Assembly (NCBI RefSeq): GCF_014268455.2 | Contig: NZ_CP077085.1 | Location: 3,203,001 to 3,267,000, forward strand | DNA length: 64,000 bases | Source: Pseudomonas shahriarae | Lineage (GTDB): Bacteria; Pseudomonadota; Gammaproteobacteria; Pseudomonadales; Pseudomonadaceae | Direction: 5' to 3' | Position numbers and translations under genes: made by a program | Notes under the pieces: generated by a model | The model's input: only the letters and a program-made list of their open reading frames with translations | Told to the model about the DNA's origin: nothing | The model's database searches: none | In this document: piece after piece, positions 1 to 64,000 of the stretch | Numbering within the stretch: position 1 is the first letter of the stretch | How the letters are laid out: each line of letters opens with the position of its first letter

Positions 1-31
1 GACGTCATCTTCCATCGAGCGAGGATAGATC

Positions 32-2608
32 ATGAGCACACGGCGATATGTGCGGCGGTACCTGGGCGCCTGGCTAACCAGCGCGGCCCTGATGGGGACC
101 TTCCCGCCAGCTACCTATGCGGCCTGTACCCCGGTGATCACTGCGGGTGACGACACCACCCTCTGCGACAGTGGCACAGCACCCGGTTTTACCGACCTCA
201 ATGGCAATAACACCCTCAGTCTTCCCAGCGGTGGTAATGGCGCGATCACCGGCACTGTCACGTTTGGCGACGGCCATGATCAGGTGGAAACCCAGTCAGG
301 CAGCATGGGCGCCTTGAACATGGGCAATGGCGCGAATATTTTCCGCGCGGACCTCAATGCGGTGGTGGGTGCAGTGACCCAGGGCGATGGTGCCGACACG
401 GTGCAGATCAGCGGCGGCACCGTGGGCGCGATCAATCAGGGCAACGGCATCGACAACTATGCGCAAAGCGGCGGGCGCGTGGCCAGCGTGGCCCAGGGCG
501 ATGGCCGCGATACGTTCTATATGAGCGGTGGCGAGATCGTCGGGGCATTCGAGGATGGCGACGTGGCCACCCAATCCGCCGGCACCATCGGCCGGGTGGA
601 TATGAAGCTCGACAACAACTTCTACACCCTGCTCGGCGGGCGGATCAACGGCAACCTGGTGACTGGCTTTGGCTTGGACACCATCGCTGTTTCCGGGGGG
701 TATATCGGCGGCAACGTCAGTGTCAGCGGTGGCGACGACCTGTTCACCCTGACCGGCGGCGTGGTCAATGGGCAGGTGCTGATGAGCTTCGGCAACGATC
801 AGTTCAACTGGATCGGGGCAGGCACGATCAATTCAGCGGTCAATATGGGCGCGGATAACGACAGGGCATTGCTGCAAAACCTGACACAGGCCCTGCTCTC
901 TTCCACGCCCCTGGTCGATGGCGGCGTGGGCACCGACACCCTGGTCTTCGATAACACCCAGGCAGCCACCGCAGAACGCTACGTCAACTGGGAAACGGTC
1001 AACCTGGACAACGGCTCGCGCTTTACCTTGGCGCAGGATTTCAAACTGGGGGATAGCGGCAGCGGTACCGGCAGCTTGAATATCGACGGCAGCAGTGTGC
1101 TGCTGGTCAGCCAGGGGGCCATCAGCCCATTCACGGCCGGCCAGTTGGCAAGCCTCAACAACAGCGGCCTGATCGACATGACAACCGGCAGTACCGGCGC
1201 CACCGACAGCCTGACGGTAAATGGCACCTACACCGGCAACAACGGGCAGATGGCGCTGCAAAGTGTGTTGGCCGGCGATGGTGCCGCCAGTGACAAACTG
1301 GTGGTGAACCAGGGCTCTCTACTGGGCACCACGACCCTCAACGTCAGCAATCTGGGCGGGGCCGGCGCCGAGACCTTGAGCAACGGCATCCAGGTGGTCG
1401 AAGCGCGCAACGGTGCGACGGGCAGCGACCGGGCCTTCAGCCTGGCAGGCGGTTCGGTGTCCGCCGGGGCCTTTGAGTACTTCCTGTTCAAGGGCGGTGT
1501 CAGTGCCGGCTCCGAACAACAGTGGTACCTGCGCTCAGCCATTGTCGCGCCTCCCCTGCCCGAGCCGGAGCAGCCCCCGGTGCCGTTGCCGGTGCCTGGC
1601 GAAGGCACGCCGGTTGACTTGCCAACGCCGGTGCCCGGTGAACCGCCGATCCCGATCTACCGCCCCGAGGTACCGGTGTATTCGACGCTGTTTCCGGCGG
1701 CGCAGCAGACCGTCCGGGCCATGCTCGGGACCTACCACGAACGCATGGGCGATCAGAGTCGCCAGACCGCCACCGGCTCATTCCCGGCAGGCTGGGGCCG
1801 GGTTTACGGCAGCAGTAGCCGCCAGACCTACGCCGGCACGGTCAACCCACGGTTGGACGGTTCGGTCAGCGGCTTCCAGGTGGGCAGCGATGTCCATGCC
1901 TGGACCACTGGCAATGGCCAGACCCAGCGGCTGGGCTTCTTCGTCGGGCATAGCCGCCTGAGGGGGAATGTCGATGGGTTCAACCGCGGATGGCAGCACC
2001 TGGATGCTGGCAACACCACATTACGCGGCGACAGCCTGGGCCTGTATTGGACGTTGCTCGACCCGTATGGCTGGTACGTCGATGTGGTGCTGATGGGCAC
2101 CCGCCTCAATGGCAGCAGCGAATCCGATCGGGGGCTCAAGCTCAAGACCAAAGGTCACGATGTGCTGGGCTCGGTAGAAGCCGGCATACCGCTGCAGGTC
2201 GGGCAACACTGGGTGTTGGAGCCGCAGGTGCAACTGATCGCCAATAAAACCAGGCTCGATAGCCAGAATGATGGGGTGTCCAAGGTCGGGTTTTCCGCGG
2301 ACACCGCCATCACCACCCGGCTCGGGGCCCGATTGCGCGGCAGCTATACCCTGGCCGCGATGCCAGTCCAGCCCTATATCCGCACCAACCTCTGGCACGG
2401 TGCATCCGGGACCCATCGTGTGCGATTCAATGACGCCACGGACATTGATACCGAGCAGAAATCCACCACCCTGGACCTGAGTGCCGGCGCCACGCTGCAG
2501 GTTTCCAGCAGTGTCAGCGTGTATGGCGAGGTGGGTTATGCGCGCAACCTCGACAGCAATGCACTGGATGGGCGCAAGGGCACCCTGGGCCTCAGGATGG
2601 AGTTTTAG
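32..2608 (+). CDS. Autotransporter (type V secretion) with repetitive beta-helical passenger
   Basis: This protein of 858 residues is read as a classical monomeric autotransporter. Residues 1-30 form a signal peptide (Arg-rich start, hydrophobic LGAWLTSAALMG stretch, cleavage near ATYAA). Residues about 75-290 hold roughly nine imperfect repeats of about 20 residues built on QGDGxD...SGGxV..., as in a right-handed beta-helix. A Pro-rich linker (about residues 508-545) leads to a C-terminal barrel of about 270 residues ending in Phe (LRMEF), the usual BAM-recognised last residue. The start is supported by GCGAGGA seven bases upstream. No protease, lipase or RGD motif is obvious in the passenger, so its role (adhesion or aggregation) is unknown. 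It converges on the next gene with a 9-bp gap. Confidence 0.9.
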   Translation: MSTRRYVRRYLGAWLTSAALMGTFPPATYAACTPVITAGDDTTLCDSGTAPGFTDLNGNNTLSLPSGGNGAITGTVTFGDGHDQVETQSGSMGALNMGNGANIFRADLNAVVGAVTQGDGADTVQISGGTVGAINQGNGIDNYAQSGGRVASVAQGDGRDTFYMSGGEIVGAFEDGDVATQSAGTIGRVDMKLDNNFYTLLGGRINGNLVTGFGLDTIAVSGGYIGGNVSVSGGDDLFTLTGGVVNGQVLMSFGNDQFNWIGAGTINSAVNMGADNDRALLQNLTQALLSSTPLVDGGVGTDTLVFDNTQAATAERYVNWETVNLDNGSRFTLAQDFKLGDSGSGTGSLNIDGSSVLLVSQGAISPFTAGQLASLNNSGLIDMTTGSTGATDSLTVNGTYTGNNGQMALQSVLAGDGAASDKLVVNQGSLLGTTTLNVSNLGGAGAETLSNGIQVVEARNGATGSDRAFSLAGGSVSAGAFEYFLFKGGVSAGSEQQWYLRSAIVAPPLPEPEQPPVPLPVPGEGTPVDLPTPVPGEPPIPIYRPEVPVYSTLFPAAQQTVRAMLGTYHERMGDQSRQTATGSFPAGWGRVYGSSSRQTYAGTVNPRLDGSVSGFQVGSDVHAWTTGNGQTQRLGFFVGHSRLRGNVDGFNRGWQHLDAGNTTLRGDSLGLYWTLLDPYGWYVDVVLMGTRLNGSSESDRGLKLKTKGHDVLGSVEAGIPLQVGQHWVLEPQVQLIANKTRLDSQNDGVSKVGFSADTAITTRLGARLRGSYTLAAMPVQPYIRTNLWHGASGTHRVRFNDATDIDTEQKSTTLDLSAGATLQVSSSVSVYGEVGYARNLDSNALDGRKGTLGLRMEF

Positions 2609-2617
2609 CGCAACGGA

Positions 2618-5600
2618 TTATTGGAACACCTGGGCTTCACCATCGACGGTGGCGCTTATCCAGCGTGGGTCCATGGGGTCGCTCCACACCGAGCGCGGCG
2701 GCGTTCCTCCATCGCTGATCAGGATGCGTCTGCCAGACTGGCTCCACTCCTGCATCCGCGCCTTGAACTGGGCCGGGTAGTCTGCCGCCCGGCAGGTGAT
2801 ACCGGCCCAGGGGTCGACGACCCATGCCTGATCCCACTCCGGCCCCACAAACCCTTTACTGCGGGGCTGGCCCGGGGGCCCGCCGACGACCGCGAAGGTA
2901 TGTCCTTTGACTTGCGCGATACGGGCATTGCCGCCACTGGCATTGATCGTATCAACGGCGACCTTGGCCATCTGGTCACAATTGCCGGCGCCGGTCTTCA
3001 GGACCATTTCGGAATAATTGGGCGCCCCCGTGCGGGTGTACAGCCAACCCACCACTTCTGTGGCCGTGGCGTTGCGCGTGGCCTCACCGGCAAGCCCGGG
3101 CACCTGTTGATTGGCTGAGCGAATGCCCGTGGCCTGAAACTGCTCGTCTACCGCTTTTCTCGCACCTTCTGCATACACGCGGTTCTGTTGTTCAGCCGGC
3201 AACTGGGCGAAGTCAGCAGGCTTGTTGATCGGCGCCAGGCGGATCGGTTTGGCCGCCACTACCACATGTCCGGGGTTGTTTCCCGATGCGTACACCGCCA
3301 TCAGGACTTCGCGTTGTTTCTCGGGGGACAGACCCTGCAGTACGCTGGCAAGGTGGTTGATTTCGGCAGGTGACATAGGCTCGTCGGCGACGATTTTCTT
3401 GATCAGCGTCTCCAGGCTGGGCAGTACCACCAACTGATTGTCCGGGAGCCCCTGCGCCGCGAAACCGTAGATATCCTTGTATTGGTCGTAGAACTTGATG
3501 AATTCGACATCCAGCGCATCACTGCGGGTCATCCGGTGAAAATCCAGTTGCCCGTTGCCTGTCAGCTCAGCGTAATAGTGCACGCCAGTATCAGCCTCGA
3601 CCACCACGTACTGGTGGCCATTATGGTTGACCTTGACCCCCCTGATGACACGCTGGTCATTACTCAGGTCGCTGATCGCATCCATCTTGACCACCACCGT
3701 TTCCTGGTTGATCGCCCGGGGCACACCAAAATCGTCATAGCCAAAATCCGCTTCGTTGACCACGCTGCCGGTCGTGCGAGGTTTGTAGGTCACAGGTCCT
3801 ACACTCGCCATCGGTAGCAGCTCCTGGTTGCCCGCCTCATTGACGCGGTAACGACGGTGCTCATGGATGACCGTGCGCGGCCCTTTTCCTGGGCCGGCCC
3901 GCGGGATCAGTCGGCGATGCTCGAGTGCTTGTGCGTCCTGAAAGACCGGCGTGCCTCCTGGCTCGATCTGTTTGGTGTAGCACAGGTCATTCAGGTCCCG
4001 CTTGGATCGCCGGCCCCCGCCGCCACAGCTCATCACCAAACCTTCAAGCGGCTCGGTATCCTCCGGGCCGCCCAGTTTGATCAGGCTGTCGGGCTTTTTC
4101 GGGTTATAGCGATAGACATCATCACCGATAACCAGGTCGCTGTACGTGTGCCGATGCAGGACTCGGACCTGGTCACTGGAGAGGCCTTCGGGGACCCGCA
4201 AGGTCAGGCCCTGCGCGACGGGCCTGGGGGTCAGGGGGATCTTCGGGGTAATGTCGTAGCGGCCTCTGCCGGGCAGTTTAAGGAAGCCGGATTGCTTGAC
4301 CTTGGCAATACCGGCCTGAAGATTGCTCAGGCCCGCGCGCCCAGACTTCATGAGCCTGCCCCCCAGGCCATTGATCGCGGGCATCACCGGGTCAAGCGGG
4401 TTGAGATTGTGCGCCACGGAAACCGCGAACTTCTTCACCAGGGGCAGAAATTTTGGCAGCAGTGCCCTTACGCCAATCTTGCCGGCCGTGGACAGGAGGC
4501 GCACCGAGCCCGCGGCAAACTTGCCCGCCGGCCCGGCGAAGGTCAGCAGGCCGTCGACCACCAGATCCTTGATGCCCTCCTTGGTATTGCCTTTGACCAG
4601 GTTTTCGATGCCACTCCAGAACGGAACAACCATCTGACCGACGCCTTTGACCCGATCCCAAAAGGCGTCGTCGTTTTTATGGGCCGCGCTTTCCCGGGCC
4701 GGGTCCGACTCCGCCCACTGCTTGAGCGTGGTTTCATCGACATAAAACAGATCCGTGGTAATGGCCTTGGCGATCTCCACTGAGCGTTCGGACGCCAGGG
4801 TGTGCGGCACCGCACCTGTCGATGGATTGCTCGCCGCTGAAAAGTGCGCGAGCTGTTGCGGTACCACGATGGAAAAGCTCTTGGGTTTGGGGCCTTTGCC
4901 GGCCTTGTAATCCGTCCACTGTTGCTTGAACTCGGCCCTGCTGTCGGGGCGGGTGTGGCGGACTACCAGCTCTTCAGAAGGCTCACCCTCAGCGGAATGG
5001 TCAATTGAAATGAAATCCTTGCCATAGCGTTTATCGGTGGGGTTGTAGGACTCCAGGATCGGCTTCAAGTCGTCGCGCCGCCGGGCGATACCCTTGACCG
5101 GATTCACTTCGTAGTAGCTTGTCTCGCCCTTGTATTTGGCTTTGAGAATAAACGCCGGGCGTGTGACAGCGGCCTTTTTCTCCTCGGCGGTTTCATTGGG
5201 GCTGCCGGGTTTTGTCCGCAGGGCATACAGCGTTACGTCACCCCGTTCAATCGCCTCGCGGTCCTTTAGCGGCAACTGGGTCAACTGGCTGCGGACAAGC
5301 GTTCCGTAGGCGACCTTGGTATCGGCCAGGTATTTGTCAAACGCCCCCTGGAACTGGCCTTCATCATAAACAGGGTATTGATAGTTGACGTCCGAGGGGG
5401 TGATTTTCTCACCACTCATGTGCCTGTACAGAGCAAAAACAGGACTGATCAGGCTCAGCACCTCGGTCCGGGAAGTGCCCTTCTGCATCCGTTCGAAATA
5501 GTCTTTGCGCATCGGCACATCGGCCGCCATCTGTTGGGTTGCCGCGACCACGCTATCGATATGGGCGTCCAGTGCAGTGGCTGCCTTATTTATATCTTCC

Positions 5601-6784
5601 TGCGAATAGCTTTCCTTCTGTGGGAGCACCCCTTGCGTCACCGCCCACGCCAGAACCGCCGGGGTACGGGTCGAGGTTATGAGCGCCCACTCACCGTCCG
5701 TTGTAGCTTGCTCGCTGAGCTTGCCAGGCAGATCGACCAGTTGTTGAAAGCCCATGCGCCGCGACGAGCCCGGCGCGATCGTTTCAGCCAGACTGACGCC
5801 TTGCTGGAAGTTCACCCACACCGCCGACCCTCGGTAAGGTAGATCCGCTGGCGTATCACGCACGGCAAAGTCGGGCGGGAACAGGGGTTGCAGAATATAG
5901 GCCGCCAGATGGGCCTGATCCCCGGAAAGCTGCCGTGAATCGACCAGGTGTTTCCTGAACGCGGACTTTATCGACGGGTAGCTTTGGCCCCACTGGTCAC
6001 TCGAGGCCAGATTAAAGCCGGCAACCTGCCCGGGTTGGCGCGTCTGCAGCGGGTCCAGACTCAAGGCCAGGGCCTTGAGCAACAGCTTGACCTTGACTTC
6101 GGGCGTTATGACGCCATCGAGGGGGAACTCGGCCCCGCCCAGGGTTTTTAACAACTGCTGAACCCGTTCATTGGCCTTGGGCGATTTGAGTATCAGCTCC
6201 AGCACGGCGGCCGGCGTGCCCTGGGCTTTTTTCAGAGCCTGGGGTGGGAGGTCTTCGGTCAGCTGGCTGAGCAATGGTTTTCTGTACTTGGCCTCTTGCT
6301 CGGCAACCCAGGCCTGGATAGCGGGCTCATTGCGCTTGTCCAGCAAGCCATCCATGTCACTGGACGGATCACCCAGGCCCAGGCTGATTTCGCTACGCGC
6401 ATCTTGCGCAGCGTCAATCGCCGCTTGCACCTGCTCCGGTGTCTTGGGGTTGGAGGGCACTATCCCGTAAAACGCGAGCATGTTATCCAGCCGATTGGTC
6501 CCCGGTTGGGTCGAGCCATTGGCGGGTATCAGCGGCGAGTCTTTGTTGAGAAACAAGCTTTTATTGACGACGGCATTCGGGGTTTGCAGCGCGTGCAGCA
6601 CCCGCAGTATTTCGTCCAGATCACCGAGCTTTCCCCGCACGTGCACCTGGTGTGAGGGAGTCGCCAGCGCAGGCGGTTGCACCAGCGTCAGGCCGGCACT
6701 GCCTTCGCTGGGTGGTGGCGTGTCGGAGCGTGACAAGGTGGGAGCAGCAGGCGCAAATCGTGTGTTGAGGTGGACAGGCGTCAT
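2618..6784 (-). CDS. Large dermonecrotic-toxin-like protein with C-terminal Cys-His-Asp domain
   Basis: The protein has 1388 residues if it starts at MTPVHLN; a longer reading to 6880 lacks a good ribosome site. There is no signal peptide. The architecture resembles the big Pseudomonas proteins annotated as dermonecrotic or membrane-targeted effector toxins: a long helical N-terminal half, then a hydrophobic stretch near residues 755-850 (FWSGIENLVKG... through GKFAAGSVRLL... and LPLVKKFAVSV) that could insert in or bind membranes, and a basic segment RRSKRD. The last 125 residues carry GNCDQMAK (Cys1269), KGHTFAV (His1295) and WVVDPWAG (Asp1324). That is the order and rough spacing of a transglutaminase/papain-like triad such as the C3 deamidase domain of Pasteurella multocida toxin. 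No immunity gene or chaperone is adjacent. The delivery route is unknown. Family assignment is by architecture, not search. Confidence 0.7.
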   Translation of the reverse strand: MTPVHLNTRFAPAAPTLSRSDTPPPSEGSAGLTLVQPPALATPSHQVHVRGKLGDLDEILRVLHALQTPNAVVNKSLFLNKDSPLIPANGSTQPGTNRLDNMLAFYGIVPSNPKTPEQVQAAIDAAQDARSEISLGLGDPSSDMDGLLDKRNEPAIQAWVAEQEAKYRKPLLSQLTEDLPPQALKKAQGTPAAVLELILKSPKANERVQQLLKTLGGAEFPLDGVITPEVKVKLLLKALALSLDPLQTRQPGQVAGFNLASSDQWGQSYPSIKSAFRKHLVDSRQLSGDQAHLAAYILQPLFPPDFAVRDTPADLPYRGSAVWVNFQQGVSLAETIAPGSSRRMGFQQLVDLPGKLSEQATTDGEWALITSTRTPAVLAWAVTQGVLPQKESYSQEDINKAATALDAHIDSVVAATQQMAADVPMRKDYFERMQKGTSRTEVLSLISPVFALYRHMSGEKITPSDVNYQYPVYDEGQFQGAFDKYLADTKVAYGTLVRSQLTQLPLKDREAIERGDVTLYALRTKPGSPNETAEEKKAAVTRPAFILKAKYKGETSYYEVNPVKGIARRRDDLKPILESYNPTDKRYGKDFISIDHSAEGEPSEELVVRHTRPDSRAEFKQQWTDYKAGKGPKPKSFSIVVPQQLAHFSAASNPSTGAVPHTLASERSVEIAKAITTDLFYVDETTLKQWAESDPARESAAHKNDDAFWDRVKGVGQMVVPFWSGIENLVKGNTKEGIKDLVVDGLLTFAGPAGKFAAGSVRLLSTAGKIGVRALLPKFLPLVKKFAVSVAHNLNPLDPVMPAINGLGGRLMKSGRAGLSNLQAGIAKVKQSGFLKLPGRGRYDITPKIPLTPRPVAQGLTLRVPEGLSSDQVRVLHRHTYSDLVIGDDVYRYNPKKPDSLIKLGGPEDTEPLEGLVMSCGGGGRRSKRDLNDLCYTKQIEPGGTPVFQDAQALEHRRLIPRAGPGKGPRTVIHEHRRYRVNEAGNQELLPMASVGPVTYKPRTTGSVVNEADFGYDDFGVPRAINQETVVVKMDAISDLSNDQRVIRGVKVNHNGHQYVVVEADTGVHYYAELTGNGQLDFHRMTRSDALDVEFIKFYDQYKDIYGFAAQGLPDNQLVVLPSLETLIKKIVADEPMSPAEINHLASVLQGLSPEKQREVLMAVYASGNNPGHVVVAAKPIRLAPINKPADFAQLPAEQQNRVYAEGARKAVDEQFQATGIRSANQQVPGLAGEATRNATATEVVGWLYTRTGAPNYSEMVLKTGAGNCDQMAKVAVDTINASGGNARIAQVKGHTFAVVGGPPGQPRSKGFVGPEWDQAWVVDPWAGITCRAADYPAQFKARMQEWSQSGRRILISDGGTPPRSVWSDPMDPRWISATVDGEAQVFQ

Positions 6785-6923
6785 GATGGTTCGTCTCTGG
6801 CAGTGATACACAGGCACAGCGACGAAACGAAGGGGGACTGGGAAACTGCGCCTGATCGCTGACATCCTTGTGTGGCGCACACGTAAGAAAATGTTCCAGA
6901 CGGTTTGGTAACAGCGTTGGTCA

Positions 6924-6950
6924 GGCCATCGTGGTCAGGCCACGATGGCC
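6924..6950. terminator. Perfect 11-bp hairpin after glgB
   Basis: GGCCATCGTGG and CCACGATGGCC pair perfectly around a 5-base loop, 13 bp beyond the glgB stop and about 140 bp upstream of the toxin gene start. There is no T-run, so it is either a weak terminator or an RNA-stabilising 3' hairpin for the glg operon. Confidence 0.5.
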
Positions 6951-6963
6951 ATGCGGCGCGCCT

Positions 6964-9192
6964 TTACTCCTGGCGCAGAATCAGTACCCCCAGTGGCGGC
7001 AGATTCAATGCCAGCGACACCGGCTGCCCATGGTGCGGCTCGTCGAGGGTGAACACTTCACCGCCGTTGCCGTAGTTGGAACCGGAATAGGTGTCGGCAT
7101 CGCTATTGATCACCTCCTTCCAACTGCCGGCAAACGGTACTCCCACCTTGTACGCCTCGCGGGGCACCGGGGTGAAGTTGGCCACCACCAGCACCGGCTT
7201 GCCGTCCTTGCTCCAGCGCAGCCAGGCATAGACGCTGTTGATTGCATCGTCGCCAATCAACCACTGGAAGCCTTGCGGTGCGTCGTCTTGCTCGTGCAGG
7301 GCCGGTTCTTCGCGGTAAAGGCGATTGAGGTCGCCCACCAGTTTCTGCACACCCCGGTGTTCCGGGTACTGCAGCAGGTACCAATCCAGTTGCTGGTCGT
7401 GGTTCCACTCACGCCATTGACCAAACTCGCAGCCCATAAACAGCAGCTTCTTGCCCGGATGCATCCACATAAAGCTCAGGTAGGCCCGCAGGTTGGCGAA
7501 TTTTTGCCACCTGTCGCCGGGCATTTTGTCGATCAGCGAGTGTTTGCCATGCACCACCTCATCATGGGAGATCGGCAGCACAAAACGCTCGGACCAGGCA
7601 TACACCAGGCCGAAACTCAGCTCATTGTGATGATGGGCGCGGTACACCGGGTCCTGCTGGATGTAATGCAGCGAATCGTGCATCCAGCCCATGTTCCACT
7701 TGTAGTTGAACCCCAGGCCGCCCTGCTGGGTCGGCTGGCTGACGCCAGGCCAGGCGGTGGATTCCTCGGCGATTACCAGGGCGCCGGGAGCTTCCAGGGC
7801 CACTACATCGTTGAGGTGGCGCAGGAACTCAATGGCTTCGAGGTTCTCGCGCCCTCCGTGGCGGTTAGGCACCCACTCCCCGGCCTTGCGTGAGTAGTCG
7901 CGATACAGCATCGACGCCACCGCATCCACCCGCAGGCCATCAATATGGAAGTGCTTGAGCCAGTGCAATGCCGACGCCAGCATAAAACCATGGACCTCGG
8001 TACGCCCCAGGTTGTAGATCAGCGTGTCCCAGTCCTGATGAAAGCCTTCCAGCGGGTTGCCGTATTCGTACAGCGCGGTGCCGTCGAACTGGGCCAGGCC
8101 ATGGGTATCGGTAGGAAAATGCGCCGGCACCCAGTCGAGAATGATGCCGATATCCGCCTGATGGCAGGCGTTGACGAACGCGCCAAACTCGTCGGGCGAA
8201 CCAAAGCGTGCGCTGGGTGCAAATTGCGACAACGGCTGGTAACCCCAGGAACCACCGAACGGATGCTCCATGATCGGCATAAGTTCGATATGGGTGAAAC
8301 CCAGTTGCTGCACATAGGGAATCAGCCGCTCCCCCAACTCGCGCCAGCCGTATTGGCGCGACACTTCGCCCAACTCGTCCAGCTCGCATTGCCAGGAACC
8401 GACGTGCAGTTCGTAGATTGACAGGGGCGCACTCGGCGCCTGGCGTTCGCCCCGGGTCTGCATCCAGGCTTCGTCCGACCACGCCACTTGCAATGGCGCG
8501 GCGACCTTCGACGCCGTGTCGGGCGGTAACTGGGTGGCCAGGGCCATGGGATCGGCCTTGAGCGGCAGGATCCCGGTGGCGCCGAGAATTTCGTATTTGT
8601 AGGCCGCGCCCGGTTGCAGGCGCGGGATAAAGATTTCCCAGACCCCGGCGGGATGCCGCAGGCGCATCGGGTGGCGGCGCCCGTCCCAGATATTGAAGTC
8701 GCCCACCACCGAGACCCGCCGGGCATTCGGCGCCCACACGGCAAAGCGCACGCCCTGGATACCATCGACGCTCGTCACTTGGGCGCCCAGGCAATTGCTC
8801 AACTCGCGGTGATTGCCTTCGGCAAACAGGTACAGGTCCATTTCCCCGAGCAACTGGCCGAAGCTGTAGGGGTCTTCGGTGATTTGCTCGCCGCCGGCCC
8901 ACTGGATCTTCAGCAGGTAGCTTTGGCGTGTAGAGAAATGCCCGATAAACAAGCCGGGAACCGGGGTGGCATCCAGGCTGCCAAGCCCGTCGCCGCTGTC
9001 ACGGGCCAGCACCTCGACACTCAAGGCCTCAGGCAGGAATGCGCGGATAACCTGGCCGCCCTGCTCATCGTCGTGGGGGCCGAGGAGCGCAAACGGATCC
9101 GGATGTTCGGCGCGCACCAGGGCTTCAATATCCTTGGGTGCCGGCATGACCGCGAATTTCGATTGCAGCGGTTCTTTATGTGTAAAGCTCAT
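6964..9192 (-). CDS. glgB: 1,4-alpha-glucan branching enzyme GlgB
   Basis: GlgB cuts alpha-1,4 glucan chains and re-joins them as alpha-1,6 branches. The protein has 742 residues, the normal length. N-terminal CBM48-like domains are followed by the GH13 barrel with [15 protein letters not shown] (Asp nucleophile), [10 protein letters not shown] (Glu acid/base) and [10 protein letters not shown] (transition-state His-Asp). The start at MSFTHKEP is chosen because GGGAGAAATC precedes it; an in-frame ATG eight codons earlier has no such site. It is the last gene of a glgE - treS/pep2 - glgB cluster on this strand, so branching here most likely acts on glucan built by GlgE from maltose-1-phosphate rather than from ADP-glucose. 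Confidence 0.97.
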
Positions 9193-9223
9193 GATTTCTC
9201 CCACCGCTTGTGACACTAAGGAT

Positions 9224-9260
9224 CAAATGTGGGAGCTGGCTTGCCAGCGCTGGCGCAGTG
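9224..9260. repeat. REP palindrome between treS and glgB
   Basis: ATGTGGGAGCTGGCTTGCC followed by AGCGCTGGCG is the common fluorescens-group REP type also seen elsewhere in this window. It lies in the 146-bp gap between treS/pep2 and glgB, where it could uncouple or stabilise the two parts of the message. Confidence 0.7.
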
Positions 9261-9338
9261 TCAGCTAACGCCGCCATCGTAGCCTGGCGACAGCTCGACA
9301 ACTCCTACATTCGATCTGCTTTGTTTTGACGTACGCCT

Positions 9339-12300
9339 TTAACGCCCGTCCAGCAACCCGTGCAATCCGCGCAATGGCACTGCCAGCCAGGTCGGGCGGT
9401 TCTCTGCCTCGTAGGCCACTTCATACGCCGCCTTCTCCAGGCTGAACAATGCGAGAGCCGCTTCTGCTCCTTTGGCATCCTGCCAGTCATGCGCCAGTGT
9501 AGACGTAGCCTGTTGATACGCCTGGATAAATGCCTGGCGCGCTTCAGTCAGGTAGCGATCTACCACGCGTTGGCGCGAGGCATCGGTATCGGCCGAGTGA
9601 TCCAGCCCTTGCCCTTGCACATTCAGGGCCATGGCGGCGGCGTAGTCGAACGAACGCAGTACGCCGCTGACGTCCTTGTACGGGCTGTGCTTGCCTCGGC
9701 GCTCGTGCAACGGCCGCGCGGGCTCGCCCTCGAAGTCGATCAGATAGGCATCGCCCTTGACCACCAGGACCTGGCCCAGGTGCAAATCCCCATGGACCCG
9801 GATGCGCAAGCCGCCCATCGTGGCTTTTGCCAAGGCCTGCACATGGCTGGCAATCGCCTTTTTCTGTGCCAGCAGTTGAGTGACCAACCCCTGGTCGGCG
9901 GGGTTCAATTGGTTTTGATGCTGTTTGAGCAGTTGCAATGCACGCTCGATCTGCGCGCCCACCTGCTTGGCCCAGCCCTGGCTGTCCTTGACGGTAGTGA
10001 CTTCGGGCTGGAAGTCCGGGTTGGTGGTTGGCGCGGCCAGCACGTTGTGCATTTCCCCCAGCCGTTGCCCGAGCAGCCCGGCGAAATCCGCCAGTTCGCC
10101 GAGGGCGTTGTAGTGTTGTTCCTGTTCGGAAATCGCTTCGGCCAATTCATCGCGAATCGCCCGTTCCAGGTTGTTCTGGGTCCAGCCCCAGGCATCGCCC
10201 TGGTTGCTGAGATAGCCCTGGGCAATCATCAGCAGGTTGTCCTGGCCTTCGGCATCGCGGCGGATCACCGAACCCAGCAACGGCGAGATATGCGCGTAGC
10301 CGGCGGCGGTCAGGTAGGCGCCCATTTCCAGTTCCGGATGAATCCCGGTGCTGACCTTGCGGATCAACTTCAGCACCAGGCTTTCGCCGACCACCACCGA
10401 ACTGTTGGACTGCTCGGCCGCCAGGTAGCGCACTTGCAACTGGTCGCCCAGGGGCAAGTCGGGCAATTGTGGGGTCGGCTCGAAACGGATCTCCCCATCG
10501 CTGCTGGTAAGCACGGTCTCGGCGCGCAGGCCCTCGATCACCGCGCGGATGAAGCTGTCGAGGCTGAACGCATCGGTGATCAGGCCCACCTGGCGCACCC
10601 GGCGTACCCGTGCCAGGGCCAGTTGCTGCGGCAAGGCGCTGCTGAACTGATCTTCGCCCAGCAGGCCGAAGGGCAACTGATAACGGCTGGTCTGCCCGCC
10701 GCTGGTCACTTCAATCTCACTGAGCAGCACCGGATGCTGGGCATCGCCAAAGCGCACGCCATAGGCGATATGCACGCGGTCGATGGTTGAGTCCTTATTG
10801 GCGAACCAACGCCGATTGGCCAGCCAGCTGGGCAGTGAAGTCTGCTCCAGAGTGGTGCGGCACGGCGCTTCGAGCAATTCTTCGAGGCGTTTTTTCAAGA
10901 CCAGGGTGGTGAAGTCCGGCAGACTCTGGGCCGGCTCCACATGCCAGCTGGGCATCTGGTTTTCCGCGGCCAACACAAACCAATAGAAGCCGTAGGGTGC
11001 CAGGGTCAGCAGGAAATTCAGCTGACCGATGGGCGGGAAGGCATTGCCGCCGAGCATTTCCACCGGAACCATGCCGGCAAAGGCCGACAGGTCCAACTCC
11101 GCCGCCTGGGCGGTACGCGACACGTTGGCCACACACAGGATGATTTCCTGTTTGCCGTCGACGCCGGTGTACTCGCGGGTGTAAGCGAGGATCCGGCGGT
11201 TGCTCGGCGAGAGCATTTTCAGGGTGCCGCGCCCGAACGCCTTGGACTGCTTGCGGATCGCCAGCATGCGCCGCGTCCAGTTCAGGAGGGAATGGGGGTC
11301 CTGGGCCTGGGTTTCGACGTTGACCGACTGGTAGCCGTAGAGCGGGTCCATGATCGGCGGCAGTACCAGGCTGGCCGGGTCGGCGCGGGAAAAACCACCG
11401 TTACGGTCGATGGACCATTGCATCGGCGTGCGTACGCCGTCGCGGTCGCCCAGGTAGATATTGTCGCCCATGCCAATTTCATCACCGTAATACAGGGTCG
11501 GTGTGCCAGGCATGGACAGCAACAGGCTGTTGAGCAGCTCGATGCGGCGGCGGTCGCGCTCCATCAAGGGCGCCAGGCGTCGGCGAATCCCCAGGTTGAT
11601 GCGCGCGCGGCGATCGGCGGCGTAGTAGTTCCACAGGTAATCGCGCTCCTTGTCGGTGACCATTTCCAGGGTCAGCTCATCATGGTTGCGCAGGAAAATC
11701 GCCCATTGGCAGTTCGCGGGAATTTCCGGGGTCTGGCGCAGAATATCGGTGATCGGGAAGCGATCTTCCTGGGCCAGGGCCATGTACATACGCGGCATCA
11801 GCGGGAAATGGAAGGCCATATGGCATTCGTCGCCGTCGTCGCCCTTCTGGTCGCCAAAGTACAGCTGGGTATCTTCCGGCCATTGGTTGGCTTCGGCCAG
11901 CAGCATGCGGTCGGGGTAGTTGGCGTCGATTTCGGCACGGATCTGCTTGAGCACATCGTGGGTTTCGGGAAGGTTTTCGTTGTTGGTGCCGTCGCGCTCG
12001 ATCAGGTAAGGAATCGCGTCCAGGCGAAGGCCGTCGATGCCCATGTCCAGCCAGTAGCGCATCACCGACAGCACGGCCTTCATGACTTGCGGGTTGTCGA
12101 AGTTGAGGTCCGGCTGGTGGGAATAGAAGCGGTGCCAGAAGTACTGGCCGGCGACCGGGTCCCAGGTCCAGTTGGACTTTTCGGTGTCGAGGAAAATGAT
12201 GCGGGTGCCGTCGTATTTCTGGTCGTCATCGGACCACACGTAGAAGTCCCGGGCACTGGAGCCAGGCTTGGCCTTGCGCGCGCGCTGGAACCACGGATGC

Positions 12301-12653
12301 TGGTCCGAGGTGTGGTTGATCACCAGCTCCGTAATCACCCGCAGCCCGCGCTTGTGCGCCTCGGCGATAAAACGCTTGGCGTCGGCCATGGTCCCGTAGT
12401 CGCTGTGCACACCACGGTATTCGGCAATGTCATAGCCGTCGTCACGGCGTGGCGAAGGGTAGAACGGCAGCAGCCAGATGGTGTTCACGCCCAGGTCGGC
12501 GATGTAGTCGAGTTTGGCGATCAGCCCGGGGAAATCCCCGATGCCGTCGTTATTGGAGTCGAAATAGGATTTGACGTGAACCTGGTAAATCACCGCGTCC
12601 TTGTACCAGAGCGGGTCTTTGATAAAGGTGGCAGCCTTGGGTTTCTTCGCCAT
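9339..12653 (-). CDS. treS: Trehalose synthase / maltokinase fusion (TreS-Pep2)
   Basis: This 1104-residue two-domain enzyme joins TreS to a maltokinase. TreS (about residues 1-550, GH13) interconverts trehalose and maltose; the maltokinase (about 590-1104) makes maltose-1-phosphate for GlgE. TreS motifs are GLRLDAIPYL (Asp nucleophile), MLLAEANQWPED (Glu) and LRNHDELTLE. The kinase half has the aminoglycoside-phosphotransferase-like loop VHGDLHLGQ and the metal-binding IDFEGEPARP. The start MAKKPK is preceded by CCAGGAGTTTCCA. The fusion is the usual Pseudomonas form; in mycobacteria and streptomycetes the two are separate proteins. It sits between glgE and glgB on the same strand. Confidence 0.96.
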   Translation of the reverse strand: MAKKPKAATFIKDPLWYKDAVIYQVHVKSYFDSNNDGIGDFPGLIAKLDYIADLGVNTIWLLPFYPSPRRDDGYDIAEYRGVHSDYGTMADAKRFIAEAHKRGLRVITELVINHTSDQHPWFQRARKAKPGSSARDFYVWSDDDQKYDGTRIIFLDTEKSNWTWDPVAGQYFWHRFYSHQPDLNFDNPQVMKAVLSVMRYWLDMGIDGLRLDAIPYLIERDGTNNENLPETHDVLKQIRAEIDANYPDRMLLAEANQWPEDTQLYFGDQKGDDGDECHMAFHFPLMPRMYMALAQEDRFPITDILRQTPEIPANCQWAIFLRNHDELTLEMVTDKERDYLWNYYAADRRARINLGIRRRLAPLMERDRRRIELLNSLLLSMPGTPTLYYGDEIGMGDNIYLGDRDGVRTPMQWSIDRNGGFSRADPASLVLPPIMDPLYGYQSVNVETQAQDPHSLLNWTRRMLAIRKQSKAFGRGTLKMLSPSNRRILAYTREYTGVDGKQEIILCVANVSRTAQAAELDLSAFAGMVPVEMLGGNAFPPIGQLNFLLTLAPYGFYWFVLAAENQMPSWHVEPAQSLPDFTTLVLKKRLEELLEAPCRTTLEQTSLPSWLANRRWFANKDSTIDRVHIAYGVRFGDAQHPVLLSEIEVTSGGQTSRYQLPFGLLGEDQFSSALPQQLALARVRRVRQVGLITDAFSLDSFIRAVIEGLRAETVLTSSDGEIRFEPTPQLPDLPLGDQLQVRYLAAEQSNSSVVVGESLVLKLIRKVSTGIHPELEMGAYLTAAGYAHISPLLGSVIRRDAEGQDNLLMIAQGYLSNQGDAWGWTQNNLERAIRDELAEAISEQEQHYNALGELADFAGLLGQRLGEMHNVLAAPTTNPDFQPEVTTVKDSQGWAKQVGAQIERALQLLKQHQNQLNPADQGLVTQLLAQKKAIASHVQALAKATMGGLRIRVHGDLHLGQVLVVKGDAYLIDFEGEPARPLHERRGKHSPYKDVSGVLRSFDYAAAMALNVQGQGLDHSADTDASRQRVVDRYLTEARQAFIQAYQQATSTLAHDWQDAKGAEAALALFSLEKAAYEVAYEAENRPTWLAVPLRGLHGLLDGR

Positions 12654-12700
12654 TGGAAACTCCTGGAAAATTCAAGAAAACTTACAGACTGGACTGGATC

Positions 12701-12729
12701 AATGTGTGCGGGCTTGCCCGCTCCCACAG
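12701..12729. repeat. REP palindrome between glgE and treS
   Basis: GTGCGGGCTTGCCCGCTCC is a short REP-type inverted repeat in the 92-bp gap between the glgE stop and the treS start. Confidence 0.65.
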
Positions 12730-12745
12730 TTGATCTGCATCCGAC

Positions 12746-14719
12746 TCAAGACTGGGTTACGCGCCAGATGCCAAATGGCATATGGGGCTCGATGCGCATC
12801 CATTGGATCTTGCCGTACCAGGTCCAGCGATGGCCGTTCATCAGGTCTTCGCCCTGCACCTGGGCGTCGTCCGGCAGGCCCATCTCCCACAACGGCAGCT
12901 CGAAATGCGCCTCCTGGGCGTTGAACGGGTCGAGGTTGACGGCGACCAGGATGAAGTTGCTGCCATCCTCGCTGCGCTTGCCGAAGTACAGGATGTGGTC
13001 GTTGAACGCGTTGTAGAGCGTCAGGCCCAAGTGTGTCTGCAGTGCCGGATTTTGCCGGCGGATGCGGTTGAGTTGGGCAATCTCGGCAATGATGTTGCCG
13101 GGGGCACTGAAGTCCCGGGGGCGGATCTCGTACTTTTCCGAGTCCAGGTACTCTTCCTTGCCCGGCACCGGCGCGCTTTCACACAGCTCAAAACCCGAGT
13201 ACATGCCCCATAGGCCCGAGCCCATGGTGGCCAGCGCGGCACGGATCAAAAAGCCGGGGCGCCCGGACTCATGCAGAAAGCCCGGGTTGATGTCCGGGGT
13301 GTTGACGAAAAAGTTCGGCCGGTAGCATTCACGCCAGGGCGACTGGTTCAACTGGGTGAAGTACTCACTCAATTCGGCCTTGGTGTTGCGCCAGGTGAAA
13401 TAGGTGTAGCTCTGGGAATAACCGACCTTGCCCAGCCGCGCCATCATCGCCGGGGTGGTGAAGGCCTCGGCGAGGAAGATCACTTCGGGGTGCTGGGCCC
13501 GTACATCGCTGATCAACCATTGCCAGAACGGCAGCGGCTTGGTGTGAGGGTTGTCGACGCGGAAGGTCTTGACCCCCTCCTCGACCCAGCCCAGCACGAC
13601 ATCGCGCAACTCCAGCCACAGGCTGGGGATCGCATCGGTGGCATAGAAGTCGACGTTGACGATGTCCTGGTATTTCTTCGGCGGGTTTTCCGCATATTTG
13701 ATCGTGCCGTCCGGGCGCCAGTTGAACCAGCCGGGATGCTGCTTGAGCCAGGGGTGGTCCTGGGAACATTGGATGGCAAAGTCCAGGGCGATCTCCAGGC
13801 CGTGCTCGGCGGCGGCGGCTACCAGGCGGCGGAAATCCTCGCGGGTGCCCAGCTGCGAATGGATGGCGTCATGGCCGCCCTCCTCGCTGCCGATGGCATA
13901 CGGGCTGCCGGGATCCTCGGGGCCGGCGGTCAGTGAGTTGTTCTTGCCCTTGCGGTGACTACGGCCGATGGGGTGGATCGGCGGGAAGTACAGCACGTCA
14001 AAGCCCATGTCATGGATCATCGCCAGGCGCCCATGCACGTCATTGAAGGTGCCGTGGCGCGCCGCATCGTCGGTGATCGAGCGCGGAAACAGCTCGTACC
14101 AACTGGCAAACAGCGCCTGTGGCCGTTCCACATCCAGTGGATACACCGGGCTGATACTCAGGTAGGGGCGCAAATCGGCCTCGGCCATCAGCTGTGCACT
14201 GTGTTCGTGCAGAAACAACGCGACCTGCTCGGTTTCCAGCAGCCCGGACAATTGTTGATGCAATTGCTGCAAGTGCTCCTGCAGCTCACCTTCACTGCGT
14301 TCAGCGGCTTGCAAGACCTGCTGGCGACCTTCCTGCAGCTCCAGGCTGACGGGAACCCCGGCGGTGTGTTTCTTGCCCAGTTCGTAGCAGAAACTGGCGA
14401 AATGGTCGATCCACGCCTCGATGCAATATTGGTGCGGGCCCTGCAGGGTGACGTCGAAAGTGCCTTCCCAGGTGTTGTTGCCCTTGTCTGCCATGACCTC
14501 GCGATGCCAGTTGTCTTCACTCAGCGACCGCCAGCGAATCAACACGGCCAACTGGTCATGGCCGTCGGCGAACACCTTGCTGGTAACGTGGATGGATTGC
14601 CCTTGCACGGCCTTGACCGCGAATGCGCCGGCATCAATCACCGGCATCGTGTCTTCAATGGCGATCCTGGGCAGCAACAGTGCCTGGGACAATGGTAATC
14701 CGGGTATTTCAGCCGTCAT
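12746..14719 (-). CDS. glgE: Alpha-1,4-glucan:maltose-1-phosphate maltosyltransferase GlgE
   Basis: GlgE extends linear alpha-1,4 glucan by two glucose units using maltose-1-phosphate. The protein has 657 residues. Motifs of the GH13_3 family are visible: KTFRVDNPHTKPLPFW with the Asp nucleophile, VIFLAEAFTTP with the Glu acid/base, and FPPIHPIGRSHRKGKNN near the active-site entrance. The start MTAEIPG is preceded by AAGGGGAGATGCTCG; the in-frame ATG eight codons upstream lies before this ribosome site. It is the first gene of the cluster, so its promoter must lie in the divergent region 14720-14919, which is itself duplicated at 16501. Confidence 0.96.
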   Translation of the reverse strand: MTAEIPGLPLSQALLLPRIAIEDTMPVIDAGAFAVKAVQGQSIHVTSKVFADGHDQLAVLIRWRSLSEDNWHREVMADKGNNTWEGTFDVTLQGPHQYCIEAWIDHFASFCYELGKKHTAGVPVSLELQEGRQQVLQAAERSEGELQEHLQQLHQQLSGLLETEQVALFLHEHSAQLMAEADLRPYLSISPVYPLDVERPQALFASWYELFPRSITDDAARHGTFNDVHGRLAMIHDMGFDVLYFPPIHPIGRSHRKGKNNSLTAGPEDPGSPYAIGSEEGGHDAIHSQLGTREDFRRLVAAAAEHGLEIALDFAIQCSQDHPWLKQHPGWFNWRPDGTIKYAENPPKKYQDIVNVDFYATDAIPSLWLELRDVVLGWVEEGVKTFRVDNPHTKPLPFWQWLISDVRAQHPEVIFLAEAFTTPAMMARLGKVGYSQSYTYFTWRNTKAELSEYFTQLNQSPWRECYRPNFFVNTPDINPGFLHESGRPGFLIRAALATMGSGLWGMYSGFELCESAPVPGKEEYLDSEKYEIRPRDFSAPGNIIAEIAQLNRIRRQNPALQTHLGLTLYNAFNDHILYFGKRSEDGSNFILVAVNLDPFNAQEAHFELPLWEMGLPDDAQVQGEDLMNGHRWTWYGKIQWMRIEPHMPFGIWRVTQS

Positions 14720-14743
14720 CGAGCATCTCCCCTTACGCCCCAT

Positions 14744-14919
14744 GGACGCTCTTGTGCTTGATTGTCAGTGCTGCAGGCGGGCTCTTCCTGAGCCGGCCAC
14801 ATAAGGTCCGAGCCCGGTGGCCGGCGGAAAGTTCAGATGGATGTGCCGCCCGCCGGGCGGGAATCAATCGGCCGTGCCGATTGTCCCCGATACAACAAAG
14901 CACAAAGGAGGCCATACCG
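14744..14919 (+). repeat. Structured leader, copy 1 of a direct repeat
   Basis: This 176-bp stretch recurs at 16501-16676; the first 73 bases are identical. It can fold into GGCTC/GAGCC (14780-14794), a 9-bp GCCGGCCAC/GTGGCCGGC stem (14792-14825) that competes with the first hairpin, and CAATCGGC/GCCGATTG (14865-14883), followed by AAAGGAGG and the ATG of the small peptide gene. It is also the only space for the glgE promoter on the other strand. It could be a shared promoter region or a cis-acting RNA; no known riboswitch family was recognised. Confidence 0.6.
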
Positions 14920-15078
14920 ATGAGTAGCCCGATCCCCGCACGAACCCCAGAGCCCAATATAGACAAGCCACCACTGCCGCCCACTGAGCCAGTACCGATT
15001 CCCGAGCAGGAGCCACCTGAAAACCTGCCACCACCGATGGAGGACCCACCGCAAACCGCGCCACCGGTCGTCGCCTGA
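14920..15078 (+). CDS. 52-residue Pro/Glu-rich peptide, copy 1
   Basis: This tiny gene is supported by a perfect ribosome site (AAAGGAGG, eight bases upstream) and by a paralogue of identical length at 16677. The product is almost entirely Pro, Glu and Ile/Val (core motif PPTEPVPIPEQEPPE) and should be disordered and acidic. It has no signal peptide or membrane segment. The two copies share the frame PIPA-TP-PNID--LPPTEP-PIPEQEPPE. The protein family was not recognised and no function is proposed. It is divergent from glgE. Confidence 0.75.
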   Translation: MSSPIPARTPEPNIDKPPLPPTEPVPIPEQEPPENLPPPMEDPPQTAPPVVA

Positions 15079-15089
15079 AAAGCGTCGCT

Positions 15090-15111
15090 GCTTGCCCGCG
15101 ATCGGGCAAGC
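15090..15111 (+). terminator. Hairpin after the first small peptide gene
   Basis: GCTTGCCCG and CGGGCAAGC form a perfect 9-bp stem with a CGAT loop 11 bases after the stop codon. There is no T-tract; the sequence also resembles half a REP element. Confidence 0.5.
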
Positions 15112-15221
15112 ATTAGAGATACGTCCTACCAACCAGCCCGAAAGCACTGAAGTCGATCGCCCTCGCCCATAGATAGGCTGACTTGCGCATGCATCACGTC
15201 AAACCCATGCGAGGGCTCATC

Positions 15222-16358
15222 ATGTCAATTCAACCCGCTAATCATCAGCCGTACCGACCTATCACGTCGCTTCCTGAAAAAGTGCCACTTAATCATTCTC
15301 AAGAGATTCTGCGCTTGCTCAAGGCCGGCCCAAGTGCCCCCTCACGAACAAAAACGCCTGACAGACCGCGTCAGCAGCCAACGCCTACCTCACAGTTCAA
15401 AACCACGCGCCAACCTGACGCAAAGCCTGCCGAGCGTGGCTATCCCCCCCGGCAGTCCGAGGCAGCCACTGCACAGGCCAAGCCTCGCCCACAAACGCCT
15501 GACGCAGGCTCTGTAATAGCCGACAAAGTTGGCAGGTTATTGAACCGCGACAGTGTCATACAAATGTTGCGCGAGCCGTTTTCCATGGAGACCAGGAGCC
15601 GTCTCAGCGAACTGCGCACGTTGTTGAGCCCGGCCAATATCCGCACGATGCAGAATGGCCCCAATGCCGCCGGAACGATCAGGCAACTCAACGAATTCAA
15701 GACACTCTTGAGCCAAACAAACCTCGAGCACCTGCAAGATACTGCGGCAGCCGTGGAGGTCCCTGGGTTGAGTAAGAATGAAATCAGATCACGCATGAAC
15801 ACCGGCGACCCCGAGGCGGATTTCAGGGCCAGCCAGGAAGTCGAGCAAGAGTTGCGTCTGGAGGAAGTGAATATCAAGCAGCGCAAGCGCGATAGCGCAG
15901 GCACCGCCAAGGCCCTTTCCGGCCTCGGCCAATCATTGAACGCGCTCCCCCAGGACACGCCAACGGATGAGACACCGTCCCAGGCAAAGCCAACACCGGA
16001 GAATAACCCGCCGATACAGACAACCCAGACACCCCAGCCCAGGGACAATCCACCTGCCCAAGGCAGCAGCCAAACCTTCACCTTCGGCAATATTGGCGAA
16101 TCGATCCTGGCAGCGCCGAGTGAAGTCATGAACTTTGCCCACGGCCGTGACAAGCTCGATGTCTCGGGAGTTCGTGCCCAACTGGGTAATAAACCCCTTG
16201 ACCTGGTAGAGAACTTCTCAGGCGCCAGCGGTGAAATGCAGATTCACTACCTCCCGGGTACCCACACAAGCGTGGTGATGATCGCAGGCGATCCCGGGAA
16301 GCCACCGTTCGTGGTCAAGGTGTTTGGTGAAGTGACCTACAGCGATCTGGTGACCTGA
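15222..16358 (+). CDS. Protein with serralysin-type (Peptidase_M10_C) C-terminal secretion domain, no protease domain
   Basis: The protein has 378 residues from MSIQPAN (GAGGG upstream; an earlier in-frame ATG at 15183 is less well placed). Residues 1-90 are Pro/Gln/Thr-rich and disordered; 90-215 are helical (VGRLLNRDSVIQMLRE, RSRLSELRTLLS); 220-280 are again Pro-rich. The last 95 residues (284-378) match the C-terminal domain of alkaline protease AprA: TFTFGNIGES, then FAHGRDKLDVSGV, ENFSGASGEM, FVVKVFGEV and the end SDLVT. In serralysins this region carries the type I secretion signal. There is no HExxH zinc motif and no GGxGxD repeats. Base composition looks more AT-rich than the neighbours. 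It is inserted inside a local duplication. Likely a type I secreted protein of unknown activity. Confidence 0.75.
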   Translation: MSIQPANHQPYRPITSLPEKVPLNHSQEILRLLKAGPSAPSRTKTPDRPRQQPTPTSQFKTTRQPDAKPAERGYPPRQSEAATAQAKPRPQTPDAGSVIADKVGRLLNRDSVIQMLREPFSMETRSRLSELRTLLSPANIRTMQNGPNAAGTIRQLNEFKTLLSQTNLEHLQDTAAAVEVPGLSKNEIRSRMNTGDPEADFRASQEVEQELRLEEVNIKQRKRDSAGTAKALSGLGQSLNALPQDTPTDETPSQAKPTPENNPPIQTTQTPQPRDNPPAQGSSQTFTFGNIGESILAAPSEVMNFAHGRDKLDVSGVRAQLGNKPLDLVENFSGASGEMQIHYLPGTHTSVVMIAGDPGKPPFVVKVFGEVTYSDLVT

Positions 16359-16387
16359 GCAGGCGGCGGTGATTAAAGGGCCGCACA

Positions 16388-16489
16388 GGTGATTCGGTAA
16401 TTTGACTGACCTGGATCAGCACGCCCTGCGTGCTGATCCAGGCACCGGCCCCGCGGCTTGCGGGGGCTGATGAGCGAAAGACCCTGAGC
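16388..16489 (+). repeat. Remnant duplicate of the DUF3203-gene end, its terminator and the ccoG leader
   Basis: GGTGATTCGGTAATTTGA encodes GDSVI-stop, exactly the last codons of the gene ending at 17700. It is followed by the same hairpin, the same CCCCGCGGCTTGCGGGG element and then GATGAGCGAAAGACC, which in the intact copy lies just before ccoG. About 115 bp present in the intact copy (17764-17877) are missing here. Confidence 0.85.
16410..16442 (+). terminator. Perfect 14-bp hairpin after the serralysin-tail gene
   Basis: CCTGGATCAGCACG and CGTGCTGATCCAGG pair perfectly around CCCTG. It is a duplicate of the hairpin at 17705. There is no T-run, so it is either Rho-assisted or an mRNA-protecting hairpin. 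Confidence 0.55.
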
Positions 16490-16500
16490 TAATCCGGGTA

Positions 16501-16676
16501 GGACGCTCTTGTGCTTGATTGTCAGTGCTGCAGGCGGGCTCTTCCTGAGCCGGCCACATAAGGTCCGAGCCCGATGGCCGGCGGAACGTTCAGAGGGGTG
16601 TGCCGCCACCGGGCGGGAATCAATCGGCCGTGGCGGTTGTCCACCGATTGAGAAAAACACAAACGAGGCCACCGCG
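16501..16676 (+). repeat. Structured leader, copy 2 of a direct repeat
   Basis: Copy 2 of the leader at 14744. It is identical over the first 73 bases and then diverges by point changes and short indels, ending at the ATG of the second small peptide gene. The ribosome site is weaker here (AAACGAGG against AAAGGAGG). Confidence 0.7.
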
Positions 16677-16835
16677 ATGAACATCCCGATTCCTGCTGAA
16701 ACACCCGACCCGAATATTGATACACCGACCTTGCCGCCGACCGAGCCTGCGCCGATTCCTGAACAGGAACCGCCGGAAAGCGTGCCACCGGCAAAGGAAG
16801 AGCCGCCTACGACTATGCCGCCGGTTATCGTGTAG
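16677..16835 (+). CDS. 52-residue Pro/Glu-rich peptide, copy 2
   Basis: Paralogue of the gene at 14920, with exactly the same length and the same start context. The product again is acidic, Pro-rich and without predicted structure (PPTEPAPIPEQEPPE core, ending PPVIV). The two proteins differ at about one third of positions, more than the first half of their leaders do. The substitutions keep the Pro/Glu pattern, which argues that both are translated. It converges on the MgtC-like gene with an 11-bp gap. Confidence 0.72.
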   Translation: MNIPIPAETPDPNIDTPTLPPTEPAPIPEQEPPESVPPAKEEPPTTMPPVIV

Positions 16836-16846
16836 GAGCCCCGTAG

Positions 16847-17341
16847 CTAAGGCTTGTCCAGTAGTTTCACAATCCTTGGCATCACGCTGAACACCAGTAG
16901 CGCCAGCACGGTGCTCAGTACCGCAGTGGACTCCTTGCCCAACCCCGCCGCCACCCCGATGGCGGCGGTCATCCACAGGCCGGCTGCGGTGGTCAAGCCC
17001 TTGACGTGCTGGTCAGTGTCCTCCTCCTTGCCCTTGAGAATCGTCCCCGCACCGAGGAAACCGATACCGGCGATCACCCCCTGCACCACCCGGCTCATGG
17101 CGTCTGCCTGGGAGCCGGACATCTGTGGCACCAGCACAAACAAGGCAGCGCCCATCGCCACCAGCATATGGGTGCGCACACCGGCGGCCTTGCCTTTCTG
17201 TTCGCGCTCAAAGCCCAGGATGCCACCCAGAATCGCGGCGATCAGCAGGCGTAGGGTGATTTGCGTCAGTTGCCGCGCATCGCCGATATCGGCGAATTCG
17301 CTTTGCAGGGTTTGCCAGACTTCTTGCCACCAGGCGTCCAT
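16847..17341 (-). CDS. MgtC/SapB family inner-membrane protein
   Basis: The 164-residue protein has four to five hydrophobic segments and the conserved MgtC/SapB pattern LRLLIAAILGGILGFERE followed by VRTHMLVAMGAALFVL and VIAGIGFLGAGTIL. In pathogens MgtC modulates F-type ATP synthase and helps growth at low magnesium; short SapB-type members without the MgtC C-terminal ACT-like domain, like this one, are less well understood. The start MDAWWQ is preceded by AAAAGGACAGGACC. It is transcribed away from the DUF3203-like gene. Confidence 0.88.
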   Translation of the reverse strand: MDAWWQEVWQTLQSEFADIGDARQLTQITLRLLIAAILGGILGFEREQKGKAAGVRTHMLVAMGAALFVLVPQMSGSQADAMSRVVQGVIAGIGFLGAGTILKGKEEDTDQHVKGLTTAAGLWMTAAIGVAAGLGKESTAVLSTVLALLVFSVMPRIVKLLDKP

Positions 17342-17460
17342 GGTCCTGTCCTTTTCATGGGAGATAGAAGATGGACAGCAACGACCGCCAGTCAGTTGCG
17401 CCGAACCATTGGCCGGTGAGCGTCACCTAATGAACAGCACCGAACAACCAGGAGAAGACC

Positions 17461-17700
17461 ATGCCCGTACGTATCGAAAACCAGACCTGCTATTTCAAGA
17501 CCGACGACAACGGTGAAGAACAACGCTGCAGCGTTTTGGAGGTGACGGTGATTACCGACAGCGACAAATCCATGTCGGCGGTCGAGATCGACGGCCAACG
17601 GATCTACATCACCGAAGCCGAGGCCGACGCCTTGACCGTCGCAGGTGCCATTGACGGGCGCAAGCACCTCAAGGCCAGCACCGGTGATTCGGTGATTTGA
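17461..17700 (+). CDS. Small DUF3203-like protein
   Basis: This 79-residue protein (start MPVRIENQTCYF, ribosome site CAGGAGAAGACC) is soluble, acidic and without a signal peptide. The sequence resembles the short Pseudomonas-specific DUF3203 family; that label is from memory and is moderate confidence. No catalytic motif is visible. The last six codons and the downstream hairpin are copied at 16388, which shows that this gene was once inside the duplicated unit. Confidence 0.7.
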   Translation: MPVRIENQTCYFKTDDNGEEQRCSVLEVTVITDSDKSMSAVEIDGQRIYITEAEADALTVAGAIDGRKHLKASTGDSVI

Positions 17701-17704
17701 TTGA

Positions 17705-17739
17705 CCTGGATCAGCATGCCTTGCGTGCTGTTGATCCAG
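17705..17739 (+). terminator. Hairpin after the DUF3203-like gene
   Basis: CCTGGATCA and TGATCCAGG with an inner GCA/TGC form an imperfect stem right after the stop. It is followed by a second GC hairpin (CCCCGC GGCTT GCGGGG) at 17747-17763. Neither has a T-run. Confidence 0.5.
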
Positions 17740-17895
17740 GCACCGGCCCCGCGGCTTGCGGGGTGCTGCACATTGTCGCAGCGGCGCGCTAAAAACTCAT
17801 CTGATCCGCTTTTTATGGTTTTACCTGAGTCTGTTATGCAAACAGATCGCGGCCCATAGTTCATCCGCCTGATGGAGGCTGATGAGCGAAAGACC

Positions 17896-19311
17896 ATGAG
17901 CGATAGAATCCCCGTCCGATTAGTAGAAAATTTCGAGCCTGCACATCCAAAGAAGATGAAGGCCAAATCCAGCGACAACCTGATTCACACCCGCAGTTTC
18001 ACCGGCCTGTTCCGGACCTTGCGCATAAGCGGTGCAGGCTTTCTGTTCCTGGCGTTTTTTGGCACCGTGTGGCTGAACTGGGACTCACGCCAGGCGGTGT
18101 TGTGGGACCTGGCTGAAAGCAAGTTCCATATTTTTGGCGCAACCTTCTGGCCCCAGGATTTCATCCTGTTGTCGGCGCTGTTGATCATCTGTGCCTTCGG
18201 GCTGTTTGCCATTACGGTATTTGCCGGCCGCGTCTGGTGTGGCTACACCTGCCCGCAAAGCTCGTTTACCTGGCTGTTCATGTGGTGCGAGAAAGTCACC
18301 GAAGGTGAGCGAAACCAGCGGATCAAGCTGCAGGCCGCGCCCTGGAGCGTGAATAAACTGGCGCGCCGCGCCGCCAAACACACCCTGTGGCTGGCAATCA
18401 GTGTGCTGACCGGCTTGACCTTTGTCGGCTATTTCACCCCGATCCGGCCCCTGGCCGAGGAGCTGCTGACCTGGCAGATGGGCGGTGTCAGCCTGTTCTG
18501 GGTGCTGTTCTTTACCGGCGCCACCTACATCAACGCCGGCTGGCTGCGGGAAGCGGTGTGCATGCATATGTGCCCGTATGCACGGTTCCAGAGCGTGATG
18601 TTCGACAAGGACACCCTGACCATTTCCTACGACGCCGCCCGTGGCGAAAGCCGTGGCCCGCGCAAACGCGATGTGAACCCGGCCGATGTGGGTCTGGGCG
18701 ACTGCATCGACTGCCACTTGTGCGTGCAGGTCTGCCCCACCGGCATCGACATCCGCGATGGCCTGCAGATGGAGTGCATCGGCTGCGCCGCCTGCATCGA
18801 CGCCTGCGATTCGATCATGGATAAAATGGGTTATGCCCGGGGCTTGATCAGTTACACCTCCGAACATCAGTTGCAGGGTGGCAAGACCCACCTGCTGCGG
18901 CCACGCCTGATCGGCTACAGTGCCGTGCTGCTGGTGATGATCGCCGCCCTGGTGATGGCACTGGTGCAACGGCCCATGGTCTCGCTGGACGTCACCAAGG
19001 ACCGTGGCATGTTCCGGGAGAACAGCCAGGGGTTGATCGAGAACATCTACAGTTTGAAGATCATCAACAAGACCCAGCAGCGCCAGGATTACCGCGTACA
19101 ACTGGTGGATGGTGAAGGCTTCCAGCTACAGGGCAAGACCGAGATCAGCCTGGAGCCAGGAGAGATCACGGATGTGCCGGTGTCTGTGGCGCTGACCCGT
19201 GACAAGCCGACCAGCAGCTCGCAAACCATCCGTTTCAAGGTGACGGATATCGACGAGCCAAGTGTTTATAGTGTCGCCGACAGCCGTTTTGTCGCGCCGC
19301 TGAACCGCTGA
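17896..19311 (+). CDS. ccoG: Cytochrome oxidase accessory protein CcoG (FixG/RdxA)
   Basis: CcoG is a membrane iron-sulfur protein needed for copper handling during cbb3-type oxidase assembly. The 471-residue protein has about five membrane helices, the CGYTCPQSSF and CMHMCPYARF clusters, and a ferredoxin part with CIDCHLCVQVCP and CIGCAACIDACD (two 4Fe-4S centres), followed by a periplasmic Ig-like tail. The start at MSDRIPV is chosen over an in-frame ATG eight codons earlier. A five-codon reading frame (MSERP) starts at 17881 after GGAGG and ends in ATGA overlapping this start. ccoNOQP and ccoHIS are not adjacent, so this is an isolated, probably second copy. Confidence 0.93.
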   Translation: MSDRIPVRLVENFEPAHPKKMKAKSSDNLIHTRSFTGLFRTLRISGAGFLFLAFFGTVWLNWDSRQAVLWDLAESKFHIFGATFWPQDFILLSALLIICAFGLFAITVFAGRVWCGYTCPQSSFTWLFMWCEKVTEGERNQRIKLQAAPWSVNKLARRAAKHTLWLAISVLTGLTFVGYFTPIRPLAEELLTWQMGGVSLFWVLFFTGATYINAGWLREAVCMHMCPYARFQSVMFDKDTLTISYDAARGESRGPRKRDVNPADVGLGDCIDCHLCVQVCPTGIDIRDGLQMECIGCAACIDACDSIMDKMGYARGLISYTSEHQLQGGKTHLLRPRLIGYSAVLLVMIAALVMALVQRPMVSLDVTKDRGMFRENSQGLIENIYSLKIINKTQQRQDYRVQLVDGEGFQLQGKTEISLEPGEITDVPVSVALTRDKPTSSSQTIRFKVTDIDEPSVYSVADSRFVAPLNR

Positions 19312-19323
19312 CCCACGCAATCC

Positions 19324-19354
19324 CCCTGTGGGAGCAGGCTAGCCCTCTCCCACA
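19324..19354. repeat. REP-type palindrome after ccoG
   Basis: CTGTGGGAGCAGGCTAGCC followed by CTCTCCCACA is a degenerate REP element in the short gap between ccoG and the MocR gene. Confidence 0.6.
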
Positions 19355-19384
19355 TTTTGACCGCTGTAGAACATTAGGATCACG

Positions 19385-20794
19385 ATGAAACGCTACGAGA
19401 AATTTGCCGACGACATCGCTGAACTGATCCGCTCCGGCGTCCTCGGGCCGGGCCAGCGGGTGCCGTCGGTGCGCTATGCCAGCCAGACCTATGGCGTCAG
19501 CCCCTCCACGGTGTTCCAGGCCTATTACCTGCTGGAGCGCCGCGGCCTGATCCGGGCGCGGCCGCGCTCCGGGTATTTCGTCAATACCCACGCGCCCAGC
19601 CCGTTTTCGGAGCCGGCAGTCAGCGCCCATGTTCACGAATCCACCGAGGTGGACGTCAGTGAGCTGGTGTTCTCGGTACTGGATTCGATCAAGGATCCGC
19701 AGACCGTGCCCTTCGGCTCGGCCTTCCCCAGCCCGACGCTGTTCCCCCTGCAACGCCTGGCCCGCTCCATGGCCAGCGCCAGCCGCGAAATGGACCCGCG
19801 CATGGTGGTCACGGACATGTCGCCGGGCAACCCGCAACTGCGTCGGCAAATCGCCCTGCGCTACATGGTCGGTGGCTTGATGCTGCCCATGGAAGAGCTG
19901 CTGATCACCAACGGCGCCCTGGAAGCGCTGAACCTGTGCCTGCAAGCGGTGACTGAGCCTGGCGATCTGGTGGCCATCGAAGCCCCGGCGTTTTATGCCT
20001 GCCTGCAAGTGTTGGAGCGCTTGAAGCTCAAGGCCGTGGAAATTCCGGTGCATCCGCGTGATGGCATTGACCTGAAGGTGCTGGCCCAGACCCTGGAGCG
20101 CTACCCGATCAAGGCCTGCTGGTGTATGACCAGCTTCCAGAACCCCATGGGTGCGACCATGCCCGAGGCCAAGAAGCAGGAGCTGGTCGAGTTGTTGCGC
20201 GGGCACCAGGTGCCGCTGATTGAAGACGATGTGTACGCCGAACTGTACTACGGTCAACAGGCGCCCAAGCCGGCCAAGGCCTTCGACACTGAAGGCCTGG
20301 TGATGCACTGCGGTTCCTTCGCCAAGAGCCTGGCCCCGGGCTATCGCGTGGGCTGGGTTGCGGCAGGCCGCTACGCGCAAAAGATTGAACGTCTGAAGCT
20401 GATGACCTCGCTATGCGCCTCGATGCCGGCCCAGGCGGCCATTGCCGACTATCTGCAACACGGCGGCTACGACCGCCACCTGCGCAAATTGCGTTATGCC
20501 CTGGAAGAACAGCAAAGTGCCATGCTCGCGGCCATCGCCCGTTACTTTCCGGCGCAAACCCGGGTCAGTCAGCCCGCCGGCGGATATTTCCTGTGGCTGG
20601 AGCTGCCGGAGCAGACCGACTCGCTGAAACTGTTCCAGATGGCCCTGGCCCAGGGCATCAGCATTGCACCGGGGCCGATCTTTTCGCCGACCCAGCGTTT
20701 TCGTAACTGTATCCGTCTGAATTACGGCAGCCCCTGGGATGAAACAGCGGAAAAGGCCATGGAGACGCTGGGGCGGATTGTGCGTTCGTTTTGA
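19385..20794 (+). CDS. MocR-family regulator (GntR HTH + aminotransferase domain)
   Basis: The 469-residue protein combines an N-terminal GntR winged helix (residues 1-70: GVLGPGQRVPSVRYASQTYGVSPSTVFQAYYLLERRG split over the helices) with a fold-type I aminotransferase domain. Typical residues are visible: SFQNPMG, EDDVYAELYY, and GSFAKSLAPGYRVGW with the PLP lysine. MocR proteins normally sense a PLP-linked amine or vitamin B6 and control a neighbouring gene. Here neighbours are ccoG upstream and a small unknown downstream, which does not identify the target. Confidence 0.92.
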   Translation: MKRYEKFADDIAELIRSGVLGPGQRVPSVRYASQTYGVSPSTVFQAYYLLERRGLIRARPRSGYFVNTHAPSPFSEPAVSAHVHESTEVDVSELVFSVLDSIKDPQTVPFGSAFPSPTLFPLQRLARSMASASREMDPRMVVTDMSPGNPQLRRQIALRYMVGGLMLPMEELLITNGALEALNLCLQAVTEPGDLVAIEAPAFYACLQVLERLKLKAVEIPVHPRDGIDLKVLAQTLERYPIKACWCMTSFQNPMGATMPEAKKQELVELLRGHQVPLIEDDVYAELYYGQQAPKPAKAFDTEGLVMHCGSFAKSLAPGYRVGWVAAGRYAQKIERLKLMTSLCASMPAQAAIADYLQHGGYDRHLRKLRYALEEQQSAMLAAIARYFPAQTRVSQPAGGYFLWLELPEQTDSLKLFQMALAQGISIAPGPIFSPTQRFRNCIRLNYGSPWDETAEKAMETLGRIVRSF

Positions 20795-20890
20795 AAAACG
20801 CCTTGAAATAGATCAGCTCAACGGTGCCGTTGGACCGCGTGATTGCGCGGTTTAACATTCGCCTCTTTTCACTCAAAAAAGAGAGGTGCC

Positions 20891-21352
20891 ATGAACAATG
20901 TCCTACCACCATTTTTTCATTTTCCATTGCCCATCCCGCCCAACTACATGCGGGTCGCAGAACAGCGCGCAGTCCGCCAACTGACTGGCCCCATGGGACG
21001 CCCTGCGGGGGATCACCGTTCGGCGGAAAGGATTATCGAACAGAGTGCGGTGTTGACGGACTACGTCGACGGCAACGATCGCTGGCAATTGGACCGGGAT
21101 CTCAAGCGGCATCTGGGCGACTGGACGCAAGCCAATCCGGACCCGGACGCTCGCGCCAACGCCGCCTACGATCTGGATAAGGTGTTGCGCTTCATTGATA
21201 ACCTGGACGAGTGCAAGCTCGACGGTAGTGAGGAGCGCAACGGCAAGATAGACGGGTTTTCCGAAAGGGGTGTGGTCATCCTGCACAACTCCGAGGCTGA
21301 CCGCCTGGACCAGTTCGCCCGCAAAGGCTACTCGGTGCTGCCCACCTTTTGA
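20891..21352 (+). CDS. Unknown 153-residue protein
   Basis: The start MNNVLPPFF has a good ribosome site (GAGAGGTGCC). The product is soluble and acidic, with no signal peptide: a Pro/Phe-rich first 20 residues, a helical middle with RAVRQLTGPMGRPAG and LTDYVDGNDRW, and an end with LDGSEERNGKIDGFSE and ARKGYSVLPTF. No family was recognised. The Asp/Gly/Asn segment is loosely reminiscent of a calcium loop but does not fit an EF-hand. The preceding 96 bp contain a small hairpin (CCGCG TGATTG CGCGG) and are AT-rich. It may be horizontally acquired. Confidence 0.7.
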   Translation: MNNVLPPFFHFPLPIPPNYMRVAEQRAVRQLTGPMGRPAGDHRSAERIIEQSAVLTDYVDGNDRWQLDRDLKRHLGDWTQANPDPDARANAAYDLDKVLRFIDNLDECKLDGSEERNGKIDGFSERGVVILHNSEADRLDQFARKGYSVLPTF

Positions 21353-21370
21353 CGCGTTACGGCAGGCCTG

Positions 21371-22117
21371 CTAGCGGCCGCCCCCCACGTCAATAAACGT
21401 CCCGGTGGCGTAGGACGCCTTGTCCGACAACAGCCAGACAATCGCTTCCGCCACTTCATCCGGGCGCCCGCCGCGGGCCATGGGAATGCCGGACTCAAGC
21501 TTGCTGACCCGATCCGGGTCGCCGCTCAGGGCATGGAACTCGGTGTAGATATAGCCGGGGCGCACGGCATTGACACGAATCCCCTCGCCCGCCACTTCCT
21601 TGGACAGGCCAACGGTGAAGCTGTCCAGCGCGCCCTTGGACGCCGCATAGTCCACATACTCACCGGGCGCGCCAATGCGCGAGGCCACCGACGAGACGTT
21701 GACGATGCTGCCACCCTGCCCGCCATGCTTGGGCGACATGCGCAGCAGCGCATGCTTGGCACACAGGATCGGCCCTAGCACGTTGGTCTTGAGGACTTTC
21801 AGGATACGGAATTCGGACATCTCATCGACCCGTGATTTATGCCCGACGGTCCCGGCATTGTTGACCAGCGCGGTGACGCGCCCCAGTTCGGTGTCGACGC
21901 GGTTGAACAGGCTGATCACTTCGTCTTCGATGCTGACATCGGCGCGCACCGCAATGGCCTGGGCACCGAGTGCGCGCACTTGCTCCAGTACCCGCAGAGC
22001 GGCGGCTTCATCGGACTGGAAATTGATGCAGATGCGATAGCCCTGTCGGGCCGCCAGCAAGGCTGTGGCGGCGCCGATCCCACGACTGCCACCGGTGATG
22101 ATGACGACTTTGTCCAT
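21371..22117 (-). CDS. Short-chain dehydrogenase/reductase
   Basis: The 248-residue SDR starts at MDKVVIITGG (GGGGAG nine bases upstream; a longer frame to 22198 is unlikely). Classical motifs: TGGSRGIG for the cofactor, NNAG, the catalytic Ser in VNVSSVAS and Tyr/Lys in YVDYAASKG, and RPGYIYTEFH after it. INFQSDE after strand two lacks the acidic residue typical of NAD preference, suggesting NADPH. The substrate cannot be inferred; the gene is single between a small unknown and a c-di-GMP protein. Confidence 0.9.
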   Translation of the reverse strand: MDKVVIITGGSRGIGAATALLAARQGYRICINFQSDEAAALRVLEQVRALGAQAIAVRADVSIEDEVISLFNRVDTELGRVTALVNNAGTVGHKSRVDEMSEFRILKVLKTNVLGPILCAKHALLRMSPKHGGQGGSIVNVSSVASRIGAPGEYVDYAASKGALDSFTVGLSKEVAGEGIRVNAVRPGYIYTEFHALSGDPDRVSKLESGIPMARGGRPDEVAEAIVWLLSDKASYATGTFIDVGGGR

Positions 22118-22204
22118 GCGTAGTGACTCCCCATTCAACCTGAGCTGTTGGATCCAAGAATACCTGCGCCTGCCAGGTTTTGCATGGACCGGGGTCAATT
22201 GATC

Positions 22205-24298
22205 TCACGGTGGGGTCAAGCGCTCCCTGGCCACGATGGCGCTCATAAAGGTATCCGCCGGCAGTGGGTGGCCCAGCAGGTAGCCTTGCAGCGAGTTACA
22301 GCCCAGGCGCGTGAGGAAATCCTGCTGCATGTCGGTCTCGACCCCCTCGGCAACGATGCGCAGGCCCAGGGCCTGGCCCAGGGCGACAATTGCCGAGACG
22401 ATGGCGGCATCGTCGCTGTCGTGCTCCAGGTCGCGCACAAAGCCACGGTCGATTTTCAGCTCATTGGCCGGCAGGCGCTTGAGGTACATCAGACTGGAGT
22501 AGCCGGTGCCAAAGTCGTCAATGGACAAATCCACGCCCATTTCCGAGAGTTCCTGCAACACCCGCATGCTCGCATCGGCATCGCTCATAGCCGTGGTTTC
22601 GGTGATTTCCAGGGTCAGGCTATTGGCCGGCAACTGGTGGCGCTGCAGGGCGTTGGCCACACTGGTGACCAGCCCGGCATGGCAGAACTGCAGGGCCGAC
22701 AGGTTCACCGCAATACGCCAGTCCCGGTACCCCTGGGCAAACCACACCTGCATTTGCCGGCATGCTTCGTTGAGCACCCAATCGCCGATGGCGATGATCA
22801 CCCCGGTTTTTTCCGCCAACTCGATAAACTTGTCCGGCAGCAACAGGCCGTGTTGTGGGTGCTCCCAGCGCAACAGGGCTTCGGCACCGATGGCGCGACC
22901 GCTGAGGGCGTCGAACTTGGGCTGGTAGTACAGGCGCAACTGCTGCTGTTCAACCGCCTTGCGCAAATCCTGCAACAGTTGCAGTTGCTTGCGCGCATTG
23001 GTGTTCATTGACACATCAAAAAAGCTGTAGCCGTTCTTGCCCATGCTCTTGGCGTGATACATCGCCGCATCGGCATTCATCAACAGTTCCTGGGGCGTTG
23101 CGCCGTTACCGGGGAACAGGGCAATGCCGACACTGGCAGAGATGCTCAAGTCATGCTCGGCTACGCGGAACGATTGGTTGATCAATCCCACCTGGCGTTC
23201 GGCCAGACGCAGCGCATCGTCGGGCTGGCTCAACTGCACCAGCAACACGAACTCATCGCCGCCGATCCGCGCCAGGGTGTCCTGACCGCGCAGGTCTTCG
23301 CGCAGGCGCAGGCCCACCTCGCGCAGCAATTGGTCACCCAGATGATGGCCGAAGGCGTCATTGACCGGTTTAAAACCGTCGAGGTCGATAAACATCAGGG
23401 CAAAACACCCACCTTGCTCCGCCACCAACTGGGTGGCCTGCTGAATGCGATCGGCCAGCAGCGTACGGTTTGGCAGGCCGGTCAGCGTGTCGTGCAGGGC
23501 CAGGTGGGTGAGTTCCTGGTTGGCCAGGCTCAAGGAATCGGCCAACACAGCGGTGCGTGCTTCCAGGCGCGCATCGAGCAAGGAGGTCAATAGCGCGAAG
23601 GCCAGGATTGCCAGGGTGGTCACCAACACTAGATTGTCCAGGCCGGTGCCGCTCAGGCCATCCACCGACGCCCCGCAAAAACTGCCATCGGCAAAACGCG
23701 CCGCCGCCATGCCGGTGTAATGCATGCCGACGATGGCCACGCCCATCACCACCGCCGCAGCGCTCCGTGCCAGGCGTACATAGGGGGTGTTGCGCCGCAG
23801 TTTGAAGGCAATCCATAACGCGGCGGCCGAGGCCCCCACGGCAATCAGCAATGAGGCGATGAACAAGGTGGGGTCGTAGTCGATGCCCGGCATCATGCGC
23901 ATGGCGGCCATGCCGGTGTAGTGCATGGTGCTGATCCCCGCCCCCATGATCAAGGCGCCAAACCCCAGTTGCCAGGCCGGCAGACGCGGTTGGTTGACCA
24001 GCCACAGGGCGAAGCCACTGGACAGGACGGCGATCAACAGCGACAGCGCCGTTATGCCGATGTCGTAGCCCAGGGCAATCGGCAGGCGAAACGCCAACAT
24101 CCCGATAAAGTGCATCGACCACACGCCAATCCCCATGGCCAGGGCGCCGCCGGCCATCCACAGGTACACAGCCCGGCCCTTGGCGGTGGCAATCCGACCG
24201 GTCAGGTCCAGAGCGGTATAGGACGCCAGGATGGCCACAAACAGGGAGATCAGGACCAACGCGGGGGAATAACTGCCGGTAAGCATGTGACGTCTCAT
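22205..24298 (-). CDS. MHYT-GGDEF-EAL c-di-GMP protein
   Basis: This 697-residue inner-membrane protein begins with a seven-helix MHYT sensor (MHFIGMLAF, MHYTGMAAM, MHYTGMAAAR), proposed to bind copper and sense CO, NO or oxygen. It continues with a GGDEF domain (RIGGDEFVLLV, intact signature) and an EAL domain (AEALLRWEHP, and DDFGTGYSSLMYLKRLP). Both catalytic signatures look complete, so it may make or degrade c-di-GMP. It resembles P. aeruginosa MucR/NbdA-type proteins. MRRHMLTG could start at the second Met (24286). It is monocistronic. Confidence 0.93.
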   Translation of the reverse strand: MRRHMLTGSYSPALVLISLFVAILASYTALDLTGRIATAKGRAVYLWMAGGALAMGIGVWSMHFIGMLAFRLPIALGYDIGITALSLLIAVLSSGFALWLVNQPRLPAWQLGFGALIMGAGISTMHYTGMAAMRMMPGIDYDPTLFIASLLIAVGASAAALWIAFKLRRNTPYVRLARSAAAVVMGVAIVGMHYTGMAAARFADGSFCGASVDGLSGTGLDNLVLVTTLAILAFALLTSLLDARLEARTAVLADSLSLANQELTHLALHDTLTGLPNRTLLADRIQQATQLVAEQGGCFALMFIDLDGFKPVNDAFGHHLGDQLLREVGLRLREDLRGQDTLARIGGDEFVLLVQLSQPDDALRLAERQVGLINQSFRVAEHDLSISASVGIALFPGNGATPQELLMNADAAMYHAKSMGKNGYSFFDVSMNTNARKQLQLLQDLRKAVEQQQLRLYYQPKFDALSGRAIGAEALLRWEHPQHGLLLPDKFIELAEKTGVIIAIGDWVLNEACRQMQVWFAQGYRDWRIAVNLSALQFCHAGLVTSVANALQRHQLPANSLTLEITETTAMSDADASMRVLQELSEMGVDLSIDDFGTGYSSLMYLKRLPANELKIDRGFVRDLEHDSDDAAIVSAIVALGQALGLRIVAEGVETDMQQDFLTRLGCNSLQGYLLGHPLPADTFMSAIVARERLTPP

Positions 24299-24429
24299 GG
24301 ATGACGATGCGAACGGCGTCCGTGCCGGGGGAAAGTCGGGGATTGTAGCGAGAATAATTCTCGTACAGGTGGAATATTGTCACAAGGCCATTACTGAAAA
24401 TGTATGGCCTGGGGAGGGGCGAAACTACA

Positions 24430-24465
24430 GTCGGTGGAAGCGGGCTTGCCCGCGATGGCGTCAGC
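24430..24465. repeat. REP element between opmB and the MHYT gene
   Basis: GAAGCGGGCTTGCCCGCGAT is a REP core in a 229-bp gap. The rest of the gap shows only a small CCCTGAGGG-type palindrome near 24473. Confidence 0.65.
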
Positions 24466-24527
24466 AATAACCCCTGAGGGTTTATCAGCTGTTCATCCGT
24501 TATCGTTGACGACCATCGCCGACAGGG

Positions 24528-25979
24528 TCAGGGTTTTTCGTTTGGCTCCAACTGGCCATCCCAACCACCACCCAGCGCTGCAATCAGTTGCACGCTGGCC
24601 ACCAGCCGGGTTTGCAGCAAGGTCAGCACGGTACGTTCGTTGCTCAACGCCGTCGCCTGGACGTTGACCACATCCAGGTAGGCAATCAGGCCGGCCTTGT
24701 ACTGGTTCTGGGTCAGGCGCAGAGATTCCCGCGCGGACTCCAGGGCCTCGTTGCTCACGCCCGCCTCGTCTTCCAGAACCTTGAGCTGGACCATGTAGTT
24801 TTCCACCTCGCGGAAACCGTCGAGTACGGTCTGGCGGTACTTGGCCACGGTTTCGTCGTAGGACGCTTCGGCGCGGTCAACTTCTGCCGAGCGCTGCCCG
24901 CCGTCGAACAGGGTCATCGCCAGTTTCGGCCCCACCGACCAGAAGCGGTTGGGCAGGCTGATCCAGTCGGCATAGGTGCTGCTGGAGTAACCACCGGCCA
25001 GACTCAGGGTCAGGTCGGGGTAGTAGGCGGTTTTCGCCACGCCGATATTGGCGTTGGCGGCAATCACTGCGCGCTCCGCCGAGGCAATATCCGGGCGGCG
25101 TTCCAGCAGTTGCGATGGCAGGTTGGCAGGAATCTGCGGCAGTGCCGGTATGTCCTTGCTCACCGCCAGGTTGAACATGGCAGGAGGTTCGCCGATCAAT
25201 ACCGCGATGGCGTTTTCCAGTTGCGCCCGTTGCCAAACCAGGTCGATCAGACTGGCCTGGGTACTCTTGAGCTGGGTCTGGGCCTGGGCGACAGCGTCCT
25301 TGCCTGAGACACCGGCGCGGTACTGGTTCTGGGTCATTTGCAGCGAGCGCTGATAGGTCTCGACGGTGGTTTGCAGCAAGCGCGTCTGTTCGTCCATGAC
25401 CCGCAATTGCAGGTAGTTCTGCACCAGTTCCGACTGCTGGCTCAGGCGCATGGCCGCCAGGTCGGCGGCGCTGGCTTGGGCGCTGGCGTCGCTGGCTTCC
25501 AGGCCTCGGCGTAATTTGCCCCAGATATCGGCTTCCCAGCTCACCCCCAACTGGGTGTTGAGGGTGTCGCGGATACCACTGCTGGAGCTGCTCAAGCTCG
25601 CATTACTGCTACCCGTGCCCTGGCTGGCGCGGGTTTTCCCGGCGCTCAGGTCGACGGTCGGAAAGAACGCGCCACGGGAGCTGCGTGCCGTGGCCTGGGC
25701 CTGGCGGTAGCGGGCTTCGGCCTGGGCCACGGTCTGGTTGGCGTTGTTGAGCTTGTCCACCAGGCTGTTGAGTTGCTGGTCGCCATACAGCTCCCACCAG
25801 GCGCCACGGGCCAGGGCATCGCTGGGGGCGGCCTGGCGCCAGCCCTGGGCTTCTTTGTACTGCGCCGGCTCGGCAACTTGCGGGCGCTGGTAATCGGGGC
25901 CGATGGCGCAGGCGCTGAGGAACACGGCGCAAAACATCACCGTCAGTGCAGGGGCCCGGAAAACAATTGATTCGGTCAT
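24528..25979 (-). CDS. opmB: Outer-membrane channel lipoprotein OpmB
   Basis: NodT-family TolC-like outer-membrane factor, 483 residues. The start MTESIVF overlaps the end of muxC by four bases (ATGA). The signal peptide ends in the lipobox LSAC (CAIGPDYQRP after cleavage), giving a lipid-anchored channel. The two repeated OEP halves are visible, with long helical stretches (QTVAQAEARYRQAQA and AVIAANANIGVAKTAYYPDL split between halves). It completes the MuxABC tripartite pump as its last gene. Confidence 0.94.
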   Translation of the reverse strand: MTESIVFRAPALTVMFCAVFLSACAIGPDYQRPQVAEPAQYKEAQGWRQAAPSDALARGAWWELYGDQQLNSLVDKLNNANQTVAQAEARYRQAQATARSSRGAFFPTVDLSAGKTRASQGTGSSNASLSSSSSGIRDTLNTQLGVSWEADIWGKLRRGLEASDASAQASAADLAAMRLSQQSELVQNYLQLRVMDEQTRLLQTTVETYQRSLQMTQNQYRAGVSGKDAVAQAQTQLKSTQASLIDLVWQRAQLENAIAVLIGEPPAMFNLAVSKDIPALPQIPANLPSQLLERRPDIASAERAVIAANANIGVAKTAYYPDLTLSLAGGYSSSTYADWISLPNRFWSVGPKLAMTLFDGGQRSAEVDRAEASYDETVAKYRQTVLDGFREVENYMVQLKVLEDEAGVSNEALESARESLRLTQNQYKAGLIAYLDVVNVQATALSNERTVLTLLQTRLVASVQLIAALGGGWDGQLEPNEKP

Positions 25980-28900
25980 AGCGGAGTGTCCAGGGCAGCG
26001 TCGGTACGCACCCCGCGCCAGCCGTTGAAACGGTGGCGCAGGCGGTCGAGATAGAGGTAAACCACCGGGGTGGTGTAAAGGGTCAGGATCTGGCTGAAGA
26101 CCAGCCCGCCGATAATGGTCAGGCCCAGGGGCTGGCGCATTTCCGCGCCTTCGGCGGTGCTCAGCAGCAACGGCAAGGCCCCGAGGATCGCCGCCAGGGT
26201 GGTCATCAGGATCGGCCGCAAGCGCAGCAAACAAGCACTGCGTATGGATTCCAGGGGCTGCATGCCTTCCTTGCGCTCCAGCTGCAGGGCCAGGTCGATC
26301 ATCAGGATCGCGTTTTTCTTCACCACGCCAATCAGCAGGAACAGACCCAGTAGCGAGATCAGGCTGAACTCGCCGCCCAGCACGTAGATCGACAACAGCG
26401 CGCCGACCCCGGCCGAGGGCAGGGTCGAGAGGATGGTCAGCGGGTGAATGTAGCTTTCATAGAGAATCCCCAGCACCAGGTACACCGCGACCAATGCGCC
26501 GAGGATCATGAAGGGCTGGCTTTTCTGGGTGGCGGCGAAGGCATCGGCGGTGCCGGCCATCTTGGCGATCACGTCTTCCGGCAAGCCGACCTTGGCAATC
26601 GCCCGCTCGATGGCGGCCGTGCCCTGCTCCACCGTGACCCCGGGCGCCATGTCGAAGGCAATGTCTTCGGAGGCAAACTGCCCTTCGTGGCTGACGCGGT
26701 CGTTGGCCAGGCTGTTTTCGTAGTGGGCAATGGTCGACAGCGGAATTCGCGCGCCGTCAGCGGTAATCACCTGCACCTGATTGAGGGTGATCGGGTCCTG
26801 GGCGTATTTCGGATTGACCTCCATCACCACCCGGTACTGGTTGAGGCTGTCATAAATGGTGGAAATCTGCCGCTGGCTGTAGGCGTTGTTCAGCACCGAG
26901 GTAACCATGTTCATGTCTACGCCCAGGCGCTTGGCCTGATCGCGATCGACAATCAGCGTCACCTGTTGCGCACCCCGCCCTTCGCGGGCGTCGATGGCGG
27001 TTAGTTCCGGCAACTCGCGCAGCGCGGCGACCACTTTCGGGTACCACAGGCGCAAGGCCGCCAGGTCGCCACTTTGCAGGATGTAGGAATATTGCGAAGA
27101 CGTCTGGTCGCGGCCACCACCAAATTGCAGGTCCTGGTCGGCCATCAGCATCAAGCGGCCACCGGGTACCAGGGGCACGTTCTTGCGCAAGCGCTCGATC
27201 ACCGCCTGGGCCGACAGCTGGCGTTCCTTGATCGGCTTGAGGCGCACCAGCATCACCGCGTTGTTGGTGCCGTTGCTGCCACCGATAAAACCCGCCACGC
27301 TTTCCACTGCCGGGTCTTGCAACACGGCTTTGCGGAAGATCTCCATCTTCGGCTGCATGACGCTGAATGACAGGCCGTCATCGCCGCGCACAAAACCGAT
27401 CAATTGCCCGGTGTCCTGTTGCGGCATAAAGGTTTTGGGCACCACCACATACAGCGCGATATTCACCCCGATGGTCACGAACAGGCTGAGCAGGGTCAGC
27501 CGCTTGTGCCGCAGCACCCAGTCCAGACTACGGGCGTAACCCGCGACCATATGGTCGTTGACCTTCTGGCTCCAGCGCTGCAAACCGGTCTCCTGCCCTT
27601 TGACATGGGGCTTGAGCCAGCGCGCGCAGAGCATCGGGGTCAGGGTCAGCGAAACCACCAGCGACACAATGATCGCCGCCGCCAGGGTGATGGAAAATTC
27701 ACGGAACAGGCTGGTGACAATCCCGCCCATAAACAGGATCGACAGGAACACCGCCACCAGCGACACGTTCATCGACAGCAGGGTAAAACCGACCTCCTTG
27801 GCCCCCAGGTACGCTGCCTTCATTGGCGCGATACCGTTGTCGATATGCCGGGAAATGTTCTCCAGCACCACGATGGCATCGTCCACCACCAGGCCGGTGG
27901 CGAGGATCAGGGCCATCAGCGACAGGTTGTTCAGGGAAAATCCATAGAGGTACATGATCGCAAAAGTGCCCACCAGCGACACCGGCACCGCCAGGGTCGG
28001 GATCAGCGAGGCGCGGAAGTTGCCGAGGAACAGGTACACCACCAGGATCACCAGGGCCACGGCAATCAGCAGGGTCATTTCTGCCTCATGCAGGGTGGCG
28101 GTGATCACCGGCGAACGATCCATGGCCAGGTTGAGCTTGACGCTGGACGGCAATACCGCCTGCAACGCCGGCAACTGGGCCTTGATCTGCTTGACGGTCT
28201 CGATGATGTTGGCGCCGGACTGGCGGTTGATCACCAGCAACACCGCTGCATCATTGTTGAAAAAACCGCTGTTGTAGCGGTCTTCGACGCCATCGCTGAT
28301 CTTCGCCACATCGCTCAGGCGCAAGGCGGCACCGTCCTGGTAGCGGATCAGCAGCGGCTCATAATCCTTGGCCTTTTCCAGCTGGTCATTGGCCTGGATC
28401 TGCCAGTTGCGCTCGCCATCTTCCACCGAGCCCTTGGGCCGGCGCACGTTGGCATTGGCAATGGTGTCGCGCACCTCATCCAGGGACACGCCGTACTGGT
28501 CGAGGGCCTTGGGCTCCAGCTCGATGCGCACCGCCGGCAGGGAGCTGCCGCCGATCTGCACCTCGCCCACACCCGGTACCTGGGACAGGCTTTGCGAGAG
28601 GATGGTGGACGCCAGGTCGTAGAGCTGGCCCTTGGGCAACACGTCCGAGGTCAGCGACAGCACCATGATCGGCGCCTGGGACGGGTTGATCTTCCTGTAG
28701 GTGGGCATGCTGCGCATGCCGCTGGGCAACAGGTTGCGCGAGGCGTTGATTGCCGCCTGCACTTCCCGCGCCGCGCCGTTGATATCACGGTCGGAGTCAA
28801 ACGCCAGAATCACCCGGGTCGAGCCCTGGCTGGACGAACTGCTGAGGGTGGTGACCCCGGCAATCGCGCCAAAGGACCGTTCCAGCGGCGTGGCCACGGT

Positions 28901-29083
28901 AGACGCCATCACTTCCGGGCTCGCGCCAGGCAGGCTGGCAGAGACCACAATCACCGGGAAGTCGATCTGCGGCAACGGCGACACTGGCAGCAGGCTGAAA
29001 CTGACGCCACCCAGCAACATGATCGCCAGGCTCAGCAGCATGGTGGCTACCGGCCGGCGGATAAAAGGTCCGGACAGGTTCAT
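25976..29083 (-). CDS. muxC: RND efflux permease MuxC
   Basis: Second permease of a two-permease RND pump, 1035 residues, 12 membrane helices, two large periplasmic loops. Typical motifs: [15 protein letters not shown] start, [18 protein letters not shown] and the C-terminal [17 protein letters not shown]. It is a proton-driven exporter; MdtBC/MuxBC pumps use a hetero-trimer of two permeases with novobiocin, macrolides, bile-like compounds and aztreonam among known substrates. The ATGA overlap with muxB upstream and opmB downstream implies translational coupling. Confidence 0.95.
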
Positions 29084-32000
29084 GGCTCAACCGGCTCCAG
29101 CGCTTCGGACTTGCGCCAGCGACGGCCAAGGCGGTCGAAGTACAGATAGATCACCGGCGTGGTAAACAGCGTGAGGATCTGGCTCAACAGCAAGCCACCG
29201 ACCATCACCAGGCCCAGGGGTTGGCGCAACTCTGCGCCGGAGCCGGTGGCCAGCATCAAGGGCACCGCACCGAACAGCGCCGCCAGGGTGGTCATCAGGA
29301 TCGGCCTGAAACGCAACAACGCCGCCTGGTAGATTGCGGTCTGCGGGTCCAGGCCCTGGTTGCGTTCGGCGTCGAGGGCGAAGTCAATCATCATGATCGC
29401 GTTCTTCTTCACGATGCCGATCAGCAGGATGATGCCGATGATCGCGATCATCCCCAGGTCATTGCCCGTGAGCAGCAACGCCAGCAAGGCCCCCACCGCT
29501 GCCGATGGCAAGGTCGAGAGGATGGTGATCGGGTGGATATAGCTCTCGTACAGCACGCCCAGCACGATATACATGGTCACCACTGCCGCCAGGATCAGCA
29601 GCAACGTACTCGACAGCGAGGCTTCGAACGCCTGGGCGGCGCCCTGGAACTGGGTCTGCACGCCGACCGGCATGCCAATGTCCTTCTGCACCTGGTTGAT
29701 CAGCTCCACACCCTTGCCCAGGGCCACGCCGGGGGCCAGGTTGAATGACATCATTACTGCGGGGAACTGGCCGATATGGGTAATCGCCAACTGCGCCTGG
29801 CGCTGCTCGATGCGGGCCAGGCTGGACAGGCGCACCTGGCCGCCATCGGTGGTTTTCACATGGATCTGGTTCAGCGCGTCCGGCCCCAGGCTTTCGCCGG
29901 ACTGGGCCTGCAGCACCACGCGGTACTGGCTGGCCTGGGTGTAGATCGTGGAAATCTGCCGCTGGCCGAAGGCGTCGTACAGGGCGTCGGTGATATTGGC
30001 TACCGACACGCCCAGGCGCGAGGCCGCGTCGCGGTCGATCACCATGTACACCTGCAAGCCTTTGTCCTGCAGGTCGCTGGCCACATCGGTGAGTTCCGGG
30101 TACTGGCTCAGGGCCTGTACCAGCTTGCCGCTCCACAGGGCCAGCAGGTCGGCATCCGGGGAGGACATGCTGAATTGGTACTGGGTGCGGCTGACACGGT
30201 CTTCGATGGTCAGGTCCTGCACCGGCTGCATAAACAGACGGATCCCCACCAGTTTGTCCAGTGTCGGTTGCAGGCGTGCAATCACCTCGACGGCGCTCAA
30301 GTCCCGCTCTTTATGGGGCTTGAGGTTGATCAGCAGGCGGCCGCTATTGAGGGTGGCGTTATCGCCATCGACGCCAATGTAGGAAGAAAGACTTTCCACT
30401 GCGGGATCTTCGAGGATGATCTTCGCCAGCTCCTGCTGGCGCTGGCTCATGGCCGCAAAGGATATCGACTGGGGTGCCTCGGAAATGCCCTGGATCACCC
30501 CGGTGTCCTGCACCGGGAAGAAGCCCTTGGGCACCACCAGGTACAACACCACCGTCAGGCCCAGGGTGGCAATGGCCACCAACAGGGTCAGCGGCTGATG
30601 CTTGAGCACCCATTGCAGCTTGCGCCCGTAGGCGGCAACCAGCCAGTCGATCCACGCGCCACTGGCCTTGTAGAAACGCCCTTGTTCTGCTTCCTTGGGT
30701 TCGCGTTTGAGCAGGCGTGCGCACATCATCGGCGTCAGGGTCAGGGACACCACCAGGGAAATCAGGATCGCCACCGCCAGGGTGATGGCAAATTCGCGGA
30801 ACAGCCGCCCGACCACATCGGCCATGAACAGCAGCGGGATCAACACCGCGATCAGCGACAGGGTCAGGGAAACCAGGGTGAAGCCGATCTGCTTGGCGCC
30901 CTTGAGCGCGGCCGCCATCGGCGTCTCGCCTTCCTCGATATAGCGGGAAATGTTCTCCAGCATCACGATGGCATCGTCCACCACAAACCCGGTGGCGATG
31001 GTCAGGGCCATCAGCGTCAGGTTATTGATGGAGAAGCCAGCCAGGTACATCACGCCAAAGGTGCCGATCAGCGACAACGGCACGGCAATCGACGGGATGA
31101 TGGTGGCGCTGAAACGGCGCAGGAACAGGAACGTCACCATTACCACCAACGCAATGGCGATCAGCAGTTCATGCTGCACATCGGTGACCGAGGCGCGGAT
31201 GGTCTGGGTGCGGTCGGTGAGTACCGTCACGTCGAGACCGGCTGGCAGGTTGTCGGTGATGCTCGGCAGCAGCGCCTTGATCCGGTCCACCACCTCGATC
31301 ACGTTGGCGCCCGGCTGGCGCTGGATATTGAGCAATACGGCCTGGTTTTCATTGGCCCAGGCGGCTAGGCGTTCGTTTTCTGCGCCATCGACGATTTGCG
31401 CGACGTCTTTGAGGCGCAGCGGTGCACCGTTGCTGTAGGCCAGGATCAGTTCGGCGTACTGCTCGGGCGATACCAACTGGTCGTTGGCATCGAGCATCGA
31501 CACCCGTGTCGGGCCGTCGAAGTTGCCCTTGGGTTGGTTGACGTTGGAGGCGGCGATCAGGCTGCGTACGTCGGCCAGGTTCAAGCCATTGGCCGCCAGG
31601 GCCTCGGGGTTGACCTTGATCCGCACGGCCTGGCGCTGGCCGCCGGCGATGCTGACCATGCCCACGCCGCTGATCTGCGCGATCTTTTGCGCCATGCGCG
31701 TATCGACCAGGTCATTGAGCTTGGGCAACAGCATGGTCTTGGAGGTGACGGCCAGGGTCAGTACCGGGGTATCGGCCGGGTTGACCTTGTTGTACACCGG
31801 CGGCGCCGGCAGGTCCGAGGGCAACAGGTTGCTGGCCGCGTTGATCGCCGCCTGCACCTGTTGCTCGGCCACGTCCATATTGACGTCGAGGTTGAAGCGC
31901 AGGGTCAGGACCGAGGCCCCGCCGGAACTGGTGGAGGCCATCTGCGTCAGGCCCGGCATTTGCCCGAACTGGCGTTCCAGGGGCGCGGTGACCGCGCTGG

Positions 32001-32178
32001 TCATCACGTCCGGGCTGGCGCCGGGGTACAGGGTCATGACGCGGATGGTCGGGTAATCCACCTGGGGCAAGGCCGACACCGGCATCAAGCGATAGGCGAT
32101 CAGGCCAGCCAGGACAATGGCCAGCATGCTCAGGGTGGTGGCAACGGGCCTGAGGATAAACAGCCGTGACAGGTTCAT
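29080..32178 (-). CDS. muxB: RND efflux permease MuxB
   Basis: First permease of the pair, 1032 residues, with [16 protein letters not shown] at the start, [18 protein letters not shown] after helix 4 and [17 protein letters not shown] near the end. It shares the permease fold with the following gene but is a diverged paralogue; both belong to the MdtBC/MuxBC branch rather than MexB. It overlaps muxA by four bases upstream and muxC by four downstream. Confidence 0.95.
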
Positions 32179-33479
32179 GCGCCGGCCTTTTGCGCCTTGC
32201 CGGCGTCAGCCGCCGGGCTGCCTTCGCCTTGTGCCGCGGGTTTGCCCTGCAAGTGTTCGGTCGGGCCGGTGGGCACCTGGTTGCTGTCGTTGACCACTTC
32301 CACATCGGTGCCATCTTTCAGGCGATCGGTGCCTTCCAGCACTACGCGATCGCCGGCGGCCAGGCCTTCCTTGACCACGGTGTTCTGGCCATCGGTCTCA
32401 CCAATCACCAGGGTGCGAATCTTGACCTTCTTGTCACCGTCCAGGGCGTAGACAAAGGTGCCATTGGTGCCGAACTGGATCGCGGCCGAAGGTACCAGCA
32501 CCACGTTTTTCAGGGTGTCGGCCAGCAGCCGCACGTTGACGAACTGGTTGGGGAACAGCACCTGGTCGTGGTTATCGAAGCGCGCCTTGAATTTCAGGGT
32601 GCCGGTGGTGACGTCGATCTGGTTGTCCAGGCTTTGCAGCACACCGGTGGCTTGCAGTTGCAGGTCGCCACGGTCCCAGGCCTGCACCGGCAGCTTGTTG
32701 CCACCGCGATAGCGGGCCAGTACGGTTTGCAGGGTGTTTTCCGGCAAGGTGAACGCCACGCTGATTGGCTGGGTCTGGGTGATGATCGCCAGGGCGGTGG
32801 TGTCATTAGCCGCCACCAGGTTACCGACGTCCAACTGGCGCAAGCCAACGCGCCCGGAAATCGGCGCACGGATCTTGGTGAACTCAAGGTTGAGCTTGGC
32901 GTCATCCACCGCCCCCTGGTTGGTCTTGACCGTGCCCTGGTATTGCAGGACCAGCGCGGCAGCGGTGTCCAGGGTCTGCTTGGCGATGCTGTCCTGTTCG
33001 TAGAGGCCGCGATAACGCTCAAGGTCAACCTGAGCGTTTTTCAATTGCGCCTGGTTTTGCATCAGTGTGCCCTGGGCCTGGAGCAAGGCATTCTGATAAC
33101 TGCGCGGGTCGATTTCCGCCAGCAGGTCGCCGGCCTTGACCATCTGCCCCTCTTCAAAGGCGATCTTGACCAGCTCCCCCCCGACCCGGCTGCGCACATT
33201 GATGGTGTTCAAGGCCGTCACCGTCCCCAGTGCCTTGTAGTACACCGGGAAATCCCCTGCGACCGCGGGTGCGACACGTACCGGCACCGCCGCACCCGAG
33301 CCGCCGAAGCCGGGACGCATCATCCCGGTCTTGCTGGTCCTGGCTGCCGGGGCCTCCTTCTGGGCGGTGCCGGTCGGCCAGAATTTCCAGCACAGGAAGG
33401 CAACAACCAACAGGACGAGCAAGCCAAACAGCCAGCGGCGGGAACTACGGGGGGACGATTGCATGGATTGATCAACCAT
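32175..33479 (-). CDS. muxA: Periplasmic adaptor MuxA
   Basis: Membrane-fusion protein of the pump, up to 434 residues. An N-terminal membrane anchor ([18 protein letters not shown]) precedes the lipoyl and alpha-hairpin regions: [30 protein letters not shown] split, then [15 protein letters not shown]. The first ATG (33479) and MQSSPRS (33464) are both possible starts; neither has a strong ribosome site. First gene of the operon. The 5' region 33480-33632 has a GGCGC/GCGCC hairpin but no regulator gene nearby. Confidence 0.94.
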
Positions 33480-33632
33480 TGGAGGCGAGGGCTTCTACTG
33501 TGGGAGGCTGAAAGATAAGCACTGGGGCGCGTTTAGAAAAGCGCCTTTACCGGCTATTTACCTTCAGGCTTACAAACATTTACTTTTCGTGGGGCAACAT
33601 CAGCTATTTGGCCTAAACCGCTGAAGCACAAA

Positions 33633-33660
33633 TAAAAACGGCCTGGACTAGGCCAGGCCG
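33633..33660 (-). terminator. Rho-independent terminator of tpx
   Basis: On the minus strand CGGCCTGG and CCAGGCCG form an 8-bp stem with a 6-base loop, followed by TTTTTATTT. It lies 53 bp after the tpx stop and would insulate muxA from tpx transcription. Confidence 0.9.
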
Positions 33661-33712
33661 CAAGCATGCATCATACGTGTTACTGCAAAGCGACAGTAAC
33701 GCGCTGCCGCAA

Positions 33713-34213
33713 TTACTTCAGTACAGCCAGGGCCGCTTCGTAGTTTGGCTCTTCGGCGATTTCGCCAACCAGCTCGCTGTGCAGCACCTTGTCGTTTTCG
33801 TCCAGTACCACCACGGCGCGGGCGGTCAGGCCCTTGAGGGCGCCGTCGGCAATGGATACACCGTAGTCAACGGCAAAATCGGCGCTGCGGAAGTCCGACA
33901 GACTCTTCACGTTTTCCAGGCCTTCGGCGCCGCAGAAACGCGCCTGGGCAAATGGCAGGTCGGTGGAGATGCACAGTACAACGGTGTTGTTCAGCTCGTT
34001 GGCCTGGGCATTGAACTTGCGTACCGACGTGGCGCAGGTCGGGGTGTCAACGCTTGGGAAGATGTTCAGTACTTTGCGCTTGCCGGCGAAAGTCGCCAGG
34101 GTGACGTCCGACAGATCGCCTGCGGTCAGGGAAAAGTCGAGGGCCTGGCTACCGATTTGCGGCAACTGGCCTTCAACCTGGACCGGGTTGCCTTTGAGGG
34201 TGACTTGAGCCAT
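33713..34213 (-). CDS. tpx: Thiol peroxidase Tpx
   Basis: Atypical 2-Cys peroxiredoxin of 166 residues that reduces alkyl and lipid hydroperoxides with thioredoxin. The peroxidatic Cys60 lies in [15 protein letters not shown] and the resolving Cys94 in ARFCGAEG, the normal Tpx spacing; Arg of RKFN and the PxxxT/SxxC signature are present. Start MAQVTLKG is preceded by AAGGATTCCGTTC. It is a single-gene unit with its own terminator. Confidence 0.97.
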
Positions 34214-34380
34214 GAACGGAATCCTTATGCTGGGTTAGACGAAACGAATTCGAGAGGCGGAAGTTAACCACAAAGTGCGAATGACACCTATGGCCGAACA
34301 CAAAATGTCATGACTGCGCCCGCGCCGGGCTGCTGTGGTTTAATTGCGCCGCGTTTGCCTGCCCTTGAAGGAATTCACCG

Positions 34381-35673
34381 TTGAAAAGTCAGCCTGCCAC
34401 CCACGTCCTGGTTATCGGTTACGTCTGGCCGGAGCCCCGCTCCTCGGCCGCCGGCGGGCATATGATGCAGATCCTGGAAAGTTTTCTGGCGCAAGGCTGG
34501 GCCATCACCTTCAGCAGCCCGGCCGCTATCGGTGAACACAAGGCTGACCTGGCGGCACTGGGTATCCGCGAATGCGCCATCGAGCTCAATAACTGCAGTT
34601 TCGACGACTTTATCCGTGAACTGGCCCCGGATATCGTGTTGTTCGATCGCTTTATGATGGAGGAGCAGTTCGGCTGGCGGGTGGAGAAGCATTGCCCGGA
34701 TGCCCTGCGCGTCCTGGAAACCTCGGACTTGCAAAGCCTGCGCGATGCCCGCCAGCAGCGCCTGAAAGACTACCTGAAGCAGCAGCCACACGCGGATGAC
34801 TTCAGCCCCGTGTTCGCCCCGGCCCTGGACGAAGAGTTCCAGAGGATGGCCGATACCGACCTGGCCAAGCGCGAGATCGCGGCGATCTACCGCTGTGATA
34901 TCAGCCTGATGATTTCCGATGTGGAGATCCAACTGCTCACCGAACAGTTCAAGGTGCCCGCCGCCCTGCTCCACTGGTGCCCGTTGATGATCGACGCCCC
35001 CAGCGAGGGGTTTATCCCCTATGAGGACCGCGCGCATTTCCTGAGCATCGGTAACTTCCGCCACGCCCCCAACTGGGATGCGGTGCTCTGGATGAAAAAC
35101 AGCCTCTGGCCGTTGATTCGCCAGCAGCTCCCCGGCGCCCAGTTGCACATCTATGGTGCCTACACCCCCCCCAAGGCCACCGCGCTGCACAATCCGGCCC
35201 AGGGTTTTCATGTGATGAACTGGGCCGAGGACGCCCTGCAAGTGATGTCGGCTGCGCGCATCTGCCTGGGCCCGTTGCGCTTCGGTGCCGGGATCAAGGG
35301 CAAGCTGGCCGATGGCATGCTCTGCGGCACCCCGAGCATTACCACCCCCATCGGCGCCGAAGGCATGACCGACGGGCAGCCCTGGCCCGGGACGGTCGCC
35401 CAGAGCGCCACGGCCCTGGCCGCCGCCGCCGTGGCGCTATACGAAGATCGGCAAGCCTGGACCGAGGCCCAGGCCAATGGCCGTGCGCTGCTGGCCCGTC
35501 GCTTTGCCCCGCAGGTCCACGGGCCCGCACTGGTTGAACGCCTGCAACATTGCCTGGGCGAACTGGCGCAGCACCGGCGCAACAACTTTACCGGCAGCAT
35601 GTTGCGCCACCACCTGCATAAAAGTACCCAGTACATGGCGCAGTGGATCGAGGCAAAAAACCGCGCTCTTTAA
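34381..35673 (+). CDS. GT-B fold glycosyltransferase
   Basis: The 430-residue protein begins with TTG (KSQPATHVLVIGYVWPEPRSSAAGGHMM), with AAGGAATTCACCG just upstream and no good ATG in frame nearby. The N-terminal half has the Rossmann-like VIGYVWPEP start. The C-terminal half carries the family 1/4 donor site PLRFGAGIKGKLADGML followed by TTPIGAEGM. The acceptor is not predictable; it stands alone between tpx and mtlR with no polysaccharide locus around it. Confidence 0.87.
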   Translation: MKSQPATHVLVIGYVWPEPRSSAAGGHMMQILESFLAQGWAITFSSPAAIGEHKADLAALGIRECAIELNNCSFDDFIRELAPDIVLFDRFMMEEQFGWRVEKHCPDALRVLETSDLQSLRDARQQRLKDYLKQQPHADDFSPVFAPALDEEFQRMADTDLAKREIAAIYRCDISLMISDVEIQLLTEQFKVPAALLHWCPLMIDAPSEGFIPYEDRAHFLSIGNFRHAPNWDAVLWMKNSLWPLIRQQLPGAQLHIYGAYTPPKATALHNPAQGFHVMNWAEDALQVMSAARICLGPLRFGAGIKGKLADGMLCGTPSITTPIGAEGMTDGQPWPGTVAQSATALAAAAVALYEDRQAWTEAQANGRALLARRFAPQVHGPALVERLQHCLGELAQHRRNNFTGSMLRHHLHKSTQYMAQWIEAKNRAL

Positions 35674-35745
35674 ACACCGACGCTGGCGAGGTGGCGCGCA
35701 ACGGGGCATTATCGGCTGCGCAACCACAATAAAAGCGACGCCAGC

Positions 35746-36651
35746 ATGAGCCGAGCAACGCGCATCACCGACCCTTCCTACGAGTTGATGGACGATCACA
35801 ACGGCCTGTCCATCATCTATCGCCAGCATGGCTTCCCCTGCCCGCTGGTGCGCTGGCACTTCCACAAGGAGTACGAGTTGCACCTGATTGTCGCCAGCTC
35901 CGGCAAGGTGTTTATCGGCGACTATATCGGCAACTTCCACCCGCAAAGCCTGTTCCTTACCGGCCCCAACTTGCCCCACAACTGGATCAGCCAGGTGGAG
36001 GAAGACGAAGTGGTGCCCAAGCGCGACATGTTGGTGAATTTCACCGATGAGTTGCTGGAAGGCGGCAGCCAGGTCTTCACTGAACTCAAGAGCCTCTCGC
36101 CGCTGTTGGAGCGGGCACAATACGGCATTGAGTTCCGCTGCCAAAAGACCATCGCCCAGGCGTTGACCTTGATGCAGCGCATCGAAGACACCCATGGGAT
36201 GGCGCGGCTGGGGCATTTTTTTGTGCTGCTGGAGGCGCTCTGTGCCTGCGAGGACTACCAAGTGCTGTCGGGAGGAGCCACCGCGCAGTTGGCCGATGAG
36301 CACAGCATCGACAGGACCAACCGTGCGGTGGACTACATTTTTGCCCATTACGCGCGGGAATTGTCCCTGGAAGAAGTCGCACACTACCTGGGGATGAAAC
36401 CCACCTACTTTTCCCGGGTGTTCAAGCAAGCCACCGGCCGCACCTTCATCGAGTTCGTCAATCGCCTGCGGATCAGCAAGTCCTGCGAACTGCTGGCCGA
36501 TGGCGATAAGGCCGTGACCGATGTGTGCTTCGAGTCGGGCTTCAACAACATCTCCAATTTCAACCGGCGCTTCCAGCAGCTCAAAGGCATGACGCCGTCG
36601 CATTACCGACGCCTGGCGGTACAGCGCCTGACCGAGCAGAACCTGGCCTGA
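35746..36651 (+). CDS. mtlR: AraC-family activator of the mannitol operon, MtlR
   Basis: The 301-residue protein has an N-terminal cupin sugar-sensing domain (WHFHKEYELHLIV, GDYIGNFHP) and a C-terminal double HTH (LSLEEVAHYLGMKPTYFSRVFKQ then DVCFESGFNNISNFNRRFQ). Size and position relative to mtlE fit MtlR of P. fluorescens, which activates mtlEFGK-DYZ with mannitol, sorbitol or arabitol and normally sits directly upstream of mtlE. Here about 4.5 kb of other genes separate them. The assignment rests on context and family. Confidence 0.85.
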   Translation: MSRATRITDPSYELMDDHNGLSIIYRQHGFPCPLVRWHFHKEYELHLIVASSGKVFIGDYIGNFHPQSLFLTGPNLPHNWISQVEEDEVVPKRDMLVNFTDELLEGGSQVFTELKSLSPLLERAQYGIEFRCQKTIAQALTLMQRIEDTHGMARLGHFFVLLEALCACEDYQVLSGGATAQLADEHSIDRTNRAVDYIFAHYARELSLEEVAHYLGMKPTYFSRVFKQATGRTFIEFVNRLRISKSCELLADGDKAVTDVCFESGFNNISNFNRRFQQLKGMTPSHYRRLAVQRLTEQNLA

Positions 36652-36772
36652 GCGGCTGAGAACGCTTCATTCACAACCGCCCGTCGCCACTGTCAATTTT
36701 GACAGTTACCTGCACGACCACCTTGGGTGTGTGATGTCTTTGTCCAGTTTTCCTGCACAAGGAGCACCCTCG

Positions 36773-39700
36773 ATGAAGAAGCCCGCGCCACCTACTCCGC
36801 CCGCTTTGCCTCGCCTGCCGCATAACCCCGAACCTGGGCAACCGACTGATGCAGACGAGTTGGCCCCACCCTTTGTCAGCGACCAGGTGATCCCGCTGCC
36901 GGGAGCTGCGCGTGGGCTCGGCATCAGCTCAACCCGGCCTTGGATGACCTTGCATTTACAGCGCTGGACCAAACTCGAGGTAGGTGACTCCTACAAGTTC
37001 TATATGGGCAGCGATCACTTTGCCATCGCCTCGGATCAGGTCAGGGATGAGGATCTGGACAAACATCTTTTGCAGCTGGTCATCTTTCCGGAGCTTATTC
37101 CGGAAAACTTTATCTATCCCTGTTTTGTCGAGGTCACTCGCAGAGGCACTGACATCCCCAGTACTTCCCCTCGTGAGACCTGGTATGTCAAGACCACTCG
37201 CCCGGGCGGGGTCAGTAAAGATCCTGCATTGTCCTATCACACCGAGCTGGTGATACACCTGCCGCCCGACCTGGTGGGCAATGATCTTGACCCCGAACGC
37301 GCCAAGGAGAACGTGGAACTGACAATCGACCCCTACCCCAATATCACGGTAGGTGACACTGCCGAAGTGCATTGGAACGGCCATCCGACCAAGCTGCGGA
37401 TTGATGACGAGCATGTCGCCGGCATCAAGCCCATTACCGTGGTGATCCCTGAGTCAACCATCTATTTGGGCGGCAGTGGCGAGGTCATTATTCGCTTCCG
37501 GCTGTATGACAAGGTGTTCAACTATTCCGGTGAGCTGCAGCAGTGGTCGCAGGCCGTCACGGTGGTGAGCAATCTGGATCGTAAACTGCTCCCGGCAGCG
37601 CACTTCGTGGTAGGCGGGTACTCCGTCATTGACGTCAATCTCGATATCCATAGTTCAGGCTTCTTCTTGGAAATGGTGGTGCCCAGAAGGCTGCCTGATG
37701 GCACGCTGACACCGGCCGGGGCCTTGATTGTCGTGACGTTGAGCGGGGCCGATGCTGCGGGCGCGTCCTTTGAGAGGACCCTGGCGCCGTTTCCAGCGCG
37801 AATCGAGCTGTCGTCCACCGTCCCGATAGACCTGAAAGACCTCGAAGCAGTGCTCAATGGGCACATGCAGTTCGAATACACCCTGACAACAGCCGGTGGC
37901 GTGTTCCTCGCCCGCTCCCAGCGCCGGAACATTACGGTTCATGGTACGAAAAGCACGATGCCGGCGATGACCATCGAGCAGAACGAAGGCGGCAACATTG
38001 ACCCTGAACATCCCTATATCAAAGTCATCTTTCCGCGCTACACCCCTTACGACCGCAACTACAACGTGACACTGCGTATGGAGGCGGTGCGGTCAGGAGG
38101 CGGCCTGGTGTTTTATGAAGAGACCTTATTGGCAGGCGCCGAGCCGCCGCCAGAGCGGTATCGGATTGTCCTCCAGGAAAAATTCGAACGTTTCGTCGGG
38201 CTTGGCCCCGTCCGGGTGTTCTACCTCGTCGATAACGGCACGACACAGGTCATGAACCCCGCCATCCAGGCCATACGCAAGTCCGAGGTACTGGAAGTGA
38301 CCTTTGGCCTGCGCTATGCCGATCTCCCAGCGCCGCAGATGCAATATGTGGACGAGTTCAACAATCTGGACCCGGCGCGCATAAAAGGCGGCCTGGTCCA
38401 GGCGACCCTGCCGTACACACGAACGATCCCAGGCGATGTGTTCAAGTGGACCTTGCTGGGGGCTACCAGCAACGGTTCGGCCAGTGACGAGATTTCCCTC
38501 AACTCCGCAACGGCGGGCAAACCCGTGTTGTTCAACCTGGATGAGGCGCTGATCGTTGCCAGCAGGAATGGCGAAATTCGCTTCAGCTATTCGCTGGTGC
38601 CTGCCAGTGGCGGTGCCACGCGCTACTCGGAAGTGTTGACCGTCACCGTCGGTGAAGCCCTGGACCTGCTGCGGCCGGAAGTGTTGCAAGCCCAGCGCTA
38701 TCCCGACCAACTGGTGCCCGAGGCCGCGCTGCACGGGGCGACCATTGCCGTCACCTACCCGCAGATGCTGTCCAGCCATCGGGTGCTCGCGTGTTGGACC
38801 GGTATCCCGGAGATTGGGACCCATTGTGAAACGAAGGATGGCAATACCTCCAAGACCGTGCACTTTGAGGTGCCCCCAGAGGTGATTGGGGCCAACCTCA
38901 ATGGCTACGGGCGCTACATCGAGGTGCAGTACTTCGTCTTGTTAGGTGTCCATCAAAAACCTTCGCCGGTGCTGAGCCTGTACCTGCTGGCGCCTGTGCT
39001 GCCCCTGCCCTACCTCGAAGGCCATACCACCAGCGTGCTGGACATCAGCCGGTTGATCGGTACCGAACGCGCCATGGTCGAACGCTGGAGCTTTATCAGT
39101 CGCTATCAACGGATGTGGTTTGAACTCAGTGGCACGTATGCCAATGACACACCGTTCTACGCTGTGCTGTTCGACGGCGATCTGGTGACCTATACCGGCG
39201 AACAGAACGGTATCCAGTCACCGGCACCGGTACTTGAGCTGCGCCAGCTCAAGGATGGCTCGCAATTTCTCATGCGTTTTGGCGCGACGTTCGACCAAAC
39301 CAACAACAAGTCCAATGCCCTGTGGTTCCCGGAACGCAGGTATACCGTCCAGGCCGTCCCGGCGCAGTTTCCGCTACCCGAATTGATGGGGGCTACCGGC
39401 TCTGGCAGCTCGGTGACCCTGTTGCCACTCGTCGCACAGTACGGGGCCAAGGTAAACGCGACGTATAGCCCGATGTATACCTCCGACAGACTCACCCTGG
39501 AGGTGGTCGGCGCGCCGGGAGCAGGCTCAGGGCTGATCGGACCAAAAGACGGAGAAACGGATGGAACGGTCACCTTCGACCTGCCGGCGGCGCTGATTGC
39601 AGCCAATATTGGCAACCATGACACCACCTTCACCTTGAAATATACGGTCTGGCGCAATGGCGAACTCCGTTCGTCTGCAGTGTTGACCGTTACGCTGAAG

Positions 39701-40528
39701 GCTATTCCTGCGGCCGAACTGAACAAAACCGTGATCCGTATTGATGAAGCAGCTAACGGCGTACTCAATGTGGACGAGTTGATCGGTGATGCAACAGCAA
39801 GGTTGGGGACTTGGCCGTTCATTGCCAGGAACCAGCCCGTATGGCTGCGCCTGATCGGTAACAAACCCGACGGCACGGCACACAACTTGACCCTGCTGGA
39901 TGGTACCCAGGGTGCACGGGTGAGTGATGGGTGGTTGAATCAAGGGTATCAATTGCTGACGGTACTCAATACCTACCTGAGAGACCTGGGGAACGGCACT
40001 CGACTGACAATGCAGTTCAAAGTGGCCCTCAATCACAGTACTGATGAGTGGCAAGCACTTGAGTTTCCCGTGGTTACGTATTCCATATTGAGCCTGCTGA
40101 TCTCAGACAAAACGCCCTTTACCGGTGGGTTCATGAATGGCTGGATCAGCCAGTACCCCGAACAGAAAAGCATCCAGCGCGAGGCGGACGGCAACTATTA
40201 CCTGCGGCACGGACCCATGACAGGGGATGGTGTCAGAATCTACAAAATATATACCCCGGTCGACTACGGGTATTATCGAGTCAGGTTCAAATACAGGGTC
40301 AACAAGTTTGCAAGCATTGGTGGGCCAACCAGCATGTATATTCATCTGGCTAATTTGACGCGCAACATTACCGTAACAAACCTTAATACATGGAACTATG
40401 TCGATGAGTACATGGGTTATTGGAAAGGCGGTAATTTTCAAGCCTCAATCGCGGTTATGAATCCGACAACTGGCGGGGTCTACGATATAGATGACGTCTG
40501 GATCCAACAGCGACACTTTCCGGGTTGA
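36773..40528 (+). CDS. Unknown 1251-residue modular protein inserted in the mtl locus
   Basis: The start MKKPAPPTPP is preceded by AAGGAGCACCCTCG. There is no signal peptide; the first 60 residues are Pro-rich. The body is a string of beta-rich modules. Two clear pairs alternate: module A (about 636-742 and 869-980; pattern VTFDLPAALIAANIG against VHFEVPPEVIGANL) and module B (about 743-868 and 986-1105; WSFISRYQRMWFELSG against WPFIARNQPVWLRLIG). The last 140 residues (NGWISQYP... to DIDDVWIQ) look like a carbohydrate-binding-type jelly roll. The gene appears more AT-rich than its neighbours, especially toward the 3' end, suggesting transfer. Function unknown; a secreted adhesin or toxin-like surface protein is possible but not shown. 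Confidence 0.75.
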   Translation: MKKPAPPTPPALPRLPHNPEPGQPTDADELAPPFVSDQVIPLPGAARGLGISSTRPWMTLHLQRWTKLEVGDSYKFYMGSDHFAIASDQVRDEDLDKHLLQLVIFPELIPENFIYPCFVEVTRRGTDIPSTSPRETWYVKTTRPGGVSKDPALSYHTELVIHLPPDLVGNDLDPERAKENVELTIDPYPNITVGDTAEVHWNGHPTKLRIDDEHVAGIKPITVVIPESTIYLGGSGEVIIRFRLYDKVFNYSGELQQWSQAVTVVSNLDRKLLPAAHFVVGGYSVIDVNLDIHSSGFFLEMVVPRRLPDGTLTPAGALIVVTLSGADAAGASFERTLAPFPARIELSSTVPIDLKDLEAVLNGHMQFEYTLTTAGGVFLARSQRRNITVHGTKSTMPAMTIEQNEGGNIDPEHPYIKVIFPRYTPYDRNYNVTLRMEAVRSGGGLVFYEETLLAGAEPPPERYRIVLQEKFERFVGLGPVRVFYLVDNGTTQVMNPAIQAIRKSEVLEVTFGLRYADLPAPQMQYVDEFNNLDPARIKGGLVQATLPYTRTIPGDVFKWTLLGATSNGSASDEISLNSATAGKPVLFNLDEALIVASRNGEIRFSYSLVPASGGATRYSEVLTVTVGEALDLLRPEVLQAQRYPDQLVPEAALHGATIAVTYPQMLSSHRVLACWTGIPEIGTHCETKDGNTSKTVHFEVPPEVIGANLNGYGRYIEVQYFVLLGVHQKPSPVLSLYLLAPVLPLPYLEGHTTSVLDISRLIGTERAMVERWSFISRYQRMWFELSGTYANDTPFYAVLFDGDLVTYTGEQNGIQSPAPVLELRQLKDGSQFLMRFGATFDQTNNKSNALWFPERRYTVQAVPAQFPLPELMGATGSGSSVTLLPLVAQYGAKVNATYSPMYTSDRLTLEVVGAPGAGSGLIGPKDGETDGTVTFDLPAALIAANIGNHDTTFTLKYTVWRNGELRSSAVLTVTLKAIPAAELNKTVIRIDEAANGVLNVDELIGDATARLGTWPFIARNQPVWLRLIGNKPDGTAHNLTLLDGTQGARVSDGWLNQGYQLLTVLNTYLRDLGNGTRLTMQFKVALNHSTDEWQALEFPVVTYSILSLLISDKTPFTGGFMNGWISQYPEQKSIQREADGNYYLRHGPMTGDGVRIYKIYTPVDYGYYRVRFKYRVNKFASIGGPTSMYIHLANLTRNITVTNLNTWNYVDEYMGYWKGGNFQASIAVMNPTTGGVYDIDDVWIQQRHFPG

Positions 40529-40536
40529 GCTACCGC

Positions 40537-40575
40537 AAACCAGGGGATAGGTGCAATGCACTTATCCCCTGGTTT
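40537..40575. terminator. Long terminator hairpin after the modular protein gene
   Basis: AAACCAGGGGATA and TATCCCCTGGTTT pair perfectly, with a further GTGCA/TGCAC inside, and TT after the stem. It begins 9 bp after the stop codon and could also serve the convergent lipoprotein gene. Confidence 0.88.
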
Positions 40576-40617
40576 TTATGCGTTGGCTCACCCAACAGAC
40601 AGTGCTTTCCGAAAATA

Positions 40618-40893
40618 TCAGGGCCTCACACATGCGGTCACACGCTCGTCAAACTCCAGCCCGACGGGACATGTAAAAGGATACTGAATCCAACGCTGGA
40701 TCTCTTTGTCATACACACATCGGTAGAACCCCCCGACTCTGTCAGTACTTTTAAAATACCCCGCCTGAGTACAAGGAGGTTCGCGTGGTTCCGGAGGTGG
40801 TGTTTTACAGCCCCCGATAAAAACCGCCATAAGTAAGCCCAATGCGATTTTATAGAGGGTGTGGCCTTGGGGATTGACGCGAGAGCAGTTCAT
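40618..40893 (-). CDS. Small lipoprotein with peritrophin-A (CBM14)-like domain
   Basis: The 91-residue protein starts at MNCSRVN (AGGAG six bases upstream; an ATG two codons earlier touches the ribosome site). Residues 16-30 form a lipoprotein signal with lipobox FIGGC. The mature part has the peritrophin-A/CBM14 pattern: Cys in PPCTQAGYF, then GGFYRCVYD, FTCPVGLEFDE and TACVRP. Canonical domains have six cysteines; here C1, C3, C4 and C5 are present while C2 and C6, which pair with each other, are both absent. CBM14 domains bind chitin and are mainly known from invertebrates and their viruses. It lies with the modular protein between mtlR and mtlE. Confidence 0.75.
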   Translation of the reverse strand: MNCSRVNPQGHTLYKIALGLLMAVFIGGCKTPPPEPREPPCTQAGYFKSTDRVGGFYRCVYDKEIQRWIQYPFTCPVGLEFDERVTACVRP

Positions 40894-41007
40894 AAACATC
40901 TCCTGGTTAGGTTTACCAAACTATTAACCCTCTCCTGTTCTTTCCCGTCTACTGTCAGAAATAACAGGTCGCCGCTCCCCTGCTAGATATTGAACGCTTT
41001 GCAGCCC

Positions 41008-41073
41008 AGTGCAAAAAAGTATCACTTCAAGTGCTCCCAAGGATTTGTCACCGCGCCTGCAGAAGGCTGTAAT
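41008..41073 (+). promoter_or_regulatory. mtlE promoter with AraC-type direct repeats
   Basis: TTGTCA (41045) and TGTAAT (41068) are separated by 17 bp, a fair sigma-70 promoter. Upstream are two direct repeats beginning AGTGC at 41008 and 41030, each followed by a GTATCAC or TTGTCAC end. The 22-bp period is two helical turns, and the second copy overlaps the -35 box, as for class II AraC activators. This is the expected MtlR operator. Confidence 0.65.
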
Positions 41074-41159
41074 CGACGCACACTCTTCCTGCCGCCTGGG
41101 AAGACACAACAACAAAAACTGTCCTTCTGCAGCCCCTGGGCGCAGAAATGGAGTGCGCG

Positions 41160-42470
41160 ATGAATTTCTCAGCAAAAGCTCTGCTTGCCTGTACCTGCAT
41201 GACCCTCAGCGCCGTCAGCCTTGGCGCGCAAACCCTGACCATTGCCACCGTCAACAACAGCGACATGATCCGCATGCAAAAGCTCTCGAAAACCTTCGAG
41301 GCCGAGCATCCGGACATCACGTTGAACTGGGTGGTGCTCGAAGAGAATGTGCTGCGCCAACGCCTGACGACTGACATTGCGACCCAGGGCGGGCAGTTCG
41401 ATGTGCTGACCATCGGCATGTACGAAGCCGCACTCTGGGGCGCCAAGGGCTGGCTGGAGCCGATGAAGGATCTGCCGGCCTCCTACGACCTGGACGACGT
41501 GTTCCCTTCGGTGCGCGACGGCCTTTCGGTCAAGGGCTCGCTGTACGCCCTGCCGTTCTATGCCGAAAGCTCCATCACCTACTACCGCACTGACCTGTTC
41601 AAGGCTGCCGGGCTGAACATGCCAGCGCATCCGACCTGGGTGCAGATTGGCGAGTTTGCGCAAAAGCTCACCGACAAGAGCAAGGAGCAATACGGCCTGT
41701 GCCTGCGCGGCAAGGCCGGCTGGGGTGAGAACATGGCCCTGATCACCACCCTGGCCAATGGCTATGGCGCGCGTTGGTTCGATGAGAAGTGGCAACCCGA
41801 ATTCAATGGTCCTGAGTGGAAGGACGCGCTGAACTTCTATGTCGACAACATGAAGAAGTCCGGCCCACCCGGCGCCTCGAGTAACGGCTTCAATGAAAAC
41901 CTGGCGCTGTTCAACAGCGGCAAATGCGCGATCTGGGTGGATGCCAGCGTCGCCGGCTCGTTTGTCACCGACAAGACCCAGAGCAAAGTCGCCGACCACG
42001 TGGGTTTCACCTTTGCCCCGCAGCAGGTCACCGACAAAGGCACCTCGTGGCTGTATTCCTGGTCCCTGGCGATCCCGGCCAGCTCCAAGGCCAAGGACGC
42101 CGCCAAGGTCTTCAGTGCCTGGGCGACGTCCAAGGAGTACGGCGCGCTGGCGGCCAAGACCGATGGCATCGCCAATGTGCCGCCAGGCACCCGCGCCTCA
42201 ACCTACAGCGAGCAATACATGCAGGCCGCCCCCTTTGCCAAGGTGACGCTGGAGTCGTTGAAAGTCGCGGACCCGACCAAACCGACCGTCAAGCCCGTGC
42301 CCTACATCGGTATCCAGTTGGTGACCATTCCCGAGTTCCAGGCCATTGGTACCCAGGTGGGCAAGTTCTTCTCCGGCGCCCTGACCGGCCAGCAGAGCGT
42401 GGACCAGGCCCTGGCGGCGGCGCAAACCACCACCGTGCGGGAAATGAAGCGCGCCGGCTACCCCAAATAG
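41160..42470 (+). CDS. mtlE: Mannitol/sorbitol ABC transporter substrate-binding protein MtlE
   Basis: Periplasmic binding protein of 436 residues with a Sec signal (MNFSAKALLACTCMTLSAVSLGAQ, cleavage after LGA). It has the family 1 extracellular solute-binding fold (FEAEHPDITLNWV, FDVLTIGMYEAALWGAKGWL, GKCAIWVDASVAGSF). It delivers polyols to MtlFG. Start ATG is preceded by AATGGAG. First gene of the mannitol operon, with its own 3' hairpin before mtlF. Confidence 0.96.
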   Translation: MNFSAKALLACTCMTLSAVSLGAQTLTIATVNNSDMIRMQKLSKTFEAEHPDITLNWVVLEENVLRQRLTTDIATQGGQFDVLTIGMYEAALWGAKGWLEPMKDLPASYDLDDVFPSVRDGLSVKGSLYALPFYAESSITYYRTDLFKAAGLNMPAHPTWVQIGEFAQKLTDKSKEQYGLCLRGKAGWGENMALITTLANGYGARWFDEKWQPEFNGPEWKDALNFYVDNMKKSGPPGASSNGFNENLALFNSGKCAIWVDASVAGSFVTDKTQSKVADHVGFTFAPQQVTDKGTSWLYSWSLAIPASSKAKDAAKVFSAWATSKEYGALAAKTDGIANVPPGTRASTYSEQYMQAAPFAKVTLESLKVADPTKPTVKPVPYIGIQLVTIPEFQAIGTQVGKFFSGALTGQQSVDQALAAAQTTTVREMKRAGYPK

Positions 42471-42485
42471 CCCAGGCTCACCACC

Positions 42486-42523
42486 GTCAATGTGGGAGCT
42501 GGCAAGCCAGCGCCTACATTGAC
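42486..42523 (+). repeat. Near-perfect 18-bp hairpin (REP-like) between mtlE and mtlF
   Basis: GTCAATGT-GGGA-GCTGGC and GCCAGC-GCCT-ACATTGAC are complementary with one mismatch and one wobble around a two-base centre. Position directly after a binding-protein gene is typical of elements that stabilise the upstream message and lower permease expression. Confidence 0.75.
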
Positions 42524-42570
42524 CGCATTCCAAGGCCGATTCTGTTTGCCTCCAATGGGTTCTGATTGTC

Positions 42571-43458
42571 ATGAATACGTCTAAAAGCCGCCTGCGCAAC
42601 CCCGGCTGGTTCCTGGTCAGCCCCTCGGTGGCCCTGTTGCTGCTGTGGATGATCGTGCCGCTGGGCATGACCCTGTACTTTTCGCTGATCCGCTACAACC
42701 TGCTCTACCCCGGCGAAAACCAATTCGTGGGCCTGGAGAACTTCACTTACTTCATCACCGACTCGGGCTTTCTGCCCGGCGCCACCAATACCTTGTTGCT
42801 GGTGGGCAGCGTACTGCTGATCAGCGTGGTGCTGGGGGTGTTGATCAGTGCCTTACTGGAGGCCAGTGAGTTTTTCGGCCGCGGGCTGGTACGGGTGCTG
42901 CTGATCTCGCCGTTTTTCATCATGCCCACCGTCGGTGCGCTGATTTGGAAGAACCTGATTTTCCACCCGGTGTCCGGCGTGCTGGCGGCGCTGTGGAAGC
43001 TGTTTGGCGCGCAGCCGGTGGACTGGCTGGCGCACTACCCGCTGCTGTCGATCATCATCATCGTGTCCTGGCAATGGCTGCCCTTCGCCATCCTGATCCT
43101 GATGACTGCCATGCAGTCCCTGGACCAGGAACAGAAAGAAGCGGCACGCCTGGACGGTGCCGGCCCGATTGCGATCTTCTGGCACCTGACCCTGCCGCAC
43201 CTAGCCCGGCCCATCGCCGTGGTGGTGATGATCGAAACCATCTTCCTGCTCTCGGTGTTCGCCGAAATCTTCACCACCACCAACGGCGGCCCTGGCTACG
43301 CCTCGACCAACCTCGCCTACCTGATCTACAACCAGGCGCTGGTGCAGTTCGATGTGGGCATGGCCTCGGCCGGCGGCTTGATTGCCGTGGTCATTGCCAA
43401 TATCGCGGCGATCATCCTGGTGCGGATGCTCGGCAAAAACCTGACTGACAAGCCTTGA
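42571..43458 (+). CDS. mtlF: Polyol ABC transporter permease MtlF
   Basis: MalF-type inner-membrane permease of 295 residues with six helices and the EAA loop EAARLDGAGPIAIFWHLTLP that docks on the ATPase. It follows mtlE after the hairpin region and precedes mtlG by 10 bp. Confidence 0.95.
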   Translation: MNTSKSRLRNPGWFLVSPSVALLLLWMIVPLGMTLYFSLIRYNLLYPGENQFVGLENFTYFITDSGFLPGATNTLLLVGSVLLISVVLGVLISALLEASEFFGRGLVRVLLISPFFIMPTVGALIWKNLIFHPVSGVLAALWKLFGAQPVDWLAHYPLLSIIIIVSWQWLPFAILILMTAMQSLDQEQKEAARLDGAGPIAIFWHLTLPHLARPIAVVVMIETIFLLSVFAEIFTTTNGGPGYASTNLAYLIYNQALVQFDVGMASAGGLIAVVIANIAAIILVRMLGKNLTDKP

Positions 43459-43468
43459 GGGCCGCGCC

Positions 43469-44299
43469 ATGACACTTCAACAATCCCGCCGCCTGCAAAG
43501 CCTGTTGCTCGGCACCCTGGCCTGGGCCATCGCGATCGTGATTTTCTTCCCGATCTTCTGGATGGTGCTTACCAGTTTCAAGACCGAAATCGACGCCTTT
43601 GCCACGCCGCCGCAATTTATATTCACGCCCACCCTTGAGAACTACCTGCACATCAACGAGCGCAGCAACTACGCAAGCTTCGCCTGGAACTCGGTGGTGA
43701 TTTCCTTCAGCGCCACCGCCTTGTGCCTGCTGATTGCGGTGCCGGCGGCCTACTCCATGGCGTTCTACGAAACCCAGCGCACCAAGGGCACGCTGCTGTG
43801 GATGCTGTCGACCAAGATGCTGCCCCCGGTGGGCGTGCTGATGCCCATCTACCTGCTGGCCAAGAGCATGGGCCTTCTGGATACGCGCATCGCGCTGATC
43901 ATCATCTACACCCTGATCAACCTGCCGATTGTGGTGTGGATGGTTTACACCTACTTCAAGGATATCCCCAAGGACATCCTCGAAGCCGCCCGCCTGGACG
44001 GCGCCACCCTGTGGCAGGAAATGGTGCGGGTGCTGCTGCCCATCGCCAAGGGCGGCCTGGCCTCCACCGTGTTGCTGTCGCTGATCCTGTGCTGGAACGA
44101 GGCGTTCTGGTCGCTGAACCTGACCTCCTCGAATGCCGCGCCGTTGACTGCATTGATCGCCTCCTACTCCAGCCCCGAAGGTTTGTTCTGGGCCAAATTG
44201 TCCGCCGTCTCGACCCTGGCTTGCGCGCCGATCCTGATCTTCGGCTGGATCAGCCAGAAGCAACTGGTGCGCGGCCTGTCCTTCGGCGCAGTGAAATAA
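43469..44299 (+). CDS. mtlG: Polyol ABC transporter permease MtlG
   Basis: MalG-type permease of 276 residues, six helices, EAA loop EAARLDGATLWQEMVRVLLP. Partner of MtlF. The gap to mtlK is 27 bp and contains the strong ribosome site AAAAGGAGG. Confidence 0.95.
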   Translation: MTLQQSRRLQSLLLGTLAWAIAIVIFFPIFWMVLTSFKTEIDAFATPPQFIFTPTLENYLHINERSNYASFAWNSVVISFSATALCLLIAVPAAYSMAFYETQRTKGTLLWMLSTKMLPPVGVLMPIYLLAKSMGLLDTRIALIIIYTLINLPIVVWMVYTYFKDIPKDILEAARLDGATLWQEMVRVLLPIAKGGLASTVLLSLILCWNEAFWSLNLTSSNAAPLTALIASYSSPEGLFWAKLSAVSTLACAPILIFGWISQKQLVRGLSFGAVK

Positions 44300-44326
44300 C
44301 GACCCCTTATAAAAAGGAGGCCCATC

Positions 44327-45430
<1,104 letters not shown>

Positions 45431-45447
45431 TTTCGCGAGAACCGTTG

Positions 45448-46920
45448 ATGAAACTCAATAAGCAAAACCTCACGCAACTGGCGCCCGAAGTGCGCCTGCC
45501 CGCCTACACCCTCGCCGATACGCGCCAGGGCATCGCCCATATCGGCGTCGGCGGTTTCCATCGCGCGCACCAGGCGTACTACACCGACGCCCTGATGAAC
45601 ACTGGGGTCGGCCTCGACTGGAGCATCTGCGGCGTTGGCTTGCGCGCCGAAGACCGCAAGGCGCGGGATGACCTGGCCGGCCAGGACTATCTGTTCACCC
45701 TGTACGAACTGGGCGATACCGACGACACCGAAGTGCGTGTAATCGGTGCCATCAGCGACATGCTGCTGGCCCAAGACGGGGCCCAGGCGCTGATCGACAA
45801 ACTGGCCAGCCCACAGATTCGCATCGTCTCGCTGACCATCACCGAGGGCGGCTACTGCATCGACGACAGCAACGGCGAGTTTATGGCCCATCTGCCGCAG
45901 ATCCAGCACGACCTGGCCCACCCCGACACCCCCACCACGGTGTTCGGCTTTATCTGCGCAGCCCTGACCCAGCGCCGTGCTGCAGGCATCCCGGCGTTCA
46001 CGGTGATGTCCTGCGATAACCTGCCGCACAACGGCGCCGTGACCCGCAAGGCGCTGCTGGCCTTCGCCGCGCTGCGCGACGCCGACCTGCACGACTGGAT
46101 CCAGGCCAATGTGAGTTTTCCCAACGCCATGGTCGACCGCATCACACCGATGACCAGCACCGCGCACCGCCTGCAATTGCATGATGAACACGGCGTCGAC
46201 GATGCCTGGCCAGTGGTGTGCGAACCCTTTGTGCAATGGGTGCTGGAAGACAAGTTCGTCAACGGCCGCCCGGCCTGGGAACAGGTGGGCGTGCAGTTCA
46301 CCGATGACGTCACGCCCTATGAAGAAATGAAGATCGGCCTGCTCAACGGTAGCCACCTGGCCCTGACCTACCTGGGGTTTCTCAAGGGCTATCGGTTTGT
46401 CCACGAGACCATGAACGACCCGCTGTTTGTCGCCTATATGCGTGCCTACATGGACCTGGACGTGACCCCCCACCTGGCGCCAGTGCCGGGCATTGACCTG
46501 ACCGAGTACAAGCAGACCCTGGTGCAGCGTTTTTCCAACCAGGCGATTGCCGATCAGTTGGAGCGGGTGTGTTCCGATGGTTCGTCGAAGTTTCCCAAAT
46601 TCACCGTACCGACCATCAACCGCCTGATTGCCGAGGGCCGCGACACCGAGCGGGCGGCACTGGTGGTGGCGGCCTGGGCCTTGTACCTGCAGGGCGTGGA
46701 TGAGAACGGCGTGCGCTACCGAATCCCCGACCCCCGCGCCGATTTCTGCGAGGAGCTGGTGGCGGATGACGCATTGATCAGTCAGCGGTTGCTGGGTGTA
46801 GGAGAGATTTTTGGCACGGCGATTCCCAACTCGGCGGAATTTGTGGCAGCGTTTGAGCGGTGTTTTGCCAGTTTGCGCGATAACGGTGTCACAGAGACCC
46901 TGAAACGACTTACCCACTGA
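45448..46920 (+). CDS. mtlD: Mannitol 2-dehydrogenase MtlD
   Basis: Polyol-specific long-chain dehydrogenase of 490 residues that oxidises mannitol to fructose (also sorbitol and arabitol) with NAD+. The cofactor-binding IGVGGFHRAHQAYY and the catalytic region KIGLLNGSHLALTYLG (Lys and Asn/His) are intact. Start MKLNKQN; a TTG one codon earlier is less likely. Directly after mtlK. Confidence 0.97.
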   Translation: MKLNKQNLTQLAPEVRLPAYTLADTRQGIAHIGVGGFHRAHQAYYTDALMNTGVGLDWSICGVGLRAEDRKARDDLAGQDYLFTLYELGDTDDTEVRVIGAISDMLLAQDGAQALIDKLASPQIRIVSLTITEGGYCIDDSNGEFMAHLPQIQHDLAHPDTPTTVFGFICAALTQRRAAGIPAFTVMSCDNLPHNGAVTRKALLAFAALRDADLHDWIQANVSFPNAMVDRITPMTSTAHRLQLHDEHGVDDAWPVVCEPFVQWVLEDKFVNGRPAWEQVGVQFTDDVTPYEEMKIGLLNGSHLALTYLGFLKGYRFVHETMNDPLFVAYMRAYMDLDVTPHLAPVPGIDLTEYKQTLVQRFSNQAIADQLERVCSDGSSKFPKFTVPTINRLIAEGRDTERAALVVAAWALYLQGVDENGVRYRIPDPRADFCEELVADDALISQRLLGVGEIFGTAIPNSAEFVAAFERCFASLRDNGVTETLKRLTH

Positions 46921-46971
46921 AGAAACCCACATTGATCGGGTTTTCACCCTACTGCCTGCTGAGTAACCACC

Positions 46972-48453
46972 ATGACTCGCCAATCTCTGTTTCTGGGCAT
47001 CGACTGCGGCACCCAAGGCACCAAAGCCATCGTCCTCGATGCCGCCAGCGGCAAGGTGTTGGGCCTGGGCGCTGCTGCACACAGCCTGATCAGCGGCGCC
47101 AACGGCCGTCGCGAGCAACCCCCCCAGGAATGGCTGGACGCCTTGACCGAATCCACCCACCGCGCCTTGCAGCAAGCCGGCGTGGACGGGCAGGACATTC
47201 TCGGCATCGGCGTTTCCGGCCAGCAACATGGCCTGGTGCTGCTCGACGATCAGGGCCAGGTGTTGCGCCCGGCCAAGCTGTGGTGCGACACCGAAACCAG
47301 CGCGGAAAACGCCCGACTGCTGCAGCACCTGGGCGGTGAAAGCGGCGCCCTGGAGCGGCTTGGCGTGGCGATCGCACCGGGTTACACCGTGTCCAAACTG
47401 TTATGGACCCTGGAGCAACACCCGGAGGTGTTTGCGCGGATCGCCCATCTCCTGTTGCCCCACGACTACCTCAACTATTGGCTCACCGGCCGTGCCTGCG
47501 CCGAGTATGGCGACGCCTCGGGTACCGGTTATTTCAATGTGCGCACCCGGCAATGGGATTTGCCGTTGCTGCGGCATATCGACCCCAGCGGGCGCCTGGA
47601 AGCGGCGTTGCCAACCCTGATCGAAGCCAATCAGGCACTGGGCACTGTGCTGCCGGCGATCGCCGAGCGCCTGGGGATCAATCCCGGTGCCATTGTGTCC
47701 AGTGGCGGCGGGGACAATATGATGGGGGCGATTGGCACCGGCAATATTGCTCCCGGGGTGATTACCATGAGCCTCGGTTCATCGGGCACCGTGTACGCGT
47801 TTGCCGACCAACCGAATGTCAGCGCCCAGGCTGCAGTGGCGACATTCTGTTCCTCCAGCGGCGGTTGGCTGCCGCTGATCTGCACCATGAACCTGACCAA
47901 TGCCACCGGGGTCATCCGCGAACTGTTCGAGCTGGACCTGGTGGCATTCAACGCCCTGGTGGCCCAGGCGCCGATTGGCGCCGAGGGCGTGAGCATGCTG
48001 CCGTTTCTCAATGGCGAGCGCGTGCCCGCCCTGCCCCACGCAACCGGCAGCCTGCACGGCCTGACCATGACCAACCTGACCCGTGCCAACCTGTGCCGCG
48101 CGGTGGTCGAAGGCACCACCTTCGGCTTGCGCCAGGGCCTGGACCTGTTGCGCCAGACCGGCCTGCAAAGCCACAGTATCCGCCTGATCGGTGGCGGCTC
48201 GAAAAGCCCGGTGTGGCGGCAGATGGTCGCCGATATCATGGACACCGAAGTGATCTGTACCGAACAAAGCGAAGCGGCAGCCCTGGGCGCGGCGATCCAG
48301 GCCGCGTGGTGCCAGTCCGGCGAAAGCCTGCAGGCACTGTGTACACGCTGCGTCAGTCTCGACCCGGCCAGCCGCACTCAGCCTGTGGCCGCCAGCGTCA
48401 AGGCTTACCAGCAGGCCTATGAACGCTATCAACAGCATGTGGCAACCCTTTAA
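46972..48453 (+). CDS. mtlY: Xylulokinase MtlY
   Basis: FGGY-family sugar kinase of 493 residues (IDCGTQGTKAIV, MSLGSSGTVYAF, RLIGGGSKSPVWRQM). In the mannitol operon it phosphorylates D-xylulose formed from D-arabitol by MtlD. The 51-bp gap from mtlD holds no terminator. Confidence 0.95.
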   Translation: MTRQSLFLGIDCGTQGTKAIVLDAASGKVLGLGAAAHSLISGANGRREQPPQEWLDALTESTHRALQQAGVDGQDILGIGVSGQQHGLVLLDDQGQVLRPAKLWCDTETSAENARLLQHLGGESGALERLGVAIAPGYTVSKLLWTLEQHPEVFARIAHLLLPHDYLNYWLTGRACAEYGDASGTGYFNVRTRQWDLPLLRHIDPSGRLEAALPTLIEANQALGTVLPAIAERLGINPGAIVSSGGGDNMMGAIGTGNIAPGVITMSLGSSGTVYAFADQPNVSAQAAVATFCSSSGGWLPLICTMNLTNATGVIRELFELDLVAFNALVAQAPIGAEGVSMLPFLNGERVPALPHATGSLHGLTMTNLTRANLCRAVVEGTTFGLRQGLDLLRQTGLQSHSIRLIGGGSKSPVWRQMVADIMDTEVICTEQSEAAALGAAIQAAWCQSGESLQALCTRCVSLDPASRTQPVAASVKAYQQAYERYQQHVATL

Positions 48454-48465
48454 GAGCGAGTAACT

Positions 48466-49407
48466 ATGTATCTGGTGTGTGGCGAAGCGCTGTTTGATTT
48501 TTTCAGCCAGGAGGATGCCGGCGGGCAGGCTTCCAAAGTCGATTTCAAGGCGATTGCCGGCGGCTCGCCGTTCAATGTGGCCGTAGGTTTGCGCCGCCTG
48601 GGGATCGAGGCCGGGCTGTTCGCCGGGTTGTCCAGCGACTACCTGGGCCAACGCCTGCGCCAGGTGCTCAGGGATGAAGGGGTCAGCGACGAGTACCTGG
48701 TGGAGTTTGCCGCACCGACCACCCTGGCGATGGTCGCCCTGGGGGCCAATGGCTCGCCGCAATACAGCTTCCGGGGTGAAGGCTGTGCCGATCGGCAGTT
48801 GCAGCTCGAGCATCTGCCTGCCCTCGATGCTCGGGTACGCGGCCTGCATTTCGGTTCGTTTTCCCTGGTGGTGCAGCCGGTCGCCGACAGCCTGCTGGCC
48901 CTGGCCCGCCGGGAAAGCGGCAAGCGCTTGATCAGCCTCGATCCGAATGTGCGCCTGAACCCGCAGCCGGATATCGAACTATGGCGCCAGCGCGTGGCCG
49001 AGTGGGTACAGCATGCCGACCTGATCAAGGTCAGCGATGAAGACCTGCACCTGCTCTACCCAGGCCAGGCCCCCGAAAGCGTGCTGCAAGACTGGTTGCA
49101 GCACCGTTGCCAGCTGGTTTTCCTGACCCGTGGCGGCGATGGCGCGAGTGTGTTCAGTCGCCAGCATGGCAACTGGTCGGCGCCGGCGCTCAAGGTGGTG
49201 ATGGCTGATACGGTGGGCGCCGGCGATACCTTCCAGGCCGCCCTGATTGCCTGGCTCACCGAACAGCAGTTGGATTGCGTGGAGGGTGTGCGCAGCCTGA
49301 CCAGGGAACAGATCGACACAATGCTCAGGTTTGCCATCAGCGCTGCGGCGCTGACCTGCGGCAAGACCGGGCCAGACCTGCCCTACCGCCATCAATTGCA
49401 CGGGTAA
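48466..49407 (+). CDS. mtlZ: Fructokinase MtlZ
   Basis: PfkB/ribokinase-family kinase of 313 residues (GGSPFNVAVGLRRLG, and the anion-hole/catalytic DTVGAGDTFQAAL with the Asp base). It phosphorylates fructose released by MtlD, closing the mannitol pathway. Last gene of the operon; it converges on aqpZ with a 6-bp gap and no visible terminator. Confidence 0.95.
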   Translation: MYLVCGEALFDFFSQEDAGGQASKVDFKAIAGGSPFNVAVGLRRLGIEAGLFAGLSSDYLGQRLRQVLRDEGVSDEYLVEFAAPTTLAMVALGANGSPQYSFRGEGCADRQLQLEHLPALDARVRGLHFGSFSLVVQPVADSLLALARRESGKRLISLDPNVRLNPQPDIELWRQRVAEWVQHADLIKVSDEDLHLLYPGQAPESVLQDWLQHRCQLVFLTRGGDGASVFSRQHGNWSAPALKVVMADTVGAGDTFQAALIAWLTEQQLDCVEGVRSLTREQIDTMLRFAISAAALTCGKTGPDLPYRHQLHG

Positions 49408-49413
49408 TCGCGA

Positions 49414-50100
49414 TTAGGGGCGCTCCCGTATTGCCCGGGCCACCCACGCGCCGATCACACCGCCAGCCAGGGGCGCGAGCCAGAACAGCCAGAGCTGCAT
49501 CAGGTAATCAGGGCCGGCAAACAATGCCGGCCCGGTGCTGCGGGCCGGGTTGACCGAGGTATTGGTCACAGGAATCGACACCAGGTGAATCAGGGTCAGC
49601 GTCAGGCCGATGGCAATCGGCGCAAACCCCGGCGCCACACCGGGGGCAGTCACCCGCATCACGATAAACACCAGGAAGAAGGTGCCCACGCTCTCCACCA
49701 CCACGGCGGCCAACAGGCTGTACTGCCCCGGGCTTAGCGCGCCATAGCCATTGGCGGCAAACTCGCCGATTTCAAAGCCCGGCCGGCCACTGGCGACCAG
49801 TGCGAGAATCGCCGCCGCCACCGTCGCCCCGGCGACCTGGGCAATGATATAGGGCAGCACATCCAGCCCCGGCAACCGTCCACCGACCCACAGGCCGACA
49901 GTCACCGCAGGGTTGAAATGCGCGCCACTGATGCTGCCCACCGCATAGGACATGCTCAACACGCTCAGGCCAAACGCCAGGGCGACCCCGCTAAACCCAA
50001 TACCCAGGCCCGGAAACGCGGCCGACAGGATGGCGCTGCCACAGCCGCCAAAGGTTAACCAAAAGGTGCCGAGAAATTCTGCTGCGATTTTTTGCTGCAC
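49414..50100 (-). CDS. aqpZ: Aquaporin Z
   Basis: Water channel of 228 residues with six helices and both NPA boxes ([11 protein letters not shown] and [13 protein letters not shown]). The Arg after the second NPA and the Phe/His/Thr-type filter favour water over glycerol. It begins with GTG (CAGCAAAAAATCGC), preceded by GAGG. Position next to polyol uptake may be osmotically meaningful but is not evidence of co-regulation. Confidence 0.95.
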
Positions 50101-50234
50101 GCACTACCTCAGCCACTGGCGAAAAATGTGGCGAAACACTAGCAGTGAGAAGGGAAGCTGCCGTATCGGATTTGTCTGAGGCTTACCTCACAGCGTAGGC
50201 TTGGGCCCTTCTGAAACGGCCGAAAGGACTCGCC

Positions 50235-50615
50235 ATGCGCATCAGTTTCCACGCACTCTCCACCTTCACCGCCGCGCTGTGCCTGGCCCTTGCGATTGCC
50301 TGGGGAGTGCGGCCCGACCTGCTACTGTGGCTCTGGGGAGTGGAATACACCGATGCCAGCGGCCTGGTGGCGCGACGCAATGCCATGCTGTTCCTGGCAA
50401 TCGGCATCATGTTTTATCGCCTGCGCCATACCGCCCCGTCACCCACGCGCAGCGCGCTGGTATCGGGGTTTATTGTCGGTTGCCTGGGATTGGCCGCGCT
50501 AGGGATTGGCGAATGGCTCAATGGCCATGCCGGCCCGGGAATTCTGCTGGCCGTGGGCACGGAGTTAGTGCTGGGCCTGGGGTTTATCCAGGCCCGCAAA
50601 CCAACCGTGGGCTGA
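50235..50615 (+). CDS. Small four-helix membrane protein
   Basis: The 126-residue protein starts MRISFHAL after GAAAGGACTCGCC. It has four hydrophobic segments (LSTFTAALCLALAIAWG, NAMLFLAIGIMFY, ALVSGFIVGCLGLAALGIG, GILLAVGTELVLGLGF) and no catalytic motif. No named family recognised. It ends one base before the convergent DUF1652 gene. Confidence 0.75.
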   Translation: MRISFHALSTFTAALCLALAIAWGVRPDLLLWLWGVEYTDASGLVARRNAMLFLAIGIMFYRLRHTAPSPTRSALVSGFIVGCLGLAALGIGEWLNGHAGPGILLAVGTELVLGLGFIQARKPTVG

Positions 50616-50873
50616 TCAGTAGAGCCTGGCGCCCGCCCTGCGCGGGGCGGGTGCATGGGCGTGTTTGAGATCCTCACGCAACTCGGTGATCAGATTGCAG
50701 ATGGCACGACTGCTGTCGAGTTTATTGGCCTGGATGCCGGTGACAGTCAGGTCGGTACCATCGTCGTCATAGATTTTGATGGTCAATGACGCATCCTGGG
50801 CCTTGATGCATTCACAACGTCTGGGCAGGAAGCTTCCTTCAATAAGGCCGCGTAACTCCAATTCCGAAAACAT
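50616..50873 (-). CDS. DUF1652 domain protein
   Basis: An 85-residue protein starting MFSELELRGLIEGSFLPRRCEC with a strong AGGAGAGG site. The pattern LEL-x-x-IE-x-FLP-RCEC ... SRAICNLITELREDL is the Pseudomonas DUF1652 family. The family has no established function. Confidence 0.85.
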   Translation of the reverse strand: MFSELELRGLIEGSFLPRRCECIKAQDASLTIKIYDDDGTDLTVTGIQANKLDSSRAICNLITELREDLKHAHAPAPRRAGARLY

Positions 50874-51140
50874 GGCTAAACCTCTCCTTTTTTGAGACCG
50901 CCAATGAATTTTTATAGCTATCAATAGTCTGACCGCCGCGTCAGGACGGTTGACTGCACGCCTTGCCAACCCTGGCAGGCGCGTTCAACTGCAAAGCCTA
51001 CTCCTTGTGCCTGTCGGCGTAGGATCCTTTCCTCATAAGCACCCGCTACCCTTATATGCGTTGCTGCTGGTTTGCATTGCCGGACGTTGGCGTGCATCGT
51101 GGCCGCGACTGTTTTATTGACCCCAAGATAAGGACGTCCC

Positions 51141-51623
51141 ATGACTTCTTCGCCCTTCACTCTGTTTTCCGTTTTGGCCATGAGCGTGCTGGCCGCCCAG
51201 GCCAATGCCGCCAAGCTGGAAGATATCGCGCCCTACCCCAAGGCCGATGCCGGCCAGGTTCGCCAGGTCATCCACTTGCCGGCAAAGCCCCAGGAACAGG
51301 ACTTCAAGGTTGAAATCCTCGCCGGTAAAACCTTGCCGGTGGACTGCAACCAGCAGCGGCTCGGTGGTGTACTGGAAGAGAAAAACCTCGAAGGCTGGGG
51401 CTACCCGTTCTACCGCCTGGAGAAGGTCAGCGGCCCCATGAGCACCCTGATGGCCTGCCCCGAAGGCAAGACCCACGAGGGTTTTGTGCCGGTGGTCGGT
51501 GACGGTTTTGTGCTGCGTTACAACAGCAAATTGCCCATCGTTTTATATGTTCCAAAAGATGTCGAAGTGCGTTACCGAATCTGGTCGGCATCGCCTACCG
51601 TCGAGAAGGCGAGCGCGCAGTAA
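51141..51623 (+). CDS. eco: Ecotin, periplasmic serine-protease inhibitor
   Basis: The 160-residue protein has a Sec signal (cleavage after QANA) and matches ecotin throughout: [38 protein letters not shown], and [14 protein letters not shown]. Ecotin dimers inhibit trypsin-, chymotrypsin- and elastase-like enzymes through the loop STLMACPEG. By alignment with E. coli ecotin (STMMACPDG) the P1 residue here is Leu instead of Met84. The loop disulfide cysteines (VDC and MAC) are both present. Confidence 0.95.
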
Positions 51624-51690
51624 CGCCACAGCCAGAATGTGTGTGGGCTTGCCTGCTACAGCGCTGCGTCAGCCACCAGTTGCTGTGACT

Positions 51691-51978
51691 GAACCACCGC
51701 CATCGCGGGCAAGCCCGCTCCCACAGGGAGAGCTCAGCGGGCAGAAAAGTATGGCTCCACCACAAACCCAATGTGGGAGCTGGCTTGCCTGCGATGGCGG
51801 TCTGTCAGCCCCCGAAAATAATGACTGAACCATCCCACTGGGGGCTCTGCGAGCAGGAAAGTATGGCCACACCACAAATCAAATGTGGGAGCTGGCTTGC
51901 CTGCGATGGCGGTCTGTCAGCCGCCGAGAATAGTGACTGAACCACCGCCATCGCGGGCAAGCCCGCTCCCACAGGGGG
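51691..51978. repeat. REP cluster with a 112-bp tandem duplication
   Basis: This 363-bp gene-free stretch (51624-51986) contains four REP units: 51691-51728, 51769-51810, 51880-51923 and 51939-51978. The outer two read CATCGCGGGCAAGCCCGCTC, the inner two GTGGGAGCTGGCTTGCCTGC in the opposite sense. Units two and three lie in an imperfect tandem repeat with a 112-bp period. The last unit lies eight bases after the ilvA stop codon. Confidence 0.85.
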
Positions 51979-51986
51979 CGACTTTG

Positions 51987-53009
51987 CTAAAGCTCGGCAA
52001 CTTCCACATTCAATCGGTGCTCTCGCGCCGCCACCCGCTCGGCCACGTGGCGCAAACTGTCGAAGTTGATATTAGCCCCGGAGTTGATCGCCACCAGTGT
52101 CTGCCCCTGGGCCCCGGTACGTGTCACGTAGCGGCGGATACCGGCCACCGCCAGGGCGCCGGAGGGTTCGGTGATGGAGCGGGTGTCGTCGTAGATCAGC
52201 TTGATCGCACTGCACAGTTCATCATTGCTGACGGTGATGACCTCATCAACATAATGACGGCAGATTTCAAAACCGTGGGCACCGATCTGCGCCACTGCGG
52301 TGCCATCGGCAAAGCTGTCCACGCTGGGCAGTATCACCCGCTCACCGGCATCCAGGGCCGCCAGCAGGCAGCTGGAGCCTTCAGGTTCCACGCCAATCAC
52401 CCGCACTTGCGGGCGCAAATACTTGATGTAGGCCGCGATGCCGGCGATCAACCCACCCCCGCCGACCGGGACGAAGATCGCGTCCAGCGCACCTTGCTGC
52501 TGGCGCAGGATTTCCATGGCGACGGTACCCTGCCCGGCGATCACGTCGGGATCGTCGAAGGGCGATACAAAGGTGCCCCCCGACTGTTCAGCCAACTGCA
52601 ATGCATGGGCCAGGGCAAACGGGAAGCTCGCGCCCTGCAACACCGCCTCAGCGCCTCGTGAGCGCACGCCCAGCACTTTCAATTCAGGCGTGGTGCTGGG
52701 CATGACTATCGTCGCCTTGATTCCCAACTCACGCGCCGCCAGCGCCACACCCTGGGCATGGTTGCCCGCCGAGGCCGTGATCACGCCGCGGGCTTTTTGC
52801 TCATCGCTCAGTTGCACCAGTTTGTTGTAGGCGCCACGGATCTTGAAGGAGAACGTCGGCTGCAGATCTTCACGCTTGAGCAGGATCTGATTGCCGAGCA
52901 GCGCCGAGAGTGCCGGGGCCGCCTGCAAGGGGGTGCGTACCGCCAGGTCGTAGACCGGCGCGGCGAGGATCTTCTTCACGTATTGCTCAAGCAGCAAGGG
53001 GCTACTCAT
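51987..53009 (-). CDS. ilvA: Short threonine dehydratase IlvA lacking the regulatory domain
   Basis: PLP enzyme of 340 residues that deaminates threonine to 2-oxobutanoate, the first step to isoleucine. Start MSSPLLLEQ has CCAGGAGACACC upstream. Lys56 in PTFSFKIRGAYNK binds PLP; SAGNHAQGVAL and PVGGGGLIAG complete the site. The protein matches biosynthetic IlvA up to SGANINFDSLRHVAERVAAREHR, then stops where E. coli IlvA (514 residues) enters its ACT-like isoleucine-binding domain. Allosteric isoleucine control by that domain is therefore absent. The gene is instead preceded by an attenuator-like leader. Confidence 0.92.
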   Translation of the reverse strand: MSSPLLLEQYVKKILAAPVYDLAVRTPLQAAPALSALLGNQILLKREDLQPTFSFKIRGAYNKLVQLSDEQKARGVITASAGNHAQGVALAARELGIKATIVMPSTTPELKVLGVRSRGAEAVLQGASFPFALAHALQLAEQSGGTFVSPFDDPDVIAGQGTVAMEILRQQQGALDAIFVPVGGGGLIAGIAAYIKYLRPQVRVIGVEPEGSSCLLAALDAGERVILPSVDSFADGTAVAQIGAHGFEICRHYVDEVITVSNDELCSAIKLIYDDTRSITEPSGALAVAGIRRYVTRTGAQGQTLVAINSGANINFDSLRHVAERVAAREHRLNVEVAEL

Positions 53010-53048
53010 GGGTGTCTCCTGGCGTTTTACGGGGCCCTGGAGACGGAA

Positions 53049-53076
53049 AAACAAAACCCGCCTCTAGGGCGGGTTT
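53049..53076 (-). terminator. Attenuator terminator upstream of ilvA
   Basis: On the minus strand AAACCCGCC and GGCGGGTTT form a 9-bp stem with a 5-base loop (CTAGA), followed by TGTTTTT. It lies 40-68 bp before the ilvA start, after the leader peptide stop. The 5' arm can instead pair with GGCGGG at 53096-53101 inside the leader, giving an antiterminator. Confidence 0.85.
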
Positions 53077-53091
53077 GGGTACAGCCGAACG

Positions 53092-53157
53092 CTATCCCGC
53101 CAAATGAGGAATGGCGGTAATAATGCTTGGCTGGGAACGATAGGTTTGAACGGTCAT
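53092..53157 (-). CDS. ilvA leader peptide (21 residues) with Ile-Ile-Thr control codons
   Basis: The reading frame ATG ACC GTT CAA ... ATT ATT ACC GCC ATT ... TAG encodes a 21-residue peptide with Ile at positions 12, 13 and 16 and Thr at 2, 5 and 14. GGCGGG, the antiterminator arm, is formed by codons 19-21. A ribosome stalled at codons 12-13 leaves it free; a ribosome reaching the stop covers it. There is no Shine-Dalgarno sequence, and the predicted transcription start coincides with the ATG. Confidence 0.75.
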   Translation of the reverse strand: MTVQTYRSQPSIITAIPHLAG

Positions 53158-53163
53158 GGCGCA

Positions 53164-53192
53164 AAACTAACCGGCGCTCTGTGGCAAGTCAA
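53164..53192 (-). promoter_or_regulatory. Putative promoter of the ilvA leader
   Basis: TTGACT (53187-53192) and TAGTTT (53164-53169) are 17 bp apart. The expected start would be about position 53157, the A of the leader ATG. Confidence 0.5.
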
Positions 53193-53210
53193 CTGCGGGG
53201 CTTTACGGGC

Positions 53211-53240
53211 GATATACGAAACATATACGCTTTGTATATC
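53211..53240. promoter_or_regulatory. Palindromic operator before the ParD-like gene
   Basis: GATATACGAAA and TTTGTATATC form an inverted repeat (7-bp perfect arms plus AAA/TTT) in an AT-rich island 21 bp before the start. It is a candidate autoregulatory site of the ribbon-helix-helix-like product. Confidence 0.5.
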
Positions 53241-53260
53241 AATCCTACACAGTGAAGCTC

Positions 53261-53461
53261 ATGGGCATCGTCAAGATCACCGATCAACTGCATGAACAAC
53301 TGCGTCTGGCCAGCGCCGCCATGGACCGCTCCATCAACGCCCAGGCGGAGTTCTGGATCAAGATCGGCCTGTTGGCCGAACTCAATCCACACCTGGCCTA
53401 CAACGATCTGATCAACAAGCTGTTGCTCGATAAGCCCGACCTGATCCGGGGGCGCAGCTGA
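53261..53461 (+). CDS. ParD-like protein
   Basis: The 66-residue protein (MGIVKITDQLHEQLRLAS...) resembles the ParD_like family (PF11903), distant relatives of ribbon-helix-helix antitoxins: an N-terminal strand VKIT followed by two helices and the conserved RSINAQAEFWIKIGLLAEL. A GTG three codons earlier is an alternative start. The stop codon overlaps the start of map by one base (TGATG), so the two are translationally coupled. There is no ParE-type toxin next to it. Confidence 0.75.
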   Translation: MGIVKITDQLHEQLRLASAAMDRSINAQAEFWIKIGLLAELNPHLAYNDLINKLLLDKPDLIRGRS

Positions 53462-54216
53462 TGATCAAGACCCCTGCACAGATCGCCGTGATGCGCGAAG
53501 CCGGGCGCCTGCTGGGCCAGGTGTTCACGATGCTCGACAGCCGGGTCGCGGCCGGCCAGACCACCCTGGAACTGGATGCGGCCGTCGAGGCGTTTATCCG
53601 CCAGGACCTGCAGGCCCGCCCCGCCAGCCTCGGGCAGTATGACTACCCCTTCTGCATCAACACCTCCATCAATGAAGTGGTATGCCACGGCATGCCAAAT
53701 GCCAAGGATGTGTTGAAGGACGGCGATATCGTCAATATCGACATCACCCTGGAAAAAGGCGGGTTTATCGCCGACTCCAGCAAGATGTACATGGTCGGCG
53801 CTGTCGCGCCCAAGGCGCGGCGCCTGGTGGAGCAGACGTTCGAGGCGATGTGGGCCGGTATTCGCCAGGTCAAACCCGGCGCGCGCCTGGGGGATATCGG
53901 CCATGCGATTCAAAGCCATGCCCAAGCCAATGGCTACAGCGTGGTGCGCGAGTATTGCGGCCACGGGATTGGCCGGGAAATGCATGAAGAGCCACAAATC
54001 CTGCACTTCGGCCGCCCGGGCACCGGCCTCACCCTGCGCGAAGGCATGGTGTTCACCATCGAACCGATGCTCAACCAGGGCAGCGCCAAAGTGCGCAGCC
54101 TCAAGGACGGCTGGACCGTGGTGACCCGCGACAACAGCCTGTCGGCCCAGTGGGAACATACGGTGGCGGTCACTGCGGATGGCTTTGAAGTGCTGACGCT
54201 GCAGGCGGGTGCCTGA
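53461..54216 (+). CDS. map: Type I methionine aminopeptidase (accessory copy)
   Basis: MetAP of 251 residues that removes the initiator Met. All metal ligands are present: Asp94 (NIDITL), Asp105 (IADSSKM), His168 (CGHGIGREMHEEP), Glu201 (VFTIEPML) and Glu232 (AQWEHTV), plus His76 (VCHGMP). The housekeeping map of Pseudomonas normally lies by rpsB, so this copy next to a ParD-like gene is probably an additional one. It may have a narrower or stress-related role. Confidence 0.93.
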   Translation: MIKTPAQIAVMREAGRLLGQVFTMLDSRVAAGQTTLELDAAVEAFIRQDLQARPASLGQYDYPFCINTSINEVVCHGMPNAKDVLKDGDIVNIDITLEKGGFIADSSKMYMVGAVAPKARRLVEQTFEAMWAGIRQVKPGARLGDIGHAIQSHAQANGYSVVREYCGHGIGREMHEEPQILHFGRPGTGLTLREGMVFTIEPMLNQGSAKVRSLKDGWTVVTRDNSLSAQWEHTVAVTADGFEVLTLQAGA

Positions 54217-54249
54217 AGCCTCCCACACCGGCAGCAAAGTGGGGCCCAG

Positions 54250-55188
54250 TCACCCTGCTTTGTCGCCGCCCCTGGCAATCCGCCTGAGCCCCAGCACCAT
54301 CCCTGCGGCGCCCAACGCCATCGCCAGCAAAAACAGCGGGTACGCCACCCACCACGGCGTGCCGGCCGTCATCATGCTGAACTCGGACATGCCGCCAATG
54401 CTGGCGATCAGGTTCAGCGGCAGGAACACCACGTTGATCAGTGTCAGCTTGCGCAGCAGGTTGTTCATGCTGTTGTTCATCAGGTTGCCCCGGGCGTCGA
54501 TCAGCCCGGAGAACACATTGGAATAAATCTCCGCCTGCTTGTAGCACTGGTTGTTCTCGATGATCAGGTCGTCGATCAAGCCCAGGGTCTGCGGGCTGAA
54601 ATGCTCCTTCTCGCCATGGTTGCGCAAACGCGTCAAGACCGCGCCGTTGCTGTGCAGCGCGTTGATGTAATAGATCAGGCTCTCGCTGAGGCTGAACATT
54701 TGCATCAGGTGGCGGTTACTCATGGAGGCGTTGAACTGCTGCTGCAATTCCCGGGCGACCAGCTTGATCACCTTGAGGTGGCCCAGATAGTGGTGAATGT
54801 TGTTCAGCAGCAGGTCTAGCAGTACATCCAACGGTGTATGCAGCGGCCGGCGCGCGCCCAGGCCGGACAGTTGGCTGTCGTCGGTGGCGATCACCAGCAG
54901 ACGGTCCGGTGAAAACAGCAAGCCGCAAGACGACACTTCAAACACCAGGTTGCTGCCCCCGGAGTAGTTTTGCGGGCGCTTCCAGATCAGAAACAGGTTG
55001 TCTGGATGGAACTCGATACGCGACACCTCGTCCGGATCCAGTGCCGACGCCAGCGCATGCTCATCGACCTTGTAGCGCTCGCGCAGCAATTCACGCTCAT
55101 CACTGTCGGGGTTGCTGAACAGCAGGACCTCGGCACTTTCGCGCTCGGTGCGGCGCAGCGCGCCCTCATTGAGCTCAAAGCAGATCAC
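54250..55188 (-). CDS. CorA-like membrane protein with degenerate GMN motif
   Basis: The 312-residue protein has the CorA/ZntB layout: N-terminal cytoplasmic domain, long helices, and two C-terminal membrane segments (NVVFLPLNLIASIGGM and WWVAYPLFLLAMALGAAGMV). The selectivity motif between them reads GGMSEF instead of the canonical GMN. It starts with GTG overlapping the RimK-like stop by four bases (GTGA), so it is co-translated with it. The ion, if any, cannot be assigned. Confidence 0.85.
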   Translation of the reverse strand: MICFELNEGALRRTERESAEVLLFSNPDSDERELLRERYKVDEHALASALDPDEVSRIEFHPDNLFLIWKRPQNYSGGSNLVFEVSSCGLLFSPDRLLVIATDDSQLSGLGARRPLHTPLDVLLDLLLNNIHHYLGHLKVIKLVARELQQQFNASMSNRHLMQMFSLSESLIYYINALHSNGAVLTRLRNHGEKEHFSPQTLGLIDDLIIENNQCYKQAEIYSNVFSGLIDARGNLMNNSMNNLLRKLTLINVVFLPLNLIASIGGMSEFSMMTAGTPWWVAYPLFLLAMALGAAGMVLGLRRIARGGDKAG

Positions 55189-56771
55189 CAGACCTGGCCC
55201 TGGCGTTTGAGCTCCAGGCGGCGCACGAACTCCTCCAGCACCAGGGAGTACAAGTCGTCCTGCAAGTAGGCGTCTTCGATCCCGGCGTCCATGTTCGGGT
55301 TGTCGTTGACCTCGATCACCACCACCTTGTTGCCGGACTGCTTCAGGTCCACGCCGTATAACCCGTCACCGATCAGGTTAGCGGTCTTGACCGCCAGTTC
55401 CACCACGGCCTTGGGCGCCTCGTGCACCGCCAGGGTCCGGCACTCGCCGTTGATATCCTGGCCGATGGCCTTGTGGTTGTAGATCTGCCAATGGCCCTTG
55501 GACATAAAGTATTGGCAGGCAAAGATCGGCTTGCGGTTGAGGACGCCGATGCGCCAGTCGTACTCGGTATAGAAAAACTCCTGGGCCAGCAGCAACACCG
55601 AGTGTTCGAACAACTCTGCCGTGGCGGCCAGCAGCGCCTCCTGGCTTTCCACTTTAATCACCCCTCGGGAGAAACAACCGTCGGGGATTTTCAGCACCAG
55701 GGGGAAGCCCAGGCGCTCGCCAACCCGTTCGAAATCTTCCGGTCGCTCCTTGTACAGAATTTCGGTAGCGGGCATGCCCAATTGATGGCTGTTGAGCAGG
55801 TCCGTGAGGTAGACCTTATTGGTACAACGCAGGATCGACGCCGGGTCGTCCATCACCACCAGCCCTTCACTCTCGGCCTTTTTGGCGAAGCGATAGGTGT
55901 GGTTGTCGACACTGGTGGTTTCGCGGATCAACAAGGCGTCGTATTCGGCCAGTCGCGCGTAGTCCTTGCGCTCAATCAGCTCGACATCAATCCCCAAACC
56001 CCTGCCCACCCGCACGAAATTTTCCAGGGCCTTGGCATTGGACGGCGGCAGCTGCTCCTGGGGATCATGCAGGATTGCCAGGTCATAACGGGCCAGGCGC
56101 CGGGAGCGCGGTTGACGCCAGATCCTGCGGCTGAAGTTGTCCAGGGCGTGGGCGAATTGATCTTCCTGATCATCGCGCAACTTATGCAGCACCCCGGACT
56201 TGATGCCTTCGATATGCCAGCCGTTATGCTTGCGAAACTCAACTAACAAGATCGGACAAGGAAACGCTTCAAACAACTGCCGGGCCAAATCCTGCAACGG
56301 CTCAATATTGGTTCGACCAAAATAAAGGGTCAGGGTAAAACCTTCGGTATTACTGTAGAGGTGATGACTCAATGCTTTGTCGAGGGTTTTATCCAGGTCA
56401 TCCAGGGCCAGGCCATACAAGGATTTTTTCGTCAATTCGCTGATGGTGCGCACCGACGGAATCACCTTGTGCCCCCGCGCCTCGGCCAGCAGCGAGCAGT
56501 AATAGCCATGCCCCAGGTACTTGTAGCTGCGGCACAGGTTGATGACCTGGACCCGTTTGCCGGCCTCGTTCTCCCGGGGGTGTTCGAGGTATTCCTGGGC
56601 AGTGACAATATCTTCACTGGGGAAGTACGAGGCCCAGTCTTCCTTGCGTTCTACAATAATCACAACTTGGCTTGCACTCTTGGGCGGTGTAGAAAAATAT
56701 CCGCCGGAAGTTATTGTCGCCGCGACGGTTTGCTCGGATACTTCTCGCCAATGACTTTGTACCGCTGACAT
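55185..56771 (-). CDS. RimK-like ATP-grasp ligase with RLAN N-terminal domain
   Basis: The 528-residue protein begins at MSAVQSHW; a longer in-frame reading to 56909 crosses the divergent gene. The N-terminal half (SASQVVIIVERKEDWASYFP, VINLCRSYKYLGHGYYCSLLAEARGH) fits the RimK-like ATP-grasp N-terminal domain. The C-terminal half is ATP-grasp: GFPLVLKIPDGCFSRGVIKV (nucleotide loop) and VVVIEVNDNPNMDAGIED (metal ligands). Such enzymes attach amino acids to peptides or proteins through amide bonds. It is operonic with the CorA-like gene and divergent from the GNAT/C39 gene. Confidence 0.9.
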   Translation of the reverse strand: MSAVQSHWREVSEQTVAATITSGGYFSTPPKSASQVVIIVERKEDWASYFPSEDIVTAQEYLEHPRENEAGKRVQVINLCRSYKYLGHGYYCSLLAEARGHKVIPSVRTISELTKKSLYGLALDDLDKTLDKALSHHLYSNTEGFTLTLYFGRTNIEPLQDLARQLFEAFPCPILLVEFRKHNGWHIEGIKSGVLHKLRDDQEDQFAHALDNFSRRIWRQPRSRRLARYDLAILHDPQEQLPPSNAKALENFVRVGRGLGIDVELIERKDYARLAEYDALLIRETTSVDNHTYRFAKKAESEGLVVMDDPASILRCTNKVYLTDLLNSHQLGMPATEILYKERPEDFERVGERLGFPLVLKIPDGCFSRGVIKVESQEALLAATAELFEHSVLLLAQEFFYTEYDWRIGVLNRKPIFACQYFMSKGHWQIYNHKAIGQDINGECRTLAVHEAPKAVVELAVKTANLIGDGLYGVDLKQSGNKVVVIEVNDNPNMDAGIEDAYLQDDLYSLVLEEFVRRLELKRQGQVW

Positions 56772-56863
56772 ATTGATTGATCCGCTAGAGAACTTGACCT
56801 TTTCTATTAAGCACGATCTTTCACGGAAGTCTCGTTTAGTTACGCAACTTTTACGGCGGTTAT

Positions 56864-57955
56864 ATGACTCTTTTCTTTCGCGTTGCAACCCTGGATGACC
56901 TGCCAGCACTGGTGGCCCTGGAACAGCACTGTTTCACCACAGACCGGCTGTCTGCCCGCAGTTTCCAGTGGATGATCAGCCGCGCCCATGCGCAGCTGCT
57001 GGTGGCCGAAAATACCGGGCAATTGCTGGGTTATGCCCTGGTGCTGTTCCATCGCGGCACCTCGCTGGCGCGCCTGTACTCCCTGGCCATTGCCGCGCCG
57101 GCCCGGGGCATGGGCCTGGGCAAGCAATTGCTGGCGCGCATCGAGGCCTGCGCCGTGGCGCACGACTGTGCGTACCTGCGCCTTGAGGTGCGCACCGACA
57201 ACCCTGGCGCTATTGCCCTGTATGAACACAGTGGCTACCGGCGCTTTGCCCTGATCAACGACTATTACGCCGACCATACCGACGCCCTGCGCCTGGAAAA
57301 ACGCATCCTCCAGCACACTGACGCACGGGCCTTGAGTGTGCCCTACTACCCGCAGACCACCGACTTCACCTGCGGCGCAGCCTGCCTGTTGATGGCCATG
57401 GGCGCCCTGTTACCTGGGCGTGAGTCTCTGCGCCGCGAAGAGCTGCAGATCTGGCGCGAAGCAACCACCGTGTTCATGACCGCCGGCCACGGCGGCTGCA
57501 GCCCCCAAGGCCTGGCCCTGGCCGCCTGGCGCCGGGGGTTTAAGGTGCGCATGCAGGTCAACGTGCGCGGGCCGCTGTTTCTCGATGGGGTGCGCGACCC
57601 GCATAAAAAAGAGGTGATGCGCCTGGTGCATGAGGGGTTCGAGGAGGATTTGGCCAACAGTGATGTGCAGCAGGTATTCGGCGGTGCGTTGGACCTGGCG
57701 CAGGTCCTCGGTGATGGCGGCCAGCCACTGGTGCTGATCAGCAGCTACCGGCTGACGCGCTCCAAGTCACCGCACTGGGTAATCGTGACCGACTGCGATC
57801 AAGAGTTTGTCTACCTGCATGATCCCGACGTGGACCATAGCCAGCATCGCCGCCCCATGGACTGCCAGCATTTGCCGGTCAGCCACGGGGAGTTCGAGCG
57901 GATGTGCCGTTTTGGCAGCCGTCAGCTGCGGGCGGCGGTGGTGCTATACCGGTAA
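56864..57955 (+). CDS. GNAT acetyltransferase / C39-like peptidase fusion
   Basis: The 363-residue protein has an N-terminal RimI-like GNAT domain (residues 1-150; acetyl-CoA loop ARGMGLGKQLL, followed by LRLEVRTDNPGAIALYEHSGYRR) and a C-terminal C39-type papain-fold domain. The latter has YYPQTTDFTCGAACLL (oxyanion Gln and catalytic Cys), HWVIVTD (His) and YLHDPDVD (Asp). It is divergent from the RimK-like ligase, a neighbourhood that recurs in proteobacteria. A plausible reading is modification and trimming of a peptide built by the ligase; substrates are unknown. Its 3' end overlaps sfnG by 12 bp. Confidence 0.9.
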   Translation: MTLFFRVATLDDLPALVALEQHCFTTDRLSARSFQWMISRAHAQLLVAENTGQLLGYALVLFHRGTSLARLYSLAIAAPARGMGLGKQLLARIEACAVAHDCAYLRLEVRTDNPGAIALYEHSGYRRFALINDYYADHTDALRLEKRILQHTDARALSVPYYPQTTDFTCGAACLLMAMGALLPGRESLRREELQIWREATTVFMTAGHGGCSPQGLALAAWRRGFKVRMQVNVRGPLFLDGVRDPHKKEVMRLVHEGFEEDLANSDVQQVFGGALDLAQVLGDGGQPLVLISSYRLTRSKSPHWVIVTDCDQEFVYLHDPDVDHSQHRRPMDCQHLPVSHGEFERMCRFGSRQLRAAVVLYR

Positions 57956-59050
57956 CGCCCTGGCGCTGCCGGTCGCCGCGGCCTTGGCTTCGAGTTCGCG
58001 CACCAGGGGCAATACGCGCTGGCCGAAATATTCCACCTCCTCCTGGAAGTGCAGGAAGCCCGCCAGCACCAGGTCCACCCCCACCGCCTTGAGCGCGACG
58101 ATGCGCTCGGCAATCTGCCGAGGGGTGCCGATCAGGTTGGTCTTGAAGCCGTCGTTGTACTGCACCAGGTCGGCGAAGCTGGACTTGGCCCAGTTGCCCT
58201 CACCTTCGGGCGAGGCCTTGCCCGCCTGCCTGGCGGCATCACCAAAGGCGTTGACGGCCTGCGGGTCGGCCTTGTCGATGATCTCGGCCAACACCGCCTG
58301 GGCCTCTTGCTCGGTGTCGCGGGCGATCACAAACGCGTTGACCCCGACTTTTACCGAATGGTGATTGGCCGCAGCCTTGGCGCGGATATCATCGACCTGG
58401 GCCTTGATCCCCTCGGGCGTGTTGCCGTTGGTGAAATACCAGTCCGACACCCGCGCCGCCATGTCCCGCGCAGCCCGGGAGCTGCCACCCTGGAAAATTT
58501 CCGGGTGCGGCTGAGTCAGGGGCTTGGGCTTGAGGCTGTAATGGTTGAACCGGTAGAAGTCACCCTTGAAGGTGAAATCGTCCTGGGTCCAGATGCCTTT
58601 CAACGCGCGGATAAACTCTTCGGAGCGCCGATAGCGCTCGTCATGCTCCAGCCAGTGCTCGCCAATGGCCTGGAACTCGCCCTTGAACCAGCCACTGACG
58701 ATGTTCACCGCCACCCGGCCTTGGGTCAGTTGATCAATGGTCGCCAACTGCTTGGCCGCCAGCGCCGGTTGCCAGGGCCCCGGCAGGATCGCGGCGATCA
58801 CCTTGAGTTGGGTCGTGGCCGCCAGCAACGCATGGCTGAAGGCCACGGATTCATGTTGGTATTCAGCACCATAGCCGGCGGTGAAACGGATTTGCGTCAG
58901 GGCATACTCAAACCCCGCCGCCTCGGCCAACTGGGCCAGCTTGCGGTTGTAGTCGATGCCCCAGTCGGTACGTTGTTCAACCTTGCTGACCACCAGGCCA
59001 CCACTGACATTGGGCACCCAATAGGCAAATTTCACGGCTTGCTGAGTCAT
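57944..59050 (-). CDS. sfnG: Dimethylsulfone monooxygenase SfnG
   Basis: FMNH2-dependent luciferase-family monooxygenase of 368 residues. It converts dimethylsulfone to methanesulfinate in the sulfur-starvation pathway. Recognised by overall sequence: VKFAYWVPNVSGGLVVSKVE split, NIVSGWFKGEF, GGSSRAARD, and VLAGFLHFQEEVEYFG. Start preceded by GAGGTGCCGAACG. The flavin reductase partner (SfnF) and regulator SfnR are not adjacent, but a sigma-54 promoter lies upstream. Confidence 0.93.
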   Translation of the reverse strand: MTQQAVKFAYWVPNVSGGLVVSKVEQRTDWGIDYNRKLAQLAEAAGFEYALTQIRFTAGYGAEYQHESVAFSHALLAATTQLKVIAAILPGPWQPALAAKQLATIDQLTQGRVAVNIVSGWFKGEFQAIGEHWLEHDERYRRSEEFIRALKGIWTQDDFTFKGDFYRFNHYSLKPKPLTQPHPEIFQGGSSRAARDMAARVSDWYFTNGNTPEGIKAQVDDIRAKAAANHHSVKVGVNAFVIARDTEQEAQAVLAEIIDKADPQAVNAFGDAARQAGKASPEGEGNWAKSSFADLVQYNDGFKTNLIGTPRQIAERIVALKAVGVDLVLAGFLHFQEEVEYFGQRVLPLVRELEAKAAATGSARALPV

Positions 59051-59088
59051 CGTTCGGCACCTCGCACACAGGGAATGTACAGGGGTAG

Positions 59089-59104
59089 AGCAGCAAACGT
59101 GCCA
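59089..59104 (-). promoter_or_regulatory. Sigma-54 promoter of sfnG
   Basis: On the minus strand TGGCACGTTTGCTGCT matches the -24/-12 consensus (TGGCACG-N4-TTGCW) with one change; GG and GC are exactly 10 bp apart. The start point would fall about 28 bp before the ATG. Fits the known sigma-54/SfnR control of sfn genes. Confidence 0.75.
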
Positions 59105-59317
59105 GGGTTGGCAAAGCCCCTGGGCTGGGGCGTTTGCGTGCCGACCGACCTATCGGCCATGTTGCCCGGGCGGGCTATTTGTCAGATCACTGTTGGTAGC
59201 GCAACACCGTGGCGAGGGATGGAGCGTGTGCAACAGTCGCCGTAACATTCGGTTATAGGTAAGCTATCGGACTTTCGCGCAACCCCTTCTGCGCCTCGCC
59301 GAAAATAAGTCGCCTCC

Positions 59318-60097
59318 ATGCCTTTTGAACTCAGCGTTGACCTCACCACCCTGGCCATTCTGGCCGTGGTTGCCTTTATTGCCGGTTTTATCGACGCCAT
59401 TGCCGGCGGCGGTGGTTTGCTCACCACCCCGGCCCTGCTCACCGCCGGTATGCCGCCCCATTTGGTACTGGGCACCAATAAACTGAGTTCGACCTTCGGT
59501 TCGGCCACCGCCAGTTTTACCTTCTACCGGCGCAAGCTGTTCCATCCGCGCCAGTGGGTCCATGCGATCGTGGGCACCCTGGTCGGCGCGCTGCTGGGGG
59601 CCATCGTCGCCCATTACCTGCCCGCCGAATGGCTGAACAAGATGCTGCCGGTGATCGTCTTCGCCTGCGGTATCTATCTGTTGTTTGGCGGTACGCCCAA
59701 GGCGCCGCTGGACGCCGATGCGCCGATCAAGAAGAAGTGGCAGTCGACCCAGGGTTTGGCCCTGGGCTTCTACGATGGCGTGGCCGGTCCCGGCACCGGC
59801 GCATTCTGGACCGTCAGCACCCTGCTGATGTACCCCGTGGACCTGGTCAAGGCCAGCGGCGTGGCGCGCAGCATGAACTTCGTCAGCAACGCGGCGGCGC
59901 TGTCGGTGTTTATCTTCAACGGTTCGGTGGACTGGATTGTCGGCCTGAGCATGGGCCTGTCGGTGATGGTGGGCGCGTTCTTTGGCGCACGCAGTGCCAT
60001 CAGCGGCGGCGCCAAATTCATTCGCCCGGTGTTTATCACCGTAGTCCTCGGCCTGACCGTGCGCCTAGCCTGGCAGCACTGGTTCAGCGTGGCCTAG
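59318..60097 (+). CDS. TSUP (TauE/SafE) family permease
   Basis: The 259-residue membrane protein has about eight helices in two homologous halves ([23 protein letters not shown] and [17 protein letters not shown], the paired TSUP signatures). TauE/SafE proteins move sulfoacetate, sulfite or related organosulfur anions. The neighbouring sfnG suggests sulfur metabolism, but the genes are divergent and this is only suggestive. Its last 33 bases overlap the convergent nudC. Confidence 0.9.
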
Positions 60098-60898
60098 ACG
60101 GCGCGCCACATACAGGTCGATAAGGTAGCGGGCAATCGAGCGCGAGGCCGGCAACGGTGGCAACTGGTGGATATTGAACCACTGCGCATCTTCAATCTCG
60201 TCGGCCTGGGGCACGATTTCGCCACCGGCATACTCGGCGTGAAAGCCCAGCATCATGGAGTGCGGGAACGGCCAGCACTGGCTGCCCACGTACTGGATGT
60301 TCTGCACCCGCACCTGCACTTCCTCGTGCACTTCGCGGATCAGGCAGTCTTCGGCAGATTCCCCAGGCTCGGCAAACCCGGCCAGGGTGCTGTAGACCCC
60401 AGTGACGAAACGCGGCGAACGCGCCAGCAGAATCTCATCGCCACGGGTGATCAGCACAATCATGCTCGGTGAGATGCGCGGGTAACTGCGCAGGTCGCAG
60501 GCCTGGCAGAACATTGCGCGCTCGCGGGGCACCTGCACCATCGCCTGGCCGCAACTGCCGCAAAAGCGGTGCTCGCGGGCCCAGGTACCGATTTGCGCGG
60601 CATAACCCAGGACTTTGTACAGACGGTGATCGCCCTGCAGCATAAACGCCCGCAGGCCCTGCCAGCGGCAACCCGGCACATCGCCAGGGCTGTTCAGCTC
60701 CAGCAGGTACACCGGCTCGCCGTCCAGATGGCCGATGCCATGTTCGGCCATCACCGACAGGTCCTGGCGCTTGAGCCATTCCCGGGGAAACAGCGGCCCG
60801 TTGTCATCGAGTAAAAAACCTTCGCGACTACGGGCCACAGCCCAGCCGCCGGGGGCGTCGTTGTCCAGCAGCGTTGTGGTGATCCAGCCTGGGGTCAT
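60065..60898 (-). CDS. nudC: NAD(H) pyrophosphatase / RNA decapping enzyme NudC
   Basis: Nudix hydrolase of 277 residues that cleaves NADH to NMNH and AMP and removes NAD caps from RNA. The zinc ribbon (CGSCGQ ... CQAC), the Nudix box [23 protein letters not shown], and the NudC-specific motif, here SQCWPFPHS against the usual SQPWPFPxS, are present. It follows the dienoyl-CoA isomerase gene by six bases on the same strand. Confidence 0.94.
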
Positions 60899-60904
60899 AT
60901 TCAG

Positions 60905-61717
60905 TCAATCCACGAATTCGGGTTTCTGCTTGCTCATATGGGCCGCAATGGCCACGCGCAGGTCGTTGGATTGCAACATAGCAGCGTTCCAGGTGGCAAC
61001 GTATTCCAGGCCGTCGTTGATGCTGTGGTCACGCATATAGCTGATCATGGCCTTGGTGCCGGTGACGGCAATCGGCGATTTGGCGGCGATTTGCGCGGCA
61101 AGGTCCATCACCCCGGCCAGTAGGCTGGCGTGGTCGGCAAAGGTGCGGTTGACCAGGCCGATGCTGCGCGCTTCTTCGGCGCCGAAGGTGCGCCCGGTGT
61201 AGGCCAGTTCGCGCAGCATGCCGTCACCGATGATACGTGGCAGGCGTTGCAGGGTGCCGACGTCGGCGGCCATACCGATGTCGATTTCCTTGATCGAGAA
61301 TTGCGCGTCGTCAGCGGCGTAACGCATGTCGCAGGCGCTGATCAGGTCGATGGCGCCGCCGATGCAATAGCCCTGGATCGCCGCCAGTACCGGCTTGCGG
61401 CAATTATCCACGGCATTGAACGAGGCCTGCAGTTGCAGGATCTTGCGCCGCAGCAGGCGCGCATTGCGTCCCACGTCCTTGCCAAATTCGTTGGCCACCG
61501 AGGCCAGCATCATCAGGTCGATGCCCGAGGAAAAATGCTTGCCGGCGCCGCTCAACACCACGGCGCGTACAGCGTCGGTGTCGTCGATCCATTGGAAAAT
61601 CTCGACGATTTCGCTCCAGAACGCCGCGTTCATGGCGTTGATCTTTTCCGGGCGATTAATCTGCACATGGGCGACGTTGCCGTGGAGTTCGACGACAAAG
61701 GCTTGGTATTCGGACAT
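60905..61717 (-). CDS. Delta(3,5)-Delta(2,4)-dienoyl-CoA isomerase (crotonase family)
   Basis: Crotonase-fold enzyme of 270 residues, start MSEYQAFV with AAGGATCACTGCC upstream. The oxyanion loops GAGKHFSSGIDL and GYCIGGAIDLISACDMRYA are clear. KEIDIGMAADVGTLQRLP matches the active site of ECH1-type dienoyl-CoA isomerases (Glu and Asp acid/base pair), not ordinary enoyl-CoA hydratase. It handles odd-position double bonds of unsaturated fatty acids in beta-oxidation. Confidence 0.88.
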   Translation of the reverse strand: MSEYQAFVVELHGNVAHVQINRPEKINAMNAAFWSEIVEIFQWIDDTDAVRAVVLSGAGKHFSSGIDLMMLASVANEFGKDVGRNARLLRRKILQLQASFNAVDNCRKPVLAAIQGYCIGGAIDLISACDMRYAADDAQFSIKEIDIGMAADVGTLQRLPRIIGDGMLRELAYTGRTFGAEEARSIGLVNRTFADHASLLAGVMDLAAQIAAKSPIAVTGTKAMISYMRDHSINDGLEYVATWNAAMLQSNDLRVAIAAHMSKQKPEFVD

Positions 61718-61855
61718 GGCAGTGATCCTTGACTGGCGGCTGATAAGGGCCGAACTATAGCAAGGGTGTATCAGGGCCGGTAAGGCTGTGCATGTGCCAA
61801 AAGCAGGACTGCATAAAAACACAAACCCGCTCCAGGCAGACAGTTGCCGGTGTTT

Positions 61856-63151
61856 TCAGGTGGGCAACCATAGCCGCAGGCGTGCGCCGCCCAGTGGCGA
61901 GGCCTGGGCCGTGAGTGTGCCGCCTTGTGCTTCCACCGCCCGGCGGCTGATCGCCAGGCCCAGGCCGAAGCCGCCGGTGGCGCGGTCGCGGCTGCGGTCC
62001 AGGCGGTAGAACGGCTCGAAGATCCGGGCGCGCTGCTCTTCGGGGATGCCGATGCCATCGTCATCCACCCAGATTTCACAGCCCTTGGCGCAGACCTTGA
62101 CGCCGATCTGGATCCGTCGCTCGCAATAGCGCATGGCATTGCGCAGCAGGTTTTGCAGGGCACGGGCGGTGAGGCGTGGGTCGAGGGTAAAACGCTCCAC
62201 GGCGCACTCCAGTACCACATCAATCACGATCTCCGGGTTCTCCAGCTCGTCGTCGATGCTGCCCAGGATGCTGTCGATAAACTCATCGAGCACCACCTCC
62301 ACCCGCTCGGGCAGATGCGCCGGGTTTTGCAGGCGGCTGTAGGACAGCAACTCCAGCACCAGCTCATCCAACTCGCGGATATGCGCCACCAGGCCTTGCA
62401 GGCGCTCGCGGCTGGCGGCCGGCTGATCTTCGGACAACGCCAGGGCCAGGCCGAAATCCAGGCGGGTCAGCGGTGTGCGCAGTTCGTGGGACACCGCGTT
62501 GAGCAAGTCCCGCTGCTGGTTGAGCAGGTGCTCGATGTCGTTGGCCATGGTGTCGAACACCGCCGCCAGGCTGCCGATGTTGGAGCTGGGGGGAATATGC
62601 GTACGCTCCTCCAGGCGGCCCCGGCCCAACTGCGCTGCGGTGACCTTGAGGCGCTCCAGGTCGCGCCAATGCGGGCGCAGCCAGATCAACAGGCCGCCCA
62701 GCAACGCCGCGCCGATCAGCACGTTCATGGTCCAGTACAGCAGGTTCATGTCCAGCGGGTCGGGGGGGATGGTCAATTTAACCGCCAACTGCCCATTGAG
62801 CGGCGAGCTGATCTCCTCCATCCAGCCCCACTCCCCCAGGCGGATCACCGGCTTGCCCTGCTCCAGCAGTCGCTCCTCGTCGGGTGTGTAGCGGGCGTCC
62901 TGGCGATGCATCAGTTGCACCTTCAGCGGCGCAAAATCCCGTGCCAATTGGTCGGTGACCTCGGACCAGCGCTCCACCGGCCGGCTGTGGTACTGGCGCA
63001 CGATCAGGCTCTGCAAGCCACGGGACTGCTCGATGTTGTAGTTCATGTAGCGGTCGTGGAAGACCTCGATGATGCCCATGGGGATCAAGTAGATCGCTGC
63101 GCTGTAGGTCACGATGGTCAGCAGGTAGAGACGGATCAGGGCGCGGAACAT
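61856..63151 (-). CDS. Sensor histidine kinase (RstB-like)
   Basis: Membrane kinase of 431 residues: helix 1 (IRLYLLTIVTYSAAIYLIP), periplasmic region of about 105 residues, helix 2 (MNVLIGAALLGGLLIWL), HAMP, then the H-box AVSHELRTPLTRLDF with His222, N-box LQNLLRNAMRY, G1 DDDGIGIPEEQ and G2 GGFGLGLAISRR. It begins four bases after the response-regulator stop. The layout and the partner resemble the RstAB system; the stimulus is unknown. Confidence 0.92.
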   Translation of the reverse strand: MFRALIRLYLLTIVTYSAAIYLIPMGIIEVFHDRYMNYNIEQSRGLQSLIVRQYHSRPVERWSEVTDQLARDFAPLKVQLMHRQDARYTPDEERLLEQGKPVIRLGEWGWMEEISSPLNGQLAVKLTIPPDPLDMNLLYWTMNVLIGAALLGGLLIWLRPHWRDLERLKVTAAQLGRGRLEERTHIPPSSNIGSLAAVFDTMANDIEHLLNQQRDLLNAVSHELRTPLTRLDFGLALALSEDQPAASRERLQGLVAHIRELDELVLELLSYSRLQNPAHLPERVEVVLDEFIDSILGSIDDELENPEIVIDVVLECAVERFTLDPRLTARALQNLLRNAMRYCERRIQIGVKVCAKGCEIWVDDDGIGIPEEQRARIFEPFYRLDRSRDRATGGFGLGLAISRRAVEAQGGTLTAQASPLGGARLRLWLPT

Positions 63152-63155
63152 GGTG

Positions 63156-63857
63156 TCAGCATTCCCACTCGGAGCGACTGAACAGGTAGCCTTTGCCCCA
63201 TACCGTCTTGATCTTGCGCGCCTCGCCGGCATGGTCGTCGAACTTGCGGCGCAGCTTGGAGATGGCCACATCCACCGAACGGTCGGTGCCGTTGAACTCG
63301 ATGCCCCGCAGGCGCTGCAGGATCTGGTCGCGACTGAGTACTTCGCCGGCATGCCGGGCCAGCACCACCAACAGGTTGTATTCGCCGCTGGACAGCTCCA
63401 CCGTCTGCTCGCGCCAAGTCACGGCGCGTTCCGACAGGTCAATGCACAGGTTGCCCATCAGGATCTGGTCGTTGGCCGCCTGTGGCTCGCTGAGGCTGCT
63501 GCGGCGCAACAGGGTGCGCACCCGGGCCAGCAGCACCCGTGGCTCGCAGGGTTTGGTCACGTAGTCGTCGGCGCCCATTTCCAGGCCCAGCACCTGGTCA
63601 TGGCTGTCATCGCGGGCGGTGAGCATCAGGATTGGCAGGCCGGCCGAATCGGCGCGCAGCAGGCGGCAGACTTGCAGGCCATCGAGGCCAGGCAGCATCA
63701 GGTCGAGGATCACCAGGTCTGGTGGGTTGAGCCTCGCCCGTTCACGCACATGGTCGCCACGGCTGAGCACATTGACGTGATAGCCATTGCGTTCAAGGTA
63801 ACTGGCAATCAGCTCGGACAGCGCGGCGTCGTCTTCGACCAGGAGGATGTTGGGCAT
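63156..63857 (-). CDS. OmpR-family response regulator (RstA-like)
   Basis: Response regulator of 233 residues: receiver with Asp9/Asp10 (VEDD), phospho-Asp52 (VILDLMLPG) and Lys in TKPCEP, then a winged-helix DNA-binding domain (LSSGEYNLLVVLARHAGEVLS, SVDVAISKLRRKF). It is the first gene of the pair with the sensor kinase. Confidence 0.94.
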   Translation of the reverse strand: MPNILLVEDDAALSELIASYLERNGYHVNVLSRGDHVRERARLNPPDLVILDLMLPGLDGLQVCRLLRADSAGLPILMLTARDDSHDQVLGLEMGADDYVTKPCEPRVLLARVRTLLRRSSLSEPQAANDQILMGNLCIDLSERAVTWREQTVELSSGEYNLLVVLARHAGEVLSRDQILQRLRGIEFNGTDRSVDVAISKLRRKFDDHAGEARKIKTVWGKGYLFSRSEWEC

Positions 63858-64000
63858 GGTGTTTCCAAATAATACAGTTTCACATTAGATCGTCATTGAT
63901 CAGAAGAGCTTGTTAGGATCCACAGCCGTGAAGGATATACGCACGCGCCTCGGCGTGCGCCGTACCTTACATTTCTTCACAGACCACCTACACAGCTTCA
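63858..64000. other. Upstream region of the two-component operon (window edge)
   Basis: No gene is visible. The region has a GCGCACGCC/GGCGCGTGC-type imperfect hairpin near 63941-63961 and an AT-rich stretch TTACATTTCTTCACA near 63967 that could belong to a promoter on either strand. Confidence 0.4.

Follow-up and report, generated by a model that had tools for sequence, protein, structure and literature searches.

The second ilvA gene of Pseudomonas shahriarae is very probably under ribosome-mediated transcription attenuation, with charged tRNA-Ile as the signal. The window analysed is a stretch of 64,000 nucleotides of contig NZ_CP077085.1, and its ilvA product is a threonine ammonia-lyase (TIGR01124 above cut-off), which places the gene in the isoleucine pathway. 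On sequence and comparative grounds, the element can be described as a set of attenuator arms, an ORF with Ile codons, a fixed linkage to the gene downstream and folds that are predicted to be mutually exclusive. The same stretch of DNA is already catalogued in Rfam as a small RNA.

Architecture of the leader upstream of ilvA

The first-pass annotation had described a 21-codon leader on the minus strand with ATT ATT ACC at codons 12–14 and a stop codon, a 9-bp terminator with a T-tract between this leader and ilvA, and a GGCGGG motif in leader codons 19–21 that is complementary to the CCCGCC 5′ arm of the terminator; all three were confirmed at the coordinates collected in Table 1. The terminator reads AAACCCGCC-CTAGA-GGCGGGTTT and is followed by TGTTTTT, a third Ile codon (ATT) is found at codon 16, and AGGAG precedes the ilvA ATG. 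A fourth arm, the protector strand CCGCC, had been overlooked in that first reading and completes the 1:2 / 2:3 / 3:4 plan of an attenuator.

Table 1. Features of the ilvA attenuator region in the window
Feature	Position	Strand	Basis and remarks
−35-like hexamer TTGACT of leader promoter	53187..53192	(-)	Sequence; TTGA at matching spacing in 144/146 unique leaders
−10-like hexamer TAGTTT	53164..53169	(-)	17 nt past −35; 6 nt ahead of leader ATG
Leader ORF MTVQTYRSQPSIITAIPHLAG + TAG, 21 codons	53092..53157	(-)	Probably leaderless; predicted RNA start A53157
Tandem Ile codons 12–13, ATT ATT, proposed stall site	53119..53124	(-)	Sequence; conserved
Arm 1 CCGCCAT, protector strand, codons 14–16	53111..53117	(-)	Pairs with GGCGG; CCGCC core at 53117–53113
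Arm 2 GGCGGG, codons 19–21	53096..53101	(-)	Common to helices 1:2 and 2:3
Arm 3 CCCGCC, 5′ arm of terminator	53068..53073	(-)	Alignment and hairpin scan
Intrinsic terminator hairpin, 9 bp, loop CTAGA	53054..53076	(-)	Includes arm 4 GGCGGG at 53062–53057
Rfam RF00624 ‘Pseudomonas sRNA P9’ match	53053..53127	(-)	84.3 bits, cut-off 43
ilvA, second copy, 340 aa	51987..53009	(-)	PALP domain only, without Thr_dehydrat_C

Conservation of the leader and its linkage to ilvA

The ilvA-type entries inspected numbered 92, namely the window, the 30 best-scoring matches, 40 picked from the match list and 21 further, some places being represented twice. In this sample, which was chosen with the Rfam P9 model, the leader and four-arm pattern fits 91 entries (85 unique sequences), the one that does not parse being L123. 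A pattern scan, in which the core motif is conserved by construction, added 80 named loci (at least 80 exist), all titled Pseudomonas, giving a total of 171 entries among the matches listed. Certain places are represented twice and a number of named loci duplicate the contigs of G loci; per-entry counts are therefore not independent, and unique sequences are given where possible. The gene that follows is ilvA in 167 of the 171 and a SnoaL-like gene in one (L238), with too little sequence in three; by unique sequence, ilvA comes next in 145/146 of the loci listed, two further ones being too short.

An ATG-initiated ORF with three to five Ile codons, the translation of which is predicted, was present in all 148 unique leaders listed, a set whose loci were chosen by an Ile-containing pattern; there are three Ile codons in 76 leaders, four in 47 and five in 25. 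Within the same set these codons are ATT in 484 cases, ATC in 48 and ATA in nine (the window ilvA gene itself uses ATC 20 times, ATA twice and ATT once), the stop codon is TAG in 139 leaders and TGA in nine, and 12 codons come before the second Ile in 126 leaders, the other 22 having 11, 13 or 14. Five loci (L067 and L117–L120) carry a frame change that alters the final residues to WRAS or WRAC and retain GGCGGG together with a stop codon shortly after it, as is expected if the RNA and the final position of the ribosome matter rather than the peptide. Conservation of the Ile codons upstream of ilvA across pseudomonads had been proposed as a check on the attenuator, and in the examined loci leader ORF, Ile codons, arms and ilvA are indeed all kept.

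At some loci a second small ORF of 25–39 aa lies between the terminator and ilvA, preceded by an SD-like word; 31 distinct examples were seen (L001–L011, L019, L020, L023, L025, L028, L046, L050, L075 and named loci), none of them at the window. Ile occupies position 2 in 28 of the 31 (MIII, MIAI, MISI and so on) and the stop overlaps the ilvA start (ATGA), so that a translationally coupled second leader is likely.

Mutually exclusive helices

Covariation was examined in an alignment, A1, of 57 sequences made up of 29 ilvA leaders and 28 related attenuators. Left out of it were loci judged by eye to be terminator-only or unrelated (L134–L136, L153–L155, L159, L160, L162, L163, L172, L174–L177 and L181), the look-alikes L133, L142, L171, L179 and L180, the divergent L157, and L178, which has an N run; the terminator rows of L122, L141 and L143 are misaligned and were scored as unpaired, so that they count against the helix. 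Helix 1:2 is paired in 92.1% of A1 cells with 34 double-change cells, a result that 0/500 shuffles matched, and its middle pair is G-C in 29 sequences, A-U in 23, G-U in four and unpaired in one (n=57). Helix 3:4 is paired in 96.2% of cells, its covariation likewise being reached by 0/500 shuffles, and the middle pair is G-C in 48, A-U in five (kinase leaders), G-U in one and unpaired in three. Helix 2:3, which is missing from the P9 model used to retrieve most of the sequences, is paired in 97.3% of cells; its shuffle control is modest, the percentage being reached by 17/500 shuffles and the covariation score by 9/500, and sliding the helix by +3 ties the covariation score with 75.4% paired. 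The arms are nearly invariant within ilvA leaders, so the covariation rests on the related attenuators; the compensatory changes for which the first-pass annotation had suggested looking are present once those attenuators, which lie on other genes, are included.

By position count and by folding models that assume a ribosome footprint of ~15 nt downstream, a ribosome stalled at the Ile codons would cover arm 1 and one at the leader stop would cover arm 2. When RNA up to arm 3 was folded with arm 1 covered, 2:3 formed in 148/148 unique leaders listed; with the ribosome placed at the stop, the 3:4 terminator formed in 148/148; and with no ribosome, 1:2 formed in 143/148, being missing from the MFE structure in the other five. 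The logic first put forward for this site, in which stalling would free GGCGGG and block the terminator and full translation would hide it, holds up in the comparative checks that the first-pass annotation had proposed. Once the complete terminator of the window has been transcribed, 3:4 is the MFE structure even in the stalled model, and antitermination must therefore be kinetic.

A probably leaderless start

A −35 element with TTGA and a −10-like hexamer, spaced by 16–18 nt and lying 6–9 nt ahead of the ATG, are found in 144 of the 146 unique leaders listed (L118 and L120 read TTGCG at −35). Positions 1, 2 and 6 of the −10 are T, A and T in 142, 144 and 144 of those 144 leaders, in a search that permitted 5–9 nt to the ATG and favoured TA...T, so that the conservation of the boxes is partly selected. 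A standard-consensus scan of 52950–53300 called no promoter, that of the window being sub-threshold, and hence the promoter claim rests on conservation. As the −10 of the window ends at 53164, the RNA would start 7 nt further on, at the first base of the leader ATG; judging from these features, the leader RNA is probably leaderless, with its start at or very near that ATG.

It could be argued that the attenuator works as described but that transcription begins further upstream and yields a longer RNA for leader translation, given that the window promoter has only 8/12 consensus matches and that the start site is derived from the boxes. Such a longer RNA is rather unlikely: an SD-like word 4–16 nt before the leader ATG is present in 0/148 unique leaders listed, as opposed to 140/148 before an ATG 25–130 nt past the terminator; the near-fixed distance of the boxes from the ATG stands beside a mean information of 0.06 bits over the stretch 110–41 nt before the −10, against 1.9–2.0 bits at the key bases of the −10 itself; and kinase- and SnoaL-linked relatives show similar spacing by eye. 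Leaderless translation has been reported to be rare in P. aeruginosa, with 43 likely leaderless mRNAs (PMC3272035).

Between the ilvA promoter and a divergent gene for a ParD-like antitoxin (53252–53461, PF11903), the window also contains an inverted repeat, GATATACGAAACATA/TACGCTTTGTATATC, at 53211–53240, which is perhaps the operator of the antitoxin gene.

Related elements on other genes

Weak P9 matches, together with a second model (R1), revealed that elements with Ile-rich leaders and the same layout also stand ahead of the genes for small P-loop kinases, AAA_33 kinases, SnoaL/DUF4440 proteins and threonine dehydratases of other families. Since some of these relatives were used to build R1, the gene linkage counts as independent but their own R1 scores do not. 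The small P-loop kinase occurs in 14 of 194 genomes of the order (E<=1e-25), with the element directly upstream in 12 of the 14, the two kinase loci lacking it being L372 and the broken L377. P9 scored above cut-off in 23 of the 25 genomes of a sister genus, where the gene next to the match is SnoaL-like in 22 and ilvA in one (L380).

The kinase resembles ‘DNA topology modulation protein’ (below the NCBIfam cut-off) and is spread over several families of the order (L144–L152, L156, L161, L349 and L365–L378), with leaders such as MNTNLTQKTARIIIIP. SnoaL/DUF4440-linked elements were seen at L129, L130, L132, L133, L138, L141–L143, L165, L167, L170, L171, L238, L379 and L381–L398; L238 and L379 carry ilvA-type leaders (IITAIP.MAG) on a SnoaL-like gene, and L383, in the sister genus, is apparently frame-shifted. 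Kinase-like loci of the AAA_33 type (PF13671; L164 was scanned) are L131, L137, L164, L166, L168, L169, L173, L179 and L180. Other families of the order also have threonine dehydratase genes (L348/L158, L355/L157 and L356) with terminators and Ile/Met-rich leaders of their own, MYRVNSSNIMMIIRTGNRLVG being one such leader. The L380 ilvA has a leader and an N-terminus that closely resemble those at L187, a Pseudomonas locus of class C, and would be either a recent transfer or contamination.

Neither the kinases nor the SnoaL-like proteins are known to have a role in isoleucine synthesis. On balance we lean, by a narrow measure, towards a single leaderless Ile-sensing module that has been reused across Pseudomonadales (on ilvA, P-loop kinases, AAA_33 and SnoaL/NTF2-like genes) and that would constitute a regulon for isoleucine stress (or Ile-tRNA synthetase stress) that has so far gone unrecognised, P9 being its first, misread member.

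Proposed mechanism and the amino acid sensed

In the mechanism that we infer, which takes in the transcription start, the stalling of ribosomes, termination in the cell and the identity of the inducing amino acid, RNA polymerase would begin at or very close to the first base of the leader ATG, and the (nearly) leaderless RNA would then be loaded with ribosomes. With Ile-tRNA plentiful, the ribosome would reach the stop beside arm 2 and cover that arm, the 3:4 terminator would form and a short P9-like RNA would be released. If Ile-tRNA were short, the ribosome would stall at codons 12–13 and cover arm 1, arms 2 and 3 would pair, the terminator would fail and ilvA would be transcribed. An untranslated RNA would form 1:2 and 3:4, and transcription would stop.

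Two tandem Ile codons plus one other are all that the window leader offers, which counts against this mechanism, and the Thr codons that adjoin the Ile codons would allow for threonine sensing. Codon 14 of the window is ACC, the IIT motif recurs in many relatives as well as in the parsed ilvA leaders, and IlvA consumes threonine, so that the same attenuator might respond to threonine, or to threonine and isoleucine together as the E. coli thr leader does. We regard this as improbable, as a stall at codon 14 alone would be past the tandem Ile codons, and most kinase-class leaders read RIIIIP with no Thr at that place (L147, KIITIA, and L149, RITITP, being the exceptions), which makes Ile the common factor. 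Moreover, ACC supplies two bases of arm 1, and arm pairing alone would conserve it.

The element as Rfam family P9

RF00624 is the sole Rfam match above gathering score in the window. The anti-hemB and Trp_leader families were rejected as identities (26.2 bits under a cut-off of 49.5, and 18.2 bits under a cut-off of 41, respectively). The sub-threshold resemblance of 53047–53120 to anti-hemB (E 0.00037) is an observation in its own right and raises the possibility that this RNA of Burkholderia, too, is a leader attenuator. The P9 consensus itself carries the leader-frame codons and stop (AUU AUU ACC GCC ... GCG GG. UAG); the Rfam entry and model differ from the present reading in having neither a leader ORF nor the 2:3 antiterminator.

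Across 298 genomes of the genus, a P9 match was found in 224 at E<=1e-3 and above cut-off in 217, and 0/14 control genomes had one. In the subset of matches inspected, 8 of the 224, all weak-scoring, sit on other genes or plain terminators, weak matches of this kind having first been read as ilvA loci. The first-pass annotation knew of no description of such a regulator for this gene in Pseudomonas; the proposed function does appear to be new, but the sequence had already been catalogued. Our literature search found no account of attenuation before Pseudomonas ilvA or of P9 as an attenuator, although Livny 2006 or Vitreschak 2004 might hold one.

We take the RF00624 entry to file P9 as an sRNA gene of unassigned function located upstream of threonine dehydratase. 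That P9 is a trans-acting sRNA with its own promoter and terminator, its place before ilvA being incidental or secondary, would accord with that filing and with the finding of the family before differing genes. Released attenuator RNAs can work in trans, rnTrpL being an example (PMC7298713), and P9 is listed as one of the sRNAs whose detection in P. aeruginosa is credited to Livny et al. 2006 (PMC2375449). Nevertheless, a purely trans-acting P9 is very unlikely: the ATG ORF with its Ile codons and stop is conserved, the neighbouring gene is fixed per lineage (for ilvA, at the unique loci listed, with a single exception), the helices are mutually exclusive, and the element is absent from examined genomes having one ilvA. 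A trans role in addition to cis attenuation is compatible with these data. The detection in P. aeruginosa is the one hint from in vivo work. A SnoaL-like gene follows the element in 22/23 sister-genus genomes with a match, so the P9 RNA of P. aeruginosa need not be an ilvA leader; there is no P. aeruginosa locus among the 80 named Pseudomonas loci listed.

The leader RNA has an MFE of -39.7 kcal/mol, in a structure consisting of 1:2 plus 3:4, compared with -25.5 +/- 3.2 for dinucleotide shuffles (z -4.47; 0/200 equally stable), and a family covariance model, built with the window sequence included, gave 77.8 bits at the ilvA site in the 6.05-Mb genome and 23.0 bits (E 0.12) at the next best. 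An ordinary constitutive terminator or a chance arrangement without regulation is scarcely credible: terminators are common, a simple script finding 15 terminator-like hairpins in the window, but an upstream copy of the 3′ arm accompanies only three of these and all four arms occur solely at the hairpin before ilvA, quite apart from the conservation, co-occurrence and covariation described above.

A second ilvA copy

The P. shahriarae genome also encodes IlvA1, a protein of 504 aa that is 71% identical over residues 6–332 to the element-linked IlvA. Two ilvA genes were found in 27 of 30 genomes with the element, one in two and none in one (contig ends and N runs included). The comparison set of 28 element-free genomes (20 of the 74 without any P9 match, plus eight with weak non-ilvA matches) has a single ilvA in 27, and G169 has an extra that is 39% identical. 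No element was detected at 30 loci consisting of the 29 ilvA loci of element-free genomes and the window genome's IlvA1 (L032), the best E-value being 0.025.

The window IlvA has the PALP domain only, as does that of L182; L209 and L199 have Thr_dehydrat_C. Using heuristic leader classes and with duplicate entries included in the gene-length counts, the 84 listed entries with a window-like leader divide into 73 short closed genes, three of full length, five that run off the sequence and three that end early, and the 73 listed entries of two other leader classes into 34 of full length, 35 that run off and four that end early. On this comparison the element tracks the second ilvA copy, and in the window's clade that copy lacks the C-terminal regulatory domain, so that feedback control of the short IlvA may have given way to attenuation. 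Directly 3′ of the window ilvA, where the regulatory domain would be, there are REP-like repeats at 51638–51978 (44-nt identical copies and 101-nt copies of 90% identity).

Comparison with known attenuators and implications

The leader of the E. coli thr operon, which controls thrABC, has mixed Thr and Ile codons, whereas that of the window has a single Thr codon beside an Ile pair. In E. coli, ilvA belongs to the ilvGMEDA operon, as the operon name tells. This operon is preceded by a peptide of 32 aa with 15 branched-chain residues (PMC6123439). Like that ilvL attenuator, the Pseudomonas element combines a branched-chain leader, a terminator and an antiterminator; it differs in serving a single ilvA copy, in its 21-codon leader with three Ile codons (three to five in relatives) and in probably having no 5′ UTR. 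There is a likeness at the RNA 5′ end to Sinorhizobium meliloti, where the rnTrpL sRNA is made by attenuation and begins with the ATG of the leader ORF (PMC7298713), as is predicted for the Pseudomonas leader; trpL/rnTrpL differs in sensing Trp rather than Ile, in coming from an alphaproteobacterium and in its known trans roles.

The regulator is of a classical kind that appears sound on the comparative tests available; its novelty lies in the gene that it serves, in how P9 is now read, in the probably leaderless start and in the breadth of the family. If this is true, an Rfam ‘small RNA’ family, found in about three quarters of the genomes of the genus that were sampled, becomes a set of regulators with a testable mechanism, and the element would exemplify single-gene Ile attenuation of a duplicated ilvA. 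It would also suggest that leaderless translation serves attenuation in gammaproteobacteria, and the related elements flag the kinase and SnoaL-like genes as candidates for an isoleucine-stress response.
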